This document shows positions 1 through 64,000 of a DNA stretch of 64,000 bases, piece after piece. The stretch's first letter is position 1, and the number at the start of each line of letters is the position of its first letter. Position numbers and translations under genes: made by a program. The DNA is taken from positions 1 to 64,000 of the forward strand of contig NZ_JPME01000014.1 in the NCBI RefSeq assembly GCF_000732605.1, read 5' to 3'. Under the pieces are notes generated by a model, which had not been told where the DNA came from, searched no databases, and was given only the letters and a program-made list of their open reading frames with translations. The DNA is from Lacrimispora celerecrescens (GTDB lineage Bacteria; Bacillota; Clostridia; Lachnospirales; Lachnospiraceae).

Positions 1-79
<79 letters not shown>

Positions 80-305
80 AATGGTGTTCAATCCGGGGTC
101 AAAATCAACTAACTAGCTAATTTATTTCCCGTTTTACTTGTTGTTTGGTTCGTATACAATTACTTGTATTCGTTCTGAAATTTTCTCATTCAAAGCCATC
201 AAACATGGCTTGTTTTATTAGAATTTTCAGGGTTTTACATACTGTTCAATCTTCTGTTTTCAAAGTGCTTTTTTTCTGTGTCGCTGTCTCAGCAGCAACT
301 TTTAA

Positions 306-334
306 AGGATATCATAACTGGTTGTTTTTGTCAA
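306..334 (-). promoter_or_regulatory. rRNA operon promoter P2
   Basis: On the minus strand, TTGACA (329-334) is separated by exactly 17 nt from TATCCT (306-311). It lies about 225 nt upstream of the 16S start and downstream of a second, stronger promoter, the tandem arrangement common for rRNA operons. Confidence 0.75.
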
Positions 335-423
335 CCATTTTTTTATTTTTCTTTAAAACTTTCTCATCGCTCATCGATGTGTTTTAGAAGAAGTTTTTGC
401 CGCCGTTTTCAGCGGCGAGTTAT

Positions 424-452
424 ATCATACCAAAGCATTTGACAAATGTCAA
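424..452 (-). promoter_or_regulatory. rRNA operon promoter P1
   Basis: On the minus strand, TTGACA (447-452) and TATGAT (424-429) are 17 nt apart, a near-perfect vegetative promoter. A GC-rich hairpin (GCCGCTGAAAACGGC) lies just downstream in the rRNA leader at about 396-418. The leader between the promoters and 16S (80-420) contains no gene. Confidence 0.8.
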
Positions 453-835
453 CATTTATTTTGGATTTTTTTAGAATTAATATTCCGGAACATTTTGCTG
501 CAAAATAGACATATCAATCTCTAGGGCTCAGGCCTTTGTTTATCTTCTATTATAGTAGTACCAATAGACATGTCTTTGTTTCTTCCTATTACCTATTATA
601 TAAATCACTTTCTACTTTTCAACATTACTTGCACCCTAGTCTGTTTTCTTGAATAAACCTTTTATAACAATCATCTTGAATTGGTTTATTAGGAATTAAA
701 AAGATGTGCCTACATTATTCCATGATTCCGGCTCCAATCAGCCTGATTACTCCATGACTGTACTATTCTATTATGAGAGTGACGTGCTCTTGGATTTTTA
801 TTTTATATTTGCCATGGAAAAATGTCTCCTTTTTC
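453..835. other. intergenic region without recognisable gene
   Basis: AT-rich spacer between the minus-strand rRNA promoters and the plus-strand tRNA promoter. I see no ORF with a ribosome binding site and no strong hairpin here. Confidence 0.6.
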
Positions 836-864
836 TTGACAATTTTTCACTCAAATGGTATCAT
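836..864 (+). promoter_or_regulatory. tRNA-Leu promoter
   Basis: TTGACA (836-841), 17-nt spacer, TATCAT (859-864). The predicted start falls a few bases before the tRNA at 879. Confidence 0.8.
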
Positions 865-878
865 CTATGTTGTCGTCA

Positions 879-958
879 GCGGGTATGGCGGAATTGGCAG
901 ACGCGCCAGATTTAGGTTCTGGTGGGAGACCGTGCAGGTTCAAGTCCTGTTACCCGCA
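879..958 (+). tRNA. tRNA-Leu (anticodon TAG)
   Basis: The acceptor arms GCGGGTA (879-885) and TACCCGC (951-957) pair perfectly, with discriminator A at 958 and no encoded CCA. The anticodon stem CCAGA/TCTGG encloses loop TTTAGGT, giving anticodon TAG, which reads CTA and other CTN codons. A long variable arm (class II) and the T-arm GGTTCAAGTCC are visible. It stands alone between its own promoter and terminator, so it is a single-gene unit and not part of the rRNA operon. Confidence 0.97.
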
Positions 959-964
959 TGATTA

Positions 965-1011
965 AAAAACCCTAGTATATGCAAGAATTCCTTGTAAATA
1001 CTAGGGTTTTT
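965..1011 (+). terminator. rho-independent terminator after tRNA-Leu
   Basis: AACCCTAGTAT (968-978) pairs with ATACTAGGGTT (998-1008), followed by a T run. Confidence 0.85.
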
Positions 1012-1394
1012 ACTTTTAAGTTTTGGTAAGCGATATTTCTTTCAGCCTGCTAATCCTGGATACTACATAGCCCCAGCCGATTCTGACGTTAGTTTTACCA
1101 ACTCTTACAGCCTTTCGCATTATCTACGATAATTGCGGAAAGCGATGCATTATTAATAGAGGTAAAGCCTACTGTTGCAATACTTTTTACTGTTGCAACA
1201 GCATTGTATATGCAGCTTCCTTCCAAGGAGGTCCAATGGGAATGGGACGTACCTGATCTTTGCAAAGAAGGTACAATCTATTCAAGTGGAACCTGCATAC
1301 CGGAATCTTCTTAATCCATTTACTTTCACAAGGCGCCATGGTAGAATAAATCAAAAAAGGTTCCTATCTTTAATATCATACGAGGTAAATTACC
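1012..1394. other. intergenic region, no confident gene
   Basis: About 380 nt between the tRNA terminator and the adenylyltransferase gene. On the minus strand there is a stretch of open reading frame near 1095-1290, interrupted upstream, with no ribosome binding site and no family I recognise. It could be a decayed gene fragment. Confidence 0.4.
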
Positions 1395-2258
1395 ATGCGC
1401 AGTGAAAAGGAAATGTTTGAATTGATCTTGAGAGTTGCACAAGCAAATGAACGCATCAGAGCAGTATACATGAATGGTTCCCGTACAAATCCTCTTGTAG
1501 AAAAGGATATTTATCAGGATTATGACATAGTCTTTGTCGTCTCAGAAACACAATCATTTTTATCGGATAAAGCATGGATCAATATCTTTGGAGAGGTTGC
1601 CGTCATGCAGGAACCTGATTCTAATGACTTTGGCTGGGGTGGAGACTGCGACTTTACCAAATCATATGGCTGGCTCATCTTATTTAAAGATGGAAATAGG
1701 ATTGATCTGCGTATTATGACCAAAGAAAAAGCCATTGAATACTATCTTTCTGACAGCCTTACAGTGCCTTTGCTTGACAAGGATCATATCTTGCCTCAAA
1801 TACCTCCTGCAAGCGATACCGGCTACTGGATTAAAATTCCAACAAAACAGATGTATGACGGATGCTGCAATGAGTTTTGGTGGTGTTTAAACAATGTTGC
1901 AAAAGGGATTAAAAGAGATCAGATTCCATATGCGATGAGAATGTATACAGAGGTCGTACACATTCAGCTTGATAGAATGGTGGAATGGCACATCGCCATG
2001 AATCATGGATTTTCTGTTTCAACAGGAATGTGGGGGAAATATTATAAAAAATACCTGTCTTCAGAGCTGTATGAGAATTATTTGAATACCTATACTAACG
2101 GCAGTCCTGAAAATCTTTGGAATGCTGTGTTCTCAGCCTGCGATCTGTTTCGTTTTCTTGCGCAGCAGGTTTCTGACCATTTGGTTTTCACCTACTGCAT
2201 GCAAGACGATGAGAATATGATCAAATATATTACTTCTATAAAAGATGCTGTTTATTGA
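1395..2258 (+). CDS. ANT(6)-like aminoglycoside 6-adenylyltransferase
   Basis: 287 residues, the usual length of the streptomycin adenylyltransferase family (AadE/ANT(6), Adenyl_transf). Such enzymes transfer AMP from ATP to the 6-hydroxyl of streptomycin in the cytoplasm. The nucleotidyltransferase motif is visible near the N-terminus: NGSRTNP at about 27-33, then YQDYDIVFVV at about 41-50, with the Asp pair that binds metal. A weak site (GAGGT) precedes the ATG by about 9 nt. It reads convergently with the NUDIX gene at 2271. Many chromosomal members of this family in clostridia have no proven resistance role, so activity on streptomycin is an inference. Family assignment is firm. Confidence 0.88.
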   Translation: MRSEKEMFELILRVAQANERIRAVYMNGSRTNPLVEKDIYQDYDIVFVVSETQSFLSDKAWINIFGEVAVMQEPDSNDFGWGGDCDFTKSYGWLILFKDGNRIDLRIMTKEKAIEYYLSDSLTVPLLDKDHILPQIPPASDTGYWIKIPTKQMYDGCCNEFWWCLNNVAKGIKRDQIPYAMRMYTEVVHIQLDRMVEWHIAMNHGFSVSTGMWGKYYKKYLSSELYENYLNTYTNGSPENLWNAVFSACDLFRFLAQQVSDHLVFTYCMQDDENMIKYITSIKDAVY

Positions 2259-2270
2259 TCAATCGGTTGT

Positions 2271-2888
2271 TTAATCCAGAATTGTTTTCCAGTCTTGATC
2301 AGAAAAAGCCTGAAAACACATTTTTATCTGTTCTGCAGTGCTCTTTTCCGTTGCAAGTGGCGGCAATTCTTCCAATGAGAAATACCGGCTGTCTGTGGTT
2401 TCATTATTTGCTTTAAATGAACCGCCAATAACGGAACACTGTATGAAAATTTTACAAATTTTGTAGGCATAGATTGGAAGATTATGTTTTTCTCTATCCT
2501 GCACGGCGATGACCTTTTCGACCTCGACATCAAGGCCTGCCTCTTCTTTGACTTCTTTTATCATATTCTCTTTAACTGATAAATTTACATCGACCCAGCC
2601 TCCAGGCAAAGACCATTTCCCATCGGCTTCTTTTACCAGAAGAATCATGTTATTCTTAAAAATAGCGGCCCGGGAATCTATTTTGGGTGTCTGGTATCCT
2701 GATTCGCAGCAAAATAAATCTTTGACCTTTTCGACAGGTATTTCTGATTGTCTGCTGATTATTTCAGCCGAAATCTCCCGGATCCTTTCAAATCGTTCCT
2801 GGTCAAAGCAATCCTTCGTATAATGCAGCCCGGACTGTGCGATTGCCTGCAATTCAACCGCCCATTCAAGCCATTTTTTATCCTCCAT
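2271..2888 (-). CDS. NUDIX hydrolase with N-terminal Nudix_N domain
   Basis: 205 residues. The NUDIX box begins at GGWVDVN and ends at KEVKEEAGL (consensus Gx5Ex7REUxEExGU, here with Lys in place of the first Arg), so metal-binding glutamates are kept. The roughly 65 residues before it resemble the helical Nudix_N segment seen in clostridial and bacillar ADP-ribose pyrophosphatase-like proteins. It probably hydrolyses a nucleoside diphosphate linked to another moiety; the substrate cannot be read from the sequence. AAAGGA stands 6 nt before the ATG. It is a single gene, convergent with the adenylyltransferase gene. Confidence 0.88.
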   Translation of the reverse strand: MEDKKWLEWAVELQAIAQSGLHYTKDCFDQERFERIREISAEIISRQSEIPVEKVKDLFCCESGYQTPKIDSRAAIFKNNMILLVKEADGKWSLPGGWVDVNLSVKENMIKEVKEEAGLDVEVEKVIAVQDREKHNLPIYAYKICKIFIQCSVIGGSFKANNETTDSRYFSLEELPPLATEKSTAEQIKMCFQAFSDQDWKTILD

Positions 2889-3032
2889 AATACGTCCTTT
2901 CTCAAATCATACTAAAGAGTATATTATCTTATATACCCGTAACGATCAAGATGATCTTTCAAGATATACCAGCCATAACTATTTTATATTTAGCCTTGCA
3001 ACAAGCAAGATCAAATAGAAAGGAAAAGCAAT

Positions 3033-3551
3033 ATGGATACCAGGACAATTATGATATTTCCAGAATTTCATAACATGGATGTAATTCATTTCTATAGAGA
3101 TCAATACGATCCACTATCTGCTTTTGTTAGACCGCATATCACTTTAGTTTTTCCATTTCAAAGTAACATGAGCAATGATAGATTAGACAAACATATAAAA
3201 GATAAACTTATGAATATCAAATCCTTTGAGCTTATTCTCCATGGAGTTTCAAAGCATCCTGATGAATTAGGGAATTATTTGTTTTTAGATATTATAGAAG
3301 GAAAGGAACATATCCATGAAATCCATGAAAAACTATATTCCGATCAATTAGAGGAGTATAAAAAGGGATGTCCTTATACTCCTCATTTAACTCTGGGTAA
3401 TTTGGATTCGATCGACAAACTGGACAAAGCTTATTTAGATGTTTCTATATGCGATGAGACATTTAGGACCGTGATCAATACAATTTCAGTTGAAATGATA
3501 GGACCACAAGGGGAATCACTCATAATAAGCGAACACAAACTGTCAGAATAA
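3033..3551 (+). CDS. 2H phosphoesterase / 2'-5' RNA ligase superfamily protein
   Basis: 172 residues with the two HxTx motifs that define the 2H superfamily: HITL at about residues 36-39 and HLTL at about 112-115. Relatives act on cyclic phosphodiester bonds in RNA or nucleotides (ligase LigT, cyclic phosphodiesterases). The physiological substrate is unknown. GAAAGGAAAAGCAAT precedes the ATG, giving a good ribosome binding site. It is divergent from the NUDIX gene with about 145 nt between them. A palindromic hairpin follows at 3629-3646. Confidence 0.8.
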   Translation: MDTRTIMIFPEFHNMDVIHFYRDQYDPLSAFVRPHITLVFPFQSNMSNDRLDKHIKDKLMNIKSFELILHGVSKHPDELGNYLFLDIIEGKEHIHEIHEKLYSDQLEEYKKGCPYTPHLTLGNLDSIDKLDKAYLDVSICDETFRTVINTISVEMIGPQGESLIISEHKLSE

Positions 3552-3628
3552 ACCACGGAATAGTTTCCCAGCCGATCCATCTCTCATATTTCTTTCTCTT
3601 ATGCCATATCATTTAACATGCATATCAG

Positions 3629-3646
3629 CCCGGCAGTGCTGCCGGG
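3629..3646 (+). terminator. palindromic hairpin downstream of the 2H gene
   Basis: CCCGGCAG-TG-CTGCCGGG is a perfect inverted repeat. No T run follows directly, so it may be an imperfect terminator. Confidence 0.4.
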
Positions 3647-3725
3647 ACATCCCAATTTTAGACAGCCACTCTCATACTGCTAATTGCATGATTGCTGCTG
3701 TCAGCAACAGCAAGGAGATTTAACT

Positions 3726-5396
3726 GTGAAAAAAATTTTGGATAATAATTATTTTGATTTAATCATTACCAATCCAGTTGTTTCAACCCCCAGCCTTGAT
3801 AACATCACCTACTTAAACAACAGGCATTCCTTGCTGCATATTCCGATTGCCGATGTAACTCTTTGTGAAATGGTAAAGTATCCCGTCCACACCTTTCCTG
3901 CAATATTTACGCTCACATCTACGGTCAGCCTGGAACAATCCGGTATTGGAACGGTTCAGCGGAACCCTGCCTTAGCCCTATATGGATCGGGTGTAATCAT
4001 TGTAGTCATTGATACTGGCGTTGATTATCAGCATCCTGCGTTCCGCAACAGCGATGGCTCAACCCGGATTCTCTCTATATGGGACCAGACCCAGCAGGAG
4101 GGAACTCCTCCTGAGACGTTTACCTTTGGCACGGAATACAGCCGGGAGACAATCAATACCGCATTAAATTCTGATGATCCCTTATCGATTGTACCATCAA
4201 CAGACACAAACGGACACGGAACGGCTATTGCAAGCGTTATCGCCGGTACCCCCAACTTACTGGAATCCTTTAGCGGCGTAGTTCCTCAATCTGATTTGGT
4301 AATCGTAAAACTTAAGGAAGCAAAAGAAAATCTAAAAAGGTTTTATTTTATTCCCGATGAAGCTCTATGCTTTCAGGAATCGGATCTTATGCTCAGCTTC
4401 CGTTATTCCCTTGCCATTTCGGAAAAATATAACCGTCCTGTGGTTACCTGCTTCGCTCTTGGAAGCAGTCAGGGGGGCCATGACGGCAGGGGCGCTCTAA
4501 GCGGTTATCTAAATGACCTGGCACTGCAGCCCAGTATTGGCATATCCGTTTCTGCCGGTAACGAGGGAAACAGTCAAAGACATTATTTTAATTCTACCCA
4601 ATCAGTGCCTTATTACAATGATTTCGAATTAAGAATTGGGGAAAATGATAAAATGTTTGCCATGGAAATCTGGTCAAGTTCACTTGGACGGCTTTCCATT
4701 GATATCTCATCACCAAACAGAGAATCCACTCAGCAGGTATATCCTACGCTGGGTGATTGCAGAGTCTTTAACTTTGTATTCACCCCTACTACCCTCTATG
4801 TCAACAATTATCTTTTTGAAGAGGAAACCGGAGACCAGATGATCCTGGTGCGTTTTGAGAACACCACACCCGGGATCTGGCGCATACGGATCAGGAGCGT
4901 TGAAGATGAGCCTTTGTCCTTTCATGCCTGGCTCCCTTCCGACGGCCTCATATCCAATCAGACCTTTTTTCTTAATTCCTCTCCTGATACCACCATCACT
5001 TCACCTGGAAACGGCAGGCGCCAGTTGACTGTAACTGCCTATAATCAGCTTAATAATTCAATTCTTGGTGAATCGAGCAGGGGTTATACAAGAATGGGCC
5101 TTATCAAACCGGATATAGCCGCTCCTGGTTACCAGCTCACCTGCGCAGTTCCTGGAAATCAATATGGTTCTGTTACAGGAACAGGCGCTGCTGCTGCCCA
5201 CGTATCCGGCATCATTGCCATGGTCTTTGAATGGGCCATTGTCAGGGGAAATTACAAAACGATGAATGGAGTCGATGTTAGCCGTCTGATGATGAGAGGT
5301 GCGGTGCGTGCCAGCTCATACACATATCCAAATAACATATGGGGTTACGGCCAGGTCAACGTAAACAATATGTTCTTGCAGCTTACCAGTATTTAA
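3726..5396 (+). CDS. Csp-like S8 (subtilase) family protein, catalytic Ser replaced by Gly
   Basis: 556 residues. The GTG at 3726 is chosen because AAGGAG lies 8 nt upstream; the in-frame ATG at 3684 has no such site. Subtilase landmarks: Asp96 in IDTGVD, His164 in NGHGTA, and the oxyanion-hole Asn in SAGNEGN. At the catalytic Ser position the motif reads TGTGAAAAH, with Gly487 (codon GGC at 5184-5186). An insertion of about 140 residues between the Asn and Ser blocks matches the jelly-roll of clostridial Csp germination proteins. There is no signal peptide. In Clostridioides difficile CspC is a germinant-sensing pseudoprotease, and this protein may likewise be a sensor or scaffold. A paralogue lies at 6245-7918 in convergent orientation. 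Family firm; germination role inferred. Confidence 0.85.
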   Translation: MKKILDNNYFDLIITNPVVSTPSLDNITYLNNRHSLLHIPIADVTLCEMVKYPVHTFPAIFTLTSTVSLEQSGIGTVQRNPALALYGSGVIIVVIDTGVDYQHPAFRNSDGSTRILSIWDQTQQEGTPPETFTFGTEYSRETINTALNSDDPLSIVPSTDTNGHGTAIASVIAGTPNLLESFSGVVPQSDLVIVKLKEAKENLKRFYFIPDEALCFQESDLMLSFRYSLAISEKYNRPVVTCFALGSSQGGHDGRGALSGYLNDLALQPSIGISVSAGNEGNSQRHYFNSTQSVPYYNDFELRIGENDKMFAMEIWSSSLGRLSIDISSPNRESTQQVYPTLGDCRVFNFVFTPTTLYVNNYLFEEETGDQMILVRFENTTPGIWRIRIRSVEDEPLSFHAWLPSDGLISNQTFFLNSSPDTTITSPGNGRRQLTVTAYNQLNNSILGESSRGYTRMGLIKPDIAAPGYQLTCAVPGNQYGSVTGTGAAAAHVSGIIAMVFEWAIVRGNYKTMNGVDVSRLMMRGAVRASSYTYPNNIWGYGQVNVNNMFLQLTSI

Positions 5397-5504
5397 TAGC
5401 ATGAAGGCAACAATTGTCTCAAAAACTAATTTTCAACAATATGTCCAGAACATTACATAAACGGTGCTTTACAACTGTTATATAATTTTCTGGGAGGTGA
5501 TCGT

Positions 5505-5687
5505 ATGAGACACTGGAATAAGAAATTCGAAAAAAGCTTGGAGAAAGAATTCAACCGGTTAGAGGCTGCCAGCAGGGATGTAATCCCACCTGCTGCTCCT
5601 CCCGGAGAATTCGAAAACATCATGGCCGAAATGGAGCGCAGAGGGATCGAACCAAGGGTAAGAAAAGAATTAAGAAAAAAGAAATAG
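5505..5687 (+). CDS. small charged protein, unknown function
   Basis: 60 residues, very rich in Lys, Arg and Glu, with a Pro/Ala stretch (PPAAPP) in the middle. GGGAGGTGATC stands just before the ATG, a strong ribosome binding site, and a GC-rich hairpin terminator follows the stop directly, so I consider the gene real. TATAAT at about 5480 could be its promoter -10. No transmembrane segment and no family that I recognise. It lies between two Csp-like pseudoprotease genes and next to a holin-like gene; a shared role is possible but unproven. Confidence 0.65.
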   Translation: MRHWNKKFEKSLEKEFNRLEAASRDVIPPAAPPGEFENIMAEMERRGIEPRVRKELRKKK

Positions 5688-5717
5688 GCGGGCCGGGTTT
5701 CCGGAAACCCGCCATTT
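5688..5717 (+). terminator. terminator after the 60-residue protein
   Basis: GGGTTTCC/GGAAACCC (5695-5710), extended by outer GGC/GCC pairs, followed by ATTTTCG. Confidence 0.65.
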
Positions 5718-5782
5718 TCGATTTAAGTGTCAGATGATAAGGGCCCGGGTAATCCCAGACCCCTGTCACCAATAGTTTTTTA

Positions 5783-6085
5783 TTATTCTGTTTTCCCAGA
5801 TTGCTTAATCAGCTGATTTACGTAGGTGCTCAGTCCGGCAACCAGGATTCCTTGGGTGATTGCCGTAAATGCTGCAGTAGCAATCTGCTGGAGAGTGTGC
5901 ACCTCACACACGGACATTACGTAAACACCACACAAAACAATGCCCGCCGCTCCGTTAATCATCGGAATGTATTTATCTTTAATCGTCTGGCTTTGCTTAA
6001 TCCACTGCCCCAGCAGGTAAAGGACCACTGCCACTACAACCAGTTCTGGTTTGACATAATTTATGATCTCTTCCATAATAATCAT
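5783..6085 (-). CDS. phage holin-like small membrane protein
   Basis: 100 residues (or 97 if the in-frame ATG at 6076 is used; the AAGGA site favours the first ATG only slightly). Three hydrophobic segments are visible at about 12-25, 40-57 and 70-85, and the C-terminus is short and charged (KQSGKTE). This matches the phage holin family of about 90-110 residues common in Lachnospiraceae. No endolysin or other phage gene is adjacent, so it does not look like part of a prophage. It sits on the same strand as and downstream of nothing else; its neighbours are the two Csp-like genes. Its role could be membrane permeabilisation or something domesticated. Confidence 0.72.
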   Translation of the reverse strand: MIIMEEIINYVKPELVVVAVVLYLLGQWIKQSQTIKDKYIPMINGAAGIVLCGVYVMSVCEVHTLQQIATAAFTAITQGILVAGLSTYVNQLIKQSGKTE

Positions 6086-6189
6086 TTCCTTCCCCCTTTC
6101 CTAATTCAGAAATCCATCCTTAACCCCTTCAGTCTGATGATAACCGCCTGATTTAATTGATGCTTTCTTTTCCTCAAACGTTCCTATGT

Positions 6190-6240
6190 GAAAAAGACCT
6201 CCAGACTGCCGGAGAAGATTCTGTCCAGTCTGAAGGTCTT
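6190..6240 (-). terminator. terminator of the second Csp-like gene
   Basis: On the minus strand, AAGACCTTCAGACTG pairs with CAGTCTGGAGGTCTT, followed by TTTTT. It ends the transcript just after the stop at 6245. Confidence 0.85.
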
Positions 6241-6244
6241 GATC

Positions 6245-7918
6245 TTAACTTGTTGTCAGCTGCCTAAACATATTTTCTGCATCCAGCTGACCGTATCCCC
6301 ATACATTGTTGGGATAAATATTTGTAGGATCACGTCTTGCCCCGCGAATCATCAAGCGGTTGACTTGATATCCTGTAATGGATGTAAAGTTTCCCTTATT
6401 GTAAGCCCATTCCAAGGTCATGGCCGCAACCCCTGCCGCATGGGCAGCCGCAACTCCGGTACCGGTTGCACTTCCATATTGAAAATCAGGAAGTGCACAG
6501 GGAATCTGGTAGCCCGGGGAGCCCAAATCTGGCTTTATAAGTCCCAGTCTGGTATATCCTCTGCTTGATTCACTAAGTATATTTCCATCCAGCTGATTAT
6601 AAGCCGTAACGGTCAGAGGATGTACCGCATCTCCCTGAGAAGTTATGGTCGTATCAGGATTAGCATCCAGGAAAAATGTCTCATTTGATATGATATTCCC
6701 AGAAGGCAGCCATGCATGATAGGAAAATGCTTCATTCTCAGTGCTGCCTACTCTAAAATACCAGGTTCCGGGAACGATATTTTGGAAACGTACCAGAATC
6801 AGCTGGTCTCCGGTTTCCTCTTCAAAAATAATATTGTTCACCCAGGCAACGGTTTCTACGGATTGAAAAACAATCTTTTTACAATCTGAAAAGGCAGGAT
6901 AAATAATCTGGGAAGTCTCCCAGGTGGGAGCGGTGATTTCTATATAAAGCTTGGAAGGTATGTAAGGCCAGATTTCCATGGAAAATCCCTTATCATTGAT
7001 TCCTACATTTAACCGGAAGTTGTTTACATAAGGTGCTGTCTGCGTATTATTAAAATAATGCCTTCGGCTGTTGCCTTCATTCCCGGCAGCAATGGTCACG
7101 CCGATTTTAGGCAGCTGTACCAGATAATCCAGGTAGGCGCTGGAGGCCCCCCGCCCGTCGTGCCCTCCCTGGCTGCTTCCAAGGGCAATACATATGACCA
7201 GAGGCCGATTCAGCCTTTGGGCGGTAGTGACCAAATACCGGATTCCAAGGATGATGTCTGATTCCTGATAGCACAACGCACTATCCGGAACAAAGAAAAG
7301 CTTCTTTAAATTATCCTTTGCCGTTTTCAATTTTACTACCAAAAGATCTGCTTCCGGAACAACACCGCTGAAGTTATAAGCTTCATTAGGCCTTCCGGCA
7401 ATGATGCTTGCAATGGCAGTTCCATGGCGTATGGTATCAACCGTAGGAACTATTAAAAAAGGATTTTCAGAGATTAATGCAAAATTAATCAGTTCTCTGG
7501 TATATTCAGCACCAAAAGTAAAACCTCTTGGAGGTGTGCTTCCCACCTGAGTTTGATCCCATATAGAAAGGATTCTGGTTGTTTTGTCATTATACTTAAA
7601 TGCGGGATGGCGGTAATCAATACCGGTATCCACAATGCCAACGATCACCCCTCTCCCAATCAGACCAAGGCCAGGAGTCCTCTGAACTGCTCCAATACCG
7701 GATTTCTCAATGCTTACCGATGATTCCAGGGTATATAAAGTCGGAAAGGAATGGTAGGGAGTTACTCCAAGATCACAGGGCTCCATCTGATCCTTTGGTA
7801 TATGCAGCAAGGAATTCATTTCATTCAGCGTGGTAATATTATCACCAGTATTATAAGATGGAACCATAGCATTACTTATGATCAGATCATAATACCGATT
7901 ATCCAGTATTTTTTCCAT
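6245..7918 (-). CDS. Csp-like S8 (subtilase) family protein, catalytic Ser replaced by Gly
   Basis: 557 residues starting at the ATG at 7918, which follows AGGAGG at 7 nt; a longer in-frame extension upstream lacks a site. It is a paralogue of the protein at 3726, sharing the N-terminus (EKILDNRYYDLIISNA against KKILDNNYFDLIITNP) and overall layout. Asp97 in VDTGID, His165 in IRHGTA and Asn in AAGNEGN are kept. The nucleophile motif is TGTGVAAAH with Gly488 (codon GGA, 6457-6455), so the protein should lack Ser-protease activity. His is preceded by IR, not the usual NG. A jelly-roll-like insertion is present and there is no signal peptide. It resembles clostridial CspC/CspA, which help trigger spore germination. 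Family firm; function inferred. Confidence 0.85.
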   Translation of the reverse strand: MEKILDNRYYDLIISNAMVPSYNTGDNITTLNEMNSLLHIPKDQMEPCDLGVTPYHSFPTLYTLESSVSIEKSGIGAVQRTPGLGLIGRGVIVGIVDTGIDYRHPAFKYNDKTTRILSIWDQTQVGSTPPRGFTFGAEYTRELINFALISENPFLIVPTVDTIRHGTAIASIIAGRPNEAYNFSGVVPEADLLVVKLKTAKDNLKKLFFVPDSALCYQESDIILGIRYLVTTAQRLNRPLVICIALGSSQGGHDGRGASSAYLDYLVQLPKIGVTIAAGNEGNSRRHYFNNTQTAPYVNNFRLNVGINDKGFSMEIWPYIPSKLYIEITAPTWETSQIIYPAFSDCKKIVFQSVETVAWVNNIIFEEETGDQLILVRFQNIVPGTWYFRVGSTENEAFSYHAWLPSGNIISNETFFLDANPDTTITSQGDAVHPLTVTAYNQLDGNILSESSRGYTRLGLIKPDLGSPGYQIPCALPDFQYGSATGTGVAAAHAAGVAAMTLEWAYNKGNFTSITGYQVNRLMIRGARRDPTNIYPNNVWGYGQLDAENMFRQLTTS

Positions 7919-8120
7919 ATTGCGGCCTCCTGCCTGTTTCAAATGAAGCATATGATATATTTTATGCAAAAGGGTTTCCAATATGAGCAGAAGAATATGC
8001 CACATTCTATGGAATAAAACAGCAATAGAGAAGTAATATCGATATTTATATTCTATAATAAAATTTGTGATGTATTTACAAAATATTAACGAATAATCTA
8101 TATAAATTTACTTATTTCGC

Positions 8121-8149
8121 TTTACTTAACCGATTATTTGCGCTATAAT
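8121..8149 (+). promoter_or_regulatory. candidate promoter of a small RNA
   Basis: TTTACT (8121-8126), 17-nt spacer, TATAAT (8144-8149). No plus-strand gene follows; a terminator-like hairpin starts 18 nt after the -10. Confidence 0.5.
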
Positions 8150-8155
8150 CTATGT

Positions 8156-8213
8156 AACTCTTCTTTGGAGTGCCGTATTTCCCCAATCCTGCGGTGCTCC
8201 ATTTTTATTTTAT
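8156..8213 (+). ncRNA. candidate small RNA with C-rich terminator loop
   Basis: Predicted RNA of about 55 nt from the promoter at 8121-8149. The stem GGAGTGCCG (8167-8175) pairs with CGGTGCTCC (8192-8200) through two G-U pairs. The 16-nt loop contains TTTCCCCAATCC, and ATTTTTATTTTAT follows. The loop resembles the one in the candidate RNA at 28490-28579. C-rich loops of this kind in other Firmicutes pair with Shine-Dalgarno sequences. It could instead be a leftover terminator, although no plus-strand gene lies upstream. Confidence 0.42.
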
Positions 8214-8327
8214 CTTCTCCTTTCACAGTTTCTTCACATTTCCATCAAATTCTCAACACATTTCCACCGTATATTAATACCTGTAAACAGGCCAGAGAGA
8301 CCTTTCATATACATATTCTCATACTCA

Positions 8328-8354
8328 GCCGACAGGAATCCCCCTCCTGTCGGC
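8328..8354 (+). repeat. perfect 10-bp hairpin with C-rich loop
   Basis: GCCGACAGGA (8328-8337), loop ATCCCCC, TCCTGTCGGC (8345-8354), then TTCCTTC on the plus strand. It may be a weak terminator in either direction, or the end of a further small RNA. On the minus strand it lies about 90 nt beyond the surface protein stop and has no T run. Confidence 0.5.
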
Positions 8355-8442
8355 TTCCTTCATATTGAAGCTTAAAACAAAATTACTCTATGAAACCAGC
8401 AGATTCCTATTCGACAGCCGTTCTTTTCTGGCACCATTATTC

Positions 8443-11400
8443 CTAAGAGAAATCCCGTGCAGAGTTATATTTCGAAAATCCACAGTTTACTCCCTCAATT
8501 AAAGTTTCATCGAATGATTCCTCTTCATTTAGTTCCTGGACACTATCCGGCTCCGCTTCCCCAGCCAGGGGTTCTTCAGTCAGATTTTCTTCCGGGTACT
8601 TCTCTTCCGAACTTTTCTCTTCTGAACTTTCCTCTGACGGGCTCTCCTCTGCCGGACTCTCCTCTACCGGACCTTCCTCTGTCGGGCCTTCCTCTGTTCG
8701 ATTTTCTTCGTCCCCACTTTCTTCTTCCCTAATTTCTTCTTCCGTAATTACTTCCTCTTCATTTTCTTCTGAAGGCTTATTTACTTCCTCTGCATTTTCT
8801 TCTGAAGCCTTATTTCCTTCCTCTGGCTCAGGTTTCTCTACAGCCTCTGCAACTGGTTCTTCCATAATTAATTTCCTTGCTTCCATATTCATATAATTTT
8901 GGATTTCCGGAACTGTTACAGTTATTTCATATGGCGCATAATTATTATATTCTGATAGTATTCTTACCTCATGTTCCTCTGAGGTGAAATTCTTTGCTAA
9001 AATGGTTAAACTGTATGGCTTTGTTCTCGTATTTAAGCTGTAATCTGTGCCACTGGTCAGCTTCTCGCCATCCAGATAGACAGTGTTGTAGGAGCTATAA
9101 AAATAGTAAGATGCATCCGTAGAAAATTGCAAATCTCCGTTTTCCAACCACTCATCTGTTATATCCGGAAGCTTCTGATACGGTGTGAAGCTAACATTAC
9201 AGGAACGGTATCCCGGTACTGAGATTGTAACGTTATAGCCATAATAATATGACAATGTACCGCTTAGTGTAATTGAAAGCTGCTCTTCATCAACGTTTTT
9301 GCTAAATCCTGTTATCGTCTGGCTGGAGGAAGAACGCTTTACGGATATGTGGGACTGGATCAGAGAATCCCACCATTCCTGGTTCCCATCCGCCACATGC
9401 AGGACGATTGTACTTTCTCCGCTTAAGGAGGTTCCGTTTTCTACTGCCAGCTTTGGCGCCGGTTCATAGGCAATATACTGCCCAAAACTCATTTCGACCT
9501 TTTGATATGCTTCATTATACAGGACCAGAAGGTTTTCTTCCTCCGTAAGCAGTTCAGCAGGTATGTAAATGGTGCTGTATCCGCTGGTCGTATATCCGGT
9601 ACCCTTCTTCAACTCGGTTTCATTTAAGGATACTGTTACCTTATCATAGAAATAAGAATCTGTGGCTGTCAGTTCCAGGCGTTCTTCGTCATAATTCATC
9701 GCGCTCTTAACACTGACTGAATATAAGATTCTGACCTCTGCCTGAGCTGCCCGGTATCCCTTTGCATTTACCGTAACCGTATAAGTACCAGGGCTGTAGG
9801 AGCTAACAGTTGGCAAAGTCAGTCCATTTTCATTTTTTGTATAAGTGATAGCTGTGGAAGAATAAGAATCCGTTAGTGTCACTGAACTGATATTATTCAG
9901 CCAATCATCTGCCTCTCCTGACACCACTTCAACCGTTACGGTACCTTTCTGTACAACCGCTTCTGACTTTAACACCGGAGCTTCTAATGGAGACACCAAA
10001 TCTGCCGGTGCAGTCCCTTCTATTACCTTTATTCCGTAGCCGGAGGCATAAAGCTCAATTCTGTACGGCGATCCGGCGGTAAAGTTATGGGGGGAAATTT
10101 CAATTCCTTTGTTGTAAGAAGCGGTATAATCAGCAGCTTCTCCCTTTTTCAGTTCTGTTCCATTTAAAACCACCTTTGTTACATAGGAACTTAAATAAGA
10201 GGCGTTGCCTGTAAGTATTAAGCTGTAATTTTCCTGGTTCCACTGCTGGGTTATGGCAGGCGGTGCTTTTACGGGAGTAAACGTTATCGCTACTGCATCA
10301 TATCCCGGTATGGCAATTTTCATGGTATATGTGTAATAAGAAGACAATGTAGTCTTATTCGCAGTGACCGTAAAACTGCTTCCTTCTTTCTCAAGAGAAA
10401 GGCCGGAAACACTGCTATAGGAATATGACAGAGTAAGATGATCAGCCTCTAAAGTCTGGAACCATTCCATCTCTTCGCTGTCTTCCTCCAAGGCTCCGAT
10501 ATCAAATACCACAGAAGAACCTTCTATCACTTCCCTTACGGTAACAGGCGGCGCTTTCTTAGGCGTAACAAACGCCTCCGGGGAATCCACCTCAAGACTG
10601 GTATCCTCATAACCCTTTGCCTGAATTTCAATCGTATTTTTTCCGTTTACCAGATAGCGGTAGGAAATATACAGATTATTGTAATCACTCGTAAAGCTTC
10701 CTGATTCCAGCCGGGTTCCATTGACCGTGATTGCCGTTATCTGATTTGTATAATATGTAAAGTCCGCTCTTAATTTCAACTGGCCGTTGGCGTCATCCCA
10801 AGCAGCCGTAAAAGATGGAGCCTTATCTACAACAGAAAGAGAACCTTTTACATCCCCGAACCCAAAGGAATGGATCGTAACCTCATAATCTCCCACATAA
10901 TTCATAGGTCCACTGATCGCATCGACTCCCAGAGTTATGGTTTTCCCGTCTGCTGACAAGGTATTGCTTTCCTGATAGTAATGGGTTTTGGTTTCACTGT
11001 AAGGAATCTCAATTTCAGTAATCGAACGGTACCAAGATTCATTTTCCTCACCGAGCTGTATGACTGCGCTCTTTCCTTTCAATGATGGGGAAATGGTCAG
11101 TTCAGGCGGATTGGTATTGTCTGTTTTACCTGTTAAAAGTTCTACTTTTGTTCCGTAGCCACCTTTATCTGTTAAATACTTCACATATCTGGGCAACTCT
11201 TCCGCCTTTTTCCAACTTCTGATCTTTAAATCTTTCGCATCCGTACTCAGGGTCAGGTTCTCATTTAATGCGGATAATTTCTCGGAAGGTTCCCATTTAG
11301 ACAGAAAGGCTTCTACAGAAGAGGTTCCTATTCCCAGTTTATCTGCAATGATGTTATTTGCTGCCAAATCAAACAATACAGCAATTGTGGCCACCTCTTC

Positions 11401-12660
11401 CTTTCCCTCCAGACTTGCAGGGGGAGCGGTAGTCGCACTTGAGACCGCATCCGAGGCAAAGCTCTTAATATCGGCCGCGGTCCGGTTATCTTCCTCTATC
11501 AGGATATAATTTTCTGTATCTTCCTGGCTTTTGCTCTGCGCTTCCTCCTGACCCTGAAGCTGCATTGTATCTACCGTAGTTTCCGTAGGTTTTATGAAGA
11601 GGGAATCTCCCTGCCTGATAAATTTCACATATTGTGTCAATGGAATGGTAGCCTTAGTAAGCACCACATACGGGATATCTGACGGAAGGGAAAGGTTGGT
11701 TTCAATAAACTCTTTCTCCGCCGCAGTACTCTTACCCGGCTCTCTCAGTGCAATAACAGATACGGTCCATTTCCCGGAGGTTATGGCCAGTGTATGGGTA
11801 TTTTCATCCGGTAAAGGTATCTTTACCGTCCTGCCTGAAGTAGTCACAGGAGTAACGGACGATGTGGCATCTTTCCCTGCTATGGAATAGCGGAACTCTT
11901 CAAGCCCCTCTGCCTCATCGGAAAAGGATATTACGGCATAGGGAAGTCCCTGAACAGATACGATCCCGGTTTGTTCCAGAATAACAGGACTTTTGCTTTC
12001 CCATGGATTTTCGCCGCCCTCCGTTCCATTATTTCCGGTATTTCCGTTTACGTTATCCCCTCCTCCGGGTTGATTGTTTCCTCCCCCTGGTTGATTGTTT
12101 CCTCCCCCTGGCTGATTGTTTCCTCCTCCCGTTTGATTGCCTCCGTTCCCCCCCGTATTGTTGGAGGTTTTACTGCCAGAGCTGCTGCCATTGTTTGAAT
12201 TCCGGGATGACTTTCCATTCCAGGCCCCGCTGCCATCCACATAGTATCCATCGGGCGTGTAACCATTTACCAAAGCTTCTCCTGACTGCTTGTCAAGATA
12301 ATACCACTTCCCATTGATCTCTTTCCAGCCGGAAGCCATGGAACCATCCGTATCCATATAATACCACTTTCCACGAATCTCCTTCCAGCCGGAAGCCATG
12401 GAACCGTCTGGCTCCAGATAATACCACTTCTGATCCGTGTCCTGGTACCATCCCGTTCTCATATTTCCAAGTTCATCAAAATGATACCAATTGCCGTCAT
12501 CGGTTTTCAGCCACGAATTCCTCTGTTCCTGGCCATCTTCCAGAATATACCGCCACTTATCCCCCTCCCGTCTCCACTCTCCTGCAAACGGCTGGATCGT
12601 AAATACCAAATTCATGGCAGTCAGAACCGCCAGTAATTTAACTTTATTTCTACTTCTCAT
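8443..12660 (-). CDS. large secreted surface protein: cell-wall-binding repeats plus HID/DUF1533-like repeats
   Basis: 1405 residues. The signal peptide covers about residues 1-26 (MRSRNKVKLLAVLTAMNLVF, cleavage near PFAG). Residues 28-147 hold about five choline-binding-type repeats (GSMASGWKEI.GKWYY), which attach proteins to the cell wall. A Gly/Asn/Pro linker (about 150-220) has 21-nt tandem repeats (GGGNNQP). The middle is a series of beta-rich modules of about 90-100 residues with the pattern LNGTELKKG...Y, like DUF1533 (haemoblobin or Shr HID) domains, some of which bind haem proteins. The last 150 residues are an acidic Glu/Ser/Pro tail with no sortase motif. AAGGAGG lies 6 nt before the ATG. 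It is a single-gene unit. Haem or adhesion roles are inferred. Confidence 0.82.
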   Translation of the reverse strand: MRSRNKVKLLAVLTAMNLVFTIQPFAGEWRREGDKWRYILEDGQEQRNSWLKTDDGNWYHFDELGNMRTGWYQDTDQKWYYLEPDGSMASGWKEIRGKWYYMDTDGSMASGWKEINGKWYYLDKQSGEALVNGYTPDGYYVDGSGAWNGKSSRNSNNGSSSGSKTSNNTGGNGGNQTGGGNNQPGGGNNQPGGGNNQPGGGDNVNGNTGNNGTEGGENPWESKSPVILEQTGIVSVQGLPYAVISFSDEAEGLEEFRYSIAGKDATSSVTPVTTSGRTVKIPLPDENTHTLAITSGKWTVSVIALREPGKSTAAEKEFIETNLSLPSDIPYVVLTKATIPLTQYVKFIRQGDSLFIKPTETTVDTMQLQGQEEAQSKSQEDTENYILIEEDNRTAADIKSFASDAVSSATTAPPASLEGKEEVATIAVLFDLAANNIIADKLGIGTSSVEAFLSKWEPSEKLSALNENLTLSTDAKDLKIRSWKKAEELPRYVKYLTDKGGYGTKVELLTGKTDNTNPPELTISPSLKGKSAVIQLGEENESWYRSITEIEIPYSETKTHYYQESNTLSADGKTITLGVDAISGPMNYVGDYEVTIHSFGFGDVKGSLSVVDKAPSFTAAWDDANGQLKLRADFTYYTNQITAITVNGTRLESGSFTSDYNNLYISYRYLVNGKNTIEIQAKGYEDTSLEVDSPEAFVTPKKAPPVTVREVIEGSSVVFDIGALEEDSEEMEWFQTLEADHLTLSYSYSSVSGLSLEKEGSSFTVTANKTTLSSYYTYTMKIAIPGYDAVAITFTPVKAPPAITQQWNQENYSLILTGNASYLSSYVTKVVLNGTELKKGEAADYTASYNKGIEISPHNFTAGSPYRIELYASGYGIKVIEGTAPADLVSPLEAPVLKSEAVVQKGTVTVEVVSGEADDWLNNISSVTLTDSYSSTAITYTKNENGLTLPTVSSYSPGTYTVTVNAKGYRAAQAEVRILYSVSVKSAMNYDEERLELTATDSYFYDKVTVSLNETELKKGTGYTTSGYSTIYIPAELLTEEENLLVLYNEAYQKVEMSFGQYIAYEPAPKLAVENGTSLSGESTIVLHVADGNQEWWDSLIQSHISVKRSSSSQTITGFSKNVDEEQLSITLSGTLSYYYGYNVTISVPGYRSCNVSFTPYQKLPDITDEWLENGDLQFSTDASYYFYSSYNTVYLDGEKLTSGTDYSLNTRTKPYSLTILAKNFTSEEHEVRILSEYNNYAPYEITVTVPEIQNYMNMEARKLIMEEPVAEAVEKPEPEEGNKASEENAEEVNKPSEENEEEVITEEEIREEESGDEENRTEEGPTEEGPVEESPAEESPSEESSEEKSSEEKYPEENLTEEPLAGEAEPDSVQELNEEESFDETLIEGVNCGFSKYNSARDFS

Positions 12661-12684
12661 AGATTCCTCCTTGCTTATGATTGA

Positions 12685-12702
12685 AGTTAGTTTAAACTAA
12701 CT
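12685..12702. promoter_or_regulatory. 18-bp perfect palindrome at the surface protein transcription start
   Basis: AGTTAGTTTAAACTAACT is a perfect 18-bp palindrome placed right after the -10 of the minus-strand promoter (12708-12736), so it covers the expected +1. It could be a repressor operator or a 5'-end hairpin of the mRNA. Confidence 0.55.
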
Positions 12703-12707
12703 GATTT

Positions 12708-12736
12708 ATTATAAAATATTCCCAATCATTGGGCAA
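12708..12736 (-). promoter_or_regulatory. promoter of the surface protein gene
   Basis: On the minus strand, TTGCCC (12731-12736), 17-nt spacer, TATAAT (12708-12713). Confidence 0.65.
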
Positions 12737-12790
12737 GCAGATAAACGAGAAAATACCTCAACTGATATCCACTGATAATTTATTACCATT

Positions 12791-12826
12791 AAAAAGGCAG
12801 GAAAACCACTAAGCGGTTTTCCTGCC
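12791..12826 (-). terminator. terminator of the ABC sugar transporter operon
   Basis: On the minus strand, GGCAGGAAAACC pairs with GGTTTTCCTGCC, followed by TTTTT, just beyond the permease stop at 12839. Confidence 0.9.
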
Positions 12827-12838
12827 TGATTATCTGTT

Positions 12839-13693
12839 TTAACCCTTAATTCCTGTGGAGGCAATTCCTTCCACCAGATATTTCTGCATGGTTAGGAAAA
12901 TCAGAAAAATAGGAATCAGGGAAAAGGTTGCCATTGCAAACATCGCGCCCCAGTCTGAGCCGGCCGTTGGGTCCGAAAACATCTTTAATGCATAGCTGAC
13001 CGGGTATTTCATAGGATCGCTTAAGAAAAGCAGAGCCGTCATAAAATCATCCCATCTCCACATAAAGGAGAAAATAGCGCTGGTCACCAGAGACGGTTTA
13101 ATAAGAGGAAGGATGATCCTTATGAAAATGGAGTATATGGTGCATCCATCCATTCTGGCAGCCTCATCTAAATCAATGGGAATTCCCTTTATAAACTGTA
13201 CATTTAAGAAAATGAAAAAGCCCTGACCAAAAAACTGAGGTACAATGATAGGAAGATAGCTCCCCACCCAGCCCATTTTATTAAAAATAATATACTGGGG
13301 AATCATAATGATCTGGAACGGAAGCATCATAGCTAGCAGCATACATGCGAACCAGAAGTTTTTAAACTTAAAATCAATACGGGCAAATCCATAGCCTACG
13401 ATAGCGGAAGATACGACCGCCCCAACAGTAGAAAGGCCTGCAATGATAAAAGAATTCTTAAAAAACGTGCTGAAACCATATCCGGCAAAGCCCTGCCAGC
13501 CTACGCGGTAGTTTTCAAGTGAAAATTTATCAGGCAGCAGTTTGGCAGCAGTCCGGAATATTTCATTGGAGTTCTTAAAGGAACTCATCACCATCCACAC
13601 AAGGGGATATATCATAACACATGCCAGCAAAAAGGTGAACACATGATAAACCACTGTGGTGGCTATTCTTCTTTCTTTATATCCTGTTTTCAT
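12839..13693 (-). CDS. ABC sugar transporter permease, MalG/LplC type
   Basis: 284 residues, the normal size of carbohydrate uptake (CUT1) inner permeases. Six hydrophobic segments are visible, and the cytoplasmic EAA loop reads EAARMDGCTIYSIFIRIILPLIKP, which contacts the ATPase. AAGGGTGATAAAAT precedes the ATG. It is the last gene of a three-gene operon (binding protein, MalF-type permease, this gene). No ATPase is encoded here, as is common in this group, where one MsmX-like ATPase serves several importers. Context points to pectin-derived oligosaccharides (rhamnogalacturonan or galacturonides) as substrate, by analogy with Bacillus LplC/YtcP/YesQ. Confidence 0.92.
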   Translation of the reverse strand: MKTGYKERRIATTVVYHVFTFLLACVMIYPLVWMVMSSFKNSNEIFRTAAKLLPDKFSLENYRVGWQGFAGYGFSTFFKNSFIIAGLSTVGAVVSSAIVGYGFARIDFKFKNFWFACMLLAMMLPFQIIMIPQYIIFNKMGWVGSYLPIIVPQFFGQGFFIFLNVQFIKGIPIDLDEAARMDGCTIYSIFIRIILPLIKPSLVTSAIFSFMWRWDDFMTALLFLSDPMKYPVSYALKMFSDPTAGSDWGAMFAMATFSLIPIFLIFLTMQKYLVEGIASTGIKG

Positions 13694-13699
13694 ATTTTA

Positions 13700-14629
13700 T
13701 CACCCTTCTGATTCATAATATACCCATTTCTTCTGTGTCTTGAAAAGTATCAGGGTCAAAAGCCCAACTACAAACACCATAAACCATGCCATTGCACAGC
13801 CATAACCCAGCTTATTATATGTAAAGGAATTCTGGTACATGTATACTGTATAAAACAGAGTGGTGTCCTTTGGTTTTCCTTGAGTGATAATATAGCTTTG
13901 GGTAAATGCCATGAAGCCGTTGATCAGCTGATTAATAAGATTAAAGAAAATCGTTGGTGTCAGCATTGGAATCGTGATCTTAAAGAAACGCTGAATGCCA
14001 TTTGCACCATCTACGGTAGCCGCCTCATAAAGACTTATAGGAATCTGTTTTAACCCGGATAAAAATATGAGCATGGAAGAACCAAACTGCCATACGGCTA
14101 GGATAATCAGGGTCCAGATAGCGGTATCCGCTCTTCCCAGCCACGCAATATCGGACGGCAGTCCAATAATACCTAAGATTGCGTTTATTACTCCGTCACT
14201 GGCAAACATCCGTTTCCAGAGTATCGCCACAGCCACGCTGGAGCCAATGATGGAAGGAAGATAATAAACAGCTCTGTAAAAACCGGACATTTTGGTGCTT
14301 TTTACAAGCAGCATGGCTACAAGCAGAGCCATGAGTAGCCGGAGGGGAACCGAAAATAGAACATAGTACATGGTCACGCCAAATACCTTCCAAAACTTGG
14401 GATCTGCTGTAAACATGGCCTTGTAATTTTCCAGACCTATAAAAACTGGTGATTTTAAAATATTGTATCTGGTAAACGAAAACCCTAAAGAAAAAATCAT
14501 CGGAATGGCAAGAAAGGCAAGAAAGCCTATAATGAAGGGCAGGATAAATACATATCCTGCAACCTTCGGTGTGTTCATTACCTGAGTAAATGTTTTTTTT
14601 CTTTTGGGGGTCATTTGATTGTTCTTCAT
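13700..14629 (-). CDS. ABC sugar transporter permease, MalF/LplB type
   Basis: 309 residues with six to seven membrane segments; the first is VAGYVFILPFIIGFLAFLAI. The EAA loop EAATVDGANGIQRFFKITIP is clear. GGAGGGAATAAG precedes the ATG. It lies 6 nt before the second permease and 26 nt after the binding protein gene, so the three are co-transcribed. It forms the membrane channel of a CUT1 importer together with the gene at 12839. Substrate is assigned by context with the neighbouring GH105 and GH4 genes. Confidence 0.92.
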   Translation of the reverse strand: MKNNQMTPKRKKTFTQVMNTPKVAGYVFILPFIIGFLAFLAIPMIFSLGFSFTRYNILKSPVFIGLENYKAMFTADPKFWKVFGVTMYYVLFSVPLRLLMALLVAMLLVKSTKMSGFYRAVYYLPSIIGSSVAVAILWKRMFASDGVINAILGIIGLPSDIAWLGRADTAIWTLIILAVWQFGSSMLIFLSGLKQIPISLYEAATVDGANGIQRFFKITIPMLTPTIFFNLINQLINGFMAFTQSYIITQGKPKDTTLFYTVYMYQNSFTYNKLGYGCAMAWFMVFVVGLLTLILFKTQKKWVYYESEG

Positions 14630-14655
14630 CTTATTCCCTCCAAACTTTTCTGTTA

Positions 14656-16005
14656 CTATTTCGCTGCTTCTTCCAAAATCTTTTTCGCTTCAGGCACAAA
14701 GCTTGCTGCTGCTTCATCAGCGGTTGTATCACCATAACGGATTGCTTCTACCACGCTCTTGGTCAATGCTTCCACTTCACCCTTGCCGGCTGGATCTGGA
14801 GCATCAATCGGAACTGCAATCTCTGCAACTTTTGCAACATAGTCAAATACCTTCTGTGCAACAGCATCTACCTTTGGTTTAATTGCATCCGCTACCTCAG
14901 TATTAACCGGGATTCCTCTTTCTGCCATAAGAATTTCATTACATTCTACACTGTTCGTGAACCAGTCAATAAACTTTGCAGCCTCTTCTTTGTTTTTGGA
15001 AGTTTCAGCAATGGAGAAGAACTGGCTTGGCTTTAAATACATATTCTGTGAATCTTTTGTCAGAACCGGGTTCATAGTTACTTCTAACTCTCTTCCGGCT
15101 GCGTTTGAAAGGCTGATAAACTGATTGGAATATGGGAAGTCATTCCATGTAGTTTCATCTACAATCGGTTTTGTTTCAATGTTATCCGGGTTCTTCTCAA
15201 CAAGAATATCTGGAGCAATGGAGAATTCTGCCTTCTGGAATTTCTCTACATTGGCGAAATGAATCTTTGTAGAGTCTTCTTTGCCAGCCATTAACTCATC
15301 GAATATATGGGAACCATTGGCTCTTGCTGTCATCTGCAGCATATTGATCCAGCCGTCGTAAACGGTCTTAACGCCTGTCTTCTCGTAAATAGTTTTGGAA
15401 ATATCATATAATTCATCATAGGTCATCTGCTCAGGAATGGTAACTCCTGCTTTTTCTACAATGGCCTTATCATAAACCATCAGAGGTGCATTACTTCCAA
15501 GGCTGAGAGCATAGCAGTTTCCATCGATAGAGCCACTCTCAATGATGCTTGCCGGAATTTTCGAAGTATCAATAATGCCGGAGGAAATAAATTCTGATAA
15601 ATTAGCCAGCTGTCCGCTCTTCTGGTACTGGTTTAAGTAGGAATAGTCCATCTGGATGATATCCGGTAAGTTGCCGCCGGCTGCCATAGCAGAAAGCTTA
15701 TCCCAGTAACCGCCCCAGTCAGTAAACTCAACCTTGATCTCTACATTTGGATTTTTACTCATGTATAAATCCGCTGCTTTTTTTGTAACGTCATTTCTGG
15801 TCTGATTGCCCCACCAGCAAATGTTTAAAGATACCTTATCCCCTGATGCTGTCTTTGCGCCGTCATCTGCCTTTGTGGTTGCTGCCTCTGTTGCCTCGGC
15901 AGCTGTCGTTGCAGTATCCACTTTTTCTGTTTTGGAACCACAACCAGCTAAAGATGTTGCTGCAATTAATGCAGCGAGTGATGTTGCTAGTAATCTCTTT
16001 CTCAC
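14656..16005 (-). CDS. extracellular sugar-binding lipoprotein of an ABC importer
   Basis: 449 residues. The start is GTG at 16005, preceded by GGGAGG. The lipobox LAGCGSK at about 19-25 marks a lipoprotein, followed by an Ala/Thr-rich linker (about 28-58) and then a family 1 solute-binding fold (VSLNICWWGNQTRNDV; LPDIIQMDYSYLNQYQ). It captures oligosaccharides outside the membrane and delivers them to the two permeases encoded downstream. The gene is divergent from the two-component system, which probably regulates it. Family firm, ligand inferred. Confidence 0.93.
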   Translation of the reverse strand: MRKRLLATSLAALIAATSLAGCGSKTEKVDTATTAAEATEAATTKADDGAKTASGDKVSLNICWWGNQTRNDVTKKAADLYMSKNPNVEIKVEFTDWGGYWDKLSAMAAGGNLPDIIQMDYSYLNQYQKSGQLANLSEFISSGIIDTSKIPASIIESGSIDGNCYALSLGSNAPLMVYDKAIVEKAGVTIPEQMTYDELYDISKTIYEKTGVKTVYDGWINMLQMTARANGSHIFDELMAGKEDSTKIHFANVEKFQKAEFSIAPDILVEKNPDNIETKPIVDETTWNDFPYSNQFISLSNAAGRELEVTMNPVLTKDSQNMYLKPSQFFSIAETSKNKEEAAKFIDWFTNSVECNEILMAERGIPVNTEVADAIKPKVDAVAQKVFDYVAKVAEIAVPIDAPDPAGKGEVEALTKSVVEAIRYGDTTADEAAASFVPEAKKILEEAAK

Positions 16006-16030
16006 TTGTTAAACCTCCCTTTAATTTATT

Positions 16031-16119
16031 TGTGATATTCACATTTTATGGCAAATATGCACAACGGTAAAGTTAAAATGTGGCTTTTTATGATTAAAAA
16101 AACAGCTTTATGTGATATT
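16031..16119. promoter_or_regulatory. divergent control region with two TGTGATATT repeats
   Basis: TGTGATATT occurs at 16031-16039 and again at 16111-16119, exactly 80 bp apart, between the binding protein gene and the histidine kinase gene. On the minus strand TTTACC, 17 nt, TAAAAT fits the importer promoter between them. The repeats may be sites for the AraC-type response regulator at 17953. Confidence 0.4.
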
Positions 16120-16190
16120 AGACGGTTTTACAATTTCTTTTTTTAACTTTTTACTATATAATACGATTACTGAGGAAAGGATAGGTGATT

Positions 16191-17951
16191 ATGAAACGAT
16201 GTACGCTCTGGTTTAACAATCTGTCTTTATACAAAAAAATATTGACTATTTTCCTGCTGGCTCTGCTGGCTGTTTGCATTACCTTCCTCATCAGTATCAG
16301 GATTCTCACCTCCCGCTATAATGAGGAGCTATACCGTACCAATGCAAATTCCTTAAATCATGTAACAACGTTTCTGGAATCGGAGATGCAGGTGATCCAA
16401 AGCCTATCAGACAATATGATCGGTGACCCCATATTTCAGGACAATCTGGTGTTTTTAGCGGATAACCCTTACAGCAACCGACGGGCCCTGGCACGCCGGG
16501 ATATTTACCAGCAGCTTTATTCCTATGTTTACCGCAGCAAATATATAAAATCCATTAATATTATTCTGGCTGACGGGACGAATATCTGTATGGGAAGCTC
16601 AGACGAAATCCTTAAATTCAATGTAAATGAGCTTGATGAAATAACCAGCAGTCTAAAAGGAAAAGCCACCTGGGCTCCGGCAATGGAACCTGGAGACGAT
16701 ACGGTATGTGCCAGACAGATATTAAAGCTGAAATATTTAAGCCTAAAAAAGCTGGCCGGGCTTTACATTACGGTGAACATGGAACGAATGATTGAGGATG
16801 GCTTAAAAAGTGCCGGAAGCCTTGAGGAAAACTCCAATTTCATCCTGATGTCAGGGGAAAAGAGAATCTACCCTGCAACTGCTTTTCACGACGCATACTG
16901 CGCGGAAATCATTGCCGGCAACAAGCAGCAGGAAAACGCCTATCTCATTTCCACACTGGACAATAAAAAAGAATTTATTATTTCCGGCCATGTTCCCTAT
17001 GTGGACTGGAATTACATTTATTTCAGGGATTACGATCCTCTTTTTTACAGGATTCAGCTTATAAGCTTTCAGATTCTTTTCTTTACTTTTTTTATCATCT
17101 TTATTAATGCAGCCTGTGTTAACCTGATTTTCCGCCATATCTTCCGTCACCTGGACTATCTGATTGAGAAGATCCAGAAGTTCGGCAGCGGGGAGTCTCC
17201 GGCCTGTAACGTGAAATGCTATGACTATGAAAACCGCCAGGATGAAATCGGCCAGCTTCACCGGAGCTTTGATGATATGACCCACAGCGTTAAGGTCCTG
17301 CGGGATGAAAATTATGACAAACAGCTTTTGTTAAGAGATTCCACCATCAAGATGCTCCAGCAGCAGATCAATCCGCACTTTCTTTATAACACCTTGGATA
17401 CAATCAACTGGATGGCGCAAAAATACGGAGCCGATGACATCTCTGTTATGGTCCGCTCCCTTGGAAACTTATTCCGTGCATCCATTGCCGGACAAAAGGA
17501 TATCATTCCTCTGGAAGATGAGCTGGAGGTGCTGGATAATTACATCCGCATTCAGGAGATACGTTTTAAGGACAGGCTTCACTTTGAACTTAAAATTCCG
17601 AAAAAAATTTCCCATATTTTCGTTCCTAAACTCTGTATTCAACCCCTGGTTGAAAACGCCTTAAAGCACGCCATGGAGGATACGGATGAAATGTGCATGA
17701 TACAAGTCGTCATAGAGGAAATGGAAAAGGACTATGAGATCCGGGTGTCCAACACCGGCTCCCGGTTTGAATCGGATCTTTTAGAAAAGATCAGGAACAA
17801 AGAAATCACGCCCCAAGGTTCTGGTGTAGGCCTGACCAACATTCATTCCAGGTTAAAGCTGCTCTATGGGGATCATTATGGCCTGAAATTTTATAACGAA
17901 AGAGAAATGGCAGTAGTGATGCTGTCAATTCCTAAGGGAGAGGAGATTTGA
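16191..17951 (+). CDS. sensor histidine kinase, YesM (LytS/YehU-like) family
   Basis: 586 residues from the ATG at 16191 (AAAGGA about 9 nt upstream; a GTG at 16185 is less well placed). Two membrane segments, at about 15-40 and 285-310, flank an extracellular sensor domain (Cache-like). HAMP-like linker, then the His_kinase box QQQINPHFLYNTLD with phospho-acceptor His396, the N box IQPLVENALKHAM and the G box GSGVGLTNIHSRL of the ATPase. YesM-type kinases sense extracellular sugars and act with AraC-type response regulators; the partner follows immediately at 17953. Context suggests that it senses pectin fragments. Confidence 0.93.
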   Translation: MKRCTLWFNNLSLYKKILTIFLLALLAVCITFLISIRILTSRYNEELYRTNANSLNHVTTFLESEMQVIQSLSDNMIGDPIFQDNLVFLADNPYSNRRALARRDIYQQLYSYVYRSKYIKSINIILADGTNICMGSSDEILKFNVNELDEITSSLKGKATWAPAMEPGDDTVCARQILKLKYLSLKKLAGLYITVNMERMIEDGLKSAGSLEENSNFILMSGEKRIYPATAFHDAYCAEIIAGNKQQENAYLISTLDNKKEFIISGHVPYVDWNYIYFRDYDPLFYRIQLISFQILFFTFFIIFINAACVNLIFRHIFRHLDYLIEKIQKFGSGESPACNVKCYDYENRQDEIGQLHRSFDDMTHSVKVLRDENYDKQLLLRDSTIKMLQQQINPHFLYNTLDTINWMAQKYGADDISVMVRSLGNLFRASIAGQKDIIPLEDELEVLDNYIRIQEIRFKDRLHFELKIPKKISHIFVPKLCIQPLVENALKHAMEDTDEMCMIQVVIEEMEKDYEIRVSNTGSRFESDLLEKIRNKEITPQGSGVGLTNIHSRLKLLYGDHYGLKFYNEREMAVVMLSIPKGEEI

Positions 17952-17952
17952 T

Positions 17953-19467
17953 ATGCTGAGACTGATGATTGTAGATGATGAACAGATTATAAGAGAGGCC
18001 CTTTCTCAACTAATCGACTATGAATCCATCGGCTATGAACTCATCGCTACTGCGAAAAATGGAATGGAGGCATACGATATTATCTGTGACGATTATCCGG
18101 ATGTGGTGATTACGGATATCCGAATGCCGATCTTAAACGGCCTGGACTTAATTGAGCGTTCTATAAAATCAGATTCCCATATTACCTTTATCCTCTTATC
18201 CGGGTACAATGATTTTGAATATGCCAAACAGGCCATGAAATACGGGGTTCGTTATTATCTTTTAAAACCAACAGATAAAAATGAACTGATCGAATCTTTG
18301 GTTTCCATAAGGAAGGAACGTCTTCAGGAAGAGGACAGCAGAAAGCTGCAGCAGCAGGATTTTTTAAGAAGCCTTCATTTTCCCTTGGAGCAGAGCTTTA
18401 TTATGGAGGCATTGGAACACCAGGATTCCTTTCCTGCCGTATTCCGTAAATACCAGGTCCTTTTAGCCCTTCCTAAAAACTGCATTTATGCCTGTATCTG
18501 TTCTTTTGTGGAAGAAGGCTATATAAAAAGCTTTATCAGTGACGTCAGAAAGATTTTAGAGGCTTCCAAGGTTCCTATGCAGTTCTCCATTGTTTATGTT
18601 AAAAACACTGCAGTTTTTATATTCCCGGCTTTTACTCTGGCAATACAGGAACGGATCGAAAGCGCCATAACCAGGCTCCGGTATCCCGGTCAGTCCGTCA
18701 CCTTTGAGGCCGAATTTCTCCATAGGGATTCAGCCGAGAAACTATTTCAAGAGATCATTCAGAAGATTTCCCGTTTTGAACGAATCCTACTTTTCAGCGA
18801 AGGGGGTGATGTCCATGAAATCAGAAACCATATTGCTTCCCCTTGGATGATCAGAAGACTGGAGAACTCGATAACCACTGCAGAGGATATCGTACAGGCT
18901 GCTGAGCTCATTGACTCCGTTTTTATGGACTCCATACCTTTATCTACCGCCAGAAACCTAGCATTAGGCTTATTCCTTCAGATAGGCCCGGAGCAGGAAA
19001 AACTTCCTGTAGATGCTGCCTGTGATTTTTTCCGGCGCCTCTATTCCTGTGACACGGTATCCGGAATCCGAGAGCTTCTTCGTGTGGTATTGGTCCGGAA
19101 GGACGGCTCATGCGGAACCCATAAGACAGGCTCCAACATCGCTCTTTTAAAAGCCTACATCAGAGAACACCTATACTCTGAAAATCTCTCCTTAAAGTGG
19201 CTGGCTGAGAATTATCTTTTCGTAAGCGTAGGATACTTAAGCAAGCAGTTCGTAAAGGAAGAAGGGATGCGTTTTTCCGATTACTTAAATAAGGAGCGGA
19301 TGGAGGAAGCCATCCGGCTGATGACCTATTATCAGAATGATAACGTAAAGCACATTGCCCGCCAGGTAGGATTTGGCAGCAATCCCCAGTACTTCAGTCA
19401 GGTATTTAAGCGGTATACCGGCTTCCCGCCGACCGAATATATAGAAAAGCTAAAAAATAAAATTTAA
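17953..19467 (+). CDS. response regulator with AraC-type DNA-binding domain, YesN family
   Basis: 504 residues. The receiver domain (1-120) has the acidic pair Asp8/Asp9, phospho-acceptor Asp55 in VITDIRMP and Lys near 105 in LLKPTDK. A central region of about 250 residues is of unknown fold, and the last 100 residues carry two AraC helix-turn-helix motifs ending in GFGSNPQYFSQVFKRYTGFPPTEY. GAGAGGAG precedes the ATG, only 1 nt after the kinase stop, so the pair is translationally linked. It probably activates the divergent importer operon and the following GH105 gene. Confidence 0.93.
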   Translation: MLRLMIVDDEQIIREALSQLIDYESIGYELIATAKNGMEAYDIICDDYPDVVITDIRMPILNGLDLIERSIKSDSHITFILLSGYNDFEYAKQAMKYGVRYYLLKPTDKNELIESLVSIRKERLQEEDSRKLQQQDFLRSLHFPLEQSFIMEALEHQDSFPAVFRKYQVLLALPKNCIYACICSFVEEGYIKSFISDVRKILEASKVPMQFSIVYVKNTAVFIFPAFTLAIQERIESAITRLRYPGQSVTFEAEFLHRDSAEKLFQEIIQKISRFERILLFSEGGDVHEIRNHIASPWMIRRLENSITTAEDIVQAAELIDSVFMDSIPLSTARNLALGLFLQIGPEQEKLPVDAACDFFRRLYSCDTVSGIRELLRVVLVRKDGSCGTHKTGSNIALLKAYIREHLYSENLSLKWLAENYLFVSVGYLSKQFVKEEGMRFSDYLNKERMEEAIRLMTYYQNDNVKHIARQVGFGSNPQYFSQVFKRYTGFPPTEYIEKLKNKI

Positions 19468-19493
19468 ACAAACATGGAAAAAGGAGAAAGACA

Positions 19494-20618
19494 ATGATGA
19501 CAAATGAACAGCTGCTTGAAAAGATCCATCTGGTTGTGGAGAAACTGATGAATCTTGGAGGATATGACTATGATAAAGACAAGAACGTCAGCAGCACTGA
19601 TACAAAAAAAGGGCTTATCCAAAGAGATTTTGGAATAGAGGAATGGGACTGGCCCCAGGGAGTCGGACTGTATGGCTTATATAAGCTCCAGGAGTTTTAC
19701 GGAGACAGCCGGTATCTCCCATTCTTTGAGAGATGGTACAGCGGACACCAGAAAAAAGGGCTTCCTTCCAAAAATATCAATACCACCGCTCCGTTTCTTC
19801 CCCTGTCCTTTCTATACGAAAGCCTTAACAATCCGGAGGAATTTTACAAACTATGCGTTCAGAGGGCGGACTGGCTCATCAACGACCTTCCAAAAACTCC
19901 GGACAATGGTTTCCAGCATGTGACCAGCGCCATCGGAGACCGGAATGGTGTAAATTTAAACAACGGACAAATCTGGGTAGACACTCTGTTCATGTCCGTG
20001 CTTTTCTTAAACAGAATGGGATACATATCCGAGAACGCCCTTTGGAAAGATGAAGCTCTCCATCAGTTCCTGGTCCATATCAAATATCTCTTTGATAAAC
20101 AGACCGGCCTCTTCCATCACGGCTTCAGCTTTGAGCGCATGGATAATTTCGGAGGCATCTTCTGGTGTAGGGGAAACTCCTGGTTTACCTATGGAATCAT
20201 GGAATACTTAGATACCTGCGGGGACGGCTTAGACAAAGGGGTGAATGCCTTCCTGATCGACACCTTCAAATCCCAGGCCTCCGCCCTTTTACGCCTTCAG
20301 TCCCCATCCGGACTGTGGAACACGGTTCTCACCGATGATTCCAGCTACGGCGAAGTCTCCGGCTCTGCAGCCATTGCAGCCGGGCTTTTAAGGGGTGTAA
20401 AAGCAGGAATCCTTGACAGCTCCTACAAGGCTGCGGCTGACCGGGCCATTGAAGCAATTTGTGCCAATATTTCGGAAGATGGAACGGTGTTAAATGTATC
20501 GGCTGGAACCGGAATCGGCATGGATTCCGATCATTATAAGAACATTGCTATCATGCCTATGGCCTATGGACAGGCTCTTGCCCTGACCGCTTTGTACGAG
20601 GCCCTGGAAAAGCAATAA
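19494..20618 (+). CDS. GH105 unsaturated rhamnogalacturonyl hydrolase (YteR/YesR-like)
   Basis: 374 residues, the usual length of family 88/105 (alpha/alpha)6-barrel hydrolases. These cytoplasmic enzymes remove the unsaturated galacturonic acid left by pectate or rhamnogalacturonan lyases. Seen: WDWPQGVGLYGLY near 51-63, WVDTLFMS with candidate catalytic Asp163, and RGNSWFTYG. There is no signal peptide, so the substrate must be imported first, consistent with the adjacent ABC transporter. AAGGAGAAAGACA precedes the ATG; the gene follows the response regulator by 26 nt and ends at a strong bidirectional terminator. Confidence 0.9.
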   Translation: MMTNEQLLEKIHLVVEKLMNLGGYDYDKDKNVSSTDTKKGLIQRDFGIEEWDWPQGVGLYGLYKLQEFYGDSRYLPFFERWYSGHQKKGLPSKNINTTAPFLPLSFLYESLNNPEEFYKLCVQRADWLINDLPKTPDNGFQHVTSAIGDRNGVNLNNGQIWVDTLFMSVLFLNRMGYISENALWKDEALHQFLVHIKYLFDKQTGLFHHGFSFERMDNFGGIFWCRGNSWFTYGIMEYLDTCGDGLDKGVNAFLIDTFKSQASALLRLQSPSGLWNTVLTDDSSYGEVSGSAAIAAGLLRGVKAGILDSSYKAAADRAIEAICANISEDGTVLNVSAGTGIGMDSDHYKNIAIMPMAYGQALALTALYEALEKQ

Positions 20619-20637
20619 CATCCGGCTATTCTGCCCG

Positions 20638-20690
20638 GAAAAGAAAGAAGAAACATGGCGTTACCCTTGCCATGTTCCTTCTTTCTTTTC
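20638..20690. terminator. bidirectional terminator between GH105 and the AraC gene
   Basis: GAAAAGAAAGAAG..AACATGGC pairs with GCCATGTT..CTTCTTTCTTTTC. A and T runs on the two sides let it serve both convergent genes. Confidence 0.8.
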
Positions 20691-20715
20691 ATTAAACCTT
20701 TCCTCCCTCTTATGA

Positions 20716-21573
20716 CTAAGTCTCTCCCCCATCCTTTCTGTATTTTAACGGCGTCACATCCGAATGCTTTTTAAATACCCGCTCAAAATAAGTAATGCTT
20801 TCAAATCCGAGGATTTCCGATATTTCCGTAATAGAGTACCTACTGTTTGCAAGAAGTTCTTTCGCCTTTCTCACTCTGGCCAGGTTCCTGTATTCATTTA
20901 CCGAAAACCCAGTTACCTCCCGAAAGATTCTGCTTAAATAGGATTTGCTGATAAAAAAAGCCTCCGCCAGCTCCTCTAAGCTCTCTCCTGTCTCGCAGTG
21001 AAGCGTTAAATATTCCGCCACCTCATGCACCTTTCCATGCTTTGCAGTCTGAACCGTAGGAGGCATCTCCTTGAGTACGGTCTTCTTTCTGCTGCGGTAG
21101 ACCATCAATAAAATCTGGGAAAGCTTCAGCCTTACCATGATCTCATACCGCTCTCTCCGGTGAATCAGTTCCTCTGAAATCCCCAGCAACAGCCCCTTCA
21201 TTTCTTCCCATTCCTCTTTCGAAAGCCTAGCCACACCATAATAGTCTCCAAACAGCTTCTCAAGAGAAGAGACCCCTGTCTGCTTAAGCCATGGCTCTAA
21301 AACTCTCCCACTTAACTGGAGAAGAATCCGGTCATGCCTCCTGCTTCCAGCCTGGCTCGTTTTATGGACCTGTTCCCGGTTTATCAAAACTACATCCCCT
21401 GTTTTTACATAATAGGTTTCTTTCTCGATGAAATAGTAACGTTCCCCTTCCAGAAGAAAATAGAGTTCGTAGGTATCATGAAAATGCTTCATTGTCATAG
21501 AATATTCCTGGTCCCGAACCACCTCGTCAATGGTGATTCCCTCCATGCTTTCCGAAAATACGGTTTTCTCCAT
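20716..21573 (-). CDS. AraC-family transcriptional regulator with cupin domain
   Basis: 285 residues from the ATG at 21573 (GGAGG 5 nt upstream). The N-terminal half is a cupin sugar-binding domain (FHDTYELYFLLEGERYYFIEK), and the C-terminal 100 residues carry two helix-turn-helix motifs ending with FESITYFERVFKKHSDVTPLKYR. Such RhaS/RhaR-type proteins activate sugar catabolic genes when ligand is bound. It is divergent from the GH4 gene, whose upstream region has a 26-bp direct repeat, and so is the likely local regulator of that gene. Confidence 0.92.
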   Translation of the reverse strand: MEKTVFSESMEGITIDEVVRDQEYSMTMKHFHDTYELYFLLEGERYYFIEKETYYVKTGDVVLINREQVHKTSQAGSRRHDRILLQLSGRVLEPWLKQTGVSSLEKLFGDYYGVARLSKEEWEEMKGLLLGISEELIHRRERYEIMVRLKLSQILLMVYRSRKKTVLKEMPPTVQTAKHGKVHEVAEYLTLHCETGESLEELAEAFFISKSYLSRIFREVTGFSVNEYRNLARVRKAKELLANSRYSITEISEILGFESITYFERVFKKHSDVTPLKYRKDGGET

Positions 21574-21657
21574 TCCAGCCTCCAAAATAGTAGCCAAAAG
21601 TATGATTTTATTAAAAAAAGCACCAATTATATAAGATTTATAATACTATAATCCATT

Positions 21658-21776
21658 ATAATATAACTTATCTGAACTTGCAATGCAAGTGAAGATAAAA
21701 GGGCTGCTTTTAGCCCGTCCATCCGATTATGAAAACATCCTTTTGTTTTCATAATATAACTTATCTGAACTTGCAA
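21658..21776. repeat. 26-bp exact direct repeat upstream of the GH4 gene
   Basis: The same 26 bases occur at 21658-21683 and 21751-21776 (beginning ATAATATAAC and ending GAACTTGCAA), 93 bp apart. Between them are three small inverted repeats: CTTGCAATGCAAG, GGGCT/AGCCC and GAAAACA/TGTTTTC. The arrangement suggests a duplicated operator or duplicated promoter segment in the AraC-GH4 divergent region. Confidence 0.7.
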
Positions 21777-21829
21777 CAGCGTCCAAGAAACCATTTACAT
21801 AATAATTCTTTTAACAGGAGGAAACCCTT

Positions 21830-23227
21830 ATGAAATATGCAAACAATCAAGTCAGCGATCTTAAGATCGCCTATATCGGAGGCGGCTCCAGAGGCTGGGC
21901 CTGGACCTTTATGACGGATCTTTCCATGGACGATTCCTTAAGCGGAACAATCTGTTTATATGACATCGATGAGGCAGCCGCAAAAAATAATGAAATCATC
22001 GGCAACAAACTGACAAACAGGGAAGATACCACCGGAAAATGGAATTACGTCACAGCCACCTCCTTAGAGGAAGCTTTGACGGGCTGTGACTTTGCAGTCA
22101 TCTCTATTCTTCCAGGAACCTTTGATGAAATGGATTCAGACGTCCATCTTCCTGAAAGGCTTGGTATATATCAGTCCGTAGGTGATACCGCCGGCCCCGG
22201 AGGAATGATTCGTGCCCTCCGCACCATCCCCATGTTTGTGACTATCGCAGAAGCCGTGAAAAAATATTCACCAGATGCCTGGGTCATCAACTACACAAAT
22301 CCAATGTCTCTATGCGTTAAGACCCTTTACCACGTATTCCCTCAGATCAAGGCTTTCGGCTGCTGCCATGAAGTATTCGGCACCCAGAAGGTTTTAAAGG
22401 GAATCTGTGAAGAAACCTTTGGTCTTGAAAACGTTGACCGCCGGGACATCAATGTAAATGTTCTGGGAATCAATCATTTCACCTGGTTTGACCAGGCTTC
22501 CTACAAGGGAATCGATTTATTCCCTGTTTACCGTGATTATATTGACGCTCACTACGAAGAGGGCTACAATGAGCCGGATAAGAACTGGGCAAACAATAGC
22601 TTTGAGTGCGCTCACAGGGTAAAGTTTGATCTCTTCCGCCGCTATGGCTTAATCGCTGCTGCCGGCGACCGTCACCTTGCAGAGTTCATGCCCGGAAGTG
22701 ATTACTTAAAAGACCCAGAGACCGTTAAGAGCTGGAAATTCGGTCTCACCACTGTTGCCTGGAGAAAAGATGATTTAAAAAACCGTTTAGCCAAGAGCCA
22801 CCGGCTTGCAGGGGGCGAAGAGGAAATTGAACTGAAAGCATCGGGAGAAGAAGGAATCCTTCTCATCAAAGCCTTATGCGGTCTTGAAAAGACTGTAAGC
22901 AATGTCAATATCCCCAATTCTTTCTTACAAGTTCCCAACCTGCCGGCAGATGCTGTTGTTGAAACCAACGCCCTGTTTAGCCGGGACAGCATTAAACCGG
23001 TGGTAGCAGGCTCTATTCCGGAAAATGTCCTTGAGCTGATCGAGCCACATGTCGCCAACCATCAGCGAATTCTGGAAGCTGCCCTTACTTATGACCGCTC
23101 CCTGGTATACGAAGCCTTCTTAAACGATCCTCTGGTTAAAGACAGGGCTGGGGAAGAAGAAATCAAAAAGCTGGCAGACGATATGATCGAAAATACTCTG
23201 GCTTATCTGCCGCAAGGCTGGAAATAG
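21830..23227 (+). CDS. GH4 family NAD-dependent glycosidase, probable alpha-galacturonidase (LplD-like)
   Basis: 465 residues. Family 4 glycosidases use NAD+ and a metal ion for redox-assisted hydrolysis. The dinucleotide-binding loop is IAYIGGGSRGWAW (near residues 13-25), then SILPGTFDEMDSD, VINYTNPMS, and CCHEVFGTQ, where Cys and His bind the metal. As I recall the literature, a CHEV motif is associated with alpha-galacturonidases such as Bacillus LplD, while CHSV is typical of alpha-galactosidases; this should be checked. The pectin-related neighbours (GH105, importer, YesMN) support galacturonide as substrate. AGGAGG stands 8 nt before the ATG, and a strong terminator follows. Confidence 0.87.
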   Translation: MKYANNQVSDLKIAYIGGGSRGWAWTFMTDLSMDDSLSGTICLYDIDEAAAKNNEIIGNKLTNREDTTGKWNYVTATSLEEALTGCDFAVISILPGTFDEMDSDVHLPERLGIYQSVGDTAGPGGMIRALRTIPMFVTIAEAVKKYSPDAWVINYTNPMSLCVKTLYHVFPQIKAFGCCHEVFGTQKVLKGICEETFGLENVDRRDINVNVLGINHFTWFDQASYKGIDLFPVYRDYIDAHYEEGYNEPDKNWANNSFECAHRVKFDLFRRYGLIAAAGDRHLAEFMPGSDYLKDPETVKSWKFGLTTVAWRKDDLKNRLAKSHRLAGGEEEIELKASGEEGILLIKALCGLEKTVSNVNIPNSFLQVPNLPADAVVETNALFSRDSIKPVVAGSIPENVLELIEPHVANHQRILEAALTYDRSLVYEAFLNDPLVKDRAGEEEIKKLADDMIENTLAYLPQGWK

Positions 23228-23240
23228 TCCTATGAAAAAT

Positions 23241-23273
23241 AAGGAGCAGCTGCACATTTTGCAGCTGCTCCTT
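23241..23273 (+). terminator. terminator after the GH4 gene
   Basis: AAGGAGCAGCTGCA (23241-23254) and TGCAGCTGCTCCTT (23260-23273) form a perfect 14-bp stem with loop CATTT. It also faces the convergent gene at 23313. Confidence 0.85.
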
Positions 23274-23312
23274 ATTAGCTCCACATTTCGTTCTGAGCAT
23301 TTTTTATTTAGT

Positions 23313-23804
23313 TTATTTCTCCAGAAATTTCAGGGTAAAATGTGCCTCCCCCTGCTCATCAATCTCCATAATCATGTAGGAAGGCTTTCTCCCTTCTTGT
23401 CTGGGATAAGAAAGGCTGCCCGGATTTAAGATGGTGATCCCGTTATGTACCTCATAAAAAGGCCTGTGGGTATGACCATACATAGCAATATCAAGGCCTC
23501 TGTCCGCAGCTTCCTGTTCCAGGCGCTCAACCCCTAAGGATACATTATAATAATGACCATGGGTCAGCAAAACCCGGTACTTTCCTATCACCACTTCCCT
23601 TTCCCGGTCTAAATCCGAGAAAAAATCATTGTTTCCAAGAACCATCTGAAGCTCACAGCCTGCGGGAATCCAGCCCGCAATTTTATCTTCGCTGCCTTCC
23701 GAATCTCCCAGATGGATCAGCATGTCCAGTGATTCGGTCTCTGCAATGATCTTATGTAAACTTTCATCTTTGCGGTGCGTATCACTGACAATCAGTATTT
23801 TCAT
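23313..23804 (-). CDS. YfcE/MJ0936-family metallophosphoesterase
   Basis: 163 residues, the common size of small calcineurin-like phosphodiesterases. Metal-binding motifs in order: SDTH at 7-10, LGDS, GNND, THGH and GHTHRPF, then LNPGS. Members hydrolyse phosphodiesters such as bis-pNPP; the natural substrate is usually unknown. GGAGGGGAGAATA precedes the ATG, which lies inside the end of rdgB (23-nt overlap), so the two are translationally coupled. A second paralogue is at 27019. Confidence 0.92.
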   Translation of the reverse strand: MKILIVSDTHRKDESLHKIIAETESLDMLIHLGDSEGSEDKIAGWIPAGCELQMVLGNNDFFSDLDREREVVIGKYRVLLTHGHYYNVSLGVERLEQEAADRGLDIAMYGHTHRPFYEVHNGITILNPGSLSYPRQEGRKPSYMIMEIDEQGEAHFTLKFLEK

Positions 23805-24417
23805 TATTCTCCCCTCCTGTAAAAGTTTCTATAAGCCGACCTTTCATGGCCTCCAGAGCCTTTCCGCGGTGGCTGATTTTATTCTTCTGTTCCAAAGTAA
23901 GCTGGGCGCTGGTTACTCCGAATTCCGGTATATAGAGGATGGGATCATATCCAAAGCCTTCTTTCCCAGCAGGTTGGTCAGCCAAAAGCCCTTCCATGGC
24001 TTCTTCCGTATGGAGCACCGTTCCATCAGGCAGCACAGCAGCAATATTGCATATAAAACGGGCGCTTCTTTCCCCGCCCCTTGCATGGGCAGCCCTGTCT
24101 AGAATATTCTGGTTTTTGATCTCATAGGAAGTATCCTCCCCCATATATCTGGCGGAAAGGATCCCTGGCTCTCCATTTAAGCAGTCCACAACCAGGCCGG
24201 AATCATCTGCAAGCACGATTCCTCCGGTTCTTTTCCACACTGCCCTGGCCTTTATCTCCGCGTTTTCCCCAAAAGTAGCTCCATCCTCCACAATATCTAG
24301 GATAGCACCGGCCTCTTTCATTGAGAGGATCTCCATTCCCAGGTCCTTAAGAATCTCCCTGATCTCCTGCATCTTTCCTTCATTTCCTGTGGCAAATACG
24401 ATCTTTTTATCGTTCAT
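23782..24417 (-). CDS. rdgB: non-canonical purine NTP pyrophosphatase (RdgB/HAM1)
   Basis: 211 residues. It hydrolyses dITP, XTP and similar to monophosphates, keeping damaged purines out of DNA and RNA. Motifs: N-terminal FATGNEGKMQEI (substrate loop), ADDSGLVVD with the catalytic Asp, GFGYDPI, and KISHRGKALEA near the C-terminus. GGAGGACGGAATAG precedes the ATG. It follows the papain-like protease gene by 25 nt and overlaps the metallophosphoesterase gene, forming a small operon. The rdgB-yfcE pairing is frequent in clostridia. Confidence 0.96.
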   Translation of the reverse strand: MNDKKIVFATGNEGKMQEIREILKDLGMEILSMKEAGAILDIVEDGATFGENAEIKARAVWKRTGGIVLADDSGLVVDCLNGEPGILSARYMGEDTSYEIKNQNILDRAAHARGGERSARFICNIAAVLPDGTVLHTEEAMEGLLADQPAGKEGFGYDPILYIPEFGVTSAQLTLEQKNKISHRGKALEAMKGRLIETFTGGENNENTDCQ

Positions 24418-24442
24418 CTATTCCGTCCTCCATAAAACCTTT

Positions 24443-25825
24443 TCACCGGTCTTTTGTGTACACCTTTAAGCACAGGTTACACCTCTTCTCTTCGGCCCGT
24501 TCCCATGTTACGCCATCAGCACTGATATAACCTTCTCCGTCTGAGATATTGACAAAGGTGCGTCCATCTCCCGAATCATACTCAATGGCTGCAGGATGGA
24601 TTGCATCCGGCGTATTAATCTTTACGATAACCGCAAAGCGTTCCCCCGGGGAAAGTTCTAAGTCTTCCCGCTGATTTCCCATAAGAGGCACCGTATAGTA
24701 TCCTCCATAGTCAAAATTTCCCCTGGTAAGAAGAACTTTCCGGTCGAAATCCTGACATTCTAAAATATCAGATTCTTTCCCCACATGACGCACCACATAA
24801 ATCTCATAGGAGGTGCGGGGACCAGTCGCATAGAAACCTGCCGCTTCAATGCGCTGAGAGGTTCCGGCCTCGTAAACATTAGAAAACCACACGGTATCTT
24901 CTCCATATCCCAGCTGGCCGACCCAGCCCCTGAGATCTGACTGATAAATGTGATCATAATTATCCGTATCTTCCACAACCGAATAAACAATGTTACTTCT
25001 TCCAATATTGGAATCGTAATAGGATACATAAAAATATCCCTGGTCTCCGAATCCATCTCCCCAGCTGTTCATACAGATAAATGCCCCATCTCCCTGAACT
25101 TCCCCATGAAAGTTCTCCTTAGGATAGGCATCATCCCAGCCAATAATCACGGAATCATGGTTCGGAGGCTCCGGACCAATGTAGCAATAGGCATAGGCCT
25201 CCTCATTATAGGATTCAGACCGGATGTCCCCTTCCGCAAGGGAGGTATAAAGGGAGCTTTGAACTCCGCCATACAAAAGTACGGCCCGTTTGATTTCCTC
25301 ATAATCCTTATCCGGAAGGATCTGAATCTCCTGAATATGCTTTACCGATTTTAAGCCATCAGGGGAAATGCCGTCGCCGTATGGGTCATCGGCTTCCAAT
25401 ACCGGTCCTCTCCATGACAGCAAATAGGCCATGGACATGGTATATTCCCCTCCCTCTTCCTGGGGAATACAAAAACCATTGTTCAAAGACATGTGATCTT
25501 CTGAAAACTCATAGCTTTCACCAGGAAGCAGAGCTGCTTCCAGGGCCTGAAGCGAGGCAAAAGCCCAACATGTTCCAATAGAACCCTGGTTTTTCACAGA
25601 GGGAACCCGGCCTTCCTCTCTTCCATCATAGAAGGCCGGGAGCTGCACATTTAAAATTTCCGATTTCCATGACATACACTGGCTGTTTGTCTGTACGTTA
25701 TCTGACTCTATTAAGTAATCCTGGCCTGCTTTATTTGCAGGGACAATCTCCGGACTGGAAAACCGGTATCCTGCTGAAAAACAGATGATCATCAGAAATA
25801 GGAAAAACCATCTTTTATTCTTCAA
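24443..25825 (-). CDS. secreted C1 (papain) family peptidase with C-terminal lectin-like domain
   Basis: 460 residues; the start is TTG at 25825 with AAAGGAG 6 nt upstream. A signal anchor or peptide covers about 5-20 (WFFLFLMIICFSAGY). The papain core has Gln80 and Cys86 in NQGSIGTCWAFAS, His223 in NHDSVIIGW and Asn253 in NSWGDGFGDQGYF, so the catalytic set is complete. The part after about residue 290 is beta-rich and fits the Lectin_like module often fused to clostridial C1 peptidases. It acts outside the cell or at the wall. It lies oddly among housekeeping genes (rRNA methyltransferase, rdgB), probably in one transcript. Confidence 0.9.
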   Translation of the reverse strand: MKNKRWFFLFLMIICFSAGYRFSSPEIVPANKAGQDYLIESDNVQTNSQCMSWKSEILNVQLPAFYDGREEGRVPSVKNQGSIGTCWAFASLQALEAALLPGESYEFSEDHMSLNNGFCIPQEEGGEYTMSMAYLLSWRGPVLEADDPYGDGISPDGLKSVKHIQEIQILPDKDYEEIKRAVLLYGGVQSSLYTSLAEGDIRSESYNEEAYAYCYIGPEPPNHDSVIIGWDDAYPKENFHGEVQGDGAFICMNSWGDGFGDQGYFYVSYYDSNIGRSNIVYSVVEDTDNYDHIYQSDLRGWVGQLGYGEDTVWFSNVYEAGTSQRIEAAGFYATGPRTSYEIYVVRHVGKESDILECQDFDRKVLLTRGNFDYGGYYTVPLMGNQREDLELSPGERFAVIVKINTPDAIHPAAIEYDSGDGRTFVNISDGEGYISADGVTWERAEEKRCNLCLKVYTKDR

Positions 25826-25868
25826 CCGAATCTCCTTTTACTCTAAGAAAGTTCGATTCGCCTTTGGC

Positions 25869-27017
25869 TCATCGAGGCCTTGGGGGCTTTGGCCCCATAA
25901 ACTGATAGAAATAGGTTTTCATCATACCATTATAAATTTTCCGGTTTTTATCCGCCTTTCTGCCAATATATTTCTCAGCTTCCTCGTAGGCAGTGATCAT
26001 GTAAAGGGACCAGGCGTCAAGAGCCTTATACCGCTCTCCAATCTGCCGGTATAGATCTGGTAAATTCTTCTTTTCCTCAATTCGCTCTCCATAAGGAGGA
26101 TTCGTAATAATAAAACCATACTTTTTTGGATGACTTAAAGCAGCCAGGGGTCTTTCCTGGAAGTGGATCATGTGATCCACTCCGGCTGACTCTGCATTAG
26201 CTCTGGCAGCTTTTACAATGTCACCGTCTATATCATAACCCTGGATATCTACTTTGACATTGGAATCCAAAAGGTCGTTCGCCTCATCCATTGTCTCATA
26301 CCAGCACTTTCTTGGAATCAGGTTTTTCCAGTCCTCGGAAAGGAAGGAACGATTCATGCCTGGGGCCATGTTAGCCGCCATCATGGCCGCTTCGATCACA
26401 AAGGTCCCGCTTCCGCAGAAAGGATCTACCAGAATCCGGTCCTTGTTCCATGGAGTCAGCATAATAAGGGCTGCTGCAAGGGTTTCCGTGATCGGAGCCT
26501 TGCTGGTTAATGTACGGTACCCTCTCTTATGAAGAGAATCTCCTGTAGTATCGATGCCAACGGTCACTTCATCCTTATGGAGGAATACCCTCAGAGGATA
26601 GCTGCTTCCGGTCTCTGGAAACCACTCCACGCCATAAGCCCCTTTTAACCGCTCTACCATGGCTTTCTTCATGATAGACTGGATATCAGAGGGGCTGAAT
26701 AATTTACTTTTAATTGAGGAAGCCTTAGCTACCCAAAACTTCCCATCCTGAGGAATATAATCTTCCCAGCAGATTGCCTTGGTACCCTGAAAGAGCTCTT
26801 CAAAAGATTCTGCATGAAAGCTTCCCACCTTAAGTAAAACTCTTTCTGCAGTACGCAGAAAGACATTCCCACGGCAGATGGCCTCATCATCTCCAATAAA
26901 GGTAACCCTTCCGTCTTCTACTGATGCAATGTCATAGCCAAGATCCGTGATCTCTCTTTTTAAAACCGCTTCCATGCCAAAATGACAGGGGGCGATCAGC
27001 TCAAATGTTTTTTTCAC
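25869..27017 (-). CDS. THUMP-domain rRNA guanine-N2 methyltransferase (RlmL/YpsC family)
   Basis: 382 residues; the start is GTG at 27017 (AGGAG 6 nt upstream, 1 nt after the previous stop). An N-terminal THUMP RNA-binding domain (1-160) is followed by a Rossmann methyltransferase with SAM motif DPFCGSGTFVIEAAMMA and catalytic NPPYGERIEE, typical of N2-guanine methylation of 23S rRNA. It is translationally linked to the upstream phosphodiesterase gene. The exact target nucleotide cannot be read from the sequence. Confidence 0.93.
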   Translation of the reverse strand: MKKTFELIAPCHFGMEAVLKREITDLGYDIASVEDGRVTFIGDDEAICRGNVFLRTAERVLLKVGSFHAESFEELFQGTKAICWEDYIPQDGKFWVAKASSIKSKLFSPSDIQSIMKKAMVERLKGAYGVEWFPETGSSYPLRVFLHKDEVTVGIDTTGDSLHKRGYRTLTSKAPITETLAAALIMLTPWNKDRILVDPFCGSGTFVIEAAMMAANMAPGMNRSFLSEDWKNLIPRKCWYETMDEANDLLDSNVKVDIQGYDIDGDIVKAARANAESAGVDHMIHFQERPLAALSHPKKYGFIITNPPYGERIEEKKNLPDLYRQIGERYKALDAWSLYMITAYEEAEKYIGRKADKNRKIYNGMMKTYFYQFMGPKPPRPR

Positions 27018-27018
27018 T

Positions 27019-27567
27019 TTATTCTCCTAAGTTCATTTCTTTTATTATATTCCCGTCAAAATCCATGACGCGGAACACCTTATCCTCCAGCATTCCATAA
27101 GTAGGAGGATTACCGCCCTTTGGAATGGATACGGAGCCTGGATTTAATATGGTAATATCTCCAAAATGCTCCGCAGTCAGGACATGAGTGTGTCCATGAA
27201 GCAGGATGTCTCCCTTTTGTACCGGAGGCAGGTTTTCCTTATTGTAAATATGCCCATGAGTGGCATAGATTGTCAGGCCGGAGACGGCAAGCAGGGCATA
27301 ATCCCCAAGAATAGGAAATTCCAATACCATCTGATCCACTTCCGTGTCACAGTTTCCCCTTACACTATAAATCTGGTCCTTGTAGCCGTTTAACATGGAA
27401 ATCACTTCTTTCGGGGCATATTCCCTTGGAAGGTCATTTCTGGGGCCATGGTAAAGAATATCTCCTAACAGGATCAGCCTGCCTGCTCCGGAAGTTTTAT
27501 ATACATCTAACAGCTTCCTGCAAAAATAGGCAGAACCATGAATGTCGGAAGCAATCATATATCTCAT
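27019..27567 (-). CDS. yfcE: YfcE-type phosphodiesterase
   Basis: 182 residues. Metal ligands appear in order: SDIHGS at 5-10, LGDILYHGPRNDLP, RGNCD, THGH and HGHTHV, then LNPGSVSIPK. The longer second motif (LYHGPRND) matches YfcE proper better than the shorter paralogue at 23313. It hydrolyses phosphodiesters; physiological substrate unknown. It is the first gene of a run followed by the RlmL-like gene. A 70-nt gap separates it from the rhodanese gene downstream of its start. Confidence 0.92.
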   Translation of the reverse strand: MRYMIASDIHGSAYFCRKLLDVYKTSGAGRLILLGDILYHGPRNDLPREYAPKEVISMLNGYKDQIYSVRGNCDTEVDQMVLEFPILGDYALLAVSGLTIYATHGHIYNKENLPPVQKGDILLHGHTHVLTAEHFGDITILNPGSVSIPKGGNPPTYGMLEDKVFRVMDFDGNIIKEMNLGE

Positions 27568-27639
27568 AGGTTGTTTTCTCCTTTTGTATTTAATAGGTAT
27601 ATTTTAAGGCTAGCGGGGTATTTCTGTCAATGAATTTAC

Positions 27640-27948
27640 CTATCCTCGAACCATATATTTTCCTTTGTAATATGCGATTCCATTGGCTATATTGACTACA
27701 TTATATCCAGATTGCTCCAAATTTCTGCAGACCGCCATGCTTTGTCCGCCCCTGGAACAATAAATGATCAAAAGTTTATTCTTAGGCAAGCTGTTTACCC
27801 AACGATCCATATTTTCATATGGCAAATTCACGGCTCCCTGAATATGAGACTGCCTGTAGGACGATTGACTGCGAAGATCTATAATCATAATATCACTATA
27901 GTATTCGATATAGTGATCTACTTCCCATATCGGTATGGTACTGAACAT
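27640..27948 (-). CDS. rhodanese-like domain protein
   Basis: 102 residues from the ATG at 27948, chosen for AAAGGACAGGTGAT directly upstream; a longer in-frame extension has no such site. One rhodanese domain: IIDLRSQSSYRQSHIQGAVNLP, then the active-site loop YCSRGGQS with Cys near residue 67. Single-domain rhodaneses carry sulfane sulfur; partner unknown. The gene is monocistronic. Confidence 0.9.
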   Translation of the reverse strand: MFSTIPIWEVDHYIEYYSDIMIIDLRSQSSYRQSHIQGAVNLPYENMDRWVNSLPKNKLLIIYCSRGGQSMAVCRNLEQSGYNVVNIANGIAYYKGKYMVRG

Positions 27949-28030
27949 ATTATCACCTGTCCTTTCTAGTAATAATATATTCCATAATTCCAGGATTGCG
28001 AAAATCATATAGAAGCAGGAAGATTTCAAC

Positions 28031-28070
28031 AAAAAAACGCGGGAAAGGACCTCTTTGTCACTTTCCCGCG
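28031..28070 (-). terminator. terminator after the Asn/Ser-repeat protein gene
   Basis: On the minus strand, CGCGGGAAAG pairs with CTTTCCCGCG, followed by TTTTTTT (28031-28037). Confidence 0.9.
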
Positions 28071-28105
28071 CCTTTTCTCAAGAACAATTGGATCAGCTTC
28101 CGTTA

Positions 28106-28312
28106 TTAGTTGAATCTGTTACGGTTGTTGTCTTTGCTGGAATCACGGCTGCTGTCTCTGCTGGAATCGCGGCTGCTATCTCTGCTGGAATCACGGCTGC
28201 TGTCTTTGCTGGAGTTACGGCTGTTATTCTGATTGTTGTTTTGATTGTTGTTCTGATTGTTGTTCTGATTGTTGTTCTGGGAGTTCCTGGAATTATCCAT
28301 ATTCTTAGACAT
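28106..28312 (-). CDS. small low-complexity protein of Asn/Gln and Ser/Arg/Asp repeats
   Basis: 68 residues. Residues 12-31 are QNNN repeats (12-nt units) and 32-60 are SSRD/SSKD repeats (24-nt units covering eight residues). AGGAGG lies 8 nt before the ATG and a strong terminator follows the stop, so it is expressed as a single-gene unit. There is no signal peptide or membrane segment. The composition suggests a disordered, charged protein; a spore-coat or nucleic-acid-associated role is conceivable, but nothing proves it. The repeat number may vary between strains. Confidence 0.72.
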   Translation of the reverse strand: MSKNMDNSRNSQNNNQNNNQNNNQNNNQNNSRNSSKDSSRDSSRDSSRDSSRDSSRDSSKDNNRNRFN

Positions 28313-28454
28313 ATTAAATACCTCCTGTAGGCGTTTTACGTTACATCGTTAGTATGGCGTGTTTCTAAAATTTTATACAATTGTTTTTTTATTTTAAAAT
28401 TAATGAGGAAATGGTATATTATTCGAAAATGTAGCCATATTTTGTAAAAATACT
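28313..28454. other. promoter region of the repeat protein gene
   Basis: AT-rich stretch upstream of the minus-strand gene at 28312; no further gene seen. Confidence 0.4.
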
Positions 28455-28483
28455 TTGCATTTTTATCATAGCTATATTATAAT
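28455..28483 (+). promoter_or_regulatory. promoter of a candidate small RNA
   Basis: TTGCAT (28455-28460), 17-nt spacer, TATAAT (28478-28483) on the plus strand, where all flanking genes are on the minus strand. Confidence 0.65.
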
Positions 28484-28489
28484 CAAAAT

Positions 28490-28579
28490 GAGGGGTTTTC
28501 CCCTCATCCTTATTAATTATTTATACTCCCCTCAGAAACAGCCGAGATAGCTCCCCTATTCCGGCTGTTTCTCTTTTTT
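28490..28579 (+). ncRNA. candidate trans-acting small RNA with C-rich loops
   Basis: About 90 nt from promoter to terminator. The 5' end is a hairpin ATGAGGGG-TTTT-CCCCTCAT (28488-28507). A single-stranded linker carries TACTCCCCTC. The terminator stem AGAAACAGCCG/CGGCTGTTTCT (28534-28544, 28562-28572) has a 17-nt loop containing GCTCCCCTATTC and is followed by CTTTTTT. There is no ORF with a ribosome binding site. The exposed CUCCCC motifs are complementary to GGGGAG-type Shine-Dalgarno sequences, as in Staphylococcus RsaE/RsaA-like RNAs. I do not recognise a known family. Confidence 0.6.
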
Positions 28580-28593
28580 AGATTATTTACATC

Positions 28594-28626
28594 AAAAGAC
28601 CCCCGGCATAAAATGCCGAGGGTCTT
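28594..28626 (-). terminator. terminator of the NlpC/P60 gene at 28663
   Basis: On the minus strand, AAGACCCTCGGCAT pairs with ATGCCGGGGGTCTT, followed by TTTT. Confidence 0.85.
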
Positions 28627-28662
28627 ATATCCCTTTCCAAAATCCGGTTGTCCGCTATTTCA

Positions 28663-29394
28663 TTAATCGCCAAGCACGTTGACGATTTTTACAGGTGCCC
28701 GATAATTCCACGGAGAAGTCTTAATACCTGTTCTATAAGTTGATGAATGCACTACTTGTCCATTACCGATATACATGGCAACGTGGTTTATGGATGATCC
28801 GCTTCCATAAAAAATCAAATCGCCCGGACGCATCTGATCTGCGCCGACTGCTATTCCCTGGGAAGCCTGTCCACCTGAGGAACGATTTAAAGTAAGGCCT
28901 GCTGCATGCTGCATCACATATCTGGTAAATCCGGAGCAGTCTACTCCTGTACGTGGATCGCTGCCGCCATAGGCATAACGTCCGCCTACAAATTGAAGAG
29001 CGTAATTAACAATGCTTTGTCTGAAATTAACAACCGTCTCTGTCTGAGTCTTAACTTCCAATGCAGCCAGTGTTTCCTCATCGGTTGAAGATACGGTTGC
29101 ATTGCCGTCTACTGGCATATAGCCATATGTATCATTGATCTTAACCTTCATGTATCCGTCGCCCATATCCTGCACAACTTCAAAAGAAGATCCTTTGGAA
29201 GCGGTCATAAGTGCTTCTTTACCAGCTTCATCCTTGCTGATCGTCACATTATCTGCATCAACGGTCACCATATAGTTCCCATAACTGAGTCCTGGACCGG
29301 AAATTTCATCTGCTCTTACATCTGAAGGAACTGCAACTACCATTGCTCCGCAAAAAGCCATAAGTCCTAACGTTTTCCATGCTTTGTTTATCAT
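28663..29394 (-). CDS. secreted NlpC/P60 peptidoglycan hydrolase with SH3-like domain
   Basis: 243 residues. The signal peptide is about 1-28 (cleavage near VRADE). A bacterial SH3-like segment (about 40-100) precedes the NlpC/P60 domain with Cys153 in GVDCSGFTRY, His204 in INHVAMYIGNG and a third residue near His216. Such enzymes cut gamma-D-Glu-diamino-acid bonds in cell-wall peptides. It is a paralogue of the gene at 29526, with which it shares an OmpR-family-type box near the transcription start. It has its own promoter and terminator. Confidence 0.94.
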   Translation of the reverse strand: MINKAWKTLGLMAFCGAMVVAVPSDVRADEISGPGLSYGNYMVTVDADNVTISKDEAGKEALMTASKGSSFEVVQDMGDGYMKVKINDTYGYMPVDGNATVSSTDEETLAALEVKTQTETVVNFRQSIVNYALQFVGGRYAYGGSDPRTGVDCSGFTRYVMQHAAGLTLNRSSGGQASQGIAVGADQMRPGDLIFYGSGSSINHVAMYIGNGQVVHSSTYRTGIKTSPWNYRAPVKIVNVLGD

Positions 29395-29432
29395 CGGGAA
29401 ATTGCTCCTATTTTTACTTTTTGATTTTCAAA

Positions 29433-29449
29433 TGTTACATAAGTATTAA
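29433..29449. promoter_or_regulatory. WalR/PhoP-like direct repeat box
   Basis: TGTTAC-N5-TATTAA, close to the WalR consensus TGTWAH-N5-TGTWAH. It lies just downstream of the predicted start of the 28663 gene, a position expected for repression. Confidence 0.45.
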
Positions 29450-29462
29450 ATTCATTACGGTT

Positions 29463-29491
29463 ATTATACAATTATTTTATCTTTTCGTCAA
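29463..29491 (-). promoter_or_regulatory. promoter of the NlpC/P60 gene at 28663
   Basis: On the minus strand, TTGACG (29486-29491), 17-nt spacer, TATAAT (29463-29468). Confidence 0.8.
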
Positions 29492-29525
29492 GTATTATTT
29501 AAAAGTGCACGAATTTAAAATTATT

Positions 29526-30218
29526 TTAGTTTAAAACCCGGACAAATTTCACAGGTTTGCGATACATGACGTTTGTTACGATAATTCCGGTCTTTTCTGT
29601 GGAAGCGTGGACTACCCGGCCGTCTCCCATATATAGGGCAACATGGTTAATGGATCCATTCTTTCCATAAAATACCAGGTCCCCTGCGCGGGCATCCTCG
29701 TAGCTGACGCTGCGGCCTTCTCCTGCCTGAGACCTAGAGCTATGGCTTAAGTTTACACCAGCCGTATTTCTCAACACATAGCTGGTAAACCCGGAACAGT
29801 CCACTCCTGTTTTGGGATTGACTCCTCCATAGACATAGCGGCCACCCACAAACTGAAGCGCATAATCTACAATTTTCTGGCGCTGCATCACAGACTTGTC
29901 CACCTTTTCCTGAGTCTTCTCGATCAGGGTCGCAGCACCACTTTCTATGTAACCTTCTCCTTCCGGAGTTTTTATTTTAAGCCAGCCATCTCCTGGGGAT
30001 TCAACCACTTCATAAGTCTGACCTTCCCCTGCCTGGGAAAGAGTCATTCCCGACCCATCAGCAGCTTCTCTGACAGACACAGGCATATCCATCTTCGCAT
30101 AAAGTGTTGTGCTGGTTTCTACAGCAACTTCCGCTGCTTTCGCCTCTACTTGGGGAGCCCAGCTTAAGCTTGTCAAAAGTCCTAAGAGCCCCATCGCCTT
30201 CCACATTTTATTCTTCAT
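29526..30218 (-). CDS. secreted NlpC/P60 peptidoglycan hydrolase with SH3-like domain
   Basis: 230 residues with a signal peptide (about 1-29, cleavage near VEAKA). SH3-like region (about 38-100), then NlpC/P60 with Cys141 in GVDCSGFTSY, His192 in INHVALYMGDG and His204. It is similar to the protein at 28663 in both halves, so the pair arose by tandem duplication. It has a consensus promoter at 30297-30325 and a perfect TGTTAC-N5-TGTTAC box at its start site. Expected role: cell-wall turnover. Confidence 0.94.
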   Translation of the reverse strand: MKNKMWKAMGLLGLLTSLSWAPQVEAKAAEVAVETSTTLYAKMDMPVSVREAADGSGMTLSQAGEGQTYEVVESPGDGWLKIKTPEGEGYIESGAATLIEKTQEKVDKSVMQRQKIVDYALQFVGGRYVYGGVNPKTGVDCSGFTSYVLRNTAGVNLSHSSRSQAGEGRSVSYEDARAGDLVFYGKNGSINHVALYMGDGRVVHASTEKTGIIVTNVMYRKPVKFVRVLN

Positions 30219-30272
30219 ATTAAATCTCCTGTTTTTACGTTTTTCTGTCGTTCCCGCAATACTTCGTTAAAA

Positions 30273-30289
30273 TGTTACATAATTGTTAC
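30273..30289. promoter_or_regulatory. WalR/PhoP-like direct repeat box (perfect)
   Basis: TGTTAC-ATAAT-TGTTAC fits the WalR consensus TGTWAH-N5-TGTWAH exactly. It begins at the predicted +1 of the 29526 gene. PhoP-type boxes are similar, so the regulator cannot be named with certainty. Confidence 0.6.
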
Positions 30290-30296
30290 ATTTCGA

Positions 30297-30325
30297 ATTA
30301 TATACTTATTCCCCGATTTTGTCAA
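30297..30325 (-). promoter_or_regulatory. promoter of the NlpC/P60 gene at 29526
   Basis: On the minus strand, TTGACA (30320-30325), 17-nt spacer, TATAAT (30297-30302), a full consensus match. Confidence 0.88.
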
Positions 30326-30326
30326 G

Positions 30327-30368
30327 CAAAAACGGCAATTATGGCGCTTTATGCGTCATAACTGCCGT
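30327..30368 (-). terminator. terminator of the HAAS-domain gene
   Basis: On the minus strand, ACGGCAGTTATGACGC pairs imperfectly with GCGCCATAATTGCCGT, followed by TTTTTGC. It lies directly against the next promoter. Confidence 0.8.
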
Positions 30369-30413
30369 CACAGTTTTGTAATATTTCCATAGATTTATTA
30401 AATATATTTGACT

Positions 30414-30887
30414 TTATCGTTTCGTTCCTCTTACAAACCAGACTATGAGAAATACCAAAAGCAAGGGGCCCATAATAGGCATCAGAAGGCTGAAAATCCC
30501 TGTAACAATGCTGGCAATCAGAAAGAAAAATAAGATGAGCACCGTAACTCCCAAAAGCTTCCAGTACCATTTACTCAAGTCAATGTAATGCATACGGCGT
30601 CCGAAATTACCCGGGTCCTCATACACATTCCGGTCCGCACCGGAGTAGGATTCATAAAAAGTCCTTTCGGATCCGCTGCTCTTTGCATTTTCGTTGGCCT
30701 CTAAAATAGTCTTGGCAATCAGTCTTGGATCGCCGATGGAGGCAATCACCGCCTCTTCCGTAGAACCATTTCTCACTTCCGTGCTGATATATTCTTCATA
30801 GTACCTGATATTTTCTTCAATCACGCTTCCAGGGACTTCACCTGATAAAGCATCCCTTAAGCGCTGTAAAAACTCCTGTCTGCTCAT
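30414..30887 (-). CDS. HAAS/DUF1700-type membrane protein
   Basis: 157 residues from the ATG at 30887 (GAAGGAGG 5 nt upstream; a TTG at 30902 lies inside that site). The N-terminal helical HAAS signalling domain has the pattern FLQRLRDALSGEVPGSVIEENIRYYEEYI, then STEEAVIASIGDPRLIAKTIL. Two membrane segments lie in the C-terminal 60 residues (LLGVTVLILFFFLIASIVTG and LLLVFLIVWFV). These proteins usually pair with PadR-type regulators, but no PadR gene is adjacent here. Function unclear. Confidence 0.85.
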   Translation of the reverse strand: MSRQEFLQRLRDALSGEVPGSVIEENIRYYEEYISTEVRNGSTEEAVIASIGDPRLIAKTILEANENAKSSGSERTFYESYSGADRNVYEDPGNFGRRMHYIDLSKWYWKLLGVTVLILFFFLIASIVTGIFSLLMPIMGPLLLVFLIVWFVRGTKR

Positions 30888-30992
30888 CTGAGCCTCCTTC
30901 AATTAAGTAAATAACTTTGATTATTGTATCATCCGACAGGTTTTTCGTAAAGAAACCTTCTCTGAATAAATTCTTAAAATTTCATAATATGG

Positions 30993-32930
30993 CTACTCTA
31001 CCTTCTCCTTAATTACACCATCCCGGTATGCCGCCACTAACTCCTTTAAGTCTGCAATCCGTTCGGCTAACTCCGCACCCTTATCCGTATCCGCCACCAT
31101 GACCCGGTTCTTCATATTTTCAACAACCGAGACCTTTGGCGTGCTTTCCTTCTTGGGATCAAAGGGCTTGTGCTCCGCAAGAGCCAGATGATTGGAATTA
31201 TAAATCAGCGTATAGCCTGCAATCCCTGTCTTAGTCTGATAGGCCTTTGACAGCCCTCCATCTATGAGGAACAGCTTGCCTCCCGCTTTCACCGGGGATT
31301 CCCCTTCCTTTATTTTCACCGGAACGTGACCGTTGATGATGTGAGAGCCTTTTTTAGGAAGGCCGAATTCTTCCAATATCTTATCACAGGTTTCTTCCTT
31401 CATACTAAGCCTGTAATATGGGTTCATAGGCTCCTTGTGGGCAGAAGGATCTTCAATAAAATAATGTTCAAAGGTCGTCATCTTCCCCTTGCCGTAAACC
31501 GGAGATTTGGCTCCGCACCATAGATACCACATGAAATCTCTGGCATCCTCACTCTCCGCAGAACCCTCCGGCATAAAATATGCATTTTGAGCCTTTCGGT
31601 CCACATAATCCATTAACGCCTTTCCTGAGTAAGCTTGGTGATTCACCACGATCTCTTCAAAGGAGCCGTCCTCCCTCATGGGAATGCAGCCATGGTACAG
31701 GAGGTTTGAATTGTAGCATTTGTACATACTTCCATGAGAATACAGAAAACGAATATGCTTATGAAGAAGCTCGTTATGCATGAAAGAAAGCTGAAGGGTG
31801 TGCAGAAGCTCTCCCTCCTCCTTGCTCAGCTTTAACGGTTCCTTCGGATCTACCGTTGGGAAAAATTTATCAAGCATAGGATATTCTTTACCCTCTACGG
31901 TCACAACGCCCCGGTCAAAGTCAATGGCCTCAATCAGGATCCGGTCGCTCATCTCATATTCCGGATGACGTTTTATGATCTGACCTTCTACCTTAAACTG
32001 GATGACTGCAATGGCCTTGTGCATCTTTGCCGCCAGTCCCGGATCCACCGCGTCATAGATGTTTTCATCAAGGATCTGGGGAATAAACCGATCGCACGGA
32101 TCCTCCCGGTATACCCTGGCCGCAAACATGGATAAGGGACGGAGGTTGATGCCATATCCGTCCTCCAGCACATCAAAGCTGTTATAGCTGATGGCAATAC
32201 GCAGTACGTTGCAGATACATGCCAGATTCCCGGTGGCGGCTCCCATCCAGGAAACGTCATGATTGCCCCACTGGATATCAACATCGTGAAATTGCAGCAG
32301 TTCATTCATAATAATATCCGCCCTTGGACCGCGGTCGAAAATGTCCCCGATAATATGCAGGCTGTCAATGGTCAGATTCTGGATCAACTCGCATAAGGCT
32401 ATGATGAACTTATCTCCTACCCGGATGTCAATGATGGACCGTATGATTTCGTTATAGTATACACGTTTATTGTCATCATTATAATCCACATGAAGCAGCT
32501 CATCAATGATGTAGGCAAACTCCGGGGGCATTTTCTTCCTTACTTTGGATCTGGTGTACTTTGATGAAACCACTTTACAGATCTGTACCAGCCGGTAAAT
32601 GGTCACTCTCTGCCAGTCACCGTCTGCCAGGCCCTTAAGCTCCAGCTGATTCATGATCCGCTCCGGGTAGTATATTAAATTGGCTAACGCCACTTCTTCT
32701 TTCTCTGGTATGATGTGACTGAAGGTTTCCGTGATTTTTTCGCGGATAACGCCTGAGGCACTTTTTAATAAATGGACAAATGCCTCATACTCACCATGCA
32801 GGTCACTGAAAAAATATTCCGTTCCCTTTGGTAAGCCCTGAATGGCCGTAAGGTTGATGATCTCGCTGGAAGCAGCCTTTATTGTCGGATACTCCCTCGA
32901 CATCAGTTTCAGATACGCCAAACTTCTCAT
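30993..32930 (-). CDS. fbp: fructose-1,6-bisphosphatase, class III
   Basis: 645 residues, the length of the Firmicutes class III enzyme (Bacillus Fbp about 670). It dephosphorylates fructose-1,6-bisphosphate in gluconeogenesis. The calcineurin-like metal site is visible as FFSDLHGEYEAF near 42-53, IGDIFDRGPRAD and QWGNHDVSWMGAA, with a later INGHVPVK and LIDGGLSKAYQ. GGGGAGGG stands 5 nt before the ATG. It is monocistronic. Confidence 0.97.
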   Translation of the reverse strand: MRSLAYLKLMSREYPTIKAASSEIINLTAIQGLPKGTEYFFSDLHGEYEAFVHLLKSASGVIREKITETFSHIIPEKEEVALANLIYYPERIMNQLELKGLADGDWQRVTIYRLVQICKVVSSKYTRSKVRKKMPPEFAYIIDELLHVDYNDDNKRVYYNEIIRSIIDIRVGDKFIIALCELIQNLTIDSLHIIGDIFDRGPRADIIMNELLQFHDVDIQWGNHDVSWMGAATGNLACICNVLRIAISYNSFDVLEDGYGINLRPLSMFAARVYREDPCDRFIPQILDENIYDAVDPGLAAKMHKAIAVIQFKVEGQIIKRHPEYEMSDRILIEAIDFDRGVVTVEGKEYPMLDKFFPTVDPKEPLKLSKEEGELLHTLQLSFMHNELLHKHIRFLYSHGSMYKCYNSNLLYHGCIPMREDGSFEEIVVNHQAYSGKALMDYVDRKAQNAYFMPEGSAESEDARDFMWYLWCGAKSPVYGKGKMTTFEHYFIEDPSAHKEPMNPYYRLSMKEETCDKILEEFGLPKKGSHIINGHVPVKIKEGESPVKAGGKLFLIDGGLSKAYQTKTGIAGYTLIYNSNHLALAEHKPFDPKKESTPKVSVVENMKNRVMVADTDKGAELAERIADLKELVAAYRDGVIKEKVE

Positions 32931-33156
32931 AATACCCTCCCCTTTTCCCTGAAGCGATGCTGCATTTCTATAGAGCTATAGTAACATAAAAGATTTCAAT
33001 TTAAAACCCTTTTTAGCGAGACGCCCCTCATGGATCCAATCCTTCCCTTTGTTTAACTCCACAAAATAAGAAGGCTACTGACTTAAATACGATAGCCAGT
33101 AGCCTCAAAATTATCTGTTTTTTTCCGAGAGGACAAACAAAGCAACACTCACAGCA
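32931..33156. other. intergenic region with one hairpin
   Basis: An inverted repeat, AGGCTACTG (33072-33080) and CAGTAGCCT (33097-33105), lies between fbp and the small ORF. It could terminate minus-strand transcription (TCTTATTTTG follows on that strand). No gene seen. Confidence 0.4.
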
Positions 33157-33249
33157 ATGAGCGAAGATGCCTCATGGAAGAAAGAGGCGGTCGAATTGCT
33201 AAGAGAGTTTATCGGAATACTTGAACTAAACAATGATATAGATGTTTGA
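33157..33249 (+). CDS. possible 30-residue ORF or gene remnant
   Basis: A 30-residue reading frame (MSEDASWKKEAVELLREF and on) that stays open further upstream without a better start. It has amphipathic, protein-like character but no clear ribosome binding site, and a terminator-type hairpin follows. It looks like the C-terminal remnant of a longer protein. I do not recognise the family. Confidence 0.25.
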   Translation: MSEDASWKKEAVELLREFIGILELNNDIDV

Positions 33250-33250
33250 T

Positions 33251-33282
33251 AAAAGGACTGCCCGTTTGACTGGCAGTCCTTT
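33251..33282 (-). terminator. terminator of the GNAT gene
   Basis: AAAGGACTGCC pairs with GGCAGTCCTTT; on the minus strand it is followed by TTTTATC. Confidence 0.75.
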
Positions 33283-33309
33283 GCTGTGGTGGTACTGTAA
33301 TAAATGAAA

Positions 33310-33834
33310 TCACAATTGTATCCAATAACGTTTTATTCTTTTATCGTCCACACTTACTTCCTTTTCAAATTCTCCGCCATTTGTAATTATTATCTTTTCA
33401 CTAGGCACATTATCGGAATTACAGGTGACCATCACCTTTTCTAATCCATGGTTTTTACAATTTTGCAGGTTTTGCCTGAGCATTTCTGTTGCATAACCCT
33501 GCCTTCTTTCAGATGGCCGGACGGAATATCCGATATGACCGCCCCAAACTCCCAAAACAGGATGATCAATGTGATGCCTGAAATCAATGATTCCTACAAT
33601 TTTATTATCGACCAAACGGACAGCAATGTACGTATCGGAAGTGACCTTGTCTTTTGGACAGGTTTCTTCATAATTAAGCATTTCAATGCCACGGATCCAT
33701 TCCTCTGCCGATGAACATTGTCTTAAATTCCCACAGCCATCCATGCTGTCGTCGAAATCCATTAACTCCTGGCGATACTTCATAATATCATCTGCATATT
33801 CTGCAGTTGGTTTTATAAGCTTGATTTTATCCAT
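33310..33834 (-). CDS. GNAT-family N-acetyltransferase
   Basis: 174 residues from the ATG at 33834 (GGGAGG 8 nt upstream). The acetyl-CoA-binding motif reads RPSERRQGYATEMLRQNLQN, preceded by the beta-strand GHIGYSV. The C-terminal CNSDNVPSEKIIITNGGEFE is typical of the subfamily acting on small molecules or ribosomal/antibiotic targets. Substrate unknown. It follows the pyridoxamine-phosphate-oxidase-like gene by 17 nt, so the two are probably co-transcribed. Confidence 0.9.
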   Translation of the reverse strand: MDKIKLIKPTAEYADDIMKYRQELMDFDDSMDGCGNLRQCSSAEEWIRGIEMLNYEETCPKDKVTSDTYIAVRLVDNKIVGIIDFRHHIDHPVLGVWGGHIGYSVRPSERRQGYATEMLRQNLQNCKNHGLEKVMVTCNSDNVPSEKIIITNGGEFEKEVSVDDKRIKRYWIQL

Positions 33835-33851
33835 AAACAAGGCCTCCCTGG

Positions 33852-34277
33852 TTATACTTTCCCTTTTGCTTCCTTCCAGTCAACAAATAGATTGTAACGT
33901 TCCGTCTTAAAAAGCAAGACACAGTAGTTTGGATCTTCCGGTCCGTCGAAATTTTCTTCAAGACCCTTGTACCACATCTCTTTTTTTATATCCGGGTCGG
34001 TTAATATCTCTATGGTGCCGACCAGGGTGATATTGTGGTCTATTGCATTAAAGCAAACACTGGCATGGCTGCATTGTTTAATACGATCAGCTTTATTGCT
34101 TCCAAGCCCGGTACAGAATGTGATCCGGTTAATACCTTCTGCCTTTGATGCGGATATTGTAGAGGCGGTTGGATAACCGTCTTTGTCAATCAGCGCTAAT
34201 ACGCAATATCCCTCGTTTCCTCCACCGGTCTTTTTTGCAATAATTTCTCCGGCTCTAGCAATGATTTCTTCATTCAT
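33852..34277 (-). CDS. pyridoxamine 5'-phosphate oxidase-like flavin-binding protein
   Basis: 141 residues from the ATG at 34277 (AGGAGG about 9 nt upstream). It has a split-barrel fold: VLALIDKDGYPTASTISASKAEGINRITFCTG, then KADRIKQCSHASVCFN and ITLVGTIEILTD. This is the general stress protein 26 / PNPOx-like group, which binds FMN or haem. It is too short to be true PdxH. It is the first gene of a two-gene unit with the acetyltransferase. Confidence 0.87.
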   Translation of the reverse strand: MNEEIIARAGEIIAKKTGGGNEGYCVLALIDKDGYPTASTISASKAEGINRITFCTGLGSNKADRIKQCSHASVCFNAIDHNITLVGTIEILTDPDIKKEMWYKGLEENFDGPEDPNYCVLLFKTERYNLFVDWKEAKGKV

Positions 34278-34512
34278 TATATTTGCCTCCTGCTTTTTTA
34301 TTTGAAACAAATATATCACATCAATTAAGACAACAGTATGTCATGTTCTTACTTTATAATATCATATCACTAAAAAACTACCAACTATTAATTTTCAATC
34401 GGATATTAGTGATCCCAAACAGTTTTTTATTAACACCTTGATGCTGCATATGGGAAGTGATATAATCTCCTCAACGCAAAGACAGAGGGGCAGATAACAG
34501 TTGGAGGTACAG

Positions 34513-34593
34513 ATGAAACATTCTACTTATAAAGAAAAAGATCTTGTTCACATCAGCTTTGAAATCGGGCTCATTAACCTGTTTGGAATATAA
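34513..34593 (+). CDS. possible 26-residue peptide ORF upstream of the SRAP gene
   Basis: ATG at 34513 with GGAGG 5 nt upstream; 26 codons, ending 37 nt before the SRAP start. The peptide begins MKHSTYKEKDLVHISFEI. It could be a leader peptide, a truncated gene or chance. No family recognised. Confidence 0.35.
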   Translation: MKHSTYKEKDLVHISFEIGLINLFGI

Positions 34594-34629
34594 GAGAATC
34601 GAAGCCAATTGGAAAGGTGGTTGAATAAC

Positions 34630-35187
34630 ATGTGCGGCAGATATTACATTGAAATCGATGATGCTGAATTGCGTTCTATTGTTGCCGAAGTAGAAAGAAA
34701 AACTGCGGTAAAAACCGGAGAGATATTTCCGACTAACCTTGCACCTGTCTTATCCCCAAACGGAATCATGACAGCAATGCGTTGGGGATTTCCTAAATTT
34801 GACGGCAAGGGTGAGATCATTAATGCCCGAAGTGAAACGGCAGCGGAGAAAAACATGTTTCGGCGCCCGATGATGGAGGGACGCTGCCTGGTTCCTGCAA
34901 GCTGGTATTTTGAGTGGGAACGACGCGGAAAGCAAAAGGTGAAGTATGCCCTGATGACTCAGGAAAGGAGTCCTGTATGGATGGCAGGGCTGTCTAAAAC
35001 AGACTTACAAACAGGAGACTCCACTTTCGTTATCCTGACTCGTCCGGCCTGGTCAGGCATTTCATTCATTCACGACAGAATGCCGGTAATTCTCCCTCAA
35101 AAAAGTCACGATGAATGGCTTCATGGACACGACCCAATTAGCACAATGAATCATGCAATTAGTGAAGTACACTATAAGGCGATATAA
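34630..35187 (+). CDS. SRAP/HMCES (YedK) family abasic-site protein
   Basis: 185 residues from the ATG at 34630, which places Cys at residue 2, as the family requires for the thiazolidine DNA-protein crosslink to abasic sites. Key blocks: MCGRYYI; INARSET (Asn); VPASWYFEW (Glu); FIHDRMPVIL (His). The full active set is present. It shields abasic sites in single-stranded DNA. It lies about 800 nt before the SOS-controlled dinB, but I see no LexA box at its own promoter. Confidence 0.93.
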   Translation: MCGRYYIEIDDAELRSIVAEVERKTAVKTGEIFPTNLAPVLSPNGIMTAMRWGFPKFDGKGEIINARSETAAEKNMFRRPMMEGRCLVPASWYFEWERRGKQKVKYALMTQERSPVWMAGLSKTDLQTGDSTFVILTRPAWSGISFIHDRMPVILPQKSHDEWLHGHDPISTMNHAISEVHYKAI

Positions 35188-35272
35188 AAGATCGGGCTCA
35201 GTCATGGCATATTTAAAATTTAAGCATATAATATAAAGATTATATAAAATCTCTAAGGGGCCATAAAAGCGC

Positions 35273-35854
35273 ATGAATGAGTTAGGTACAATCACGCAAA
35301 TGGGACGAATACTGCAAGTTAACAATGCAATGGTTACAGAGGTTTTTACCCGCAGCAGGGTTACCGGATATATAAGCATTATCTACACTCAGTCTGTACA
35401 AGATGAAACCATATCCGAACCCTTAAGGCTTAATGCAAGTTTTTACACAGATGTTCTGAATCCATCCGGTCAACATATATGCTTATGTGACATCCAGGAA
35501 GGCATGCTGGTGGACGCCTTATTTTCACCGATTATGGAATGGCGCATTCCGCCGCAAGCTAACGCTTATTTAATTGTTGCCAGAGAATACGATGAGCCAT
35601 CACTTCATTCTACCACGGCTCAAATTACAGAAGTGGATATGGATAATTTTGTTTTCTATACTTATGATCCTGATAATCCCGATAATCAAATAGAATTTAA
35701 TATTGCCCCTAAGGCTACCGTTCGTGATAAAAATGGCTATCCTGTTCCTTTCCGTACCCTTTATCCTGGTTTATTAGTGAACGTGGTCCATTCCGAAATA
35801 GAAACTGAAGTTATCCCGTATCGAGCGATTGCTTTCCATATTCAAATATTATAG
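35273..35854 (+). CDS. conserved-looking protein of unknown function
   Basis: 193 residues, mildly acidic, without signal peptide or membrane segments. The sequence alternates short hydrophobic beta-like strands (GRILQVNNAMVTEVFT; VTGYISIIYTQSV; NAYLIVARE), suggesting a beta-barrel or OB-like fold in two halves. The ribosome binding site is weak (AAGGGG 12 nt before the ATG). It ends at a good terminator (35907-35936). I do not recognise the family, and its neighbours (SRAP, dinB) do not define a function. Confidence 0.7.
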   Translation: MNELGTITQMGRILQVNNAMVTEVFTRSRVTGYISIIYTQSVQDETISEPLRLNASFYTDVLNPSGQHICLCDIQEGMLVDALFSPIMEWRIPPQANAYLIVAREYDEPSLHSTTAQITEVDMDNFVFYTYDPDNPDNQIEFNIAPKATVRDKNGYPVPFRTLYPGLLVNVVHSEIETEVIPYRAIAFHIQIL

Positions 35855-35906
35855 ATTATCAAAGGCGTCTTTTGCTATCAATAATATAAACTTTACTTAA
35901 TGATGT

Positions 35907-35936
35907 CAGCAGGTCTCTTCAGCCTGCTGTTTTTTT
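35907..35936 (+). terminator. terminator after the 35273 gene
   Basis: CAGCAGG (35907-35913) pairs with CCTGCTG (35923-35929), followed by TTTTTTT. Confidence 0.85.
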
Positions 35937-35963
35937 ATCTTCCCTTTTATTTCCACTATTAAT

Positions 35964-35985
35964 CGAACGTACATTCGATTATAAT
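35964..35985 (+). promoter_or_regulatory. LexA (SOS) box overlapping the dinB promoter
   Basis: CGAACGTACATTCG (35964-35977) matches the Gram-positive LexA consensus CGAAC-N4-GTTCG with one change, and TATAAT follows at 35980-35985. A LexA dimer here would block transcription of dinB. Confidence 0.78.
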
Positions 35986-36002
35986 ATAGTCGAGGTGATT
36001 CC

Positions 36003-37265
36003 ATGAATAATGTCATATTTCATATCGATGTAAACTCCGCTTTTCTAAGTTGGGAAGCAGTATATCGAATCCATCATCTGGGAGGAAATTTAGATTTACG
36101 GGATATACCGTCAGCGGTTGGCGGAGATATTACAAAAAGGCATGGTATTATACTTGCAAAAAGCATACCGGCAAAGAAGTATCAAATAAAAACAGGGGAG
36201 TCCGTGAATGAGGCACTGCGAAAGTGCCCTGACCTGGTTTTAGTTCCCCCAAACTACAACCTCTACCAGAAATCTTCATCTGCATTTATTCAAATCTTGA
36301 AACAATATTCTCCTGTTGTGGAACAGTATTCCATTGATGAAGCGTATATGGATATGACTGGTACTGAAGTCTTGTATGGAGATCCTTATAAGGCAGCAAA
36401 TGATATAAAAGAACGTATACACAAAGAACTTGGATTTACCGTAAACATTGGGGTTTCAAACAATAAAGTGCTGGCTAAAATGGCATCAGACTTTAAAAAG
36501 CCTGACAAAGTGCATACGCTGTGGTTAAGTGAAATAAAAGAAAAAATGTGGCCATTACCTGTAACAGAATTATTTTTTGTAGGCAGGGCAACATTTCGTA
36601 AATTGCGAAATCTGGGAATCAAAACCATAGGAGAATTGGCACAGACTGATTTATCAATCATCAAAAGTCATTTCGGCAAGTATGGGGAGGTTATATGGTC
36701 TTTTGCAAACGGAATCGATGTTTCAGCAGTGGAACCTGCTCCCCCGCCAAATAAAGGTTATGGGAATAGTACAACCACTGCATTTGATTTAGTGGATGCA
36801 GGTACAGCCAAGTTAGTACTGTTATCTTTGGCAGAAACCGTATCTGCCAGATTAAGAGATGACAACGTGAAGATCCGTGTGGTTTCCGTAGGAATAAAGG
36901 ACTATAATTTTGTATATTATGGTCATCAAAAAACCCTTGATACGCCAACAAATATCACCAATGAAATCTATGAAGCCGCTTGCAAAATATTTGATGAGAT
37001 GTGGGATAAGATTCCTATCCGTCATTTGGGAATCCATACAAGCCATGTAACCACAGAGGACAGCCGCCAATTAAATATATTCGATAAAGTAGATTATGAA
37101 AAGTTGGAACGGCTGGATAAGGCAGTAGATGAAATCAGAATGCGCTTTGGAATGGACTCAATTAAAAGAGCAAGTTTTTTAAATGATAAAGCAGTTGATC
37201 ACATGAGCGGGGGAATCAGCCGGGAGAAAAGGACTGTAGATTACAGCAAACAACATATATTGTAG
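36003..37265 (+). CDS. dinB: DNA polymerase IV (Y family)
   Basis: 420 residues. An error-prone translesion polymerase induced by DNA damage. Catalytic acidic residues lie in FHIDVNSAFLSWEA (near residue 9) and YSIDEAYMDMTG (near 107-108). A helix-hairpin-helix segment (FRKLRNLGIKTIGELAQ) and a little-finger domain follow. CGAGGTGATTCC precedes the ATG. A LexA box covers the promoter. The gene is directly followed by a 103-residue protein gene with 9 nt between stop and start. Confidence 0.95.
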   Translation: MNNVIFHIDVNSAFLSWEAVYRIHHLGGNLDLRDIPSAVGGDITKRHGIILAKSIPAKKYQIKTGESVNEALRKCPDLVLVPPNYNLYQKSSSAFIQILKQYSPVVEQYSIDEAYMDMTGTEVLYGDPYKAANDIKERIHKELGFTVNIGVSNNKVLAKMASDFKKPDKVHTLWLSEIKEKMWPLPVTELFFVGRATFRKLRNLGIKTIGELAQTDLSIIKSHFGKYGEVIWSFANGIDVSAVEPAPPPNKGYGNSTTTAFDLVDAGTAKLVLLSLAETVSARLRDDNVKIRVVSVGIKDYNFVYYGHQKTLDTPTNITNEIYEAACKIFDEMWDKIPIRHLGIHTSHVTTEDSRQLNIFDKVDYEKLERLDKAVDEIRMRFGMDSIKRASFLNDKAVDHMSGGISREKRTVDYSKQHIL

Positions 37266-37274
37266 GTGGCAGAT

Positions 37275-37586
37275 ATGGGAGTATTTGGAATTGGAACTAA
37301 TGTAAAAGATATTAATAACGAAGAACCAAAAGGTAAGATGTATCATGTCGCCTGCAAGGTATGGTTTACCGCCAGCTGCAGCCCCAGGCCTTTAAGTTTG
37401 AAGTTTGAAGGTGATGACGGTATGATACAAACAATCTCTGATATAACCATAAAATGTTCAGAAGATAAAAATTATAACGGAATCCCTTCAAAAGAATTTC
37501 AATGCAGCGCAATCAATGGGGGACTGAAAATAGAATTTAAACTGATCTTTTATATGGAAGCCTGTAAATGGGTTATGATAATATAA
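37275..37586 (+). CDS. small protein encoded downstream of dinB, unknown function
   Basis: 103 residues from the ATG at 37275 (AGGTGG 5 nt upstream; a GTG at 37266 is a less likely start). Contains blocks KMYHVACKVWFTASCSPRP and ISDITIKCSEDKNYNGIPS. There are four cysteines and no membrane segment. It must be transcribed with dinB under LexA control and ends at a strong terminator. It is not similar to YolD or to ImuA as far as I can see. A role in translesion synthesis or polymerase regulation is an inference from position only. Confidence 0.75.
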   Translation: MGVFGIGTNVKDINNEEPKGKMYHVACKVWFTASCSPRPLSLKFEGDDGMIQTISDITIKCSEDKNYNGIPSKEFQCSAINGGLKIEFKLIFYMEACKWVMII

Positions 37587-37617
37587 AAAGGTGGGGCCGG
37601 GATCCCGGGTACCCACC
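37586..37617. terminator. bidirectional terminator
   Basis: GGTGGG (37590-37595) and CCCACC (37612-37617) enclose the palindrome CCGGGATCCCGG. It serves the dinB operon on the plus strand and the Cys-rich peptide gene on the minus strand (TTTTT follows there). Confidence 0.8.
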
Positions 37618-37678
37618 TGTAATATTTACTCTGATAGTCCCGGATTCTGCAGCACCCTGCTATCCTCTGGAGTGATTA

Positions 37679-37771
37679 TTACCACCACCAGTTACATCTG
37701 TTACAGCCAAAAAAGCCATTGCAAAAATTGCATCTGCAATTTCTCCGGCAGCATCTGTTAAAGCAACACAT
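37679..37771 (-). CDS. 30-residue cysteine-rich peptide
   Basis: ATG at 37771 with AAAGGGGGG about 7 nt upstream on the minus strand. 30 residues with nine Cys (positions 2, 3, 7, 8, 12, 14, 17, 23, 26), six Asn, six Arg, and a C-terminal WWW. There is no obvious leader or signal segment. The ribosome binding site, the terminator beyond the stop (bidirectional hairpin at 37586-37617) and the extreme composition argue that it is translated. It could bind metal like a metallothionein, form disulfides, or be a spore-associated or antimicrobial peptide. I do not recognise a family. Confidence 0.6.
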   Translation of the reverse strand: MCCFNRCCRRNCRCNFCNGFFGCNRCNWWW

Positions 37772-37884
37772 ATATTTCCCCCCTTTCTAAAAGCGTTATA
37801 CTATACTTTATGGTACAAATAGACAAGGTGTGAAAATCAGGCCCAATGCCAGTCCAGTTACTTCCTGTAATTCCATTTTTTATA

Positions 37885-37915
37885 TGTTACATTTCTATTA
37901 CATAAGTGTTACAAT
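37885..37915 (+). promoter_or_regulatory. promoter with three tandem WalR/PhoP-like half sites
   Basis: TGTTAC-N5-TATTAC-N5-TGTTAC covers 37885-37912, overlapping the likely -10 TACAAT (37910-37915) and -35 TTACAT (37887-37892). The repeats match those at the two NlpC/P60 gene starts. Confidence 0.5.
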
Positions 37916-37956
37916 GGGGTTGTACAAAAACAAAAACAATAAGGAGGTTATGTATC

Positions 37957-38025
37957 ATGTTCTTTGATTTTAGCTCATGTAACTTAAGCGATTTATTAGA
38001 TTTAATTTCTCAGTTCTGCAAATAA
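37957..38025 (+). CDS. 22-residue peptide gene with its own promoter and terminator
   Basis: ATG at 37957 with AAGGAGG 9 nt upstream. 22 residues with Cys at 8 and 21, amphipathic Leu/Phe/Asp composition (SDLLDLISQF) and no signal sequence. The unit is complete: WalR-like promoter, Shine-Dalgarno, ORF, perfect 16-bp terminator within 50 nt. It could be a membrane-active, signalling or toxin-type peptide, or the transcript could act as an RNA. No family recognised. Confidence 0.6.
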   Translation: MFFDFSSCNLSDLLDLISQFCK

Positions 38026-38031
38026 TATTCC

Positions 38032-38069
38032 AAAAAAGGTTCAACCGCCCTCACGGTTGAACCTTTTTT
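38032..38069 (+). terminator. terminator after the 22-residue peptide gene
   Basis: AAAAAAGGTTCAACCG (38032-38047), loop CCCTCA, CGGTTGAACCTTTTTT (38054-38069), a perfect 16-bp inverted repeat. Confidence 0.95.
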
Positions 38070-38174
38070 CTGCAATTCTTATTTCCTGCACAAGCAGAAA
38101 GGATGCCCTTCCCGTACCTTAAGGTCAAATTCAGCATATGATATAACAATAGAAAAAGCAAAGGAGTTTCTTAT

Positions 38175-38471
38175 ATGTGCAGCCCATGCATTTTTACCCC
38201 ATACCGCGATGTAAACTGTAAAGACCTGGTGATCTTCCATGAGGCCACAAGGGATTTACGGGGCGCAACCTATAAGCCCTACCTGGTATCCATTCAAGAG
38301 GCCAGGGGAATCAACTTCCGCTTTATCTGCAATTCCTTCATTATGACCCGTCCTCCCCAGAATGCCATAACCATGGTATGCATTTTCAAACCCTTTTGCA
38401 AAGAGGGGGAAAAGGAGGAGTTAAGGGCGGTTGTAACAAGTATATGTAAAATGGGTTGCTATAAAGGTTAG
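38175..38471 (+). CDS. small Cys-containing protein of unknown function
   Basis: 98 residues with six or seven Cys, paired as MCSPC near the N-terminus and CKMGC near the C-terminus, which could bind metal. AAAGGAG lies about 9 nt before the ATG, so it is very likely translated. Hydrophobic strands PYLVSIQEA and AITMVCIFKPF suggest a small alpha/beta fold. No signal peptide. It is followed by a possible 28-residue ORF and a terminator. I do not recognise the family. Confidence 0.7.
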   Translation: MCSPCIFTPYRDVNCKDLVIFHEATRDLRGATYKPYLVSIQEARGINFRFICNSFIMTRPPQNAITMVCIFKPFCKEGEKEELRAVVTSICKMGCYKG

Positions 38472-38492
38472 TGAAAATAAGGTGATTTTATT

Positions 38493-38579
38493 ATGCGAAA
38501 ACCAAGATCGGAGATTGGATATATCCTGCCCCGATTTTCTTTCATTAGAAACGGCCTGCCAGATCATGATTGGTACTGA
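38493..38579 (+). CDS. possible 28-residue ORF
   Basis: ATG at 38493 preceded by AAGGTGAT; basic N-terminus (MRKPRSEIGY). The ORF runs into the terminator stem at 38552-38592, which weakens the case. It may be only untranslated trailer of the 38175 gene. Confidence 0.25.
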   Translation: MRKPRSEIGYILPRFSFIRNGLPDHDWY

Positions 38580-38598
38580 TCAAAGCAGGCCGCTTTTA
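38552..38598 (+). terminator. terminator after the 38175 gene
   Basis: CGGCCTGC (38552-38559) pairs with GCAGGCCG (38585-38592), with an inner GATCA/TGATC stem, followed by CTTTTAT. Confidence 0.75.
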
Positions 38599-38668
38599 TG
38601 CTGCCTTAGATTTAGTGGATACCCTCGCCCTGATAACAGCCGCCCGCGGCAGCGGTTTATCAAAAGCG

Positions 38669-39856
38669 TTAATAAGCCAGCCGGTATACATCAACCATCT
38701 CTGGTTTCCCAAGTGACCGAATTCCGGGTAAAGTTCTGGATCCGTAAAAGGAACATTTATCCGCCAGCACTTCTAAATCCGTTTCCTTAATTCCCGCATT
38801 CAGTTCTCTTAAGCTGACAGGCATTCCAAGGCTCTTAAAAAATCCTTCCAATCTGTTAATCCCATTAAGAGCTGTTTTTAAAGGCTCTTCAAAGTTCATT
38901 TCCTCATTCATCACACGGACAGCCAGTTGGGCAAACCTCATAGGATCAACTTCGCATACGTACCTGGACCAGGAGCAGAACAGGGCAGACAGACCGGCAC
39001 CATGGGCAATGGCCGGATACATCCCTGACAGTTCATGCTCCAATTGGTGAACCTGCATCATATATTCCCTTCCCAGACCGGTAAGCTCATTATGAGAGAG
39101 GCTTCCTGCCCACATAAGAGTTGCACGTGCCTCATAGTCCTCCGGGTTTTTATCTGCCACAGTCCCTGCTTCCATAACAGAGGTTAAAAGCCCCTCCGCA
39201 ATCCGGTCCGTCAAAGGAGTATCCTTTGTCGGCCCTCCCAGATACCGCTCCAGTGTGTGCATCATGATATCCACGGTTCCGCATCCGGTCTGGAATTTGC
39301 TGACAGTAAACGTCAGCTCCGGATTGCAGATGGCAAACAGCGGACGATGGGTTGGGCTGTTAAACCCACGCTTTAAGCCTCCCTCTTCATTTGTAATGAC
39401 GCAGGATAAGCTTGTCTCACTTCCCGAAGCAGACAGAGTGAGAATGTTGCCATGGGGAAGGGCTTTTGCCGGAACTTCTTCCTTTAAAAAGAATTTCCAT
39501 GGATCTATATCCGGATTAAGTGCTCCATCTGCAATGCACTTGGCCGAATCAATCACACTTCCGCCTCCCACTGCCAGAATGAACTCCACATGTTCCCTTC
39601 TGCACAGCTCCATGCCTTCTTTTGCCAGGGATAAAACCGGATTTGGCTGCGCTCCGCCAAAAAGAATATATTCGATTCCATGCTCTCTTAAGGATTCTTC
39701 CACCAGCCCAAGCAGGCCGCTTTTTCTTACACTGCCTCCTCCATAATGAATCATGATCTTATGAAATCCATATTCAGAGATGATGGCACCTGCTTTTTTG
39801 TGGGTATCACGGCCGAATATTACTCTTGTAGGTACGCAGTATTCAAAATTATTCAT
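38669..39856 (-). CDS. iron-containing alcohol dehydrogenase (butanol dehydrogenase type)
   Basis: 395 residues from the ATG at 39856 (GTGAGG upstream); a 31-residue in-frame extension has no site. The NAD(P)-binding GGGSVIDSAKCIA and metal-ligand region MMHTLERYLGG plus HQLEHELSGMYPAIAHGAGLS place it with YugJ/BdhA-type group III alcohol dehydrogenases. It reduces aldehydes such as butyraldehyde with NAD(P)H during fermentation. It is monocistronic. The exact substrate cannot be read. Confidence 0.92.
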   Translation of the reverse strand: MNNFEYCVPTRVIFGRDTHKKAGAIISEYGFHKIMIHYGGGSVRKSGLLGLVEESLREHGIEYILFGGAQPNPVLSLAKEGMELCRREHVEFILAVGGGSVIDSAKCIADGALNPDIDPWKFFLKEEVPAKALPHGNILTLSASGSETSLSCVITNEEGGLKRGFNSPTHRPLFAICNPELTFTVSKFQTGCGTVDIMMHTLERYLGGPTKDTPLTDRIAEGLLTSVMEAGTVADKNPEDYEARATLMWAGSLSHNELTGLGREYMMQVHQLEHELSGMYPAIAHGAGLSALFCSWSRYVCEVDPMRFAQLAVRVMNEEMNFEEPLKTALNGINRLEGFFKSLGMPVSLRELNAGIKETDLEVLADKCSFYGSRTLPGIRSLGKPEMVDVYRLAY

Positions 39857-40161
39857 TCTATCCTCACTTTCCGCTACGGTCTGATCTTTATGTTCCGCAT
39901 CATTTTTATTCTTAATGAAAATTATACCACGAACATATCTTTTTTCCAATATAGACTCTCCCCACCTCTGTTTCCCTTCATATTTTTTAATATCACAGCA
40001 TATCTTATAAAGGAAAGCCTTAGTAATCTGCTTTCCTTTTTCATATGTAAGTAGTTCGATTCACCTGGCGGCTCTTCGAACGGCTGATCTGCTGTATTCA
40101 GTCCGGGCCCGGCTTGCCTTTATAAAGTAAATCATGCCATGGAATGACAAGGAGAACGCTT

Positions 40162-41328
40162 ATGAACCTATTTAAAAAAGATATCAGACTTACCCATGTA
40201 TCCAGACATCATATCATTATTTACATAGAAGTCATTGTTCTGACATTTCTGTTGGTCTCCTTGTTTTTCATATCCCCTGGTGGGAAACTCTCATTTCCGG
40301 TAGTGAATCAGGACAGTAACGCCAGTCCCTCGGAAGCAAAAAAATATATTAAATGGGTGGATTTTGATGTAACCGCAAGGGCCATGCAGGAGGCCTTCCG
40401 TTATGATGTCAACACCTGTCAGTCAGAGCCCCATTTAAACTGGGTGGATTTACTTGCTTATCTCGGTGTCAAGTATGGAGGGGATTTTTCCAGATATTCC
40501 ACCAAAGATTTAGATGCTCTGGCGGAACAACTGCTTTCCGGTAAAACTATGGAAGAAGTGACTGCAAAGATGACTCATTATGCCTATTACAGAGAAGCTT
40601 ATGGAGCTGTACTGGATGGCCTGGTCGGCCAGTACGATATTCAGATCCCCTCCCAAAATGCGCCCCTCTACGCCACCCCTGCCCTTCTTCCCGACGGCAC
40701 ACAGGATCCGGATAAGGTCTGGGTAAAGAAGTATGGGCTGAAAAGCTTTTCCCCCATTGCAAAGGGATTCCCCTATAACGATTTTGACGATTTTGGAGTA
40801 GCACGCTCGTATGGCTACAGACGGCAGCATCTGGGGCATGACATGATGGGGCAGGTGGGAACTCCCATCATTGCAGTGGAAAGCGGCTATGTAGAGGCCA
40901 TCGGCTGGAACCAGTATGGAGGATGGCGTTTGGGAATACGAAGCTTTGATGGAAAGCGGTATTATTATTACGCCCATTTAAGAAAGAATTATCCTTATCA
41001 TAAATCCTTAAGCCAGGGCAGCATCGTTACGGCAGGAGATGTGATCGGTTATCTGGGACGTACCGGATACAGCCGGAATGAAAACACCAATAATATCAAT
41101 GAACCGCATCTCCACTTTGGACTTCAGCTTATCTTTGATGAGTCTCAAAAGGAAGGAAACAATGAGATCTGGGTCAGCTGCTATGAGCTAACCAAATTTC
41201 TTTCCATGAACCGCTCCGAGACTCTTAAGAACCAGGAGACAAAAGAATACAACCGGGTTTATGATATGACGGATCCTGGGATTCCTGATAATTTCATTCC
41301 GCCTGAACCACCTAAGGAAGAAAATTAA
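40162..41328 (+). CDS. membrane-anchored M23 family metallopeptidase
   Basis: 388 residues from the ATG at 40162 (AAGGAGA 6 nt upstream). One N-terminal membrane anchor (IEVIVLTFLLVSLFFIS), a helical region of about 130 residues, then the LytM/M23 domain with zinc ligands HxxxD in HLGHDMMG and HLHFG, plus YAHLRKNYPY. The catalytic set is complete, so it should cut peptidoglycan cross-bridges or stems. The tail ends in a Pro-rich segment. It ends at a strong terminator shared with the agmatine operon. Confidence 0.92.
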   Translation: MNLFKKDIRLTHVSRHHIIIYIEVIVLTFLLVSLFFISPGGKLSFPVVNQDSNASPSEAKKYIKWVDFDVTARAMQEAFRYDVNTCQSEPHLNWVDLLAYLGVKYGGDFSRYSTKDLDALAEQLLSGKTMEEVTAKMTHYAYYREAYGAVLDGLVGQYDIQIPSQNAPLYATPALLPDGTQDPDKVWVKKYGLKSFSPIAKGFPYNDFDDFGVARSYGYRRQHLGHDMMGQVGTPIIAVESGYVEAIGWNQYGGWRLGIRSFDGKRYYYYAHLRKNYPYHKSLSQGSIVTAGDVIGYLGRTGYSRNENTNNINEPHLHFGLQLIFDESQKEGNNEIWVSCYELTKFLSMNRSETLKNQETKEYNRVYDMTDPGIPDNFIPPEPPKEEN

Positions 41329-41337
41329 CTTAAAATT

Positions 41338-41374
41338 AACGGGGGCTGTTGCGGCAAGTGCAACAGCCCCCGTT
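41338..41374. terminator. bidirectional terminator between M23 and aguA
   Basis: AACGGGGGCTGTTGC (41338-41352) and GCAACAGCCCCCGTT (41360-41374) form a perfect 15-bp stem. Confidence 0.88.
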
Positions 41375-41411
41375 ATCTTCATACATTAGAGGAGACCGAT
41401 ATGTTATCGCT

Positions 41412-42512
41412 TTATTTTACTTTTGGCTGCTGCTGGGTAATGCAGTGGATATTTCCGCCGCCAAATGCAACCTCTTCGGTACGTACCCCAACCACTTTGC
41501 GGTCCGGATACATTTCCTGGATCTGCTGTAAGGCCAATGCATCGTTCTCATCGCCATACTGGGGAACGATCACACCCCCGTTTACAACCAGGAAATTCAT
41601 ATAGGAAGCGATGGAAATCTCGCCATCCTCTCTTGGAAGGGTACCCTCTACCATATCAATCGCGTCTGCGCCATGAAGCAGAACAGGGTTCCTGGTCAGG
41701 CAAAGCTTATGTACCTTTATTTTACGGCCCTTTGCGTCCACTGCTTCAGATAATGTTTTATAAGCTTCCTGAGCCTCTCTATAGAAAGGATTCTCTTCAT
41801 CTTCCGTCCAGATGCAGGCAACCTCCCCCGGTCTCACATACTGGGCAACATCGTCAACATGTCCATTGGTTTCGTTTGGATCAATGCCATCCTTAATCCA
41901 GATAACCTTCTGGCAGTTTAAGTATTCATCCAACATACCTTCGATTTCTTCTTTTGTCATGTGAGGATTTCTTCCCTCACTTAACAGGCACATTTCTGTG
42001 GTAATAATGGTTCCCTCTCCATCTACATGGAAGGAACCGCCTTCCAGAACAAAACCTTCGGTACGATAGGAATCAATTCCTTCTATTTCACATACCTTTT
42101 GTGCCACAAGATCATCCTGATCCCATGGGAAGTAAAGTCCGTCTACCAGGCCGCCCCATGCATTAAAGGTCCAGTCACAGCCCCTGATGCCGCCTTTATC
42201 ATTGATGACAAAGGTCGGTCCGCAGTCCCGGATCCAGGAGTCATTGCTCGTCATCTCAACCACTTTTATTTCAGCCGGAAGATGGGCACGGCAGTTCTGA
42301 AATTGTGCCGGAGATACGCAAACAGTAACCGGTTCGAATTGAAGGATTGCTTTCGCTACCTCAGTAAATATGGTCTGTGCAGGTTTTGCGCCATTTCTCC
42401 AGTTATCCGGCCTTTCCGGCCATAACATCCAAATCTGTTCCTGCTCTTCAAATTCTGCAGGCATACGGTATCCATCCTGCTTTGGTGTTGTGTTCTCAAT
42501 TCTCTTTGCCAT
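41412..42512 (-). CDS. aguA: agmatine deiminase
   Basis: 366 residues. It converts agmatine to N-carbamoylputrescine and ammonia. Guanidino-modifying fold with WIRDCGPTFV, FNAWGG, HVDDVAQYVRPG and the C-terminal nucleophile Cys in GGGNIHCITQQQP. All key residues are present. It is the last gene of the operon arcC-ptcA-antiporter-aguA, 19 nt after the antiporter gene. Its product feeds the carbamoyltransferase encoded upstream. Confidence 0.96.
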   Translation of the reverse strand: MAKRIENTTPKQDGYRMPAEFEEQEQIWMLWPERPDNWRNGAKPAQTIFTEVAKAILQFEPVTVCVSPAQFQNCRAHLPAEIKVVEMTSNDSWIRDCGPTFVINDKGGIRGCDWTFNAWGGLVDGLYFPWDQDDLVAQKVCEIEGIDSYRTEGFVLEGGSFHVDGEGTIITTEMCLLSEGRNPHMTKEEIEGMLDEYLNCQKVIWIKDGIDPNETNGHVDDVAQYVRPGEVACIWTEDEENPFYREAQEAYKTLSEAVDAKGRKIKVHKLCLTRNPVLLHGADAIDMVEGTLPREDGEISIASYMNFLVVNGGVIVPQYGDENDALALQQIQEMYPDRKVVGVRTEEVAFGGGNIHCITQQQPKVK

Positions 42513-42531
42513 AATTTATCCCTTCTCTTTC

Positions 42532-43893
42532 TTATTTATTTCTTTTTCTATTTACAATCAGTTCACCAAGTATAAGGAATACCACTGCCCCGATGGTGAT
42601 CGGCAAGACTCCTGCCAGGGTGTCCGGATCAAAGCTTAAAGGAACCGCGGTGAAGATCAGCGCAATGATGATCAGCGTCATTGGAACGAATGCTAAAACC
42701 CTTAAGAAACCATTGCTTCCCGGAACCCTAAAGGGCCGTTCTGTATCCGGGTCTATCTGACGAAGCTTTAAGAAGGCCGGAAATACAGGAATATAGGAAA
42801 GCAAAAACATAACCAGATTCAGTGCGAAGAAGCACCAGAACAGATCCTGATTGGGTATTAAGGGGGCGATGATTAACACCGTGCTGGCTACCAGACCATT
42901 CATGATGGCAGCCCCAATGGGCATATCATTCTTTTTGCTCCTTATCTTAAATACCGCCGGCATATCCCCGTTTTCTGCCGAATAAGCTGCCACATTATTT
43001 ACTCCCAGTGACCAGGAAACCATATTTCCAAAAAGAGTGAGCAGGAAGCCAATGGCAACCACTGTTACAATGATTCCTCTGGTGCTTCCGGTCAAAAGCT
43101 GAACACTTGCAACCAATCCGGTACTGGTACTGATCTGATCAGCCGGAATAGCAACACCGATTCCAAATGCCATAAAGATATAGATCAAAGCAATGACAAT
43201 TCCGCCTGCAATAATGGCCTGAGGAATCTGCTTCTTGGGATTTTCCATATCATCCGCAAAGGTACAAACAACTTCAAATCCAAGGCAGTTAAATAAAATA
43301 ACTGATATGTAGGATAAGCTGTTTAAATTAAAGCTTGGAATCAAGGAAGCTAAGGTGTATTCGTTGGCAACTCCATGAGTCACCGCACCATAGATACCAA
43401 GGCAGCCCAGGATGACTGCTATGAGAATTTTAATTACTGCCGCCCCGTTTAAGATCCAGGTACTGTCACAAACGGAGAAAAAGCTGATAAAAACAATGAT
43501 CCATACAAATGTAAGCTCTATGATCAGGGACGGGAAAAATCCCAGTTGTCCTCCAGTCAAAAGATTAATAACCTCGGGGAACATAAGCGCCAAAGAAGCC
43601 ATCCAAAGCGGAAAGTTGATCCAGTAGTACCAGGACACCCTTCCTCCCCATTTTTTACCAAAGGCTTTTGACACCCAGTCATATAATCCACCGTCACCCT
43701 CATAGGTTGTCCCCAGTTCTGAGGAGATCAAGCCATATGGTAGCAAAAATGCTATTAAGAGGAAAATCCACCAGAAATACTGGGAATTACCAATCGCTGC
43801 CACCGGACTTGCTGCTTCTGCCACAAATACAACACAAATCACCGTCATTATGGCATCAATTAACCGAAACTTCTTCTTTGGCGCGTCTGACAT
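42532..43893 (-). CDS. APC-family antiporter, probable agmatine/putrescine exchanger
   Basis: 453 residues from the ATG at 43893 (AGGAGG 6 nt upstream). About twelve membrane segments; helix 1 begins IDAIMTVICVVFVAEAASPVA and a later QIPQAIIAGGIV fits the amino acid-polyamine-organocation superfamily. Its place inside the agmatine operon argues for AguD function: agmatine in, putrescine out. The start of this gene lies 11 nt after the carbamoyltransferase stop. Confidence 0.9.
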   Translation of the reverse strand: MSDAPKKKFRLIDAIMTVICVVFVAEAASPVAAIGNSQYFWWIFLLIAFLLPYGLISSELGTTYEGDGGLYDWVSKAFGKKWGGRVSWYYWINFPLWMASLALMFPEVINLLTGGQLGFFPSLIIELTFVWIIVFISFFSVCDSTWILNGAAVIKILIAVILGCLGIYGAVTHGVANEYTLASLIPSFNLNSLSYISVILFNCLGFEVVCTFADDMENPKKQIPQAIIAGGIVIALIYIFMAFGIGVAIPADQISTSTGLVASVQLLTGSTRGIIVTVVAIGFLLTLFGNMVSWSLGVNNVAAYSAENGDMPAVFKIRSKKNDMPIGAAIMNGLVASTVLIIAPLIPNQDLFWCFFALNLVMFLLSYIPVFPAFLKLRQIDPDTERPFRVPGSNGFLRVLAFVPMTLIIIALIFTAVPLSFDPDTLAGVLPITIGAVVFLILGELIVNRKRNK

Positions 43894-43903
43894 AATTTTC
43901 CTC

Positions 43904-44932
43904 CTATCTGATACTTCTATCATCCATGAATTTCTCTAACTGTTCCTTTGCTGCTGCGATCTGAAGCTCGCTGGGAGCCTGATCTCTCTGATACTGTGTA
44001 AAGTAAACAAGCAGACCTCTCATTGCTGTCAGGCGGTTTCCTGCCTCTAAAAATGCAACGGAGCTGTCGCTGTCAAGCACCTCATCGGTCACATCTTCCC
44101 CTCTGGTAGCAGGCAGGCAGTGCATGAATTTGCAGCCGATATTGCCAAGAGACATTAAATCTTTGTTTACCTGGTAATCCTTGAATGTGGCAACGCGCTC
44201 TTCCTTTGGAGTCTCGTTTTCATACAGACCGTACCATACGTCTGTGTAAATGAAATCTGCTCCCTTTACGCTGTCACGGTTATCGGTTACTTCCCATGTA
44301 CCACCGGAAATCCTGCAGTTTTCTTCCATGATCTTTTTGTGCTCTTCCAAAAGTTGATTGTTCTTCGGTCCATAATGAACGAAATGCATACCGAGCTTTG
44401 TGGTGATAAATCCGAGAGAAGCACATACCTGTGTTCCGTCGCCTACGAAAACAACCTTGCAGTCTTCCAGCTTTTTACCTCTTGGAAGATGCTCTACGAT
44501 GGTACAAAGATCGCCGATTTCCTGGGTTGGATGATTGTAATCACTCATACCGTTTAATACCGGGATCGTACATGCTTTGGCTAACTCTACCACGGTGTTG
44601 TGTTCAACCACTCTGGCCATTACCACGTCGATCAGCTGGGAAAGCACTCTACCTGTATCGCCGATGGTCTCATGCCCGCCAAGCTGAATCATGCCAGGTC
44701 CTAAGTACTGGGCATGTCCGCCAAGCTGTTCCATCGCTGTTTCAAAGGAAACACGGGTTCTTGTTGATGACTGCTGGAAAATCATTCCCAGTGTTTTTCC
44801 TTTTAACAGAGGAGGATTATAGCCTGCCTTAATGCTTTTTTTAATTGCCAGGGACAGTTCAATGATGTCTAATAACTGCTCCTTTGTGAAATCGTTGGTG
44901 TCAATAAAATGTGTAATTCCGTTTGCTTTCAT
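43904..44932 (-). CDS. ptcA: putrescine carbamoyltransferase
   Basis: 342 residues. The carbamoyl-phosphate site is [13 protein letters not shown], and [15 protein letters not shown] closes the active site. [11 protein letters not shown] and the C-terminal extension resemble putrescine rather than ornithine carbamoyltransferases (the latter usually have DVWVSMG). It splits carbamoylputrescine to putrescine and carbamoyl phosphate. It is second in the operon, 34 nt after carbamate kinase. Ornithine carbamoyltransferase is the alternative, but the context decides for putrescine. Confidence 0.93.
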
Positions 44933-44966
44933 GGCAAAGTCTCCTTATATAAATTTTTATAGTTAA

Positions 44967-45911
44967 TTAGTTAAATGTAAATATCGTGCCTGTCTTTCCG
45001 TCCAGCGCCTCAACCGCATTGTCAAGAGAGGTGATAATCGCCCGTTTTGACGGGTTGGATCTTACAAACTTCATGGCTGCCTGTACCTTTGGAAGCATGC
45101 TTCCCGGAGCAAACTGCCCTTCCTCACAATACTGGTTTGCTTCCATAAGGCTAAGATGGTCCAGATTCTTCTGATCCGGCTTGTTGTAATTGACCGCCAC
45201 CTTTTCAACTTCCGTTAAAATCACCAGGATATCTGCCACCACTTCTTCTGCCAGAAGCTCTGCTGCAAAATCCTTATCAATCACTGCTGCCGTTCCATGG
45301 AGAGCGCCGGTTGGATCTTCAATGACCGGAATTCCACCACCTCCGCAGGTGATGACAATTGCCTTTGGCCATAACTCTTTTACCGCCTCAATCTCCACAA
45401 TCTTTTTAGGAATCGGAGATGCAACCACTCTGCGGTATCCCCGGCCGGCATCTTCTTTCATAACGTATCCTTTATCTTCTTCCAGAGCGTGAGCCTCTTC
45501 TTTGGAATAGAAAGGTCCGATCGGTTTGGTTGGATTATGAAAAGCCGGATCATGCTCATCTACAATCATCTGGGTAGCGATGGTGACAACAGGAAAGTTC
45601 TGATTCCTTTTATTGAGCGCATATTTCAGCCCCTGCTGCAAATGATATCCGATATAACCCTGGGACATTGCCCCGCACACGTCAAATGGCATAGGTGGTG
45701 TTACATCTTTTGCAGTTTCAGATGCCAGCAAAATTCTCCCTACCTGAGGTCCGTTCCCATGTACGATGGCCATCTCATATCCACGCTCATTTAATTCTGC
45801 TATATACTCGCAAGTCTTATGAACGACTTCAAGCTGTGCTTCAGCAGTTGCCTCTCCTTTTCCTGACTGCAGTGCATTTCCACCTAAGGCAAGGACTATT
45901 TTCTCTGCCAT
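44967..45911 (-). CDS. arcC: carbamate kinase
   Basis: 314 residues from the ATG at 45911 (AAGGAGG 8 nt upstream). It makes ATP from carbamoyl phosphate and ADP, the energy-yielding step of agmatine catabolism. Motifs: VLALGGNALQ at 5-14, VHGNGPQVG, VTCGGGGIPV and GTAAVIDKDFAAELLAEE. First gene of the four-gene agmatine operon; in streptococci the kinase is last. Confidence 0.96.
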   Translation of the reverse strand: MAEKIVLALGGNALQSGKGEATAEAQLEVVHKTCEYIAELNERGYEMAIVHGNGPQVGRILLASETAKDVTPPMPFDVCGAMSQGYIGYHLQQGLKYALNKRNQNFPVVTIATQMIVDEHDPAFHNPTKPIGPFYSKEEAHALEEDKGYVMKEDAGRGYRRVVASPIPKKIVEIEAVKELWPKAIVITCGGGGIPVIEDPTGALHGTAAVIDKDFAAELLAEEVVADILVILTEVEKVAVNYNKPDQKNLDHLSLMEANQYCEEGQFAPGSMLPKVQAAMKFVRSNPSKRAIITSLDNAVEALDGKTGTIFTFN

Positions 45912-46025
45912 CAGTAAAACCTCCTTTTGTAATTTTTGATTTGCTGTGATTTGCTTTTTCCGCGTCGTCACAAGATGAAAATAGCAGTTCTTACACCGGT
46001 TGAGAATGCAACCATTGGGTAGATA

Positions 46026-46085
46026 TTTATAACACTTTTAACTCTAATCCACATAAACCACCCTAAACTTTTGTGCACTATGCAC
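46026..46085 (-). promoter_or_regulatory. agmatine operon promoter with upstream inverted repeat
   Basis: On the minus strand, a -10 TATAAA (46026-46031) has no good -35, which suggests activator dependence. Centred about 60 nt upstream of the likely start lies GTGCA-CTA-TGCAC (46073-46085), a plausible site for the divergent LuxR-type regulator. Confidence 0.5.
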
Positions 46086-46116
46086 TAATAAATGGGTTTT
46101 TCACGAAATTTAGGAG

Positions 46117-46144
46117 TTGAAAAAACTTTTTTATTTGCTATACT
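46117..46144 (+). promoter_or_regulatory. promoter of the LuxR-type regulator gene
   Basis: TTGAAA (46117-46122), 16-nt spacer, TATACT (46139-46144). Confidence 0.6.
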
Positions 46145-46186
46145 GATGATGGGCAACTTGAGGACGTACAAAAGTCAGGAGGAATT

Positions 46187-47203
46187 ATGGAAAAAGGTAT
46201 CGTATTCATTTACAATTTGGTTTTGATCATGGTATACTCCGGTGTCATTTGGATGTCTTTTTCGCTCTTTTTTAATGGAAAAGAAAAGATCCTATTATGG
46301 ATAGGGATTATATTTGGAGCAGTTTTAACGGATGAAATTGTGATTTTTGCGTCAGAAATGTTTGGGAATTTTGCAGAAAATTATAATAGACTTTTTATGA
46401 TCGTTCCGACCCATAAGACCATGATCTATCTGGTCTTTTCCTTGGGCTGTCTGACCATCTTTAAACGGTTGTTAAATAGAGCAATTAATTGGCGTGATTA
46501 TATAATTTTAGCAATTTACGTGACTTTCATGCTATTCGTACCAATCATGGAAAACAGTGCCTGGAAGATATGGCTCTATTTCCTCCCAAGCCAGCTTTAC
46601 AACACTTATTTAGGAGCGGAATGTTTAGGGATAATAAAAAAGAACCCTGAGGAATATCAGGATCCTTTCTTTAAATGGTGTGAAAGACTTTTTTATATTA
46701 CTATTCTCATGAATATCTTTATCATTATAGAAGATACCATTGTAATCTTTAATTTTGATACTTATTCAAAATATTATATTAATATGAATAACAGGAGTTT
46801 TACTTCTGATATCCTATATCTTATTTACGCTATATTTTCTGCCGAATATCTCATGTACTACTTAAAGATTTCTTTGAGGAATAATACCATTGTATCGGAA
46901 GTAACCAGCCATACCCGCGGAAATCTGCCCACTGATATAGAAGAAAGCATTCTATACCGTTTTAGTGATGCCCACCACCTTACCGCAAGGGAAAGAGAAA
47001 TTCTGAGTGTGCTCCTTATGGATAAAACCAACCAGGAAATAAGTGATGATCTGTACATCTCTTTAGGAACAGCAAAAACTCATGTTCATAATATTTTTCA
47101 AAAAATCGGGGTTGTAAAACGCCCTCAGCTCCTGGATGTTTACGCCGCCTACCGGGATGAGCAGTTAAATAAAGAACCAGAAAAAGAAACGCCGTCCCCA
47201 TAG
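46187..47203 (+). CDS. membrane-embedded LuxR-type transcriptional regulator (AguR-like)
   Basis: 338 residues. About seven membrane segments fill residues 5-235 (first: VFIYNLVLIMVYSGVIWMSF), followed by a cytoplasmic LuxR helix-turn-helix: LTAREREILSVLLMDKTNQEISDDLYISLGTAKTHVHNIFQK. In streptococci and lactococci, AguR is a membrane LuxR-type sensor that switches on the agmatine operon. The same layout and the divergent position support that role here. AGGAGG lies 6 nt upstream of the ATG. The terminator stem overlaps the end of the gene. Confidence 0.88.
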   Translation: MEKGIVFIYNLVLIMVYSGVIWMSFSLFFNGKEKILLWIGIIFGAVLTDEIVIFASEMFGNFAENYNRLFMIVPTHKTMIYLVFSLGCLTIFKRLLNRAINWRDYIILAIYVTFMLFVPIMENSAWKIWLYFLPSQLYNTYLGAECLGIIKKNPEEYQDPFFKWCERLFYITILMNIFIIIEDTIVIFNFDTYSKYYINMNNRSFTSDILYLIYAIFSAEYLMYYLKISLRNNTIVSEVTSHTRGNLPTDIEESILYRFSDAHHLTAREREILSVLLMDKTNQEISDDLYISLGTAKTHVHNIFQKIGVVKRPQLLDVYAAYRDEQLNKEPEKETPSP

Positions 47204-47237
47204 GCTTTTGCCAGCCGGGGACGGCGTGTTTTATTTT
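47185..47237. terminator. bidirectional terminator between the LuxR gene and the DUF1015 gene
   Basis: ACGCCGTCCCC (47189-47199) pairs with GGGGACGGCGT (47217-47227); GTTTTATTTT follows on the plus strand and A-rich sequence precedes it. Confidence 0.85.
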
Positions 47238-48469
47238 AGAAGATGGATAAATAATCCGCTGCGGAGCTTTGGCTCGAACCATGTGGATTTAGGAGGCATT
47301 AAAAGTCCTGCATCCGCCACGTCAAATAGTTCCGGAGTGGAGGTTGGGTACATGGAAAATGCCACCGTCATATCCTGGCTGCACCGTTTTTCCAGTTCTT
47401 TAAGCCCCCGGATCCCTCCAATAAAATCAATTCTCTTATCCGTTCTGGGATCTTCGATTCCCAAAACTGGACCAAGCAGATTGTCCTGGAGAATGGATAC
47501 ATCCAGGCCCTTTACCGGATCTGTGGACTGTAAGGAATTGAAAACTTTTAAACAGTACCATTTACGGTCTAAGTACATACCAAAGGTTCCTTTATTCAAA
47601 GGTGCAAAGGCTTCGTCCCCCATACAAGCTACTTCAAAGGACTGCCCAACTTTTTGTAGAAAGTCATCTTTTGAAAGACCGTTTAAATCCTTTACCACCC
47701 GGTTATAAGGCATGATCATCAGCTGGTCATGGGGAAACAGCACGGAAAGGAAATAATTAAATGGTTCTTCTCCTGTATACCCCGGATTTTCCACACGCCT
47801 TTTTAGACCCACCTTTACAGCGGAAGCTGCCCTATGATGTCCATCTGCGATATAAGTAGAGGGAATCGTGCGGAAAGCCTCTTCAATCAGGGCGATCCTA
47901 TCTCTGTCATGAATCCGCCATACCCTGTGGCTGATTCCGTCTTCTGCCACAAAATCATACAAAGGCTCTGTGTCCGTTATTAAATTCACAATTTCGTTGA
48001 CTGCTTCATTGGAACGGTAGGCCAGGAAGATCGGGCCAGTCTGTGCATCGGTAGTATCCACATGGCGGATCCGGTCCACCTCTTTTTCTTCTCTGGTATT
48101 TTCGTGTTTTTTTATGACCCCATTCACATAATCATCAATGGAAGAACAGGCCACGATCCCGGTCTGACGCCTTCCGTTCATCGTCAGTTCATAGATATAA
48201 TAGGCTTCCAGACAATCTTTCTTAAGAGTTCCGTCCTCTATCCAGCTTTTTAACATCTCCCCGGCTTTTTCATAAACACGGTCATCATAAGTGTCCACAT
48301 CATCAGAAAACTGAGTCTCCGGCCTGTCAATGTTTAAAAATGACTTAGGGTTGGCTGCCGTTACCTGGCAGGCCTCCTTACGGCTGTAAACGTCATAGGG
48401 AAGAGCTGCCACCTGACCAGCATACCGTTCATCAGGTCTAACGCATTGAAATGGTTTTACAATTGCCAT
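47231..48469 (-). CDS. DUF1015 family protein
   Basis: 412 residues from the ATG at 48469 (AAAGGAG 5 nt upstream). Family signature: IVKPFQCVRPDERYAGQVAALPYDVY at the N-terminus and STYIADGHHRAASAV near the centre. DUF1015 proteins are regularly encoded after serA in clostridia, as here (10 nt after serA), and are thought to relate to serine metabolism, but the biochemical role is not established to my knowledge. It is the last gene of the six-gene amino acid operon. Confidence 0.92.
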   Translation of the reverse strand: MAIVKPFQCVRPDERYAGQVAALPYDVYSRKEACQVTAANPKSFLNIDRPETQFSDDVDTYDDRVYEKAGEMLKSWIEDGTLKKDCLEAYYIYELTMNGRRQTGIVACSSIDDYVNGVIKKHENTREEKEVDRIRHVDTTDAQTGPIFLAYRSNEAVNEIVNLITDTEPLYDFVAEDGISHRVWRIHDRDRIALIEEAFRTIPSTYIADGHHRAASAVKVGLKRRVENPGYTGEEPFNYFLSVLFPHDQLMIMPYNRVVKDLNGLSKDDFLQKVGQSFEVACMGDEAFAPLNKGTFGMYLDRKWYCLKVFNSLQSTDPVKGLDVSILQDNLLGPVLGIEDPRTDKRIDFIGGIRGLKELEKRCSQDMTVAFSMYPTSTPELFDVADAGLLMPPKSTWFEPKLRSGLFIHLLK

Positions 48470-48479
48470 AATATCTCCT

Positions 48480-49646
48480 TTATTTAACAACCCTTACCCG
48501 GAGTACGCCCTTAATACCACTTAGCTTCCGTATGCTCTCTTCATCTGGAACACTTTCTAAATCGAGTAGGGTATAAGCGTACTTTTCACGGCTTTTGTTG
48601 GTCATATCGGAGATGTTCATATCTCCTGCTGCCAGTGTTCCTGTAATCTGCCCGATCATGTTGGGGATATTTAAGTGAAGCACTGCGATACGGCTTGCTG
48701 CCTTGCACACTCCCATATCACAGACAGGAAAGTTTACGGAATTGCGGATATTTCCGTTGTCAATGTAATCCACGATTTCCTCTACTGCCATTTTGGCACA
48801 GTTATCCTCAGATTCTTCGGTAGAAGCGCCTAAGTGAGGGATAACAATGGCACCTTCCATGTGAACGGACTTTGGATTGGGGAAGTCCGTTACATATCTT
48901 TTTACCTTACCGGTTTTTAAGGCCTCTGCCATATCATCCTCATTCACCAGAATATCTCTTGAAAAGTTCAGAACTACAACGCCGTCCTTCATGCGATCAA
49001 GGACAGCCTTATTCACCATTCCTTTCGTGGAATCAATTAGAGGCAGGTGAAGGGTTATGTAATCGCATTCCTGGTAAATGGTATCTACGGATGTGATATG
49101 CTTGATATTTCTGGAAAGCTTCCATGCCGCATTTATGGAAATGTAAGGATCATATCCATAAACCTCCATCCCTAAGGAAGTGCAGGCATTGGCCACTTCC
49201 GCACCAATGGCTCCAAGTCCGATGACGCCCAGTTTCTTTCCCCTAATTTCATATCCTGCAAAGGCTTTTTTAGCTGCTTCCGTAGATTTTGCAATGTTCT
49301 CATCGTCCTTATTGTCTTTGCACCAGCGGATGCCTCCTTCAATATCCCTGGAAGCCAGCATAAGGCCTGCAATAACAAGCTCCTTGACTCCATTTGCATT
49401 GGCTCCCGGAGTATTAAACACCACGATCCCTTTTGAGGCACACTCATCCAGGGGGATATTATTGACTCCTGCCCCGGCTCTTGCAATGGCTAAAAGACCC
49501 TGAGGAAACTCAAGCTCATGCATGGAAGCGCTTCGGACAAGGACACCATCTGCTTCTTTTATGTCATCTGTTAAAGTATAATCTTCTGTCAGCAATGAAG
49601 TTCCGCAGCTGGAAACCGCATTGAGGCAATGAATTTTTTTCATCAT
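48480..49646 (-). CDS. serA: D-3-phosphoglycerate dehydrogenase
   Basis: 388 residues from the ATG at 49646 (GAGAGGAG just upstream; the next codon is also ATG). First step of serine synthesis. NAD-binding GVIGLGAIGAEVANACTSLGM, catalytic Arg in NFSRDILVNEDDM, and His in IPHLGASTEESEDN. A C-terminal ACT domain (about 315-388) suggests serine feedback. This is the short clostridial form. It lies 22 nt after serC in the same operon. Confidence 0.95.
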   Translation of the reverse strand: MMKKIHCLNAVSSCGTSLLTEDYTLTDDIKEADGVLVRSASMHELEFPQGLLAIARAGAGVNNIPLDECASKGIVVFNTPGANANGVKELVIAGLMLASRDIEGGIRWCKDNKDDENIAKSTEAAKKAFAGYEIRGKKLGVIGLGAIGAEVANACTSLGMEVYGYDPYISINAAWKLSRNIKHITSVDTIYQECDYITLHLPLIDSTKGMVNKAVLDRMKDGVVVLNFSRDILVNEDDMAEALKTGKVKRYVTDFPNPKSVHMEGAIVIPHLGASTEESEDNCAKMAVEEIVDYIDNGNIRNSVNFPVCDMGVCKAASRIAVLHLNIPNMIGQITGTLAAGDMNISDMTNKSREKYAYTLLDLESVPDEESIRKLSGIKGVLRVRVVK

Positions 49647-49668
49647 GTCTCCTCTCCCGACCGTATGG

Positions 49669-50754
49669 TCATTTCCCATGCTTTGTTTCAAAATCCTTCA
49701 TAAAGGCAACCAGCTTCTCCACACCTTCTATGGGCATGGCGTTATAAATGCTGGCCCGCATACCGCCTACGCTCCGGTGGCCTTTTAAGTTTTCAAAACC
49801 TGCCGCCTTGGATTCCTTTACAAACAATGCATCCAGTTCCTCATTTCCGGTCACAAAGGGTACATTCATCAGAGAACGGTCCTTTTCTACTACAGTACCG
49901 GTAAACATCTGGCTCTGGTCCAGATAATCATATAGAATGGCTGCCTTCTTTTCATTGAATTCTTTCATGGCTTCTAAGCCGCCCCGGTTTTTTAACCATT
50001 TAAACACCTTTCCGCAGATGTAGATTCCATAGGCAGGCGGAGTGTTATAAAGAGATTTTTCATCGGCATGAGTTTTATAGCGGAGCATGGTAGGCGTTCC
50101 AGGAAGAACATCCTCTGTGATTAAGTCTTCCCGGATGATGGCGATGACCACGCCTGCAGGCCCTACGTTCTTCTGGGCACCTGCAAAAATCAGACCGTAT
50201 TTTGAAATGTCAATGGGTTCCGATAAGAAACAGGAGGAGAGATCAGCTACCAGTGTTTTTCCTTTTGTATTTGGCAATGTTTTAAACTTAGTCCCGTAAA
50301 TTGTGTTATTTTCACAGATATAAACGTAATCCGCATCATCGGAAATCGGAAGATCCGAAACATCCGGGATATAACTAAAGGTCTTGTCGGCGCTTGACGC
50401 AACCGCATTGGCCGTACCGTAAAGCTTTGCTTCCTGGTATGCCTTCTTCGCCCACTGTCCCGTGATGATGTAATCTCCCACCCGGTTCTTGAATAAGTTC
50501 ATGGGAACCATAGCAAACTGCTGGGAGGCTCCGCCCTGTAAAAACAATACCTTGTAATTGTCCGGAATCGCCAATAAATCCCGCAAATCCGCCTCTGCTT
50601 CGCCGATGATGGTCTCAAACATCTTAGACCTGTGGCTCATCTCCATGACAGACATGCCGCTGCCTCTGTAATCCATCATTTCTTCTGCGGCTTCTCTCAG
50701 GACTTCTTCCGGCAGCACAGCTGGCCCTGCGGAAAAATTGTACACTCTGCTCAT
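49669..50754 (-). CDS. serC: phosphoserine aminotransferase
   Basis: 361 residues from the ATG at 50754 (GAGGAGG 6 nt upstream). PLP enzyme of serine synthesis. N-terminal YNFSAGPAVLPEEV, PLP-binding Lys in FAGAQKNVGPAGV, GGASQQFAMVPMN and C-terminal GHRSVGGMRASIYNAMP are all typical. It follows ilvB by 24 nt with no terminator between, so serine genes are read through from the branched-chain promoter. Confidence 0.97.
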   Translation of the reverse strand: MSRVYNFSAGPAVLPEEVLREAAEEMMDYRGSGMSVMEMSHRSKMFETIIGEAEADLRDLLAIPDNYKVLFLQGGASQQFAMVPMNLFKNRVGDYIITGQWAKKAYQEAKLYGTANAVASSADKTFSYIPDVSDLPISDDADYVYICENNTIYGTKFKTLPNTKGKTLVADLSSCFLSEPIDISKYGLIFAGAQKNVGPAGVVIAIIREDLITEDVLPGTPTMLRYKTHADEKSLYNTPPAYGIYICGKVFKWLKNRGGLEAMKEFNEKKAAILYDYLDQSQMFTGTVVEKDRSLMNVPFVTGNEELDALFVKESKAAGFENLKGHRSVGGMRASIYNAMPIEGVEKLVAFMKDFETKHGK

Positions 50755-50778
50755 AATCTTCCTCCTCAAACTTTTGTC

Positions 50779-52458
50779 TTAAATCTTTAAGTCTTCTGCG
50801 TCAAACGCATCCTGGATGGGCGCTCCCGGGGATACCATTGGGAATACCTTGTCATCGCAATGAATCTGACAATCTATAACAACAGGAACGTTTAACTCCA
50901 TGGCTTCTCTTAAGACAGGTTCAAATTCGTCCTGGCTGGTTACCCGATAAGCCTTGGCTCCCAGCCCTTCCGCTACCTTTACAAAATCTACCTGATCATT
51001 AAGAACTGTATGTGAATACCGCTTCCCATAGAACAGGGTTTGCCACTGGCGAACCATGCCTAATACGTGGTTGTTTAAAACCACTTGAATGATGGGAATA
51101 TTGTAACGGGTAGCCGTGGCAATCTCATTCATGTTCATACGGAAGCATCCGTCTCCTGCCACGTTAATGACCACCTTATCTTTGCAGCCTAACTTTGCTC
51201 CCAGGGAAGCCCCCAGGCCATAGCCCATCGTTCCAAGGCCACCAGAGGAGAGAAAGCTTCTGGGATATTTATACTGATAGAACTGGGCAGCCCACATCTG
51301 ATGCTGGCCTACCTCCGTTGTGATAATTGCGTCACCCTGTGTAATCTCATAAATCTTTTCAATAACATAGGGACCGGTCAGAGAGCTTTTATCAAAGCGC
51401 ATGGGATACATATCCTTCAACCGGTCAATGTGGGCAAGCCACTCTTCATGGTTGATGGGATCCAAACGGGCATTCAGCTTTTTTAAGATCACCTTTACAT
51501 CACCCACAACGCTGGCAAATGTCTTGACATTCTTATTGATCTCAGCCGGGTCCACATCAAACTGAAGGATCTTCGCCTTTCTGGCAAACTTAGCGGCATT
51601 TCCTGTTACCCGGTCGCTGAACCGCGCACCCACTACGATCAATAAATCACATTCCGTAATTCCAAAATTAGAGGTCTTGGTTCCATGCATTCCTACCATT
51701 CCGGTATACAATTCATCGGTTCCGTTGAAGGCACCTTTTCCCATAAGACTGTCTGCCACCGGGGCCTGGATCTTATGAGCGAAGGAAGAAAGCTCCTCCG
51801 AAGCATTGGCTGCAACCGCGCCTCCGCCTACGAAAATATACGGCTTCTGGGACTTTCGGATCAGCTGCAGCGCTGTCTCTAAATCCTCCTCGGTTATGGT
51901 GTCCTCCTGCCTTTTAATAGGCTCGGGAGTCTTGGATTCGTATTCAAAGGTACCGGCGGTTACATCCTTTGTGATGTCCACCAGCACAGGACCCGGTCTT
52001 CCGGTCTGAGCGATCTGGAAAGCCCGGCGGATGGTGTCAGCAAGCTTTGTTATATCTTTAACAATAAAGTTGTACTTTGTGATTGGCATGGTCACACCGG
52101 CAATATCTATCTCCTGGAAGCTATCCCTTCCAAGAAGATTCACCGCTACGTTGCACGTAATGGCAACCATTGGAATGGAATCCATAAAGGCAGTAGCTAT
52201 TCCGGTTACCAGGTTGGTGGCTCCAGGCCCTGAGGTGGCCAGACAGACTCCCACCTTACCTGTGGCTCTTGCATATCCGTCGGCCGCATGGGCTGCGCCC
52301 TGTTCATGGGAGGTCAGGATATGAGTGATCTCCTCCTGATGTTTATAAAGGGCATCGTATATATTCAGGATCGTTCCGCCCGGATATCCAAAAACAGTAT
52401 CCACTCCCTGCTCTTTCAGGCATTCGATCACAATCTCTGCTCCTGTCAATGTTTTCAT
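50779..52458 (-). CDS. ilvB: acetolactate synthase large subunit
   Basis: 559 residues. A thiamine diphosphate enzyme that makes acetolactate or acetohydroxybutyrate for valine, leucine and isoleucine. HEQGAAHAADGYARATG carries the catalytic Glu; the TPP-binding motif is GDGCFRMNMNEIATATRYN. A small regulatory subunit gene (ilvN) is not in this window. It lies 17 nt downstream of ilvD in the operon. Confidence 0.95.
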   Translation of the reverse strand: MKTLTGAEIVIECLKEQGVDTVFGYPGGTILNIYDALYKHQEEITHILTSHEQGAAHAADGYARATGKVGVCLATSGPGATNLVTGIATAFMDSIPMVAITCNVAVNLLGRDSFQEIDIAGVTMPITKYNFIVKDITKLADTIRRAFQIAQTGRPGPVLVDITKDVTAGTFEYESKTPEPIKRQEDTITEEDLETALQLIRKSQKPYIFVGGGAVAANASEELSSFAHKIQAPVADSLMGKGAFNGTDELYTGMVGMHGTKTSNFGITECDLLIVVGARFSDRVTGNAAKFARKAKILQFDVDPAEINKNVKTFASVVGDVKVILKKLNARLDPINHEEWLAHIDRLKDMYPMRFDKSSLTGPYVIEKIYEITQGDAIITTEVGQHQMWAAQFYQYKYPRSFLSSGGLGTMGYGLGASLGAKLGCKDKVVINVAGDGCFRMNMNEIATATRYNIPIIQVVLNNHVLGMVRQWQTLFYGKRYSHTVLNDQVDFVKVAEGLGAKAYRVTSQDEFEPVLREAMELNVPVVIDCQIHCDDKVFPMVSPGAPIQDAFDAEDLKI

Positions 52459-52475
52459 AGGCTGCTCCTTATCTT

Positions 52476-54137
52476 TTATATTTCAAGAATCGCTCCCCGG
52501 CTTGCCGGGGCTGCCATGGCCGCATATCTTGCCAGATATCCGGTGGTCACCTGCGGTTTCCTTGGCCGCCAATCGGTCTTTCTTCTGGTCATTTCTTCAT
52601 CAGATACCTTTACGTCCAGCCGATGGTTGTCAATATCAATAGAAATGATATCTCCCTCTTCCACCAGGGCAATGGGACCTCCCACCGCTGCTTCCGGACA
52701 CGCATGCCCGATGGAGGCGCCTCTGGAAGCTCCGCTGAAGCGGCCGTCGGTAATGAGAGCCACTGTGGATCCCAGTCCCATGCCTGCAATGGCTGAAGTG
52801 GGATTTAACATCTCTCTCATGCCCGGGCCTCCCTTGGGGCCTTCATAGCGGATAACAACCACGTCTCCTGCCACAATCTTTCCGCCTTTGATGGCTGCTA
52901 TGGCATCCTCTTCACAGTCAAACACTCTTGCCGGGCCTTCATGCTTTAACATCTCAGGCGCTACGGCGGAGCGCTTTACCACTGCGGAATCAGGGGCAAG
53001 ATTTCCTTTTAATATGGCGATACCACCGGTCTGGCTGTAGGGATTTTCCACCGGACGGATCACTTCAGGATTATTATTTACACAATTCTTAATATTCTCT
53101 CCAACCGTTTTTCCAGTTACGGTCATACAGTCTAATTCCAAAAGTCCCAGCTTGCTGACCTCGTTCATAACAGCATAAATGCCGCCTGCTTCATTTAAAT
53201 CTTCCATATAAGTAGGGCCTGCCGGAGCCAGATGGCAAAGATTCGGAGTCTTGGCGCTGATTTCATTTGCGATTTCCAGATTTAAGTCCACTCCAGCCTC
53301 ATGAGCAATGGCAGGAAGATGAAGCATGCTGTTGGTGCTGCATCCCAAAGCCATATCCATGGTCAGGGCATTGCGGAAGGCTTTTTCTGTCATGATATCA
53401 CGAGGACAGATGTTCTTCTTAAGCATCTCCATAACCGCCATTCCCGCATGCTTTGCCAGCTTAAGCCGTTCCGAATAAACCGCAGGAATGGTACCGTTGC
53501 CTTTTAGTCCCATTCCCAAAACCTCGGTCAGACAGTTCATACTGTTGGCCGTATACATGCCGGAGCAGGAGCCGCAGGTAGGGCACGCCTTTTGCTCGTA
53601 TTCCCTCACATCCTCTTCTGTCATGTTTCCTGCGGTATAAGCGCCCACCGCCTCAAACATGCTGGACAGGCTGGTTTTATGCCCTTGCACACGCCCTGCT
53701 AACATTGGTCCGCCACTGACGAACACTGTGGGTATGTTAATACGAGCTGCTGCCATTAAGAGTCCAGGAACATTCTTATCACAGTTGGGAACCATGACCA
53801 GGGCGTCAAAAGCGTGGGCTCTGGCAAGGCATTCTGTGGAGTCTGCAACCAGGTCCCTGGTAACCAGGGAGTATTTCATTCCAATGTGTCCCATAGCGAT
53901 TCCATCACATACTGCAATGGACGGAACCATCACCGGTGTACCGCCTGCCATGGAAACTCCCATTTTAACGGCATCCACTATTTTATCCAGGTTCATATGG
54001 CCTGGAACGATTTCATTATAAGAACTGACAATACCGATCAGAGGTCTTTCCATCTCTTCCTCCGTCATTCCCAGCGCGTTAAACAGAGAACGGTGAGGCG
54101 CCTGCTGCATCCCTTTTTTTACTGAATCACTTTTCAT
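52476..54137 (-). CDS. ilvD: dihydroxy-acid dehydratase
   Basis: 553 residues from the ATG at 54137 (AAAGGAG 10 nt upstream). It dehydrates dihydroxy-acids to 2-keto acids in branched-chain synthesis. Iron-sulfur ligands lie in NCDKNVPG and [20 protein letters not shown]-terminal [19 protein letters not shown] is typical. It lies 19 nt after leuB in the operon. Confidence 0.97.
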
Positions 54138-54156
54138 GTGCTGCACACTCCTTTTC

Positions 54157-55242
54157 TTATCCAATCCGTTCCGCAATCAGATCTCCCATCTCTGCGGTTG
54201 AGACTTTTTTACACATTTCCGAATAAATGTCTGCCGTCCGGTATCCTTCCTTAAGCACTTCTTCCACAGCTGCCTCCACGGCTGCCGCTTCTCTGTCCAG
54301 ATCAAAGGAATAGCGAAGCATCATAGCAGCAGAAAGTATGGTTGCAATGGGATTTGCAATATTTTTACCCGCAATATCCGGGGCAGAGCCGTGACTTGGT
54401 TCATACATTCCAAACTTGCTTTCATTCATGCTGGCCGAGGAAAGCATTCCAATGGAGCCTGTGATCATGCTGGCTTCATCGGATAAGATATCGCCGAACA
54501 TATTCTCCGTAAGAATCACATCAAACTGTCCCGGATTCATGACAAGCTGCATGGCACAGTTATCCACCAGCATATGGGTTAAGGTTACCTCCGGATAATC
54601 CTTTGCCACCTCTTCCACCACGTTTCTCCAAAGCCTGGAGGAATCCAGAACATTTGCCTTATCCACGCTGATTACCTTTTTCCGGCGTTTCATGGCAATA
54701 TCAAAAGCCTTAACGGCAATTCTTCTTATTTCATTTTCATTATAGGTAAGAGTATCCACGGCAGTCATAACGCCATCCACTTCTTTGGTACACCTCTCCC
54801 CGAAATACAGTCCTCCTGTCAGTTCTCTCATGATGACCATGTCAAACCCGTCTCCAATGATCTCCTTCTTTAAAGGACAGGCATCAGACAGCTCTTTATA
54901 AAGATAGGCAGGTCGGATATTGGCAAATAAATTAAGACCCTTACGGATGGCAAGTAGCCCCGCTTCAGGTCTCAGATTCGGTGCCACATCGTACCATCTT
55001 GAATTTCCTACATCTCCGCCAACTGCCCCAAGGAGAACGGAATCACTGTTTTTCGCTGTTTCAAGGGCTTCATCTGTTAAGGGAACGCCATATGTATCAA
55101 TGGAAATGCCGCCCATCAATACTTCTGTATACAGGAACTCATGACCATATACACTTCCCACTTTATCAAGGACCTTTCTCGCCTCTCCAATGATTTCAGG
55201 CCCGATCCCGTCGCCGGGAATCACTGCAATGTTGTAATTCAT
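54157..55242 (-). CDS. leuB: 3-isopropylmalate dehydrogenase
   Basis: 361 residues from the ATG at 55242, with GAGGGA 9 nt upstream (a GTG at 55251 is adjacent to the site and less likely). Leucine pathway oxidation-decarboxylation. [13 protein letters not shown] at the N-terminus, [13 protein letters not shown], and [18 protein letters not shown] are diagnostic. First gene of the six-gene operon; leuA and leuCD are not in this window. Confidence 0.96.
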
Positions 55243-55291
55243 CTCTTCCACTCCCTCTATGACACTGTACTATGCTAATATATTTCTTCTC

Positions 55292-55320
55292 ATAATAGAA
55301 CATTTATCGGGATTTTTCAA
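55292..55320 (-). promoter_or_regulatory. promoter of the leuB-ilvD-ilvB-serCA operon
   Basis: On the minus strand, TTGAAA (55315-55320), 17-nt spacer, TATTAT (55292-55297). The leader before leuB is only about 40 nt, with no T-box or attenuator. Confidence 0.75.
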
Positions 55321-55428
55321 CTAAAATAAAATAATTTTCGGGAAATAGGTATATAAGATTGGAATTGATACCATAAATTCAAGTTATAAGAGAGGCTTTT
55401 ATTCATGAATTTAAGTGCCTGGGCAAGA

Positions 55429-55461
55429 GAAAAAAGGAGGAAAGAGCAAGCCTTTCCTCCT
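55429..55461 (-). terminator. terminator of the Gld-type ABC operon
   Basis: On the minus strand, AGGAGGAAAG pairs with CTTTCCTCCT, followed by TTTTTT. Confidence 0.85.
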
Positions 55462-55470
55462 CTGTATGTT

Positions 55471-56451
55471 CTATGAAATGCCTTTGTCTACTGTCAGACA
55501 TTTATCAATAGAAGCCTTTTCAATTTCATTAATATTGGAAGAACCTTCCGTACGGGTGTAATAGCAGCTGGAATCGCTGTTTAGGGAACCCACAGACAGA
55601 GTAAACGTTTCTTCCGAGCCGTTCTTATCATAAGTGTAAGTAATGACCGCAGCCGGTTGATCCAGGTCGTAACCTGCCAGTTCATTTTCCTGCACCTTAT
55701 AATTGGAACAGCTTTTTACCTTCAGACTGCTTAAGGAATCTGCCAGAACATTTAAACCGGAATTATCGGAAATCTTGTTGTCCAGCAAATCCGCGGAGTC
55801 CCGGTACCATTCGATATTTCCGTCTTTATCTTCCAGCTTCTTTTTTACAAAATGTTTACTGGAGCCGTCCTTTGTTACTGTTATGCTTTTTATGTCAGCC
55901 CCTGAAACAGCAGGAAATTCTTCCAGGGCCATCAGATCATCTAAACCGCTGTTTGTTTTGCTGTACAATGTGGAGCTGATAAGATACGGGGTATCCTGCC
56001 CCTCCACAGAGGCATAATAATCTCCATCCCCGGTGGCATTGCCGAGAAGGATCACAGCTTTTGTCCCATCCTCTGCGGCTGCTGAAATTGTTTTTATGGG
56101 TTTATCCAGACCATAGGCGCTTAAGCTATCTCCACCTTCCAGTTTACGCAGGGCTTCAAGCTTTGAAACCGTGGAAGCAAGGGAATCCATTTCCTCCTGC
56201 TTCACCGGAAAAAGGACATCTCCGTCATAGCCCCATTTGCCGTCTTTTTTCGTAAAGGACAGCTCCTGACCGTCAAAATCATAGGAAAGGCTTGAAACAT
56301 TGGAAAGGTCGGTGAGATAGACTTTTTCTCCCTCCTCCTTCTCCTTCGCCTGCTCTTTGGAGTGGTTCATATACTGGCCCACTCCCACATAGATTACACA
56401 CAGCGCCGCCAGAGCCGCCGTTCCATACAAAAGGCCTCTTTTCTTTTTCAT
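55471..56451 (-). CDS. DUF4340 domain protein of a Gld-type ABC system
   Basis: 326 residues with an N-terminal membrane anchor (LLYGTAALAALCVIYVGV) and a beta-rich extracellular part carrying DUF4340-type repeats (LTDLSNVSSLSYDFDGQELSFTKKDGKWGY). It is the last gene of a four-gene operon with the GldG-like gene 14 nt upstream. DUF4340 proteins commonly accompany GldFG-type exporters in Firmicutes; the transported substrate is unknown. Confidence 0.88.
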   Translation of the reverse strand: MKKKRGLLYGTAALAALCVIYVGVGQYMNHSKEQAKEKEEGEKVYLTDLSNVSSLSYDFDGQELSFTKKDGKWGYDGDVLFPVKQEEMDSLASTVSKLEALRKLEGGDSLSAYGLDKPIKTISAAAEDGTKAVILLGNATGDGDYYASVEGQDTPYLISSTLYSKTNSGLDDLMALEEFPAVSGADIKSITVTKDGSSKHFVKKKLEDKDGNIEWYRDSADLLDNKISDNSGLNVLADSLSSLKVKSCSNYKVQENELAGYDLDQPAAVITYTYDKNGSEETFTLSVGSLNSDSSCYYTRTEGSSNINEIEKASIDKCLTVDKGIS

Positions 56452-56465
56452 GTTTCAGCCTCCTT

Positions 56466-57842
56466 TTACAGACGTCTGCGCTTCAGCCAGATTACCAGAC
56501 CGGCTGCCAGCGTAACCACCGGGATAACAAAAATAAACAGGATTCCCCACATGCCTCCATGGGTAACGGTGTTATACGTTACATCCAGGCTCTTGGCCGG
56601 TATGGATACATTGGAAACATCATCAAAATTAGCTGTAACCGCGTTCATGAAAAGAGTTAAATTGGTTAAGTTGGTAAAGCTGGTATTTAAGCCCTCATCA
56701 ATAAGGGAAGGAGTACTGAATACGGTCAAACGTGCCGTTCCTGAGTCCAGAGTCTTCTCTGAGACAGCTCCCAGGATATAGGTTCCTTTTGTCTGCTTAT
56801 CAGCCGTTACCAGCATACCTCCGTCACTGGTCTCCATAAAAGGAGTTACTTCCACGCCATCCGGCAAATCCTGTTTCTGGGTCATGGCTGCAGACTGAAG
56901 GACAAGAGCTGCACTTTTTCCATCAATTCCGTTTGTCACTTCACTTCCCGCCTGAATCGTTGGGAAAATATAATAGGGATTGTTCTGGTAAAATTTCTTG
57001 GTATCTGCTGCAAGTCCGTTTTCCAGATTCAAGCCGTAATCGCTCATAAGGGCACTTAAGTTTGGACGGTCCTTTTCCTCATAGCCTGCAAGGATTAAAA
57101 CCCTTCCGCCTTTATTCAGGTAATCGGAGATCATCTTCTTTTCATCATTCGCCAGGTCTGATGCCGGGGCATTGATGAGCAAAAGTTCACAATCCTCAGG
57201 AATGCTTCCTCCTGTTAAAAGATTTAAAGAGTTCACGGTCAGATTGGATTTTTTTAACAGATCGGAAGCCGTAGTTCCAAGAGCCGCCTCTCCGTGTCCT
57301 TCCGTCACGTAAACCGTTTTCTGCACATCGTTGATCACATGGGAAATGGCTCCGGTAAGCTGGCCCTCTCCGTCAAATTCTGTTTCCTTGGACTGTCCAT
57401 AATAATAGTAGGACATTTCATCTATTTTAATGATATCCGTCAGGGCGATGGATTCTGTCCTGCCTGTGGAATCGCAGCTTATCAAAAGAGTGTTATCCTG
57501 CGCTTTTAACTTATTTACCTGGTCCGGATGTAGAACGGAATCCACGGTTTCTACCTTGATGTGGCTGGATAAATCCTCGTAGCGCTTGATAAAGCTTGTA
57601 ATCCGCTTATCTACAGAATCCGGATCGGCTACCACATAAATCGTTACATCCTTATCAAGTGCCTTAACAAGATCCTTTGTGGTTCCGCCCAGGGTATAGA
57701 TCTGGTTGCTGCTCATATCCCATTGCCGTACCTTCTCCGGAAGACGGCCTACGATCAAGTTTAATATTACCACGGCTGCTATGACAATCATTGATAGGAT
57801 TGCCGTGTAGCCTCCTTTTTTAAATTTTCTGGTCATTTCCAT
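56466..57842 (-). CDS. GldG-like ABC transporter auxiliary protein
   Basis: 458 residues. Membrane segments at about 13-32 (AILSMIVIAAVVILNLIVG) and near the C-terminus (IPVVTLAAGLVIWLKRRRL) flank a large extracytoplasmic domain of the ABC_transp_aux family (YVTEGHGEAALG; LNKGGRVLILAGY). In Bacteroidota, GldG supports gliding; in Firmicutes the role is unknown, so no motility role is implied. It lies 4 nt after the permease gene. Confidence 0.88.
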   Translation of the reverse strand: MEMTRKFKKGGYTAILSMIVIAAVVILNLIVGRLPEKVRQWDMSSNQIYTLGGTTKDLVKALDKDVTIYVVADPDSVDKRITSFIKRYEDLSSHIKVETVDSVLHPDQVNKLKAQDNTLLISCDSTGRTESIALTDIIKIDEMSYYYYGQSKETEFDGEGQLTGAISHVINDVQKTVYVTEGHGEAALGTTASDLLKKSNLTVNSLNLLTGGSIPEDCELLLINAPASDLANDEKKMISDYLNKGGRVLILAGYEEKDRPNLSALMSDYGLNLENGLAADTKKFYQNNPYYIFPTIQAGSEVTNGIDGKSAALVLQSAAMTQKQDLPDGVEVTPFMETSDGGMLVTADKQTKGTYILGAVSEKTLDSGTARLTVFSTPSLIDEGLNTSFTNLTNLTLFMNAVTANFDDVSNVSIPAKSLDVTYNTVTHGGMWGILFIFVIPVVTLAAGLVIWLKRRRL

Positions 57843-57846
57843 CCTC

Positions 57847-58713
57847 CTAACTCCATCTGCGTTTCTCTATGGACTGCACGGTCAAGAATACCAGCAGGAA
57901 TATGATGCTGATATAGTAGACCAGGCCGCCTGCATCAAAGATGTAATGACTGGCAAAGTTCTGAAACACGTCGGTCACTGCAATCTTTTCCAAAACATTT
58001 GTCAGTGCACGCTCAAAAAGATCTTTTTTTACAAGGTACAGCACTGCGATGCTAAGGACTCCTGCCGCTTCCAGAACGACTGCAAGGGGACCATGGCTTG
58101 TTATACGGGAAACTGCAAAAACAATCCCAGACCAAAGAATCAGAAACCCTGCTGCTGAGCCGATCGCTGATGTAGGCAAAAATCCTACAAGGCTGGGCCA
58201 TAAAAGCAGAAGAAGGATGATCCCAAAGGTTCCTACCGCAGCAATGATCTGGCTCTCTGTTAAAGAAGAAATAAACATCCCGATGGCAATATAAACACAG
58301 CCCAACAGGAAAAAGGCCAGTAAAGACGCATAATCCGCTTTTAAATTTGCATTTCCGTTCAGTTTGATGATAAGCGGACAGATTCCGGAAAGCAGTACCG
58401 GGACAGCATAGACGGTTATCATGGAAAAATATTTTCCAAGAACCATCTGGGCAACGGATACCGGAGAGGTAAGCAAAAGCTGGTCTGTCTTCGTCTTCCG
58501 GTCATCGGCAAAGCTTCTCATGGTAAGCACTGGAATGCCGATCATAATAATGGTCACCATGCCAGACAGGGTATAGGAAAAGTAAGGGTATCCGCTCATC
58601 ATATTATAAGCCATAAAGTAAATCCCTATGAACAGCACCATAAAGGCGATAAATACGTATCCGGTCATGGACTGAAAGTAGGCTTTCAGTTCTCTTCTAT
58701 AAATTGCTGTCAT
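57847..58713 (-). CDS. ABC-2 type permease (GldF-like)
   Basis: 288 residues with six membrane segments (first: FIAFMVLFIGIYFMAYNMM; last: LVYYISIIFLLVFLTVQSI), the ABC-2 membrane family of exporters. Its ATG overlaps the stop of the ATPase gene (ATGA), so translation is coupled. An intact permease next to a frameshifted ATPase gene suggests that the system may still be used or was lost recently. Confidence 0.9.
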   Translation of the reverse strand: MTAIYRRELKAYFQSMTGYVFIAFMVLFIGIYFMAYNMMSGYPYFSYTLSGMVTIIMIGIPVLTMRSFADDRKTKTDQLLLTSPVSVAQMVLGKYFSMITVYAVPVLLSGICPLIIKLNGNANLKADYASLLAFFLLGCVYIAIGMFISSLTESQIIAAVGTFGIILLLLLWPSLVGFLPTSAIGSAAGFLILWSGIVFAVSRITSHGPLAVVLEAAGVLSIAVLYLVKKDLFERALTNVLEKIAVTDVFQNFASHYIFDAGGLVYYISIIFLLVFLTVQSIEKRRWS

Positions 58714-59779
58714 GATTCTTCATCCCCCTCTCCGTCTTCCTCTTCTTCCATAAAGTTAACCTCTGAAGGCTCCCCTTCAAAATCATCAGTTTCAAGGCTT
58801 TCGCCTGTCTCTATGACCTCTGCCGTTCCTTCTCCCGTCAGTTCAAGGAACACCTCTTCCAAAGACGCTTTTGTGGTCTGCATGGAAAGAATGGGAAGCC
58901 TCTGGTCTGCAAATGCAAAGAAAATGGTTTCCCGGATATCCTCTTCCTCTTCTTTCTCTTCCGCTTCTGTGCTGATGCGGAATGACGCCCTGTTTATTCC
59001 CTCTTCTCCGCTTTCCTGTACCGACACATCGGATGCCTGGGGAATGGCTTCCAGAATTTCAAGGATCTGTTCTTTAGTTCCTTTCACCAAAAGCTCCATT
59101 CCGGCGGTTCCGGCCATCTGGCGTTCCAGATTCTCCGGTGTATCACTGGCAATCAGCTTCCCTTGTCAATGATCATGATGTGATCGCAAACTGCGCTGAC
59201 CTCGGAAAGGATATGGGAGCTTAAAATAACCGTATGGTTCTGCCCAAGCCTTCGGATGGTATCCCTGATCTCGATGATCTGCTTGGGATCCAGTCCTACG
59301 GTAGGCTCATCCAGAATAATGACCGGAGGAAATCCTAAAACAGCCTGGGCCAGACCTACACGCTGCCGGTAGCCCTTTGATAAGTTACGGATCAAACGGC
59401 CTTTTACATCCACCAGTTTGGCAAGCTCCATGACCTCATAAACAGCCTCATTTCTATCCTTTTTCGGTATTTTCTTTAATTCTGCAGCAAACTGCAGCTG
59501 CTCTTCTACAGTCATATCCACATATAGCGGGGGAAGCTCCGGCAGATACCCAATACATTTCTTTGCTTCCTCCCCGTCTTCCAGTATATTATGGCCATTG
59601 ATCAGTACATCGCCCTCCGTAGCTCCGATGTACCCGGTCATAATGTTCATTGTAGTGGATTTTCCGGCCCCGTTTGGCCCTAGAAAACCATATATCTGGC
59701 CATCATTGATCGTAAAACTCAAATGGTCCACAGCCAGATGACCGCCGTAATCCTTTACTAGATTTCTGACTTCAATCAA
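58710..59779 (-). pseudogene. ABC transporter ATPase (GldA-like), disrupted by a one-base frameshift
   Basis: The start is TTG at 59779 (AGGAGG 8 nt upstream). The ATPase core is intact: Walker A GPNGAGKSTTMNI, signature LSKGYRQRVGLAQA, Walker B VIILDEPTVGLDP, and the switch His in LSSHILSE. After MIIDKG near 59155-59165, the frame closes with Ser-stop. Reading on in the next frame gives the expected KLIASDTPENLERQMAG and continues to 58710 with an acidic tail, a total near 356 residues. One A appears to be missing in GACAAGGGAAGCTG. This may be a real mutation or a sequencing error. No classical slippery site is visible. Confidence 0.85.
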
Positions 59780-59908
59780 CTTTCTCTCCTCCTGTTCTTT
59801 TCTGCTTTTTGCATCCTTACTTAGGGTAAAAGGGAATTGTGAAAATTGTGTGATATATTTTTGTTGATTGTGTGATAAAAGTATGAAATATTTCGACAAA
59901 CTAAAAAA

Positions 59909-59940
59909 TAAAAAAGCCTGGCAGCTTCCGCTGCACAGGC
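59909..59940 (-). terminator. terminator of the OGG gene
   Basis: On the minus strand, GCCTG-T-GCAGC pairs with GCTGC-C-AGGC, followed by TTTTTT. Confidence 0.8.
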
Positions 59941-59961
59941 AATTAAGATCAAGAGATCGGA

Positions 59962-60843
59962 TCAAGTCCCCCGCAGCTTGCTGCGGGGTATCTGATTTAT
60001 CTTATAGTAAAACATATACTGCTGGAGGATCCCGGCAAATCCCTGGTACCGCTCCAGAGGAAATCCCTGAGGATAGTGTAGCTCTAGGATCTGCTTTACG
60101 TGGGTATCCACAGGAAAAGCTCCCACATGGTGAAGCCCAAAAAGACAGACGCAGTCCGCCACCTTCCTACCGATCCCATACTGCTCCATCAAAATGCAGT
60201 GGGCGCTTTTATAATCTGCTTCCTTTAAGCGTAAAAGCCATTCCTTTCCTTCAGAACCGCTGCACATTTCTGCAATTGACAGGATGTATTTATCCCGGTA
60301 CCCCAGACCCAGTCCGGACAACCCTTTAAGACCTGCCAAAGAAAGGCTTTCCGGCTCCGGAAAGGTATCATAGTTTCTTACCGTTTCTTTCCAGCTCCCG
60401 TCAGATGACATGGTCAGGCCAAGCCCTTTCCTTTTGTCTCCGAACCGTTTACACAGTTCCTTGACGCTGCCAGTGATGCGGGTGATGTTGTTATTCTGGG
60501 AGATCAAAAAAGTCACCAGCATTTCCCATAGATCCTGCTGAAGAATCCGGACACCCCAGCCCCATTCCATGGCTTCCCTAAGATATGCATCGTTCGAGTC
60601 CACATGCTTTTTATAGCCGCCGTAATCGGTCTGTAAGTCAAAATAGCCGGCCCATGTTTCTTTAAACTCTCGTTCTCCGCAGGAAAACAGGAAGCTGTCT
60701 CCATCTTTTACTGCTTCCACATATTCTCCCCCAGCCGCAATCGTCCAGACTCCCTTTTCGTCCTCTCGGCCTTCCATGCGGAAGCACTGACCTGATCTGG
60801 CAATCTGTTCAAAATCCATATCCTTTATCTGAATCCGGTACAT
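59962..60843 (-). CDS. 8-oxoguanine DNA glycosylase (OGG1/AlkA-like)
   Basis: 293 residues. It removes oxidised or alkylated bases from DNA. An N-terminal OGG_N-like domain (1-110, beginning DFEQIARSGQCFRMEG) precedes the helix-hairpin-helix-GPD region: YGIGRKVADCVCLFGLHH with the catalytic Lys and VGAFPVDTHVKQIL with the catalytic Asp. FLISQNNNITRI is also typical. It lies 35 nt after the HAD gene in the same direction. Confidence 0.94.
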   Translation of the reverse strand: MYRIQIKDMDFEQIARSGQCFRMEGREDEKGVWTIAAGGEYVEAVKDGDSFLFSCGEREFKETWAGYFDLQTDYGGYKKHVDSNDAYLREAMEWGWGVRILQQDLWEMLVTFLISQNNNITRITGSVKELCKRFGDKRKGLGLTMSSDGSWKETVRNYDTFPEPESLSLAGLKGLSGLGLGYRDKYILSIAEMCSGSEGKEWLLRLKEADYKSAHCILMEQYGIGRKVADCVCLFGLHHVGAFPVDTHVKQILELHYPQGFPLERYQGFAGILQQYMFYYKINQIPRSKLRGT

Positions 60844-60877
60844 AATAAGCGTTTCTCCATTTCATTGCAAAGCCAAT

Positions 60878-61492
60878 CTAGTTATTATTGATCGTGGACA
60901 GAAATTCTTTCAGCCGTTTCACGTCTCCGTCCTCAAAACAGTATCCATCCATACCGCAGGCCCTGGCTCCTTCAATGTTCATGGACAAGTCATCGATAAA
61001 AAAGCATTCCTCCGGCTTTAAATGGAACCGCTCAAATAAATGTCCATACATTTCCTTTTGTGGCTTCAGGCACTTTACCTCAGCGGAAAATAAGCGACCG
61101 TCAAAATGTTCAATTCCTGGAATGATGTTGTAACACGTCAGCAAACGGAGGGAAGCATTGGAACAAAGATAGATGCCATATCCCCTTTCCTTAAGCTGTC
61201 CTACCAGTTCCCCCATCTCTTTATCAGGCCACATATTATATTCATGCCAGTGTTCCAAGCAAAGAGCTGCCATTTCTTTTGCATGGGCAGTGTCCAGACG
61301 CGCCTGCATCTTTTTTAAAGCCTCTTCCTCTGAGATCAGCCCCATATCCAGAAACAGCCACTCCTGAGATTCAAATACAGCGATTCTTACTGCCTTCCGC
61401 TCTGCCTCATCTTCAATAAAATGTTTGCAGACAATATCTCCATCGTAATGTACTAACACTTTACCCATGTCAAATACTATATTTTTAATCAT
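60878..61492 (-). CDS. HAD family hydrolase (YihX-like)
   Basis: 204 residues from the ATG at 61492 (AGGAG 7 nt upstream, overlapping the MATE gene end by 8 nt). Motif I is VFDMGKVLVHYDGD, with the FDxGxV form seen in YihX sugar-phosphate phosphatases. Motif II is LCSNAS, and the motif IV region is CFFIDDLSMNIEGA. It probably dephosphorylates a sugar phosphate; substrate uncertain. An overlap with the MATE gene indicates one transcript. Confidence 0.9.
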   Translation of the reverse strand: MIKNIVFDMGKVLVHYDGDIVCKHFIEDEAERKAVRIAVFESQEWLFLDMGLISEEEALKKMQARLDTAHAKEMAALCLEHWHEYNMWPDKEMGELVGQLKERGYGIYLCSNASLRLLTCYNIIPGIEHFDGRLFSAEVKCLKPQKEMYGHLFERFHLKPEECFFIDDLSMNIEGARACGMDGYCFEDGDVKRLKEFLSTINNN

Positions 61493-62834
61493 GTTTTTTC
61501 TCCTGTAATAATTCATTTTTCTTTTTAAACCAAAAATAATAGGGAATCTCATAAAGCAGCATACAGGTCCAGCCAGCCAGGCATGCATAGGGAACGCCCT
61601 TCATTCCCATAGACGGAACCAGCAGGACGACCAACGCCACCCGGACAGATATCTGTATCAGAGTGGAGATCAGGGTGATGGACATATTTCCCATTCCCCG
61701 GAAAAATCCCTGGATCCCATTGGTAAACGCCGGCATCACATAGAAAAAAGCCATAAGGCTTAAATATTCTGCCCCAATCTTTACCATGGCCCCATCCCCA
61801 TTGGAGACAAATAATCTCATCACCGGTTCCTTTATCAACAGGATGACAATGCATATGATCACCCAGTAGCCTGCTTCTATAAAAAGTCCGGTCCGAAAGC
61901 CCTTCTTTATCCGTTCTCCGTTACCGGCTCCCCGGTTTTGAGCCACAAAAGTCATCATTCCGCTGGAAATGCTTTGTTCCGGAGTAAAGGCAAAGTCATC
62001 CACTCTGTTTACAGCCTGAAACGCCGCTATGGTGCTGACTCCAAGAGGATTTATGACTCCCTGTATCAAAAGCTTTCCAATCGGCTGGCAGGATTGCTGC
62101 AATGCCGTGACCGCCCCCTGCTTAACCGTTAGACTTAAGAGCTCCCGGTCTATTCGGACATCCTTTGGCTTAAGCTTAAGGAGGGGAACCTTCTTATATA
62201 TGTAGGAAATACACAAAAGCGCGGAAACCGCCTCTGCAATGTCCGTAGCCAGGGCTGCTCCAAAAACCCCCATGTGAAATCCTGCCACAAATACCAAATC
62301 TAATACTGCGTTTAAAACCGAAGCCATAGCCAGGAAGCGGACCGGAGTCTTTGAATCGCCCACACTCCGAAGAGCAGAAGCAACACCGTTATAAAAAAAG
62401 GTAAATGGGGTTCCGATCAATATGACCCTTAAATAAATAGCCGCATCTTCTGAGATCTCTTTTGGAACACGGAGAAGCCTTATGATCTCACCGGAAAAAA
62501 GCAGCCCCAGGCCCACAATGGCCAGGGAAAAATATAAGCCAAACAAAAGGGTGGTGGATATCTCCCGCTTTAACTTTTCATGGCTTCCTGCACCAAAAAA
62601 TTCACTCATTAGCACCGAAGCCCCGATGCAGATTCCCGTAATCCCCAGGATCACAATATTCATGACCGGGCCTGCCGCACCAACTGCTGCCAGTGCCTCT
62701 TCTCCAGCAAACCGTCCAACTACAATGGAATCCACCGCATTATAGGTGAGCTGGAATAAATTTCCTAAAACCAGCGGAATGGAAAACCGGATCAATTGAG
62801 AAGAAATATTTCCTCTTGTCATATCTTTCATCAT
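61485..62834 (-). CDS. MATE family multidrug efflux transporter
   Basis: 449 residues with twelve predicted membrane helices. The N-terminal block IRFSIPLVLGNLFQLTYNAVDSIVVGRFAGEEALAAVG is typical of the DinF/NorM-like MatE family. It exports cationic compounds by Na+ or H+ exchange; substrate unknown. AAGGGG lies 9 nt before the first ATG (a second ATG follows at once). It is located between greA and the HAD gene on one strand. Confidence 0.93.
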   Translation of the reverse strand: MMKDMTRGNISSQLIRFSIPLVLGNLFQLTYNAVDSIVVGRFAGEEALAAVGAAGPVMNIVILGITGICIGASVLMSEFFGAGSHEKLKREISTTLLFGLYFSLAIVGLGLLFSGEIIRLLRVPKEISEDAAIYLRVILIGTPFTFFYNGVASALRSVGDSKTPVRFLAMASVLNAVLDLVFVAGFHMGVFGAALATDIAEAVSALLCISYIYKKVPLLKLKPKDVRIDRELLSLTVKQGAVTALQQSCQPIGKLLIQGVINPLGVSTIAAFQAVNRVDDFAFTPEQSISSGMMTFVAQNRGAGNGERIKKGFRTGLFIEAGYWVIICIVILLIKEPVMRLFVSNGDGAMVKIGAEYLSLMAFFYVMPAFTNGIQGFFRGMGNMSITLISTLIQISVRVALVVLLVPSMGMKGVPYACLAGWTCMLLYEIPYYFWFKKKNELLQEKKHD

Positions 62835-62855
62835 ATCGCCTGCCCCTTAGGCGGA

Positions 62856-63359
62856 TCAATAGCTTCTCAGCTTGTCACTGCCATCATCCTTTGTATTTTC
62901 CAGGCGTTTCACCACTACGTAGTAGCCTGTATTGCCATCGACCTTTACATAAACCCGGTCGCCAACCTTATGTCCAATAATAGCCCTTCCCAATGGAGAC
63001 TCTGAGCTGATAAGGCCCTTCATGGAATTTCCGCGGACGGTTGTCACAAGCTTGTAGGTCTCCTCCTCTTCATCATCCTCAAAATATAAGTCAACCGTAT
63101 TATAGAGCCCGATCTCATCGTCTTTGGATTCATCGGATATGATCTGAGCTGTCTTTATCATCTTCTCCAGATAACGGATCCTGCTTTCATTCTGGTTCTT
63201 ATCCTTTTTTGCGGCATGATATTCAAAATTTTCACTTAAATCCCCATGAGCTCTTGCTTCTTTTACCGCTTCTAATGCTTCTTTTCGAACGACCAGCTTC
63301 CGATAGTCTATTTCTTCCTGCATTTTCTTAATATCATTGTCCGTTAATTTATCAAACAC
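62856..63359 (-). CDS. greA: transcription elongation factor GreA
   Basis: 167 residues; the start is GTG at 63359 with AAGGA upstream. The N-terminal coiled coil carries DLSENFEYHAAKKDKNQNESRI, whose acidic tip stimulates RNA cleavage in stalled RNA polymerase. The C-terminal FKBP-like domain holds GLISSESPLGRAIIGHKVGDRVYV. Slightly longer than the usual 158 residues. Confidence 0.96.
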   Translation of the reverse strand: MFDKLTDNDIKKMQEEIDYRKLVVRKEALEAVKEARAHGDLSENFEYHAAKKDKNQNESRIRYLEKMIKTAQIISDESKDDEIGLYNTVDLYFEDDEEEETYKLVTTVRGNSMKGLISSESPLGRAIIGHKVGDRVYVKVDGNTGYYVVVKRLENTKDDGSDKLRSY

Positions 63360-63399
63360 GTTGTTCCTTCCCTCTTTCTACATTCTCCTATAGAGTCCA

Positions 63400-64000
63400 T
63401 CATTCCTTCTTCTGGGCAATTACTTCAATTCGCCCGGAAGCAGTCCCCACATGGCGATATGATCTTATGGAAAGTCCACATTTTTCCGCCAGAGCGTCTA
63501 TTCCCCTGTCCGTCATGCAGACCTCTGCCACTTCTCCCTTCCACATGGAAGCCCCCTTTTTTTCCAGATTTTTAATAGATTTATCAAGATCAGGGCCGTC
63601 AAACCAGAGAATCCCGTCCTCTGCTAAGTACTCCGCCGCCTGGGTCAGGATCAACTTCAAATCCTGAGTGCGGGAGATCCGGTCAATAAGGACAATCCGG
63701 TATGCCTTCTTATCACCTTCGATCTGTCCACCGGCTTCCTCCAGAGACATTGCCTGTGGATGATATCCGGCCTTTCTGGCCTCTTTATATAAAGGGCTTC
63801 TCTCTTCACCGATAAACAGCATGGTTCCTCCTGCTGCAAATTCACCTATGTCAGCTAAGAGCCGTTCACATCTTACTTTTGTGCGGTTTGTCCCCTTCTT
63901 TCTGTTTACAAGCCGGCTTTCTTCCCTTGCAAGGTAGTAATTTCCGCAATCCCTGCATTTCATAAAGACCCTGACGGGCTCAAGCACATATTGATCCGCA
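63400..64000 (-). CDS. zinc-ribbon protein, possibly methyltransferase-like (5' end outside the window)
   Basis: The reading frame is open to the right edge of the window, so the true start may lie outside; an internal ATG at 63963 would give 187 residues. A CRDCG zinc-ribbon knuckle follows this ATG. The rest looks like a degenerate Rossmann domain (GTMLFIGEERSPLYKEARKAGY; YRIVLIDRIS; LAEDGILWFDGPD), as in class I methyltransferases. I cannot name the function. It is followed by greA after 40 nt. Confidence 0.6.
   Translation of the reverse strand, partial: ADQYVLEPVRVFMKCRDCGNYYLAREESRLVNRKKGTNRTKVRCERLLADIGEFAAGGTMLFIGEERSPLYKEARKAGYHPQAMSLEEAGGQIEGDKKAYRIVLIDRISRTQDLKLILTQAAEYLAEDGILWFDGPDLDKSIKNLEKKGASMWKGEVAEVCMTDRGIDALAEKCGLSIRSYRHVGTASGRIEVIAQKKE

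Follow-up and report, generated by a model that had tools for sequence, protein, structure and literature searches.

Nine putative Csp-like pseudoproteases with glycine in place of the catalytic serine, and one intact CspB, in the spore-former Lacrimispora celerecrescens

We analyzed a 64,000-nucleotide stretch of the Lacrimispora celerecrescens genome (the window) that encodes two Csp-like subtilases, P1 and P2, both with a glycine where active S8 proteases have the catalytic serine. The genome encodes ten Csp-like proteins, nine of which carry glycine at the nucleophile position, while one retains an intact triad. Our preferred explanation, to which we assign a probability of roughly two in three, is that the nine dead Csp paralogs are made in the mother cell and gate a single active CspB and SleC in germination.

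P1 (3726..5396, plus strand) is a Csp-type S8 pseudoprotease of 556 amino acids with a GTG start and AAGGAG upstream; its prodomain spans approximately residues 1-70, and its subtilase domain carries a jelly-roll insertion. P2 (6245..7918, minus strand) is a pseudoprotease of the same type, with 557 amino acids and an ATG start. In the alignment, the nucleophile column of both is occupied by Gly within the motif TGTG-A/V-AAAH: Gly487 of P1 (codon GGC, 5184..5186, plus strand) and Gly488 of P2 (codon GGA, 6455..6457, minus strand). This glycine corresponds to Gly485 of C. difficile-type CspC and to Ser500 of the CspB-type protein encoded in the same genome. The other catalytic columns are retained. 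With coordinates calculated from residue numbers, the codons of P1 are found at 4011..4013 (Asp96), 4215..4217 (His164) and 4560..4562 (oxyanion Asn279) on the plus strand, and those of P2 at 7628..7630 (Asp97), 7424..7426 (His165) and 7079..7081 (oxyanion Asn280) on the minus strand. The alignment thus confirms what a sequence-only reading of the window had described, namely Asp, His and Asn in place and Gly instead of Ser in both proteins. With the triad broken by the change from Ser to Gly, the identification of P1 and P2 as Csp pseudoproteases is well supported, and both are predicted to lack protease activity.

Both proteins match Peptidase_S8 in Pfam, the match falling in two stretches. 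Their best NCBIfam models are those of CspBA and CspC, with scores far under the curated cut-offs: against NF040808 and NF040809, which represent C. difficile CspC and CspBA in the strict sense and have cut-offs of 675 and 1250 bits, P1 scores 280 and 308 bits and P2 scores 272 and 266 bits. In a phmmer search of PDB sequences, eight Csp sequences come out on top for P1 (E from 2e-72 to 4.6e-56; next match 4.7e-11) and for P2 (3.9e-67 to 4.6e-49; next match 5.4e-11), with CspA-type chains as the top matches of both; by sequence, P1 and P2 are thus nearer to Csp than other subtilases are to either of them. Modelled by AlphaFold, P1 (pLDDT 90.9) adopts a Csp fold that includes the prodomain and the jelly roll. 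Its top 11 PDB matches in Foldseek are all Csp chains (E ≤2.6e-45; next match 6.1e-14), the top structures being C. difficile CspA and CspC and C. perfringens CspB. An S8 domain, an N-terminal prodomain and a central jelly-roll insertion are therefore all found, based on the P1 model and on Pfam for both proteins; the jelly roll is described as unique to Csp (PMC12880746). The Csp-like identity first proposed from the letters of the sequence is borne out by Pfam, phmmer and the trees, and the proposed check by structure modelling, carried out for P1, retrieves Csp chains first.

The glycine codon varies among Csp-like sequences. We found 109 rows with Gly at the nucleophile position, or 105 once contained duplicates were removed, and these 105 use GGA (43), GGG (27), GGT (21) and GGC (14). 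Comparison of P1 and P2 with their counterparts in two relatives yields dN/dS of 0.10-0.14 for each, and purifying selection acts on both genes. The use of four Gly codons together with dN/dS of about 0.1 excludes sequencing error or decay as the source of the glycine. The earlier view of the glycine as a retained feature and not a sequencing slip therefore stands, also in the light of its presence in nine of the ten copies in the genome.

All nine Gly paralogs belong to one fully supported Lachnospiraceae clade, apart from C. difficile-type CspA and CspC. Each of the 51 representative rows of this clade is non-Ser (SH-aLRT 100), with Gly at the nucleophile position in 50 of them; Asp and His are likewise retained in 50 of 51 rows each. 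A second tree recovers the clade with non-Ser residues in 29 of 29 rows and support of 100/100, and both trees place P1 and P2 on the CspA/CspC side, away from CspB (support 98 and 100/100). The AU test rejects a single clade uniting the Gly clade with C. difficile-type CspC (p 8.8e-71), and with it a common loss of the serine, and parsimony requires at least nine changes, both on 204 rows and on 91 rows. Neither analysis recovers an origin of inactivation shared by P1 and P2 with C. difficile CspC/CspA. Judged by the AU test, the loss of Ser in the Gly clade is independent of the loss in C. difficile-type CspC. Additional separate Ser-to-Gly losses are found within the Csp family, and one single loss behind all Lachnospiraceae Gly rows is rejected as well (AU p 1.4e-6, for two groups that were both named post hoc from the tree). 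The proposed check of whether Gly at this position defines a clade finds Gly in nearly all rows of the clade of P1 and P2, and separate losses elsewhere in the family. One subgroup of four rows (L036, L037, L042, L045) has Cys at the nucleophile position. New cysteines characterize the Gly clade: the 25 listed clade-specific positions include Cys at 47, 215, 345 and 473, along with three Ser (35, 65, 410) and one Thr (28). None of the 146 Ser rows has Cys at 47, 345 or 473, and the clade cysteines are absent from every D-T-G (CspC-type) row.

Within the genome, the nine Gly paralogs are scattered, have open frames throughout and are diverged, with 50-66% identity. One of them, L030, has lost Asp and His too, and thus all three catalytic residues. 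The sole intact copy, L024 on contig C20, has the triad D-H-S and matches the CspB half of CspBA; an active Csp partner located elsewhere in the genome had been anticipated, and L024 fits that prediction. The idea of a special convergent two-gene module did not survive: the nine copies rule out a unique pair, P1 and P2 being two among nine scattered paralogs that share one ancestral loss. The number of distinct residues per column among the paralogs is 3.31 in the prodomain, 3.39 in the linker and 2.97 in the jelly roll, compared with 2.75 overall. Variation is only mildly raised in these regions and pinpoints no ligand site.

Sigma-E-like promoter patterns that match the consensus precede both genes: TCATATT-14-CATATCAT (3584..3612, plus strand) ends 113 bp before P1, and TCATATT-13-CATAAAAT (7959..7986, minus strand) ends 40 bp before P2. 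The strict pattern was composed after inspecting the upstream regions. Its count in the nine genes is therefore circular, and only its genome-wide rarity and its occurrence in relatives add evidence. The 5.03 Mb genome contains 16 matches, six of which end 36-113 bp upstream of six of the nine Gly genes; the remaining ten precede genes without a recognised sporulation role. Among relatives, which are homologous and so not independent, 41 of 65 Gly genes of the genus carry the pattern. Many of the other 24 appear by eye to be second in tandem pairs or to have variant sites. A regex scan with textbook sigma consensus sequences returned three loose sigma-E matches among the nine genes and little else. 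The spacing from ATA to CATA is 15-16 bp in P2 and P1, at or slightly below the classical sigma-E range of 16-18 bp (PMC3789822). The pattern is absent from the intact CspB gene and from the SleC gene. In C. difficile, expression of the csp operon depends on sigma-E (PMC3789822). Control of the Gly paralogs by sigma-E is supported by these promoter-like sequences but unproven.

The genome also encodes SleC (L292, matching SleC 9h68 with E 1.4e-133), so that an intact CspB and SleC are found together. No complete Ger receptor was found in the genus: GerAC was found in none of the 25 genus genomes, and GerAB gives weak partial matches only. Each genus genome encodes one GerA-family protein, and for this reason a residual GerA route may exist. 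Seven genomes with clade members were searched outside the genus; five of them also encode a high-scoring GerA protein, and a strict tie of dead Csps to the absence of GerA fails there. For C. difficile, it has been proposed that a heterodimer of two pseudoproteases, CspC:CspA, transmits the signal to CspB, either directly or by an indirect route (PMC12880746). The sigma-E-like promoters, the presence of SleC and the failure to find a complete Ger receptor in the genus make a germination role of P1 and P2 plausible. Under our preferred explanation, sigma-E would drive the nine dead paralogs in the mother cell, and the proteins would be incorporated into the spore. Folded but with the prodomain left uncleaved, these pseudoenzymes might bind each other, the intact CspB, or both, and convey an environmental signal to CspB; cleavage of pro-SleC by CspB would then allow SleC to open the cortex.

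The Gly proteins could instead serve spore building: acting as a scaffold or chaperone, they would load CspB, SleC or coat and cortex proteins, or keep them stable. A mother-cell-type promoter is equally compatible with assembly, and C. difficile CspA, with its loading role for CspC, offers a precedent (PMC12880746); nine copies at 50-66% identity, however, exceed the needs of a single scaffold, and the somewhat greater variation in the prodomain, the linker and one jelly-roll segment also speaks against this role, which we consider rather unlikely. Roles in spore building and in germination sensing are compatible with each other. The retention of Asp and His, which sets the Gly clade apart from C. 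difficile CspA and CspC, is not explained by a simple loss of catalysis and counts against our preferred explanation. It would be expected if the Gly proteins were still proteases acting through another nucleophile or substrate assistance, and the thiol of the Cys subgroup could act in this way, as could the clade-specific Ser, Thr and Cys residues. Yet all of the latter are more than 13 residues from position 487 in the sequence, though one may lie near it in space, and L030 has dispensed with Asp and His as well, making retained proteolysis improbable.

About equally improbable is a division of labour in which germination is regulated by only part of the nine, and the convergent pair serves another function, such as mother-cell lysis, together with a holin. 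This possibility arises from the genes lying between P1 and P2: a 60-amino-acid ORF without a Pfam match downstream of P1 (5505..5687, plus strand), and a gene for a Hol44-family holin that follows P2 and shares its strand (5783..6085, minus strand). Both are kept in two relatives, where the layout P1, 60-amino-acid ORF, holin, P2 is identical; a tie of the ORF to P1 and of the holin to P2 is unproven. Against a shared function with the holin, none of the nine ORFs scanned around the copies L025-L030, a subset of the neighbours, matches a holin family; three have no match or none over 0.001, and one is an MscL channel. Drifting relics of inactivated gene copies are the least credible reading of the Gly proteins. 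The presence of several paralogs in one genome and the complete loss of catalytic residues in L030 could be taken as signs of drift, but the nine open frames, the near-universal Gly in the clade and the promoter pattern retained in relatives oppose it, and for P1 and P2 it is already contradicted by dN/dS.

A bolder extension of gating by dead Csps, which we offer tentatively, is that the pseudoprotease repertoire replaced Ger receptors as the germinant sensor array in the genus of Lacrimispora. The diverged dead paralogs, possibly as homo- or heterodimers like CspC:CspA, would respond to signals that differ from one paralog to the next, all feeding into the one active CspB. Dead Csp sensors would then have evolved independently in Lachnospiraceae and Peptostreptococcaceae. 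According to two papers, Csp pseudoproteases appear to be a peculiarity of C. difficile and its family, whereas the triads of Lachnospiraceae Csps are intact or these proteins are all predicted to be active. The searched genomes contradict this: by alignment, the genus of Lacrimispora has numerous Csps with a broken triad and, by phylogeny, such Csps arose more than once in Lachnospiraceae. This suggests that a germination-control system described as special to C. difficile relatives is also present in this spore-former. PMC12880746 poses as an open question the way in which CspC:CspA perceives germinants and switches on CspB; a system of independent origin, rich in natural variants and with a single intact partner, would provide comparative data and further organisms for addressing it.

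Among known systems, C. difficile CspC (PDB 6MW4, 9PR8) resembles P1 and P2 in its fold, prodomain, jelly-roll insertion, side of the tree, retained Asp and nucleophile Gly (CspC Gly485, P1 Gly487). It differs in having Thr in place of the catalytic His, which P1 and P2 keep, in the independent Ser-to-Gly loss and absent clade cysteines, and in gene arrangement, with cspC in an operon with cspBA (PMC12880746) and P1 and P2 being separate single genes. The CspA domain of C. difficile CspBA (PDB 9PR9, 9PR8) has the same fold, is a pseudoprotease and gives the best PDB sequence match, but its Ser is replaced by Ala and its His by Gln (Ile in one relative), and it is fused to CspB, whereas P1 and P2 are single-domain proteins. 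CspB, CspA and CspC of C. perfringens and other Clostridiaceae belong to the same family, and among active members the nearest structure (4I0W) comes from this group; they differ by carrying Ser, which is seen in 27 of the 29 rows in the Clostridiaceae-like family f37, the remaining two rows ending before the site. The closest tree neighbours of the Gly clade are the intact-triad Csp paralogs of other Lachnospiraceae, in which the nucleophile is Ser in 98 of 122 distinct rows and Gly in 24.

The two convergent Csp-type S8 proteins, P1 (556 aa; window 3726-5396, + strand) and P2 (557 aa; window 6245-7918, - strand), retain Asp, His and the oxyanion Asn at their aligned positions, with the catalytic serine replaced by glycine: Gly487 (codon GGC) in P1 and Gly488 (codon GGA) in P2. 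P1 Gly487 aligns to Gly485 of C. difficile-type CspC and, in the CspB-type protein encoded by the same genome, to Ser500. Alignment and codons bear out the sequence-only reading of the pair as Csp-type proteins with Ser replaced by Gly, but that reading was too small in scale: the pair belongs to a set of Csp pseudoproteases that has expanded lineage-wide beside a single intact CspB. The AlphaFold2 model of P1 (77-sequence alignment; pLDDT 90.9, pTM 0.91, linker 71-80 badly modelled) has the Csp fold. Its top 11 matches in the PDB are all Csp chains (CspA, CspC or CspB; TM by query 0.75-0.87), with a large gap to other subtilases.

The 5.04-Mb genome (99% complete), of which the window is the opening 64 kb of contig C14, encodes ten Csp-like proteins of ~560 aa, as counted from PF00082 matches and fetched loci. 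Nine of them have Gly at the nucleophile position and share 50.6-65.9% identity. The tenth, L024 on contig C20, is D-H-S and 30-33% identical to the other nine. Against the CspBA model, L024 matches over the CspB half, while P1 and P2 do so over the CspA half and also match CspC. Asp and His are retained in eight of the nine Gly copies and both are gone in the L030 copy; the oxyanion Asn is replaced by Asp in the first L026 copy and in L030. The PF00082 search also recovers two ordinary subtilases, one in two pieces. The match to the canonical subtilase G000:C4:54482-55284 (fetched as L002, L019 and L032) is split into model positions 1-225 and 231-288, and this gene may be frameshifted or misassembled.

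The best named relatives of this genome ([Clostridium] aerotolerans, L. xylanisolvens, L. defluvii) place it in a genus corresponding to Lacrimispora. A profile of the Gly proteins matches 4 to 17 times per genome in all 25 genomes of this genus (10 in our genome), counts that take in CspB-type matches and whose minimum comes from a 67% complete genome. At least one match occurs in 167 of 250 family genomes, with at most five candidates scored per genome. We tallied by catalytic columns the 279 of 292 aligned domains from fetched loci that have at least 400 residues: 145 are D-H-N-S, 99 D-H-N-G, 6 D-T-N-G, 4 D-H-N-C and 8 others, and in 17 the nucleophile is unreadable. Dropping rows contained in another left 268. 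The genus contributes 90 (76 Gly, 3 Cys, 2 Ser, 9 ending before the nucleophile), a sample in which Ser-type CspB is under-represented because the best-scoring loci were fetched. Other Lachnospiraceae contribute 122 (98 Ser, 24 Gly), the Clostridiaceae-like family f37 29 (27 Ser, 2 ending before the nucleophile), f54 (the family in which CspBA exceeds its cut-off) 11 (5 Ser, 4 Gly, 2 Ala), and the remaining group 16 (14 Ser, and one Gly and one Cys, both in L037). At least one Gly row was found in 10 of 30 family genomes selected mainly for high scores or high copy number. In one genome, G005, all 11 fetched of 12 matches are Gly.

In the Lachnospiraceae genomes G067, G106 and G246 the Csp profile matches 8 to 12 times, counting fragments (L224-L228, L150, L218-L223, L239-L242). 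The fetched copies mostly keep Ser, so expansion of Csp genes does not depend on losing the serine. L037, titled as a Paenibacillaceae MAG, has Csp genes and a promoter pattern resembling those of Lacrimispora, and is probably a mislabelled or contaminated bin. One subgroup of the non-Ser clade described below retains Asp and His but has a Cys nucleophile position, in the motif TGTCASAA (L036:3162-4904, L037:3174-4904, L042:3165-4907, L045:3162-4904); these proteins may use the thiol or may be a further inactive type.

Two origins of the Gly proteins were tested: one loss shared with CspC, and a single loss for Lachnospiraceae. A tree built without the catalytic and adjoining columns (204 rows, left at 82% identity from 262 whose nucleophile is readable) contains a 51-row clade that is wholly non-Ser (SH-aLRT 100; 49 D-H-G, one G-Q-G, one D-H-C). 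It includes all nine own copies and other genus members, and spans Kineothrix, Faecalicatena, Muricomes, [Clostridium] fimetarium and seven unnamed genera. P1 and P2 side with C. difficile-type CspA and CspC against CspB (support 98 and 100/100). Peptostreptococcaceae-type CspC (D-T-G) and CspA (D-Q-A, D-I-A) branch apart from the clade, and further Gly origins lie outside it (G091/G067, G041, G246, a second G067 copy and L054). A second, carefully built tree of 91 selected rows recovers the clade with support 100/100 (29 of 29 non-Ser), and both trees require at least nine Ser/non-Ser changes. In AU tests of groups named after viewing the first tree, a single clade joining the Gly clade with CspC is rejected (p 8.8e-71), as is one uniting every Gly row from Lachnospiraceae (p 1.4e-6). 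The expansion is independent. The separate losses found in Lachnospiraceae end in Gly, with one subgroup in Cys.

P1 and P2 are under purifying selection, with dN/dS of 0.10-0.14 against their counterparts in two relatives. Asp and His are nearly invariant in the 51-row clade (Asp 50, His 50, Asn 48, Gly 50), and all four Gly codons are used at the nucleophile across 105 Gly rows. The Gly forms are being maintained and are not in decay. The clade has new cysteines at positions 47, 345 and 473 (P1 numbering); Cys 215 and 242 are common to it and part of the Ser relatives. All five occur in 85 of 105 distinct Gly rows and in 4 of 4 Cys-nucleophile rows. Six Gly rows have the last four with position 47 unaligned, and 14 lack some, including three tandem G133 copies inside the clade. 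None of 146 Ser rows has Cys at 47, 345 or 473.

Inspection of upstream regions revealed the pattern TCATA(A/T)(T/C)-12 to 14-(G/C)CATA. Derived post hoc from these same regions, it has 16 matches genome-wide on both strands, against 1 for a reversed control; six end 36-113 bp upstream of six of the nine Gly genes. A looser pattern (background 10 matches per 395,528 bases, csp sites counted in) lies within 160 bp upstream of 41 of 65 genus Gly genes and of 1 of 13 elsewhere, apparently the one in the genus-like L037, and of none of 2 genus Ser genes or 39 Ser genes elsewhere. These data support a putative mother-cell promoter for Gly Csp genes. The C. difficile csp operon depends on sigma-E, whose consensus has ATA at -35 and a -10 common to sigma-K (examples CATATTAT and CATATAAT), as given in PMC3789822; spacing is 15 bp for P2 and 16 bp for P1, against the classical 16-18 bp described there.

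Between P1 and P2, 3' of P2 and on its strand, lies a Hol44-family phage-type holin (window 5783-6085), a layout unchanged in two relatives. A conserved charged 60-aa ORF (window 5505-5687), for which no Pfam family was found, lies downstream of P1, and a PF04439 streptomycin adenylyltransferase family protein (window 1395-2258) upstream. P2 adjoins a 1405-aa protein (window 8443-12660) with choline-binding repeats, Shr-like Hb-interacting domains and a Glu-rich C-terminal tail. About 5-6 kb from Csp paralogs, L026:15466-16779 and L030:13415-14716 are ORFs sharing one N-terminus; the former carries LysM and glycosyl hydrolase 18 domains and is possibly a spore cortex-fragment hydrolase.

The genome encodes SleC (L292; E 1.4e-133 against structure 9h68). 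GerAC was found in none of 25 genus genomes, with B. subtilis serving as positive control. GerAB (PF03845, a family that gives matches in E. coli too) has partial matches of at most 27.4 bits in nine of 25, four above the cut-off. Thus no complete Ger receptor was found in the genus, and an A-type protein persists: GerA has a single match in 24 of 25 genomes and two pieces in G024. The own GerA-family protein (L295) scores far under the GerXA cut-off, and no GerB/GerC gene is apparent by eye in its fetched flanks. By its title, PMC5935672 reports that another Clostridium cannot do without an orphan GerXA protein for germination with L-alanine. Among clade carriers outside the genus, G049, G091, G133, G137 and G252 have high-scoring GerA; G053 and G147 have the lower-scoring type only.

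Clostridiaceae and Lachnospiraceae are said to make exclusively intact-triad Csps (PMC6636752), all predicted active (PMC12880746), and titles and abstract openings of the searched literature gave no report of Csp pseudoproteases in Lachnospiraceae. PMC12880746 describes a CspC:CspA heterodimer, proposed to pass the signal on to CspB, and lists direct germinant sensing by it as open. We infer that the Gly Csps are inactive, located in the spore and gate CspB/SleC. P1 C215 aligns, within a gapped stretch, to CspC residue 215, a position inside the CspC clamp loop, placed at residues 203-216 in PMC6636752.
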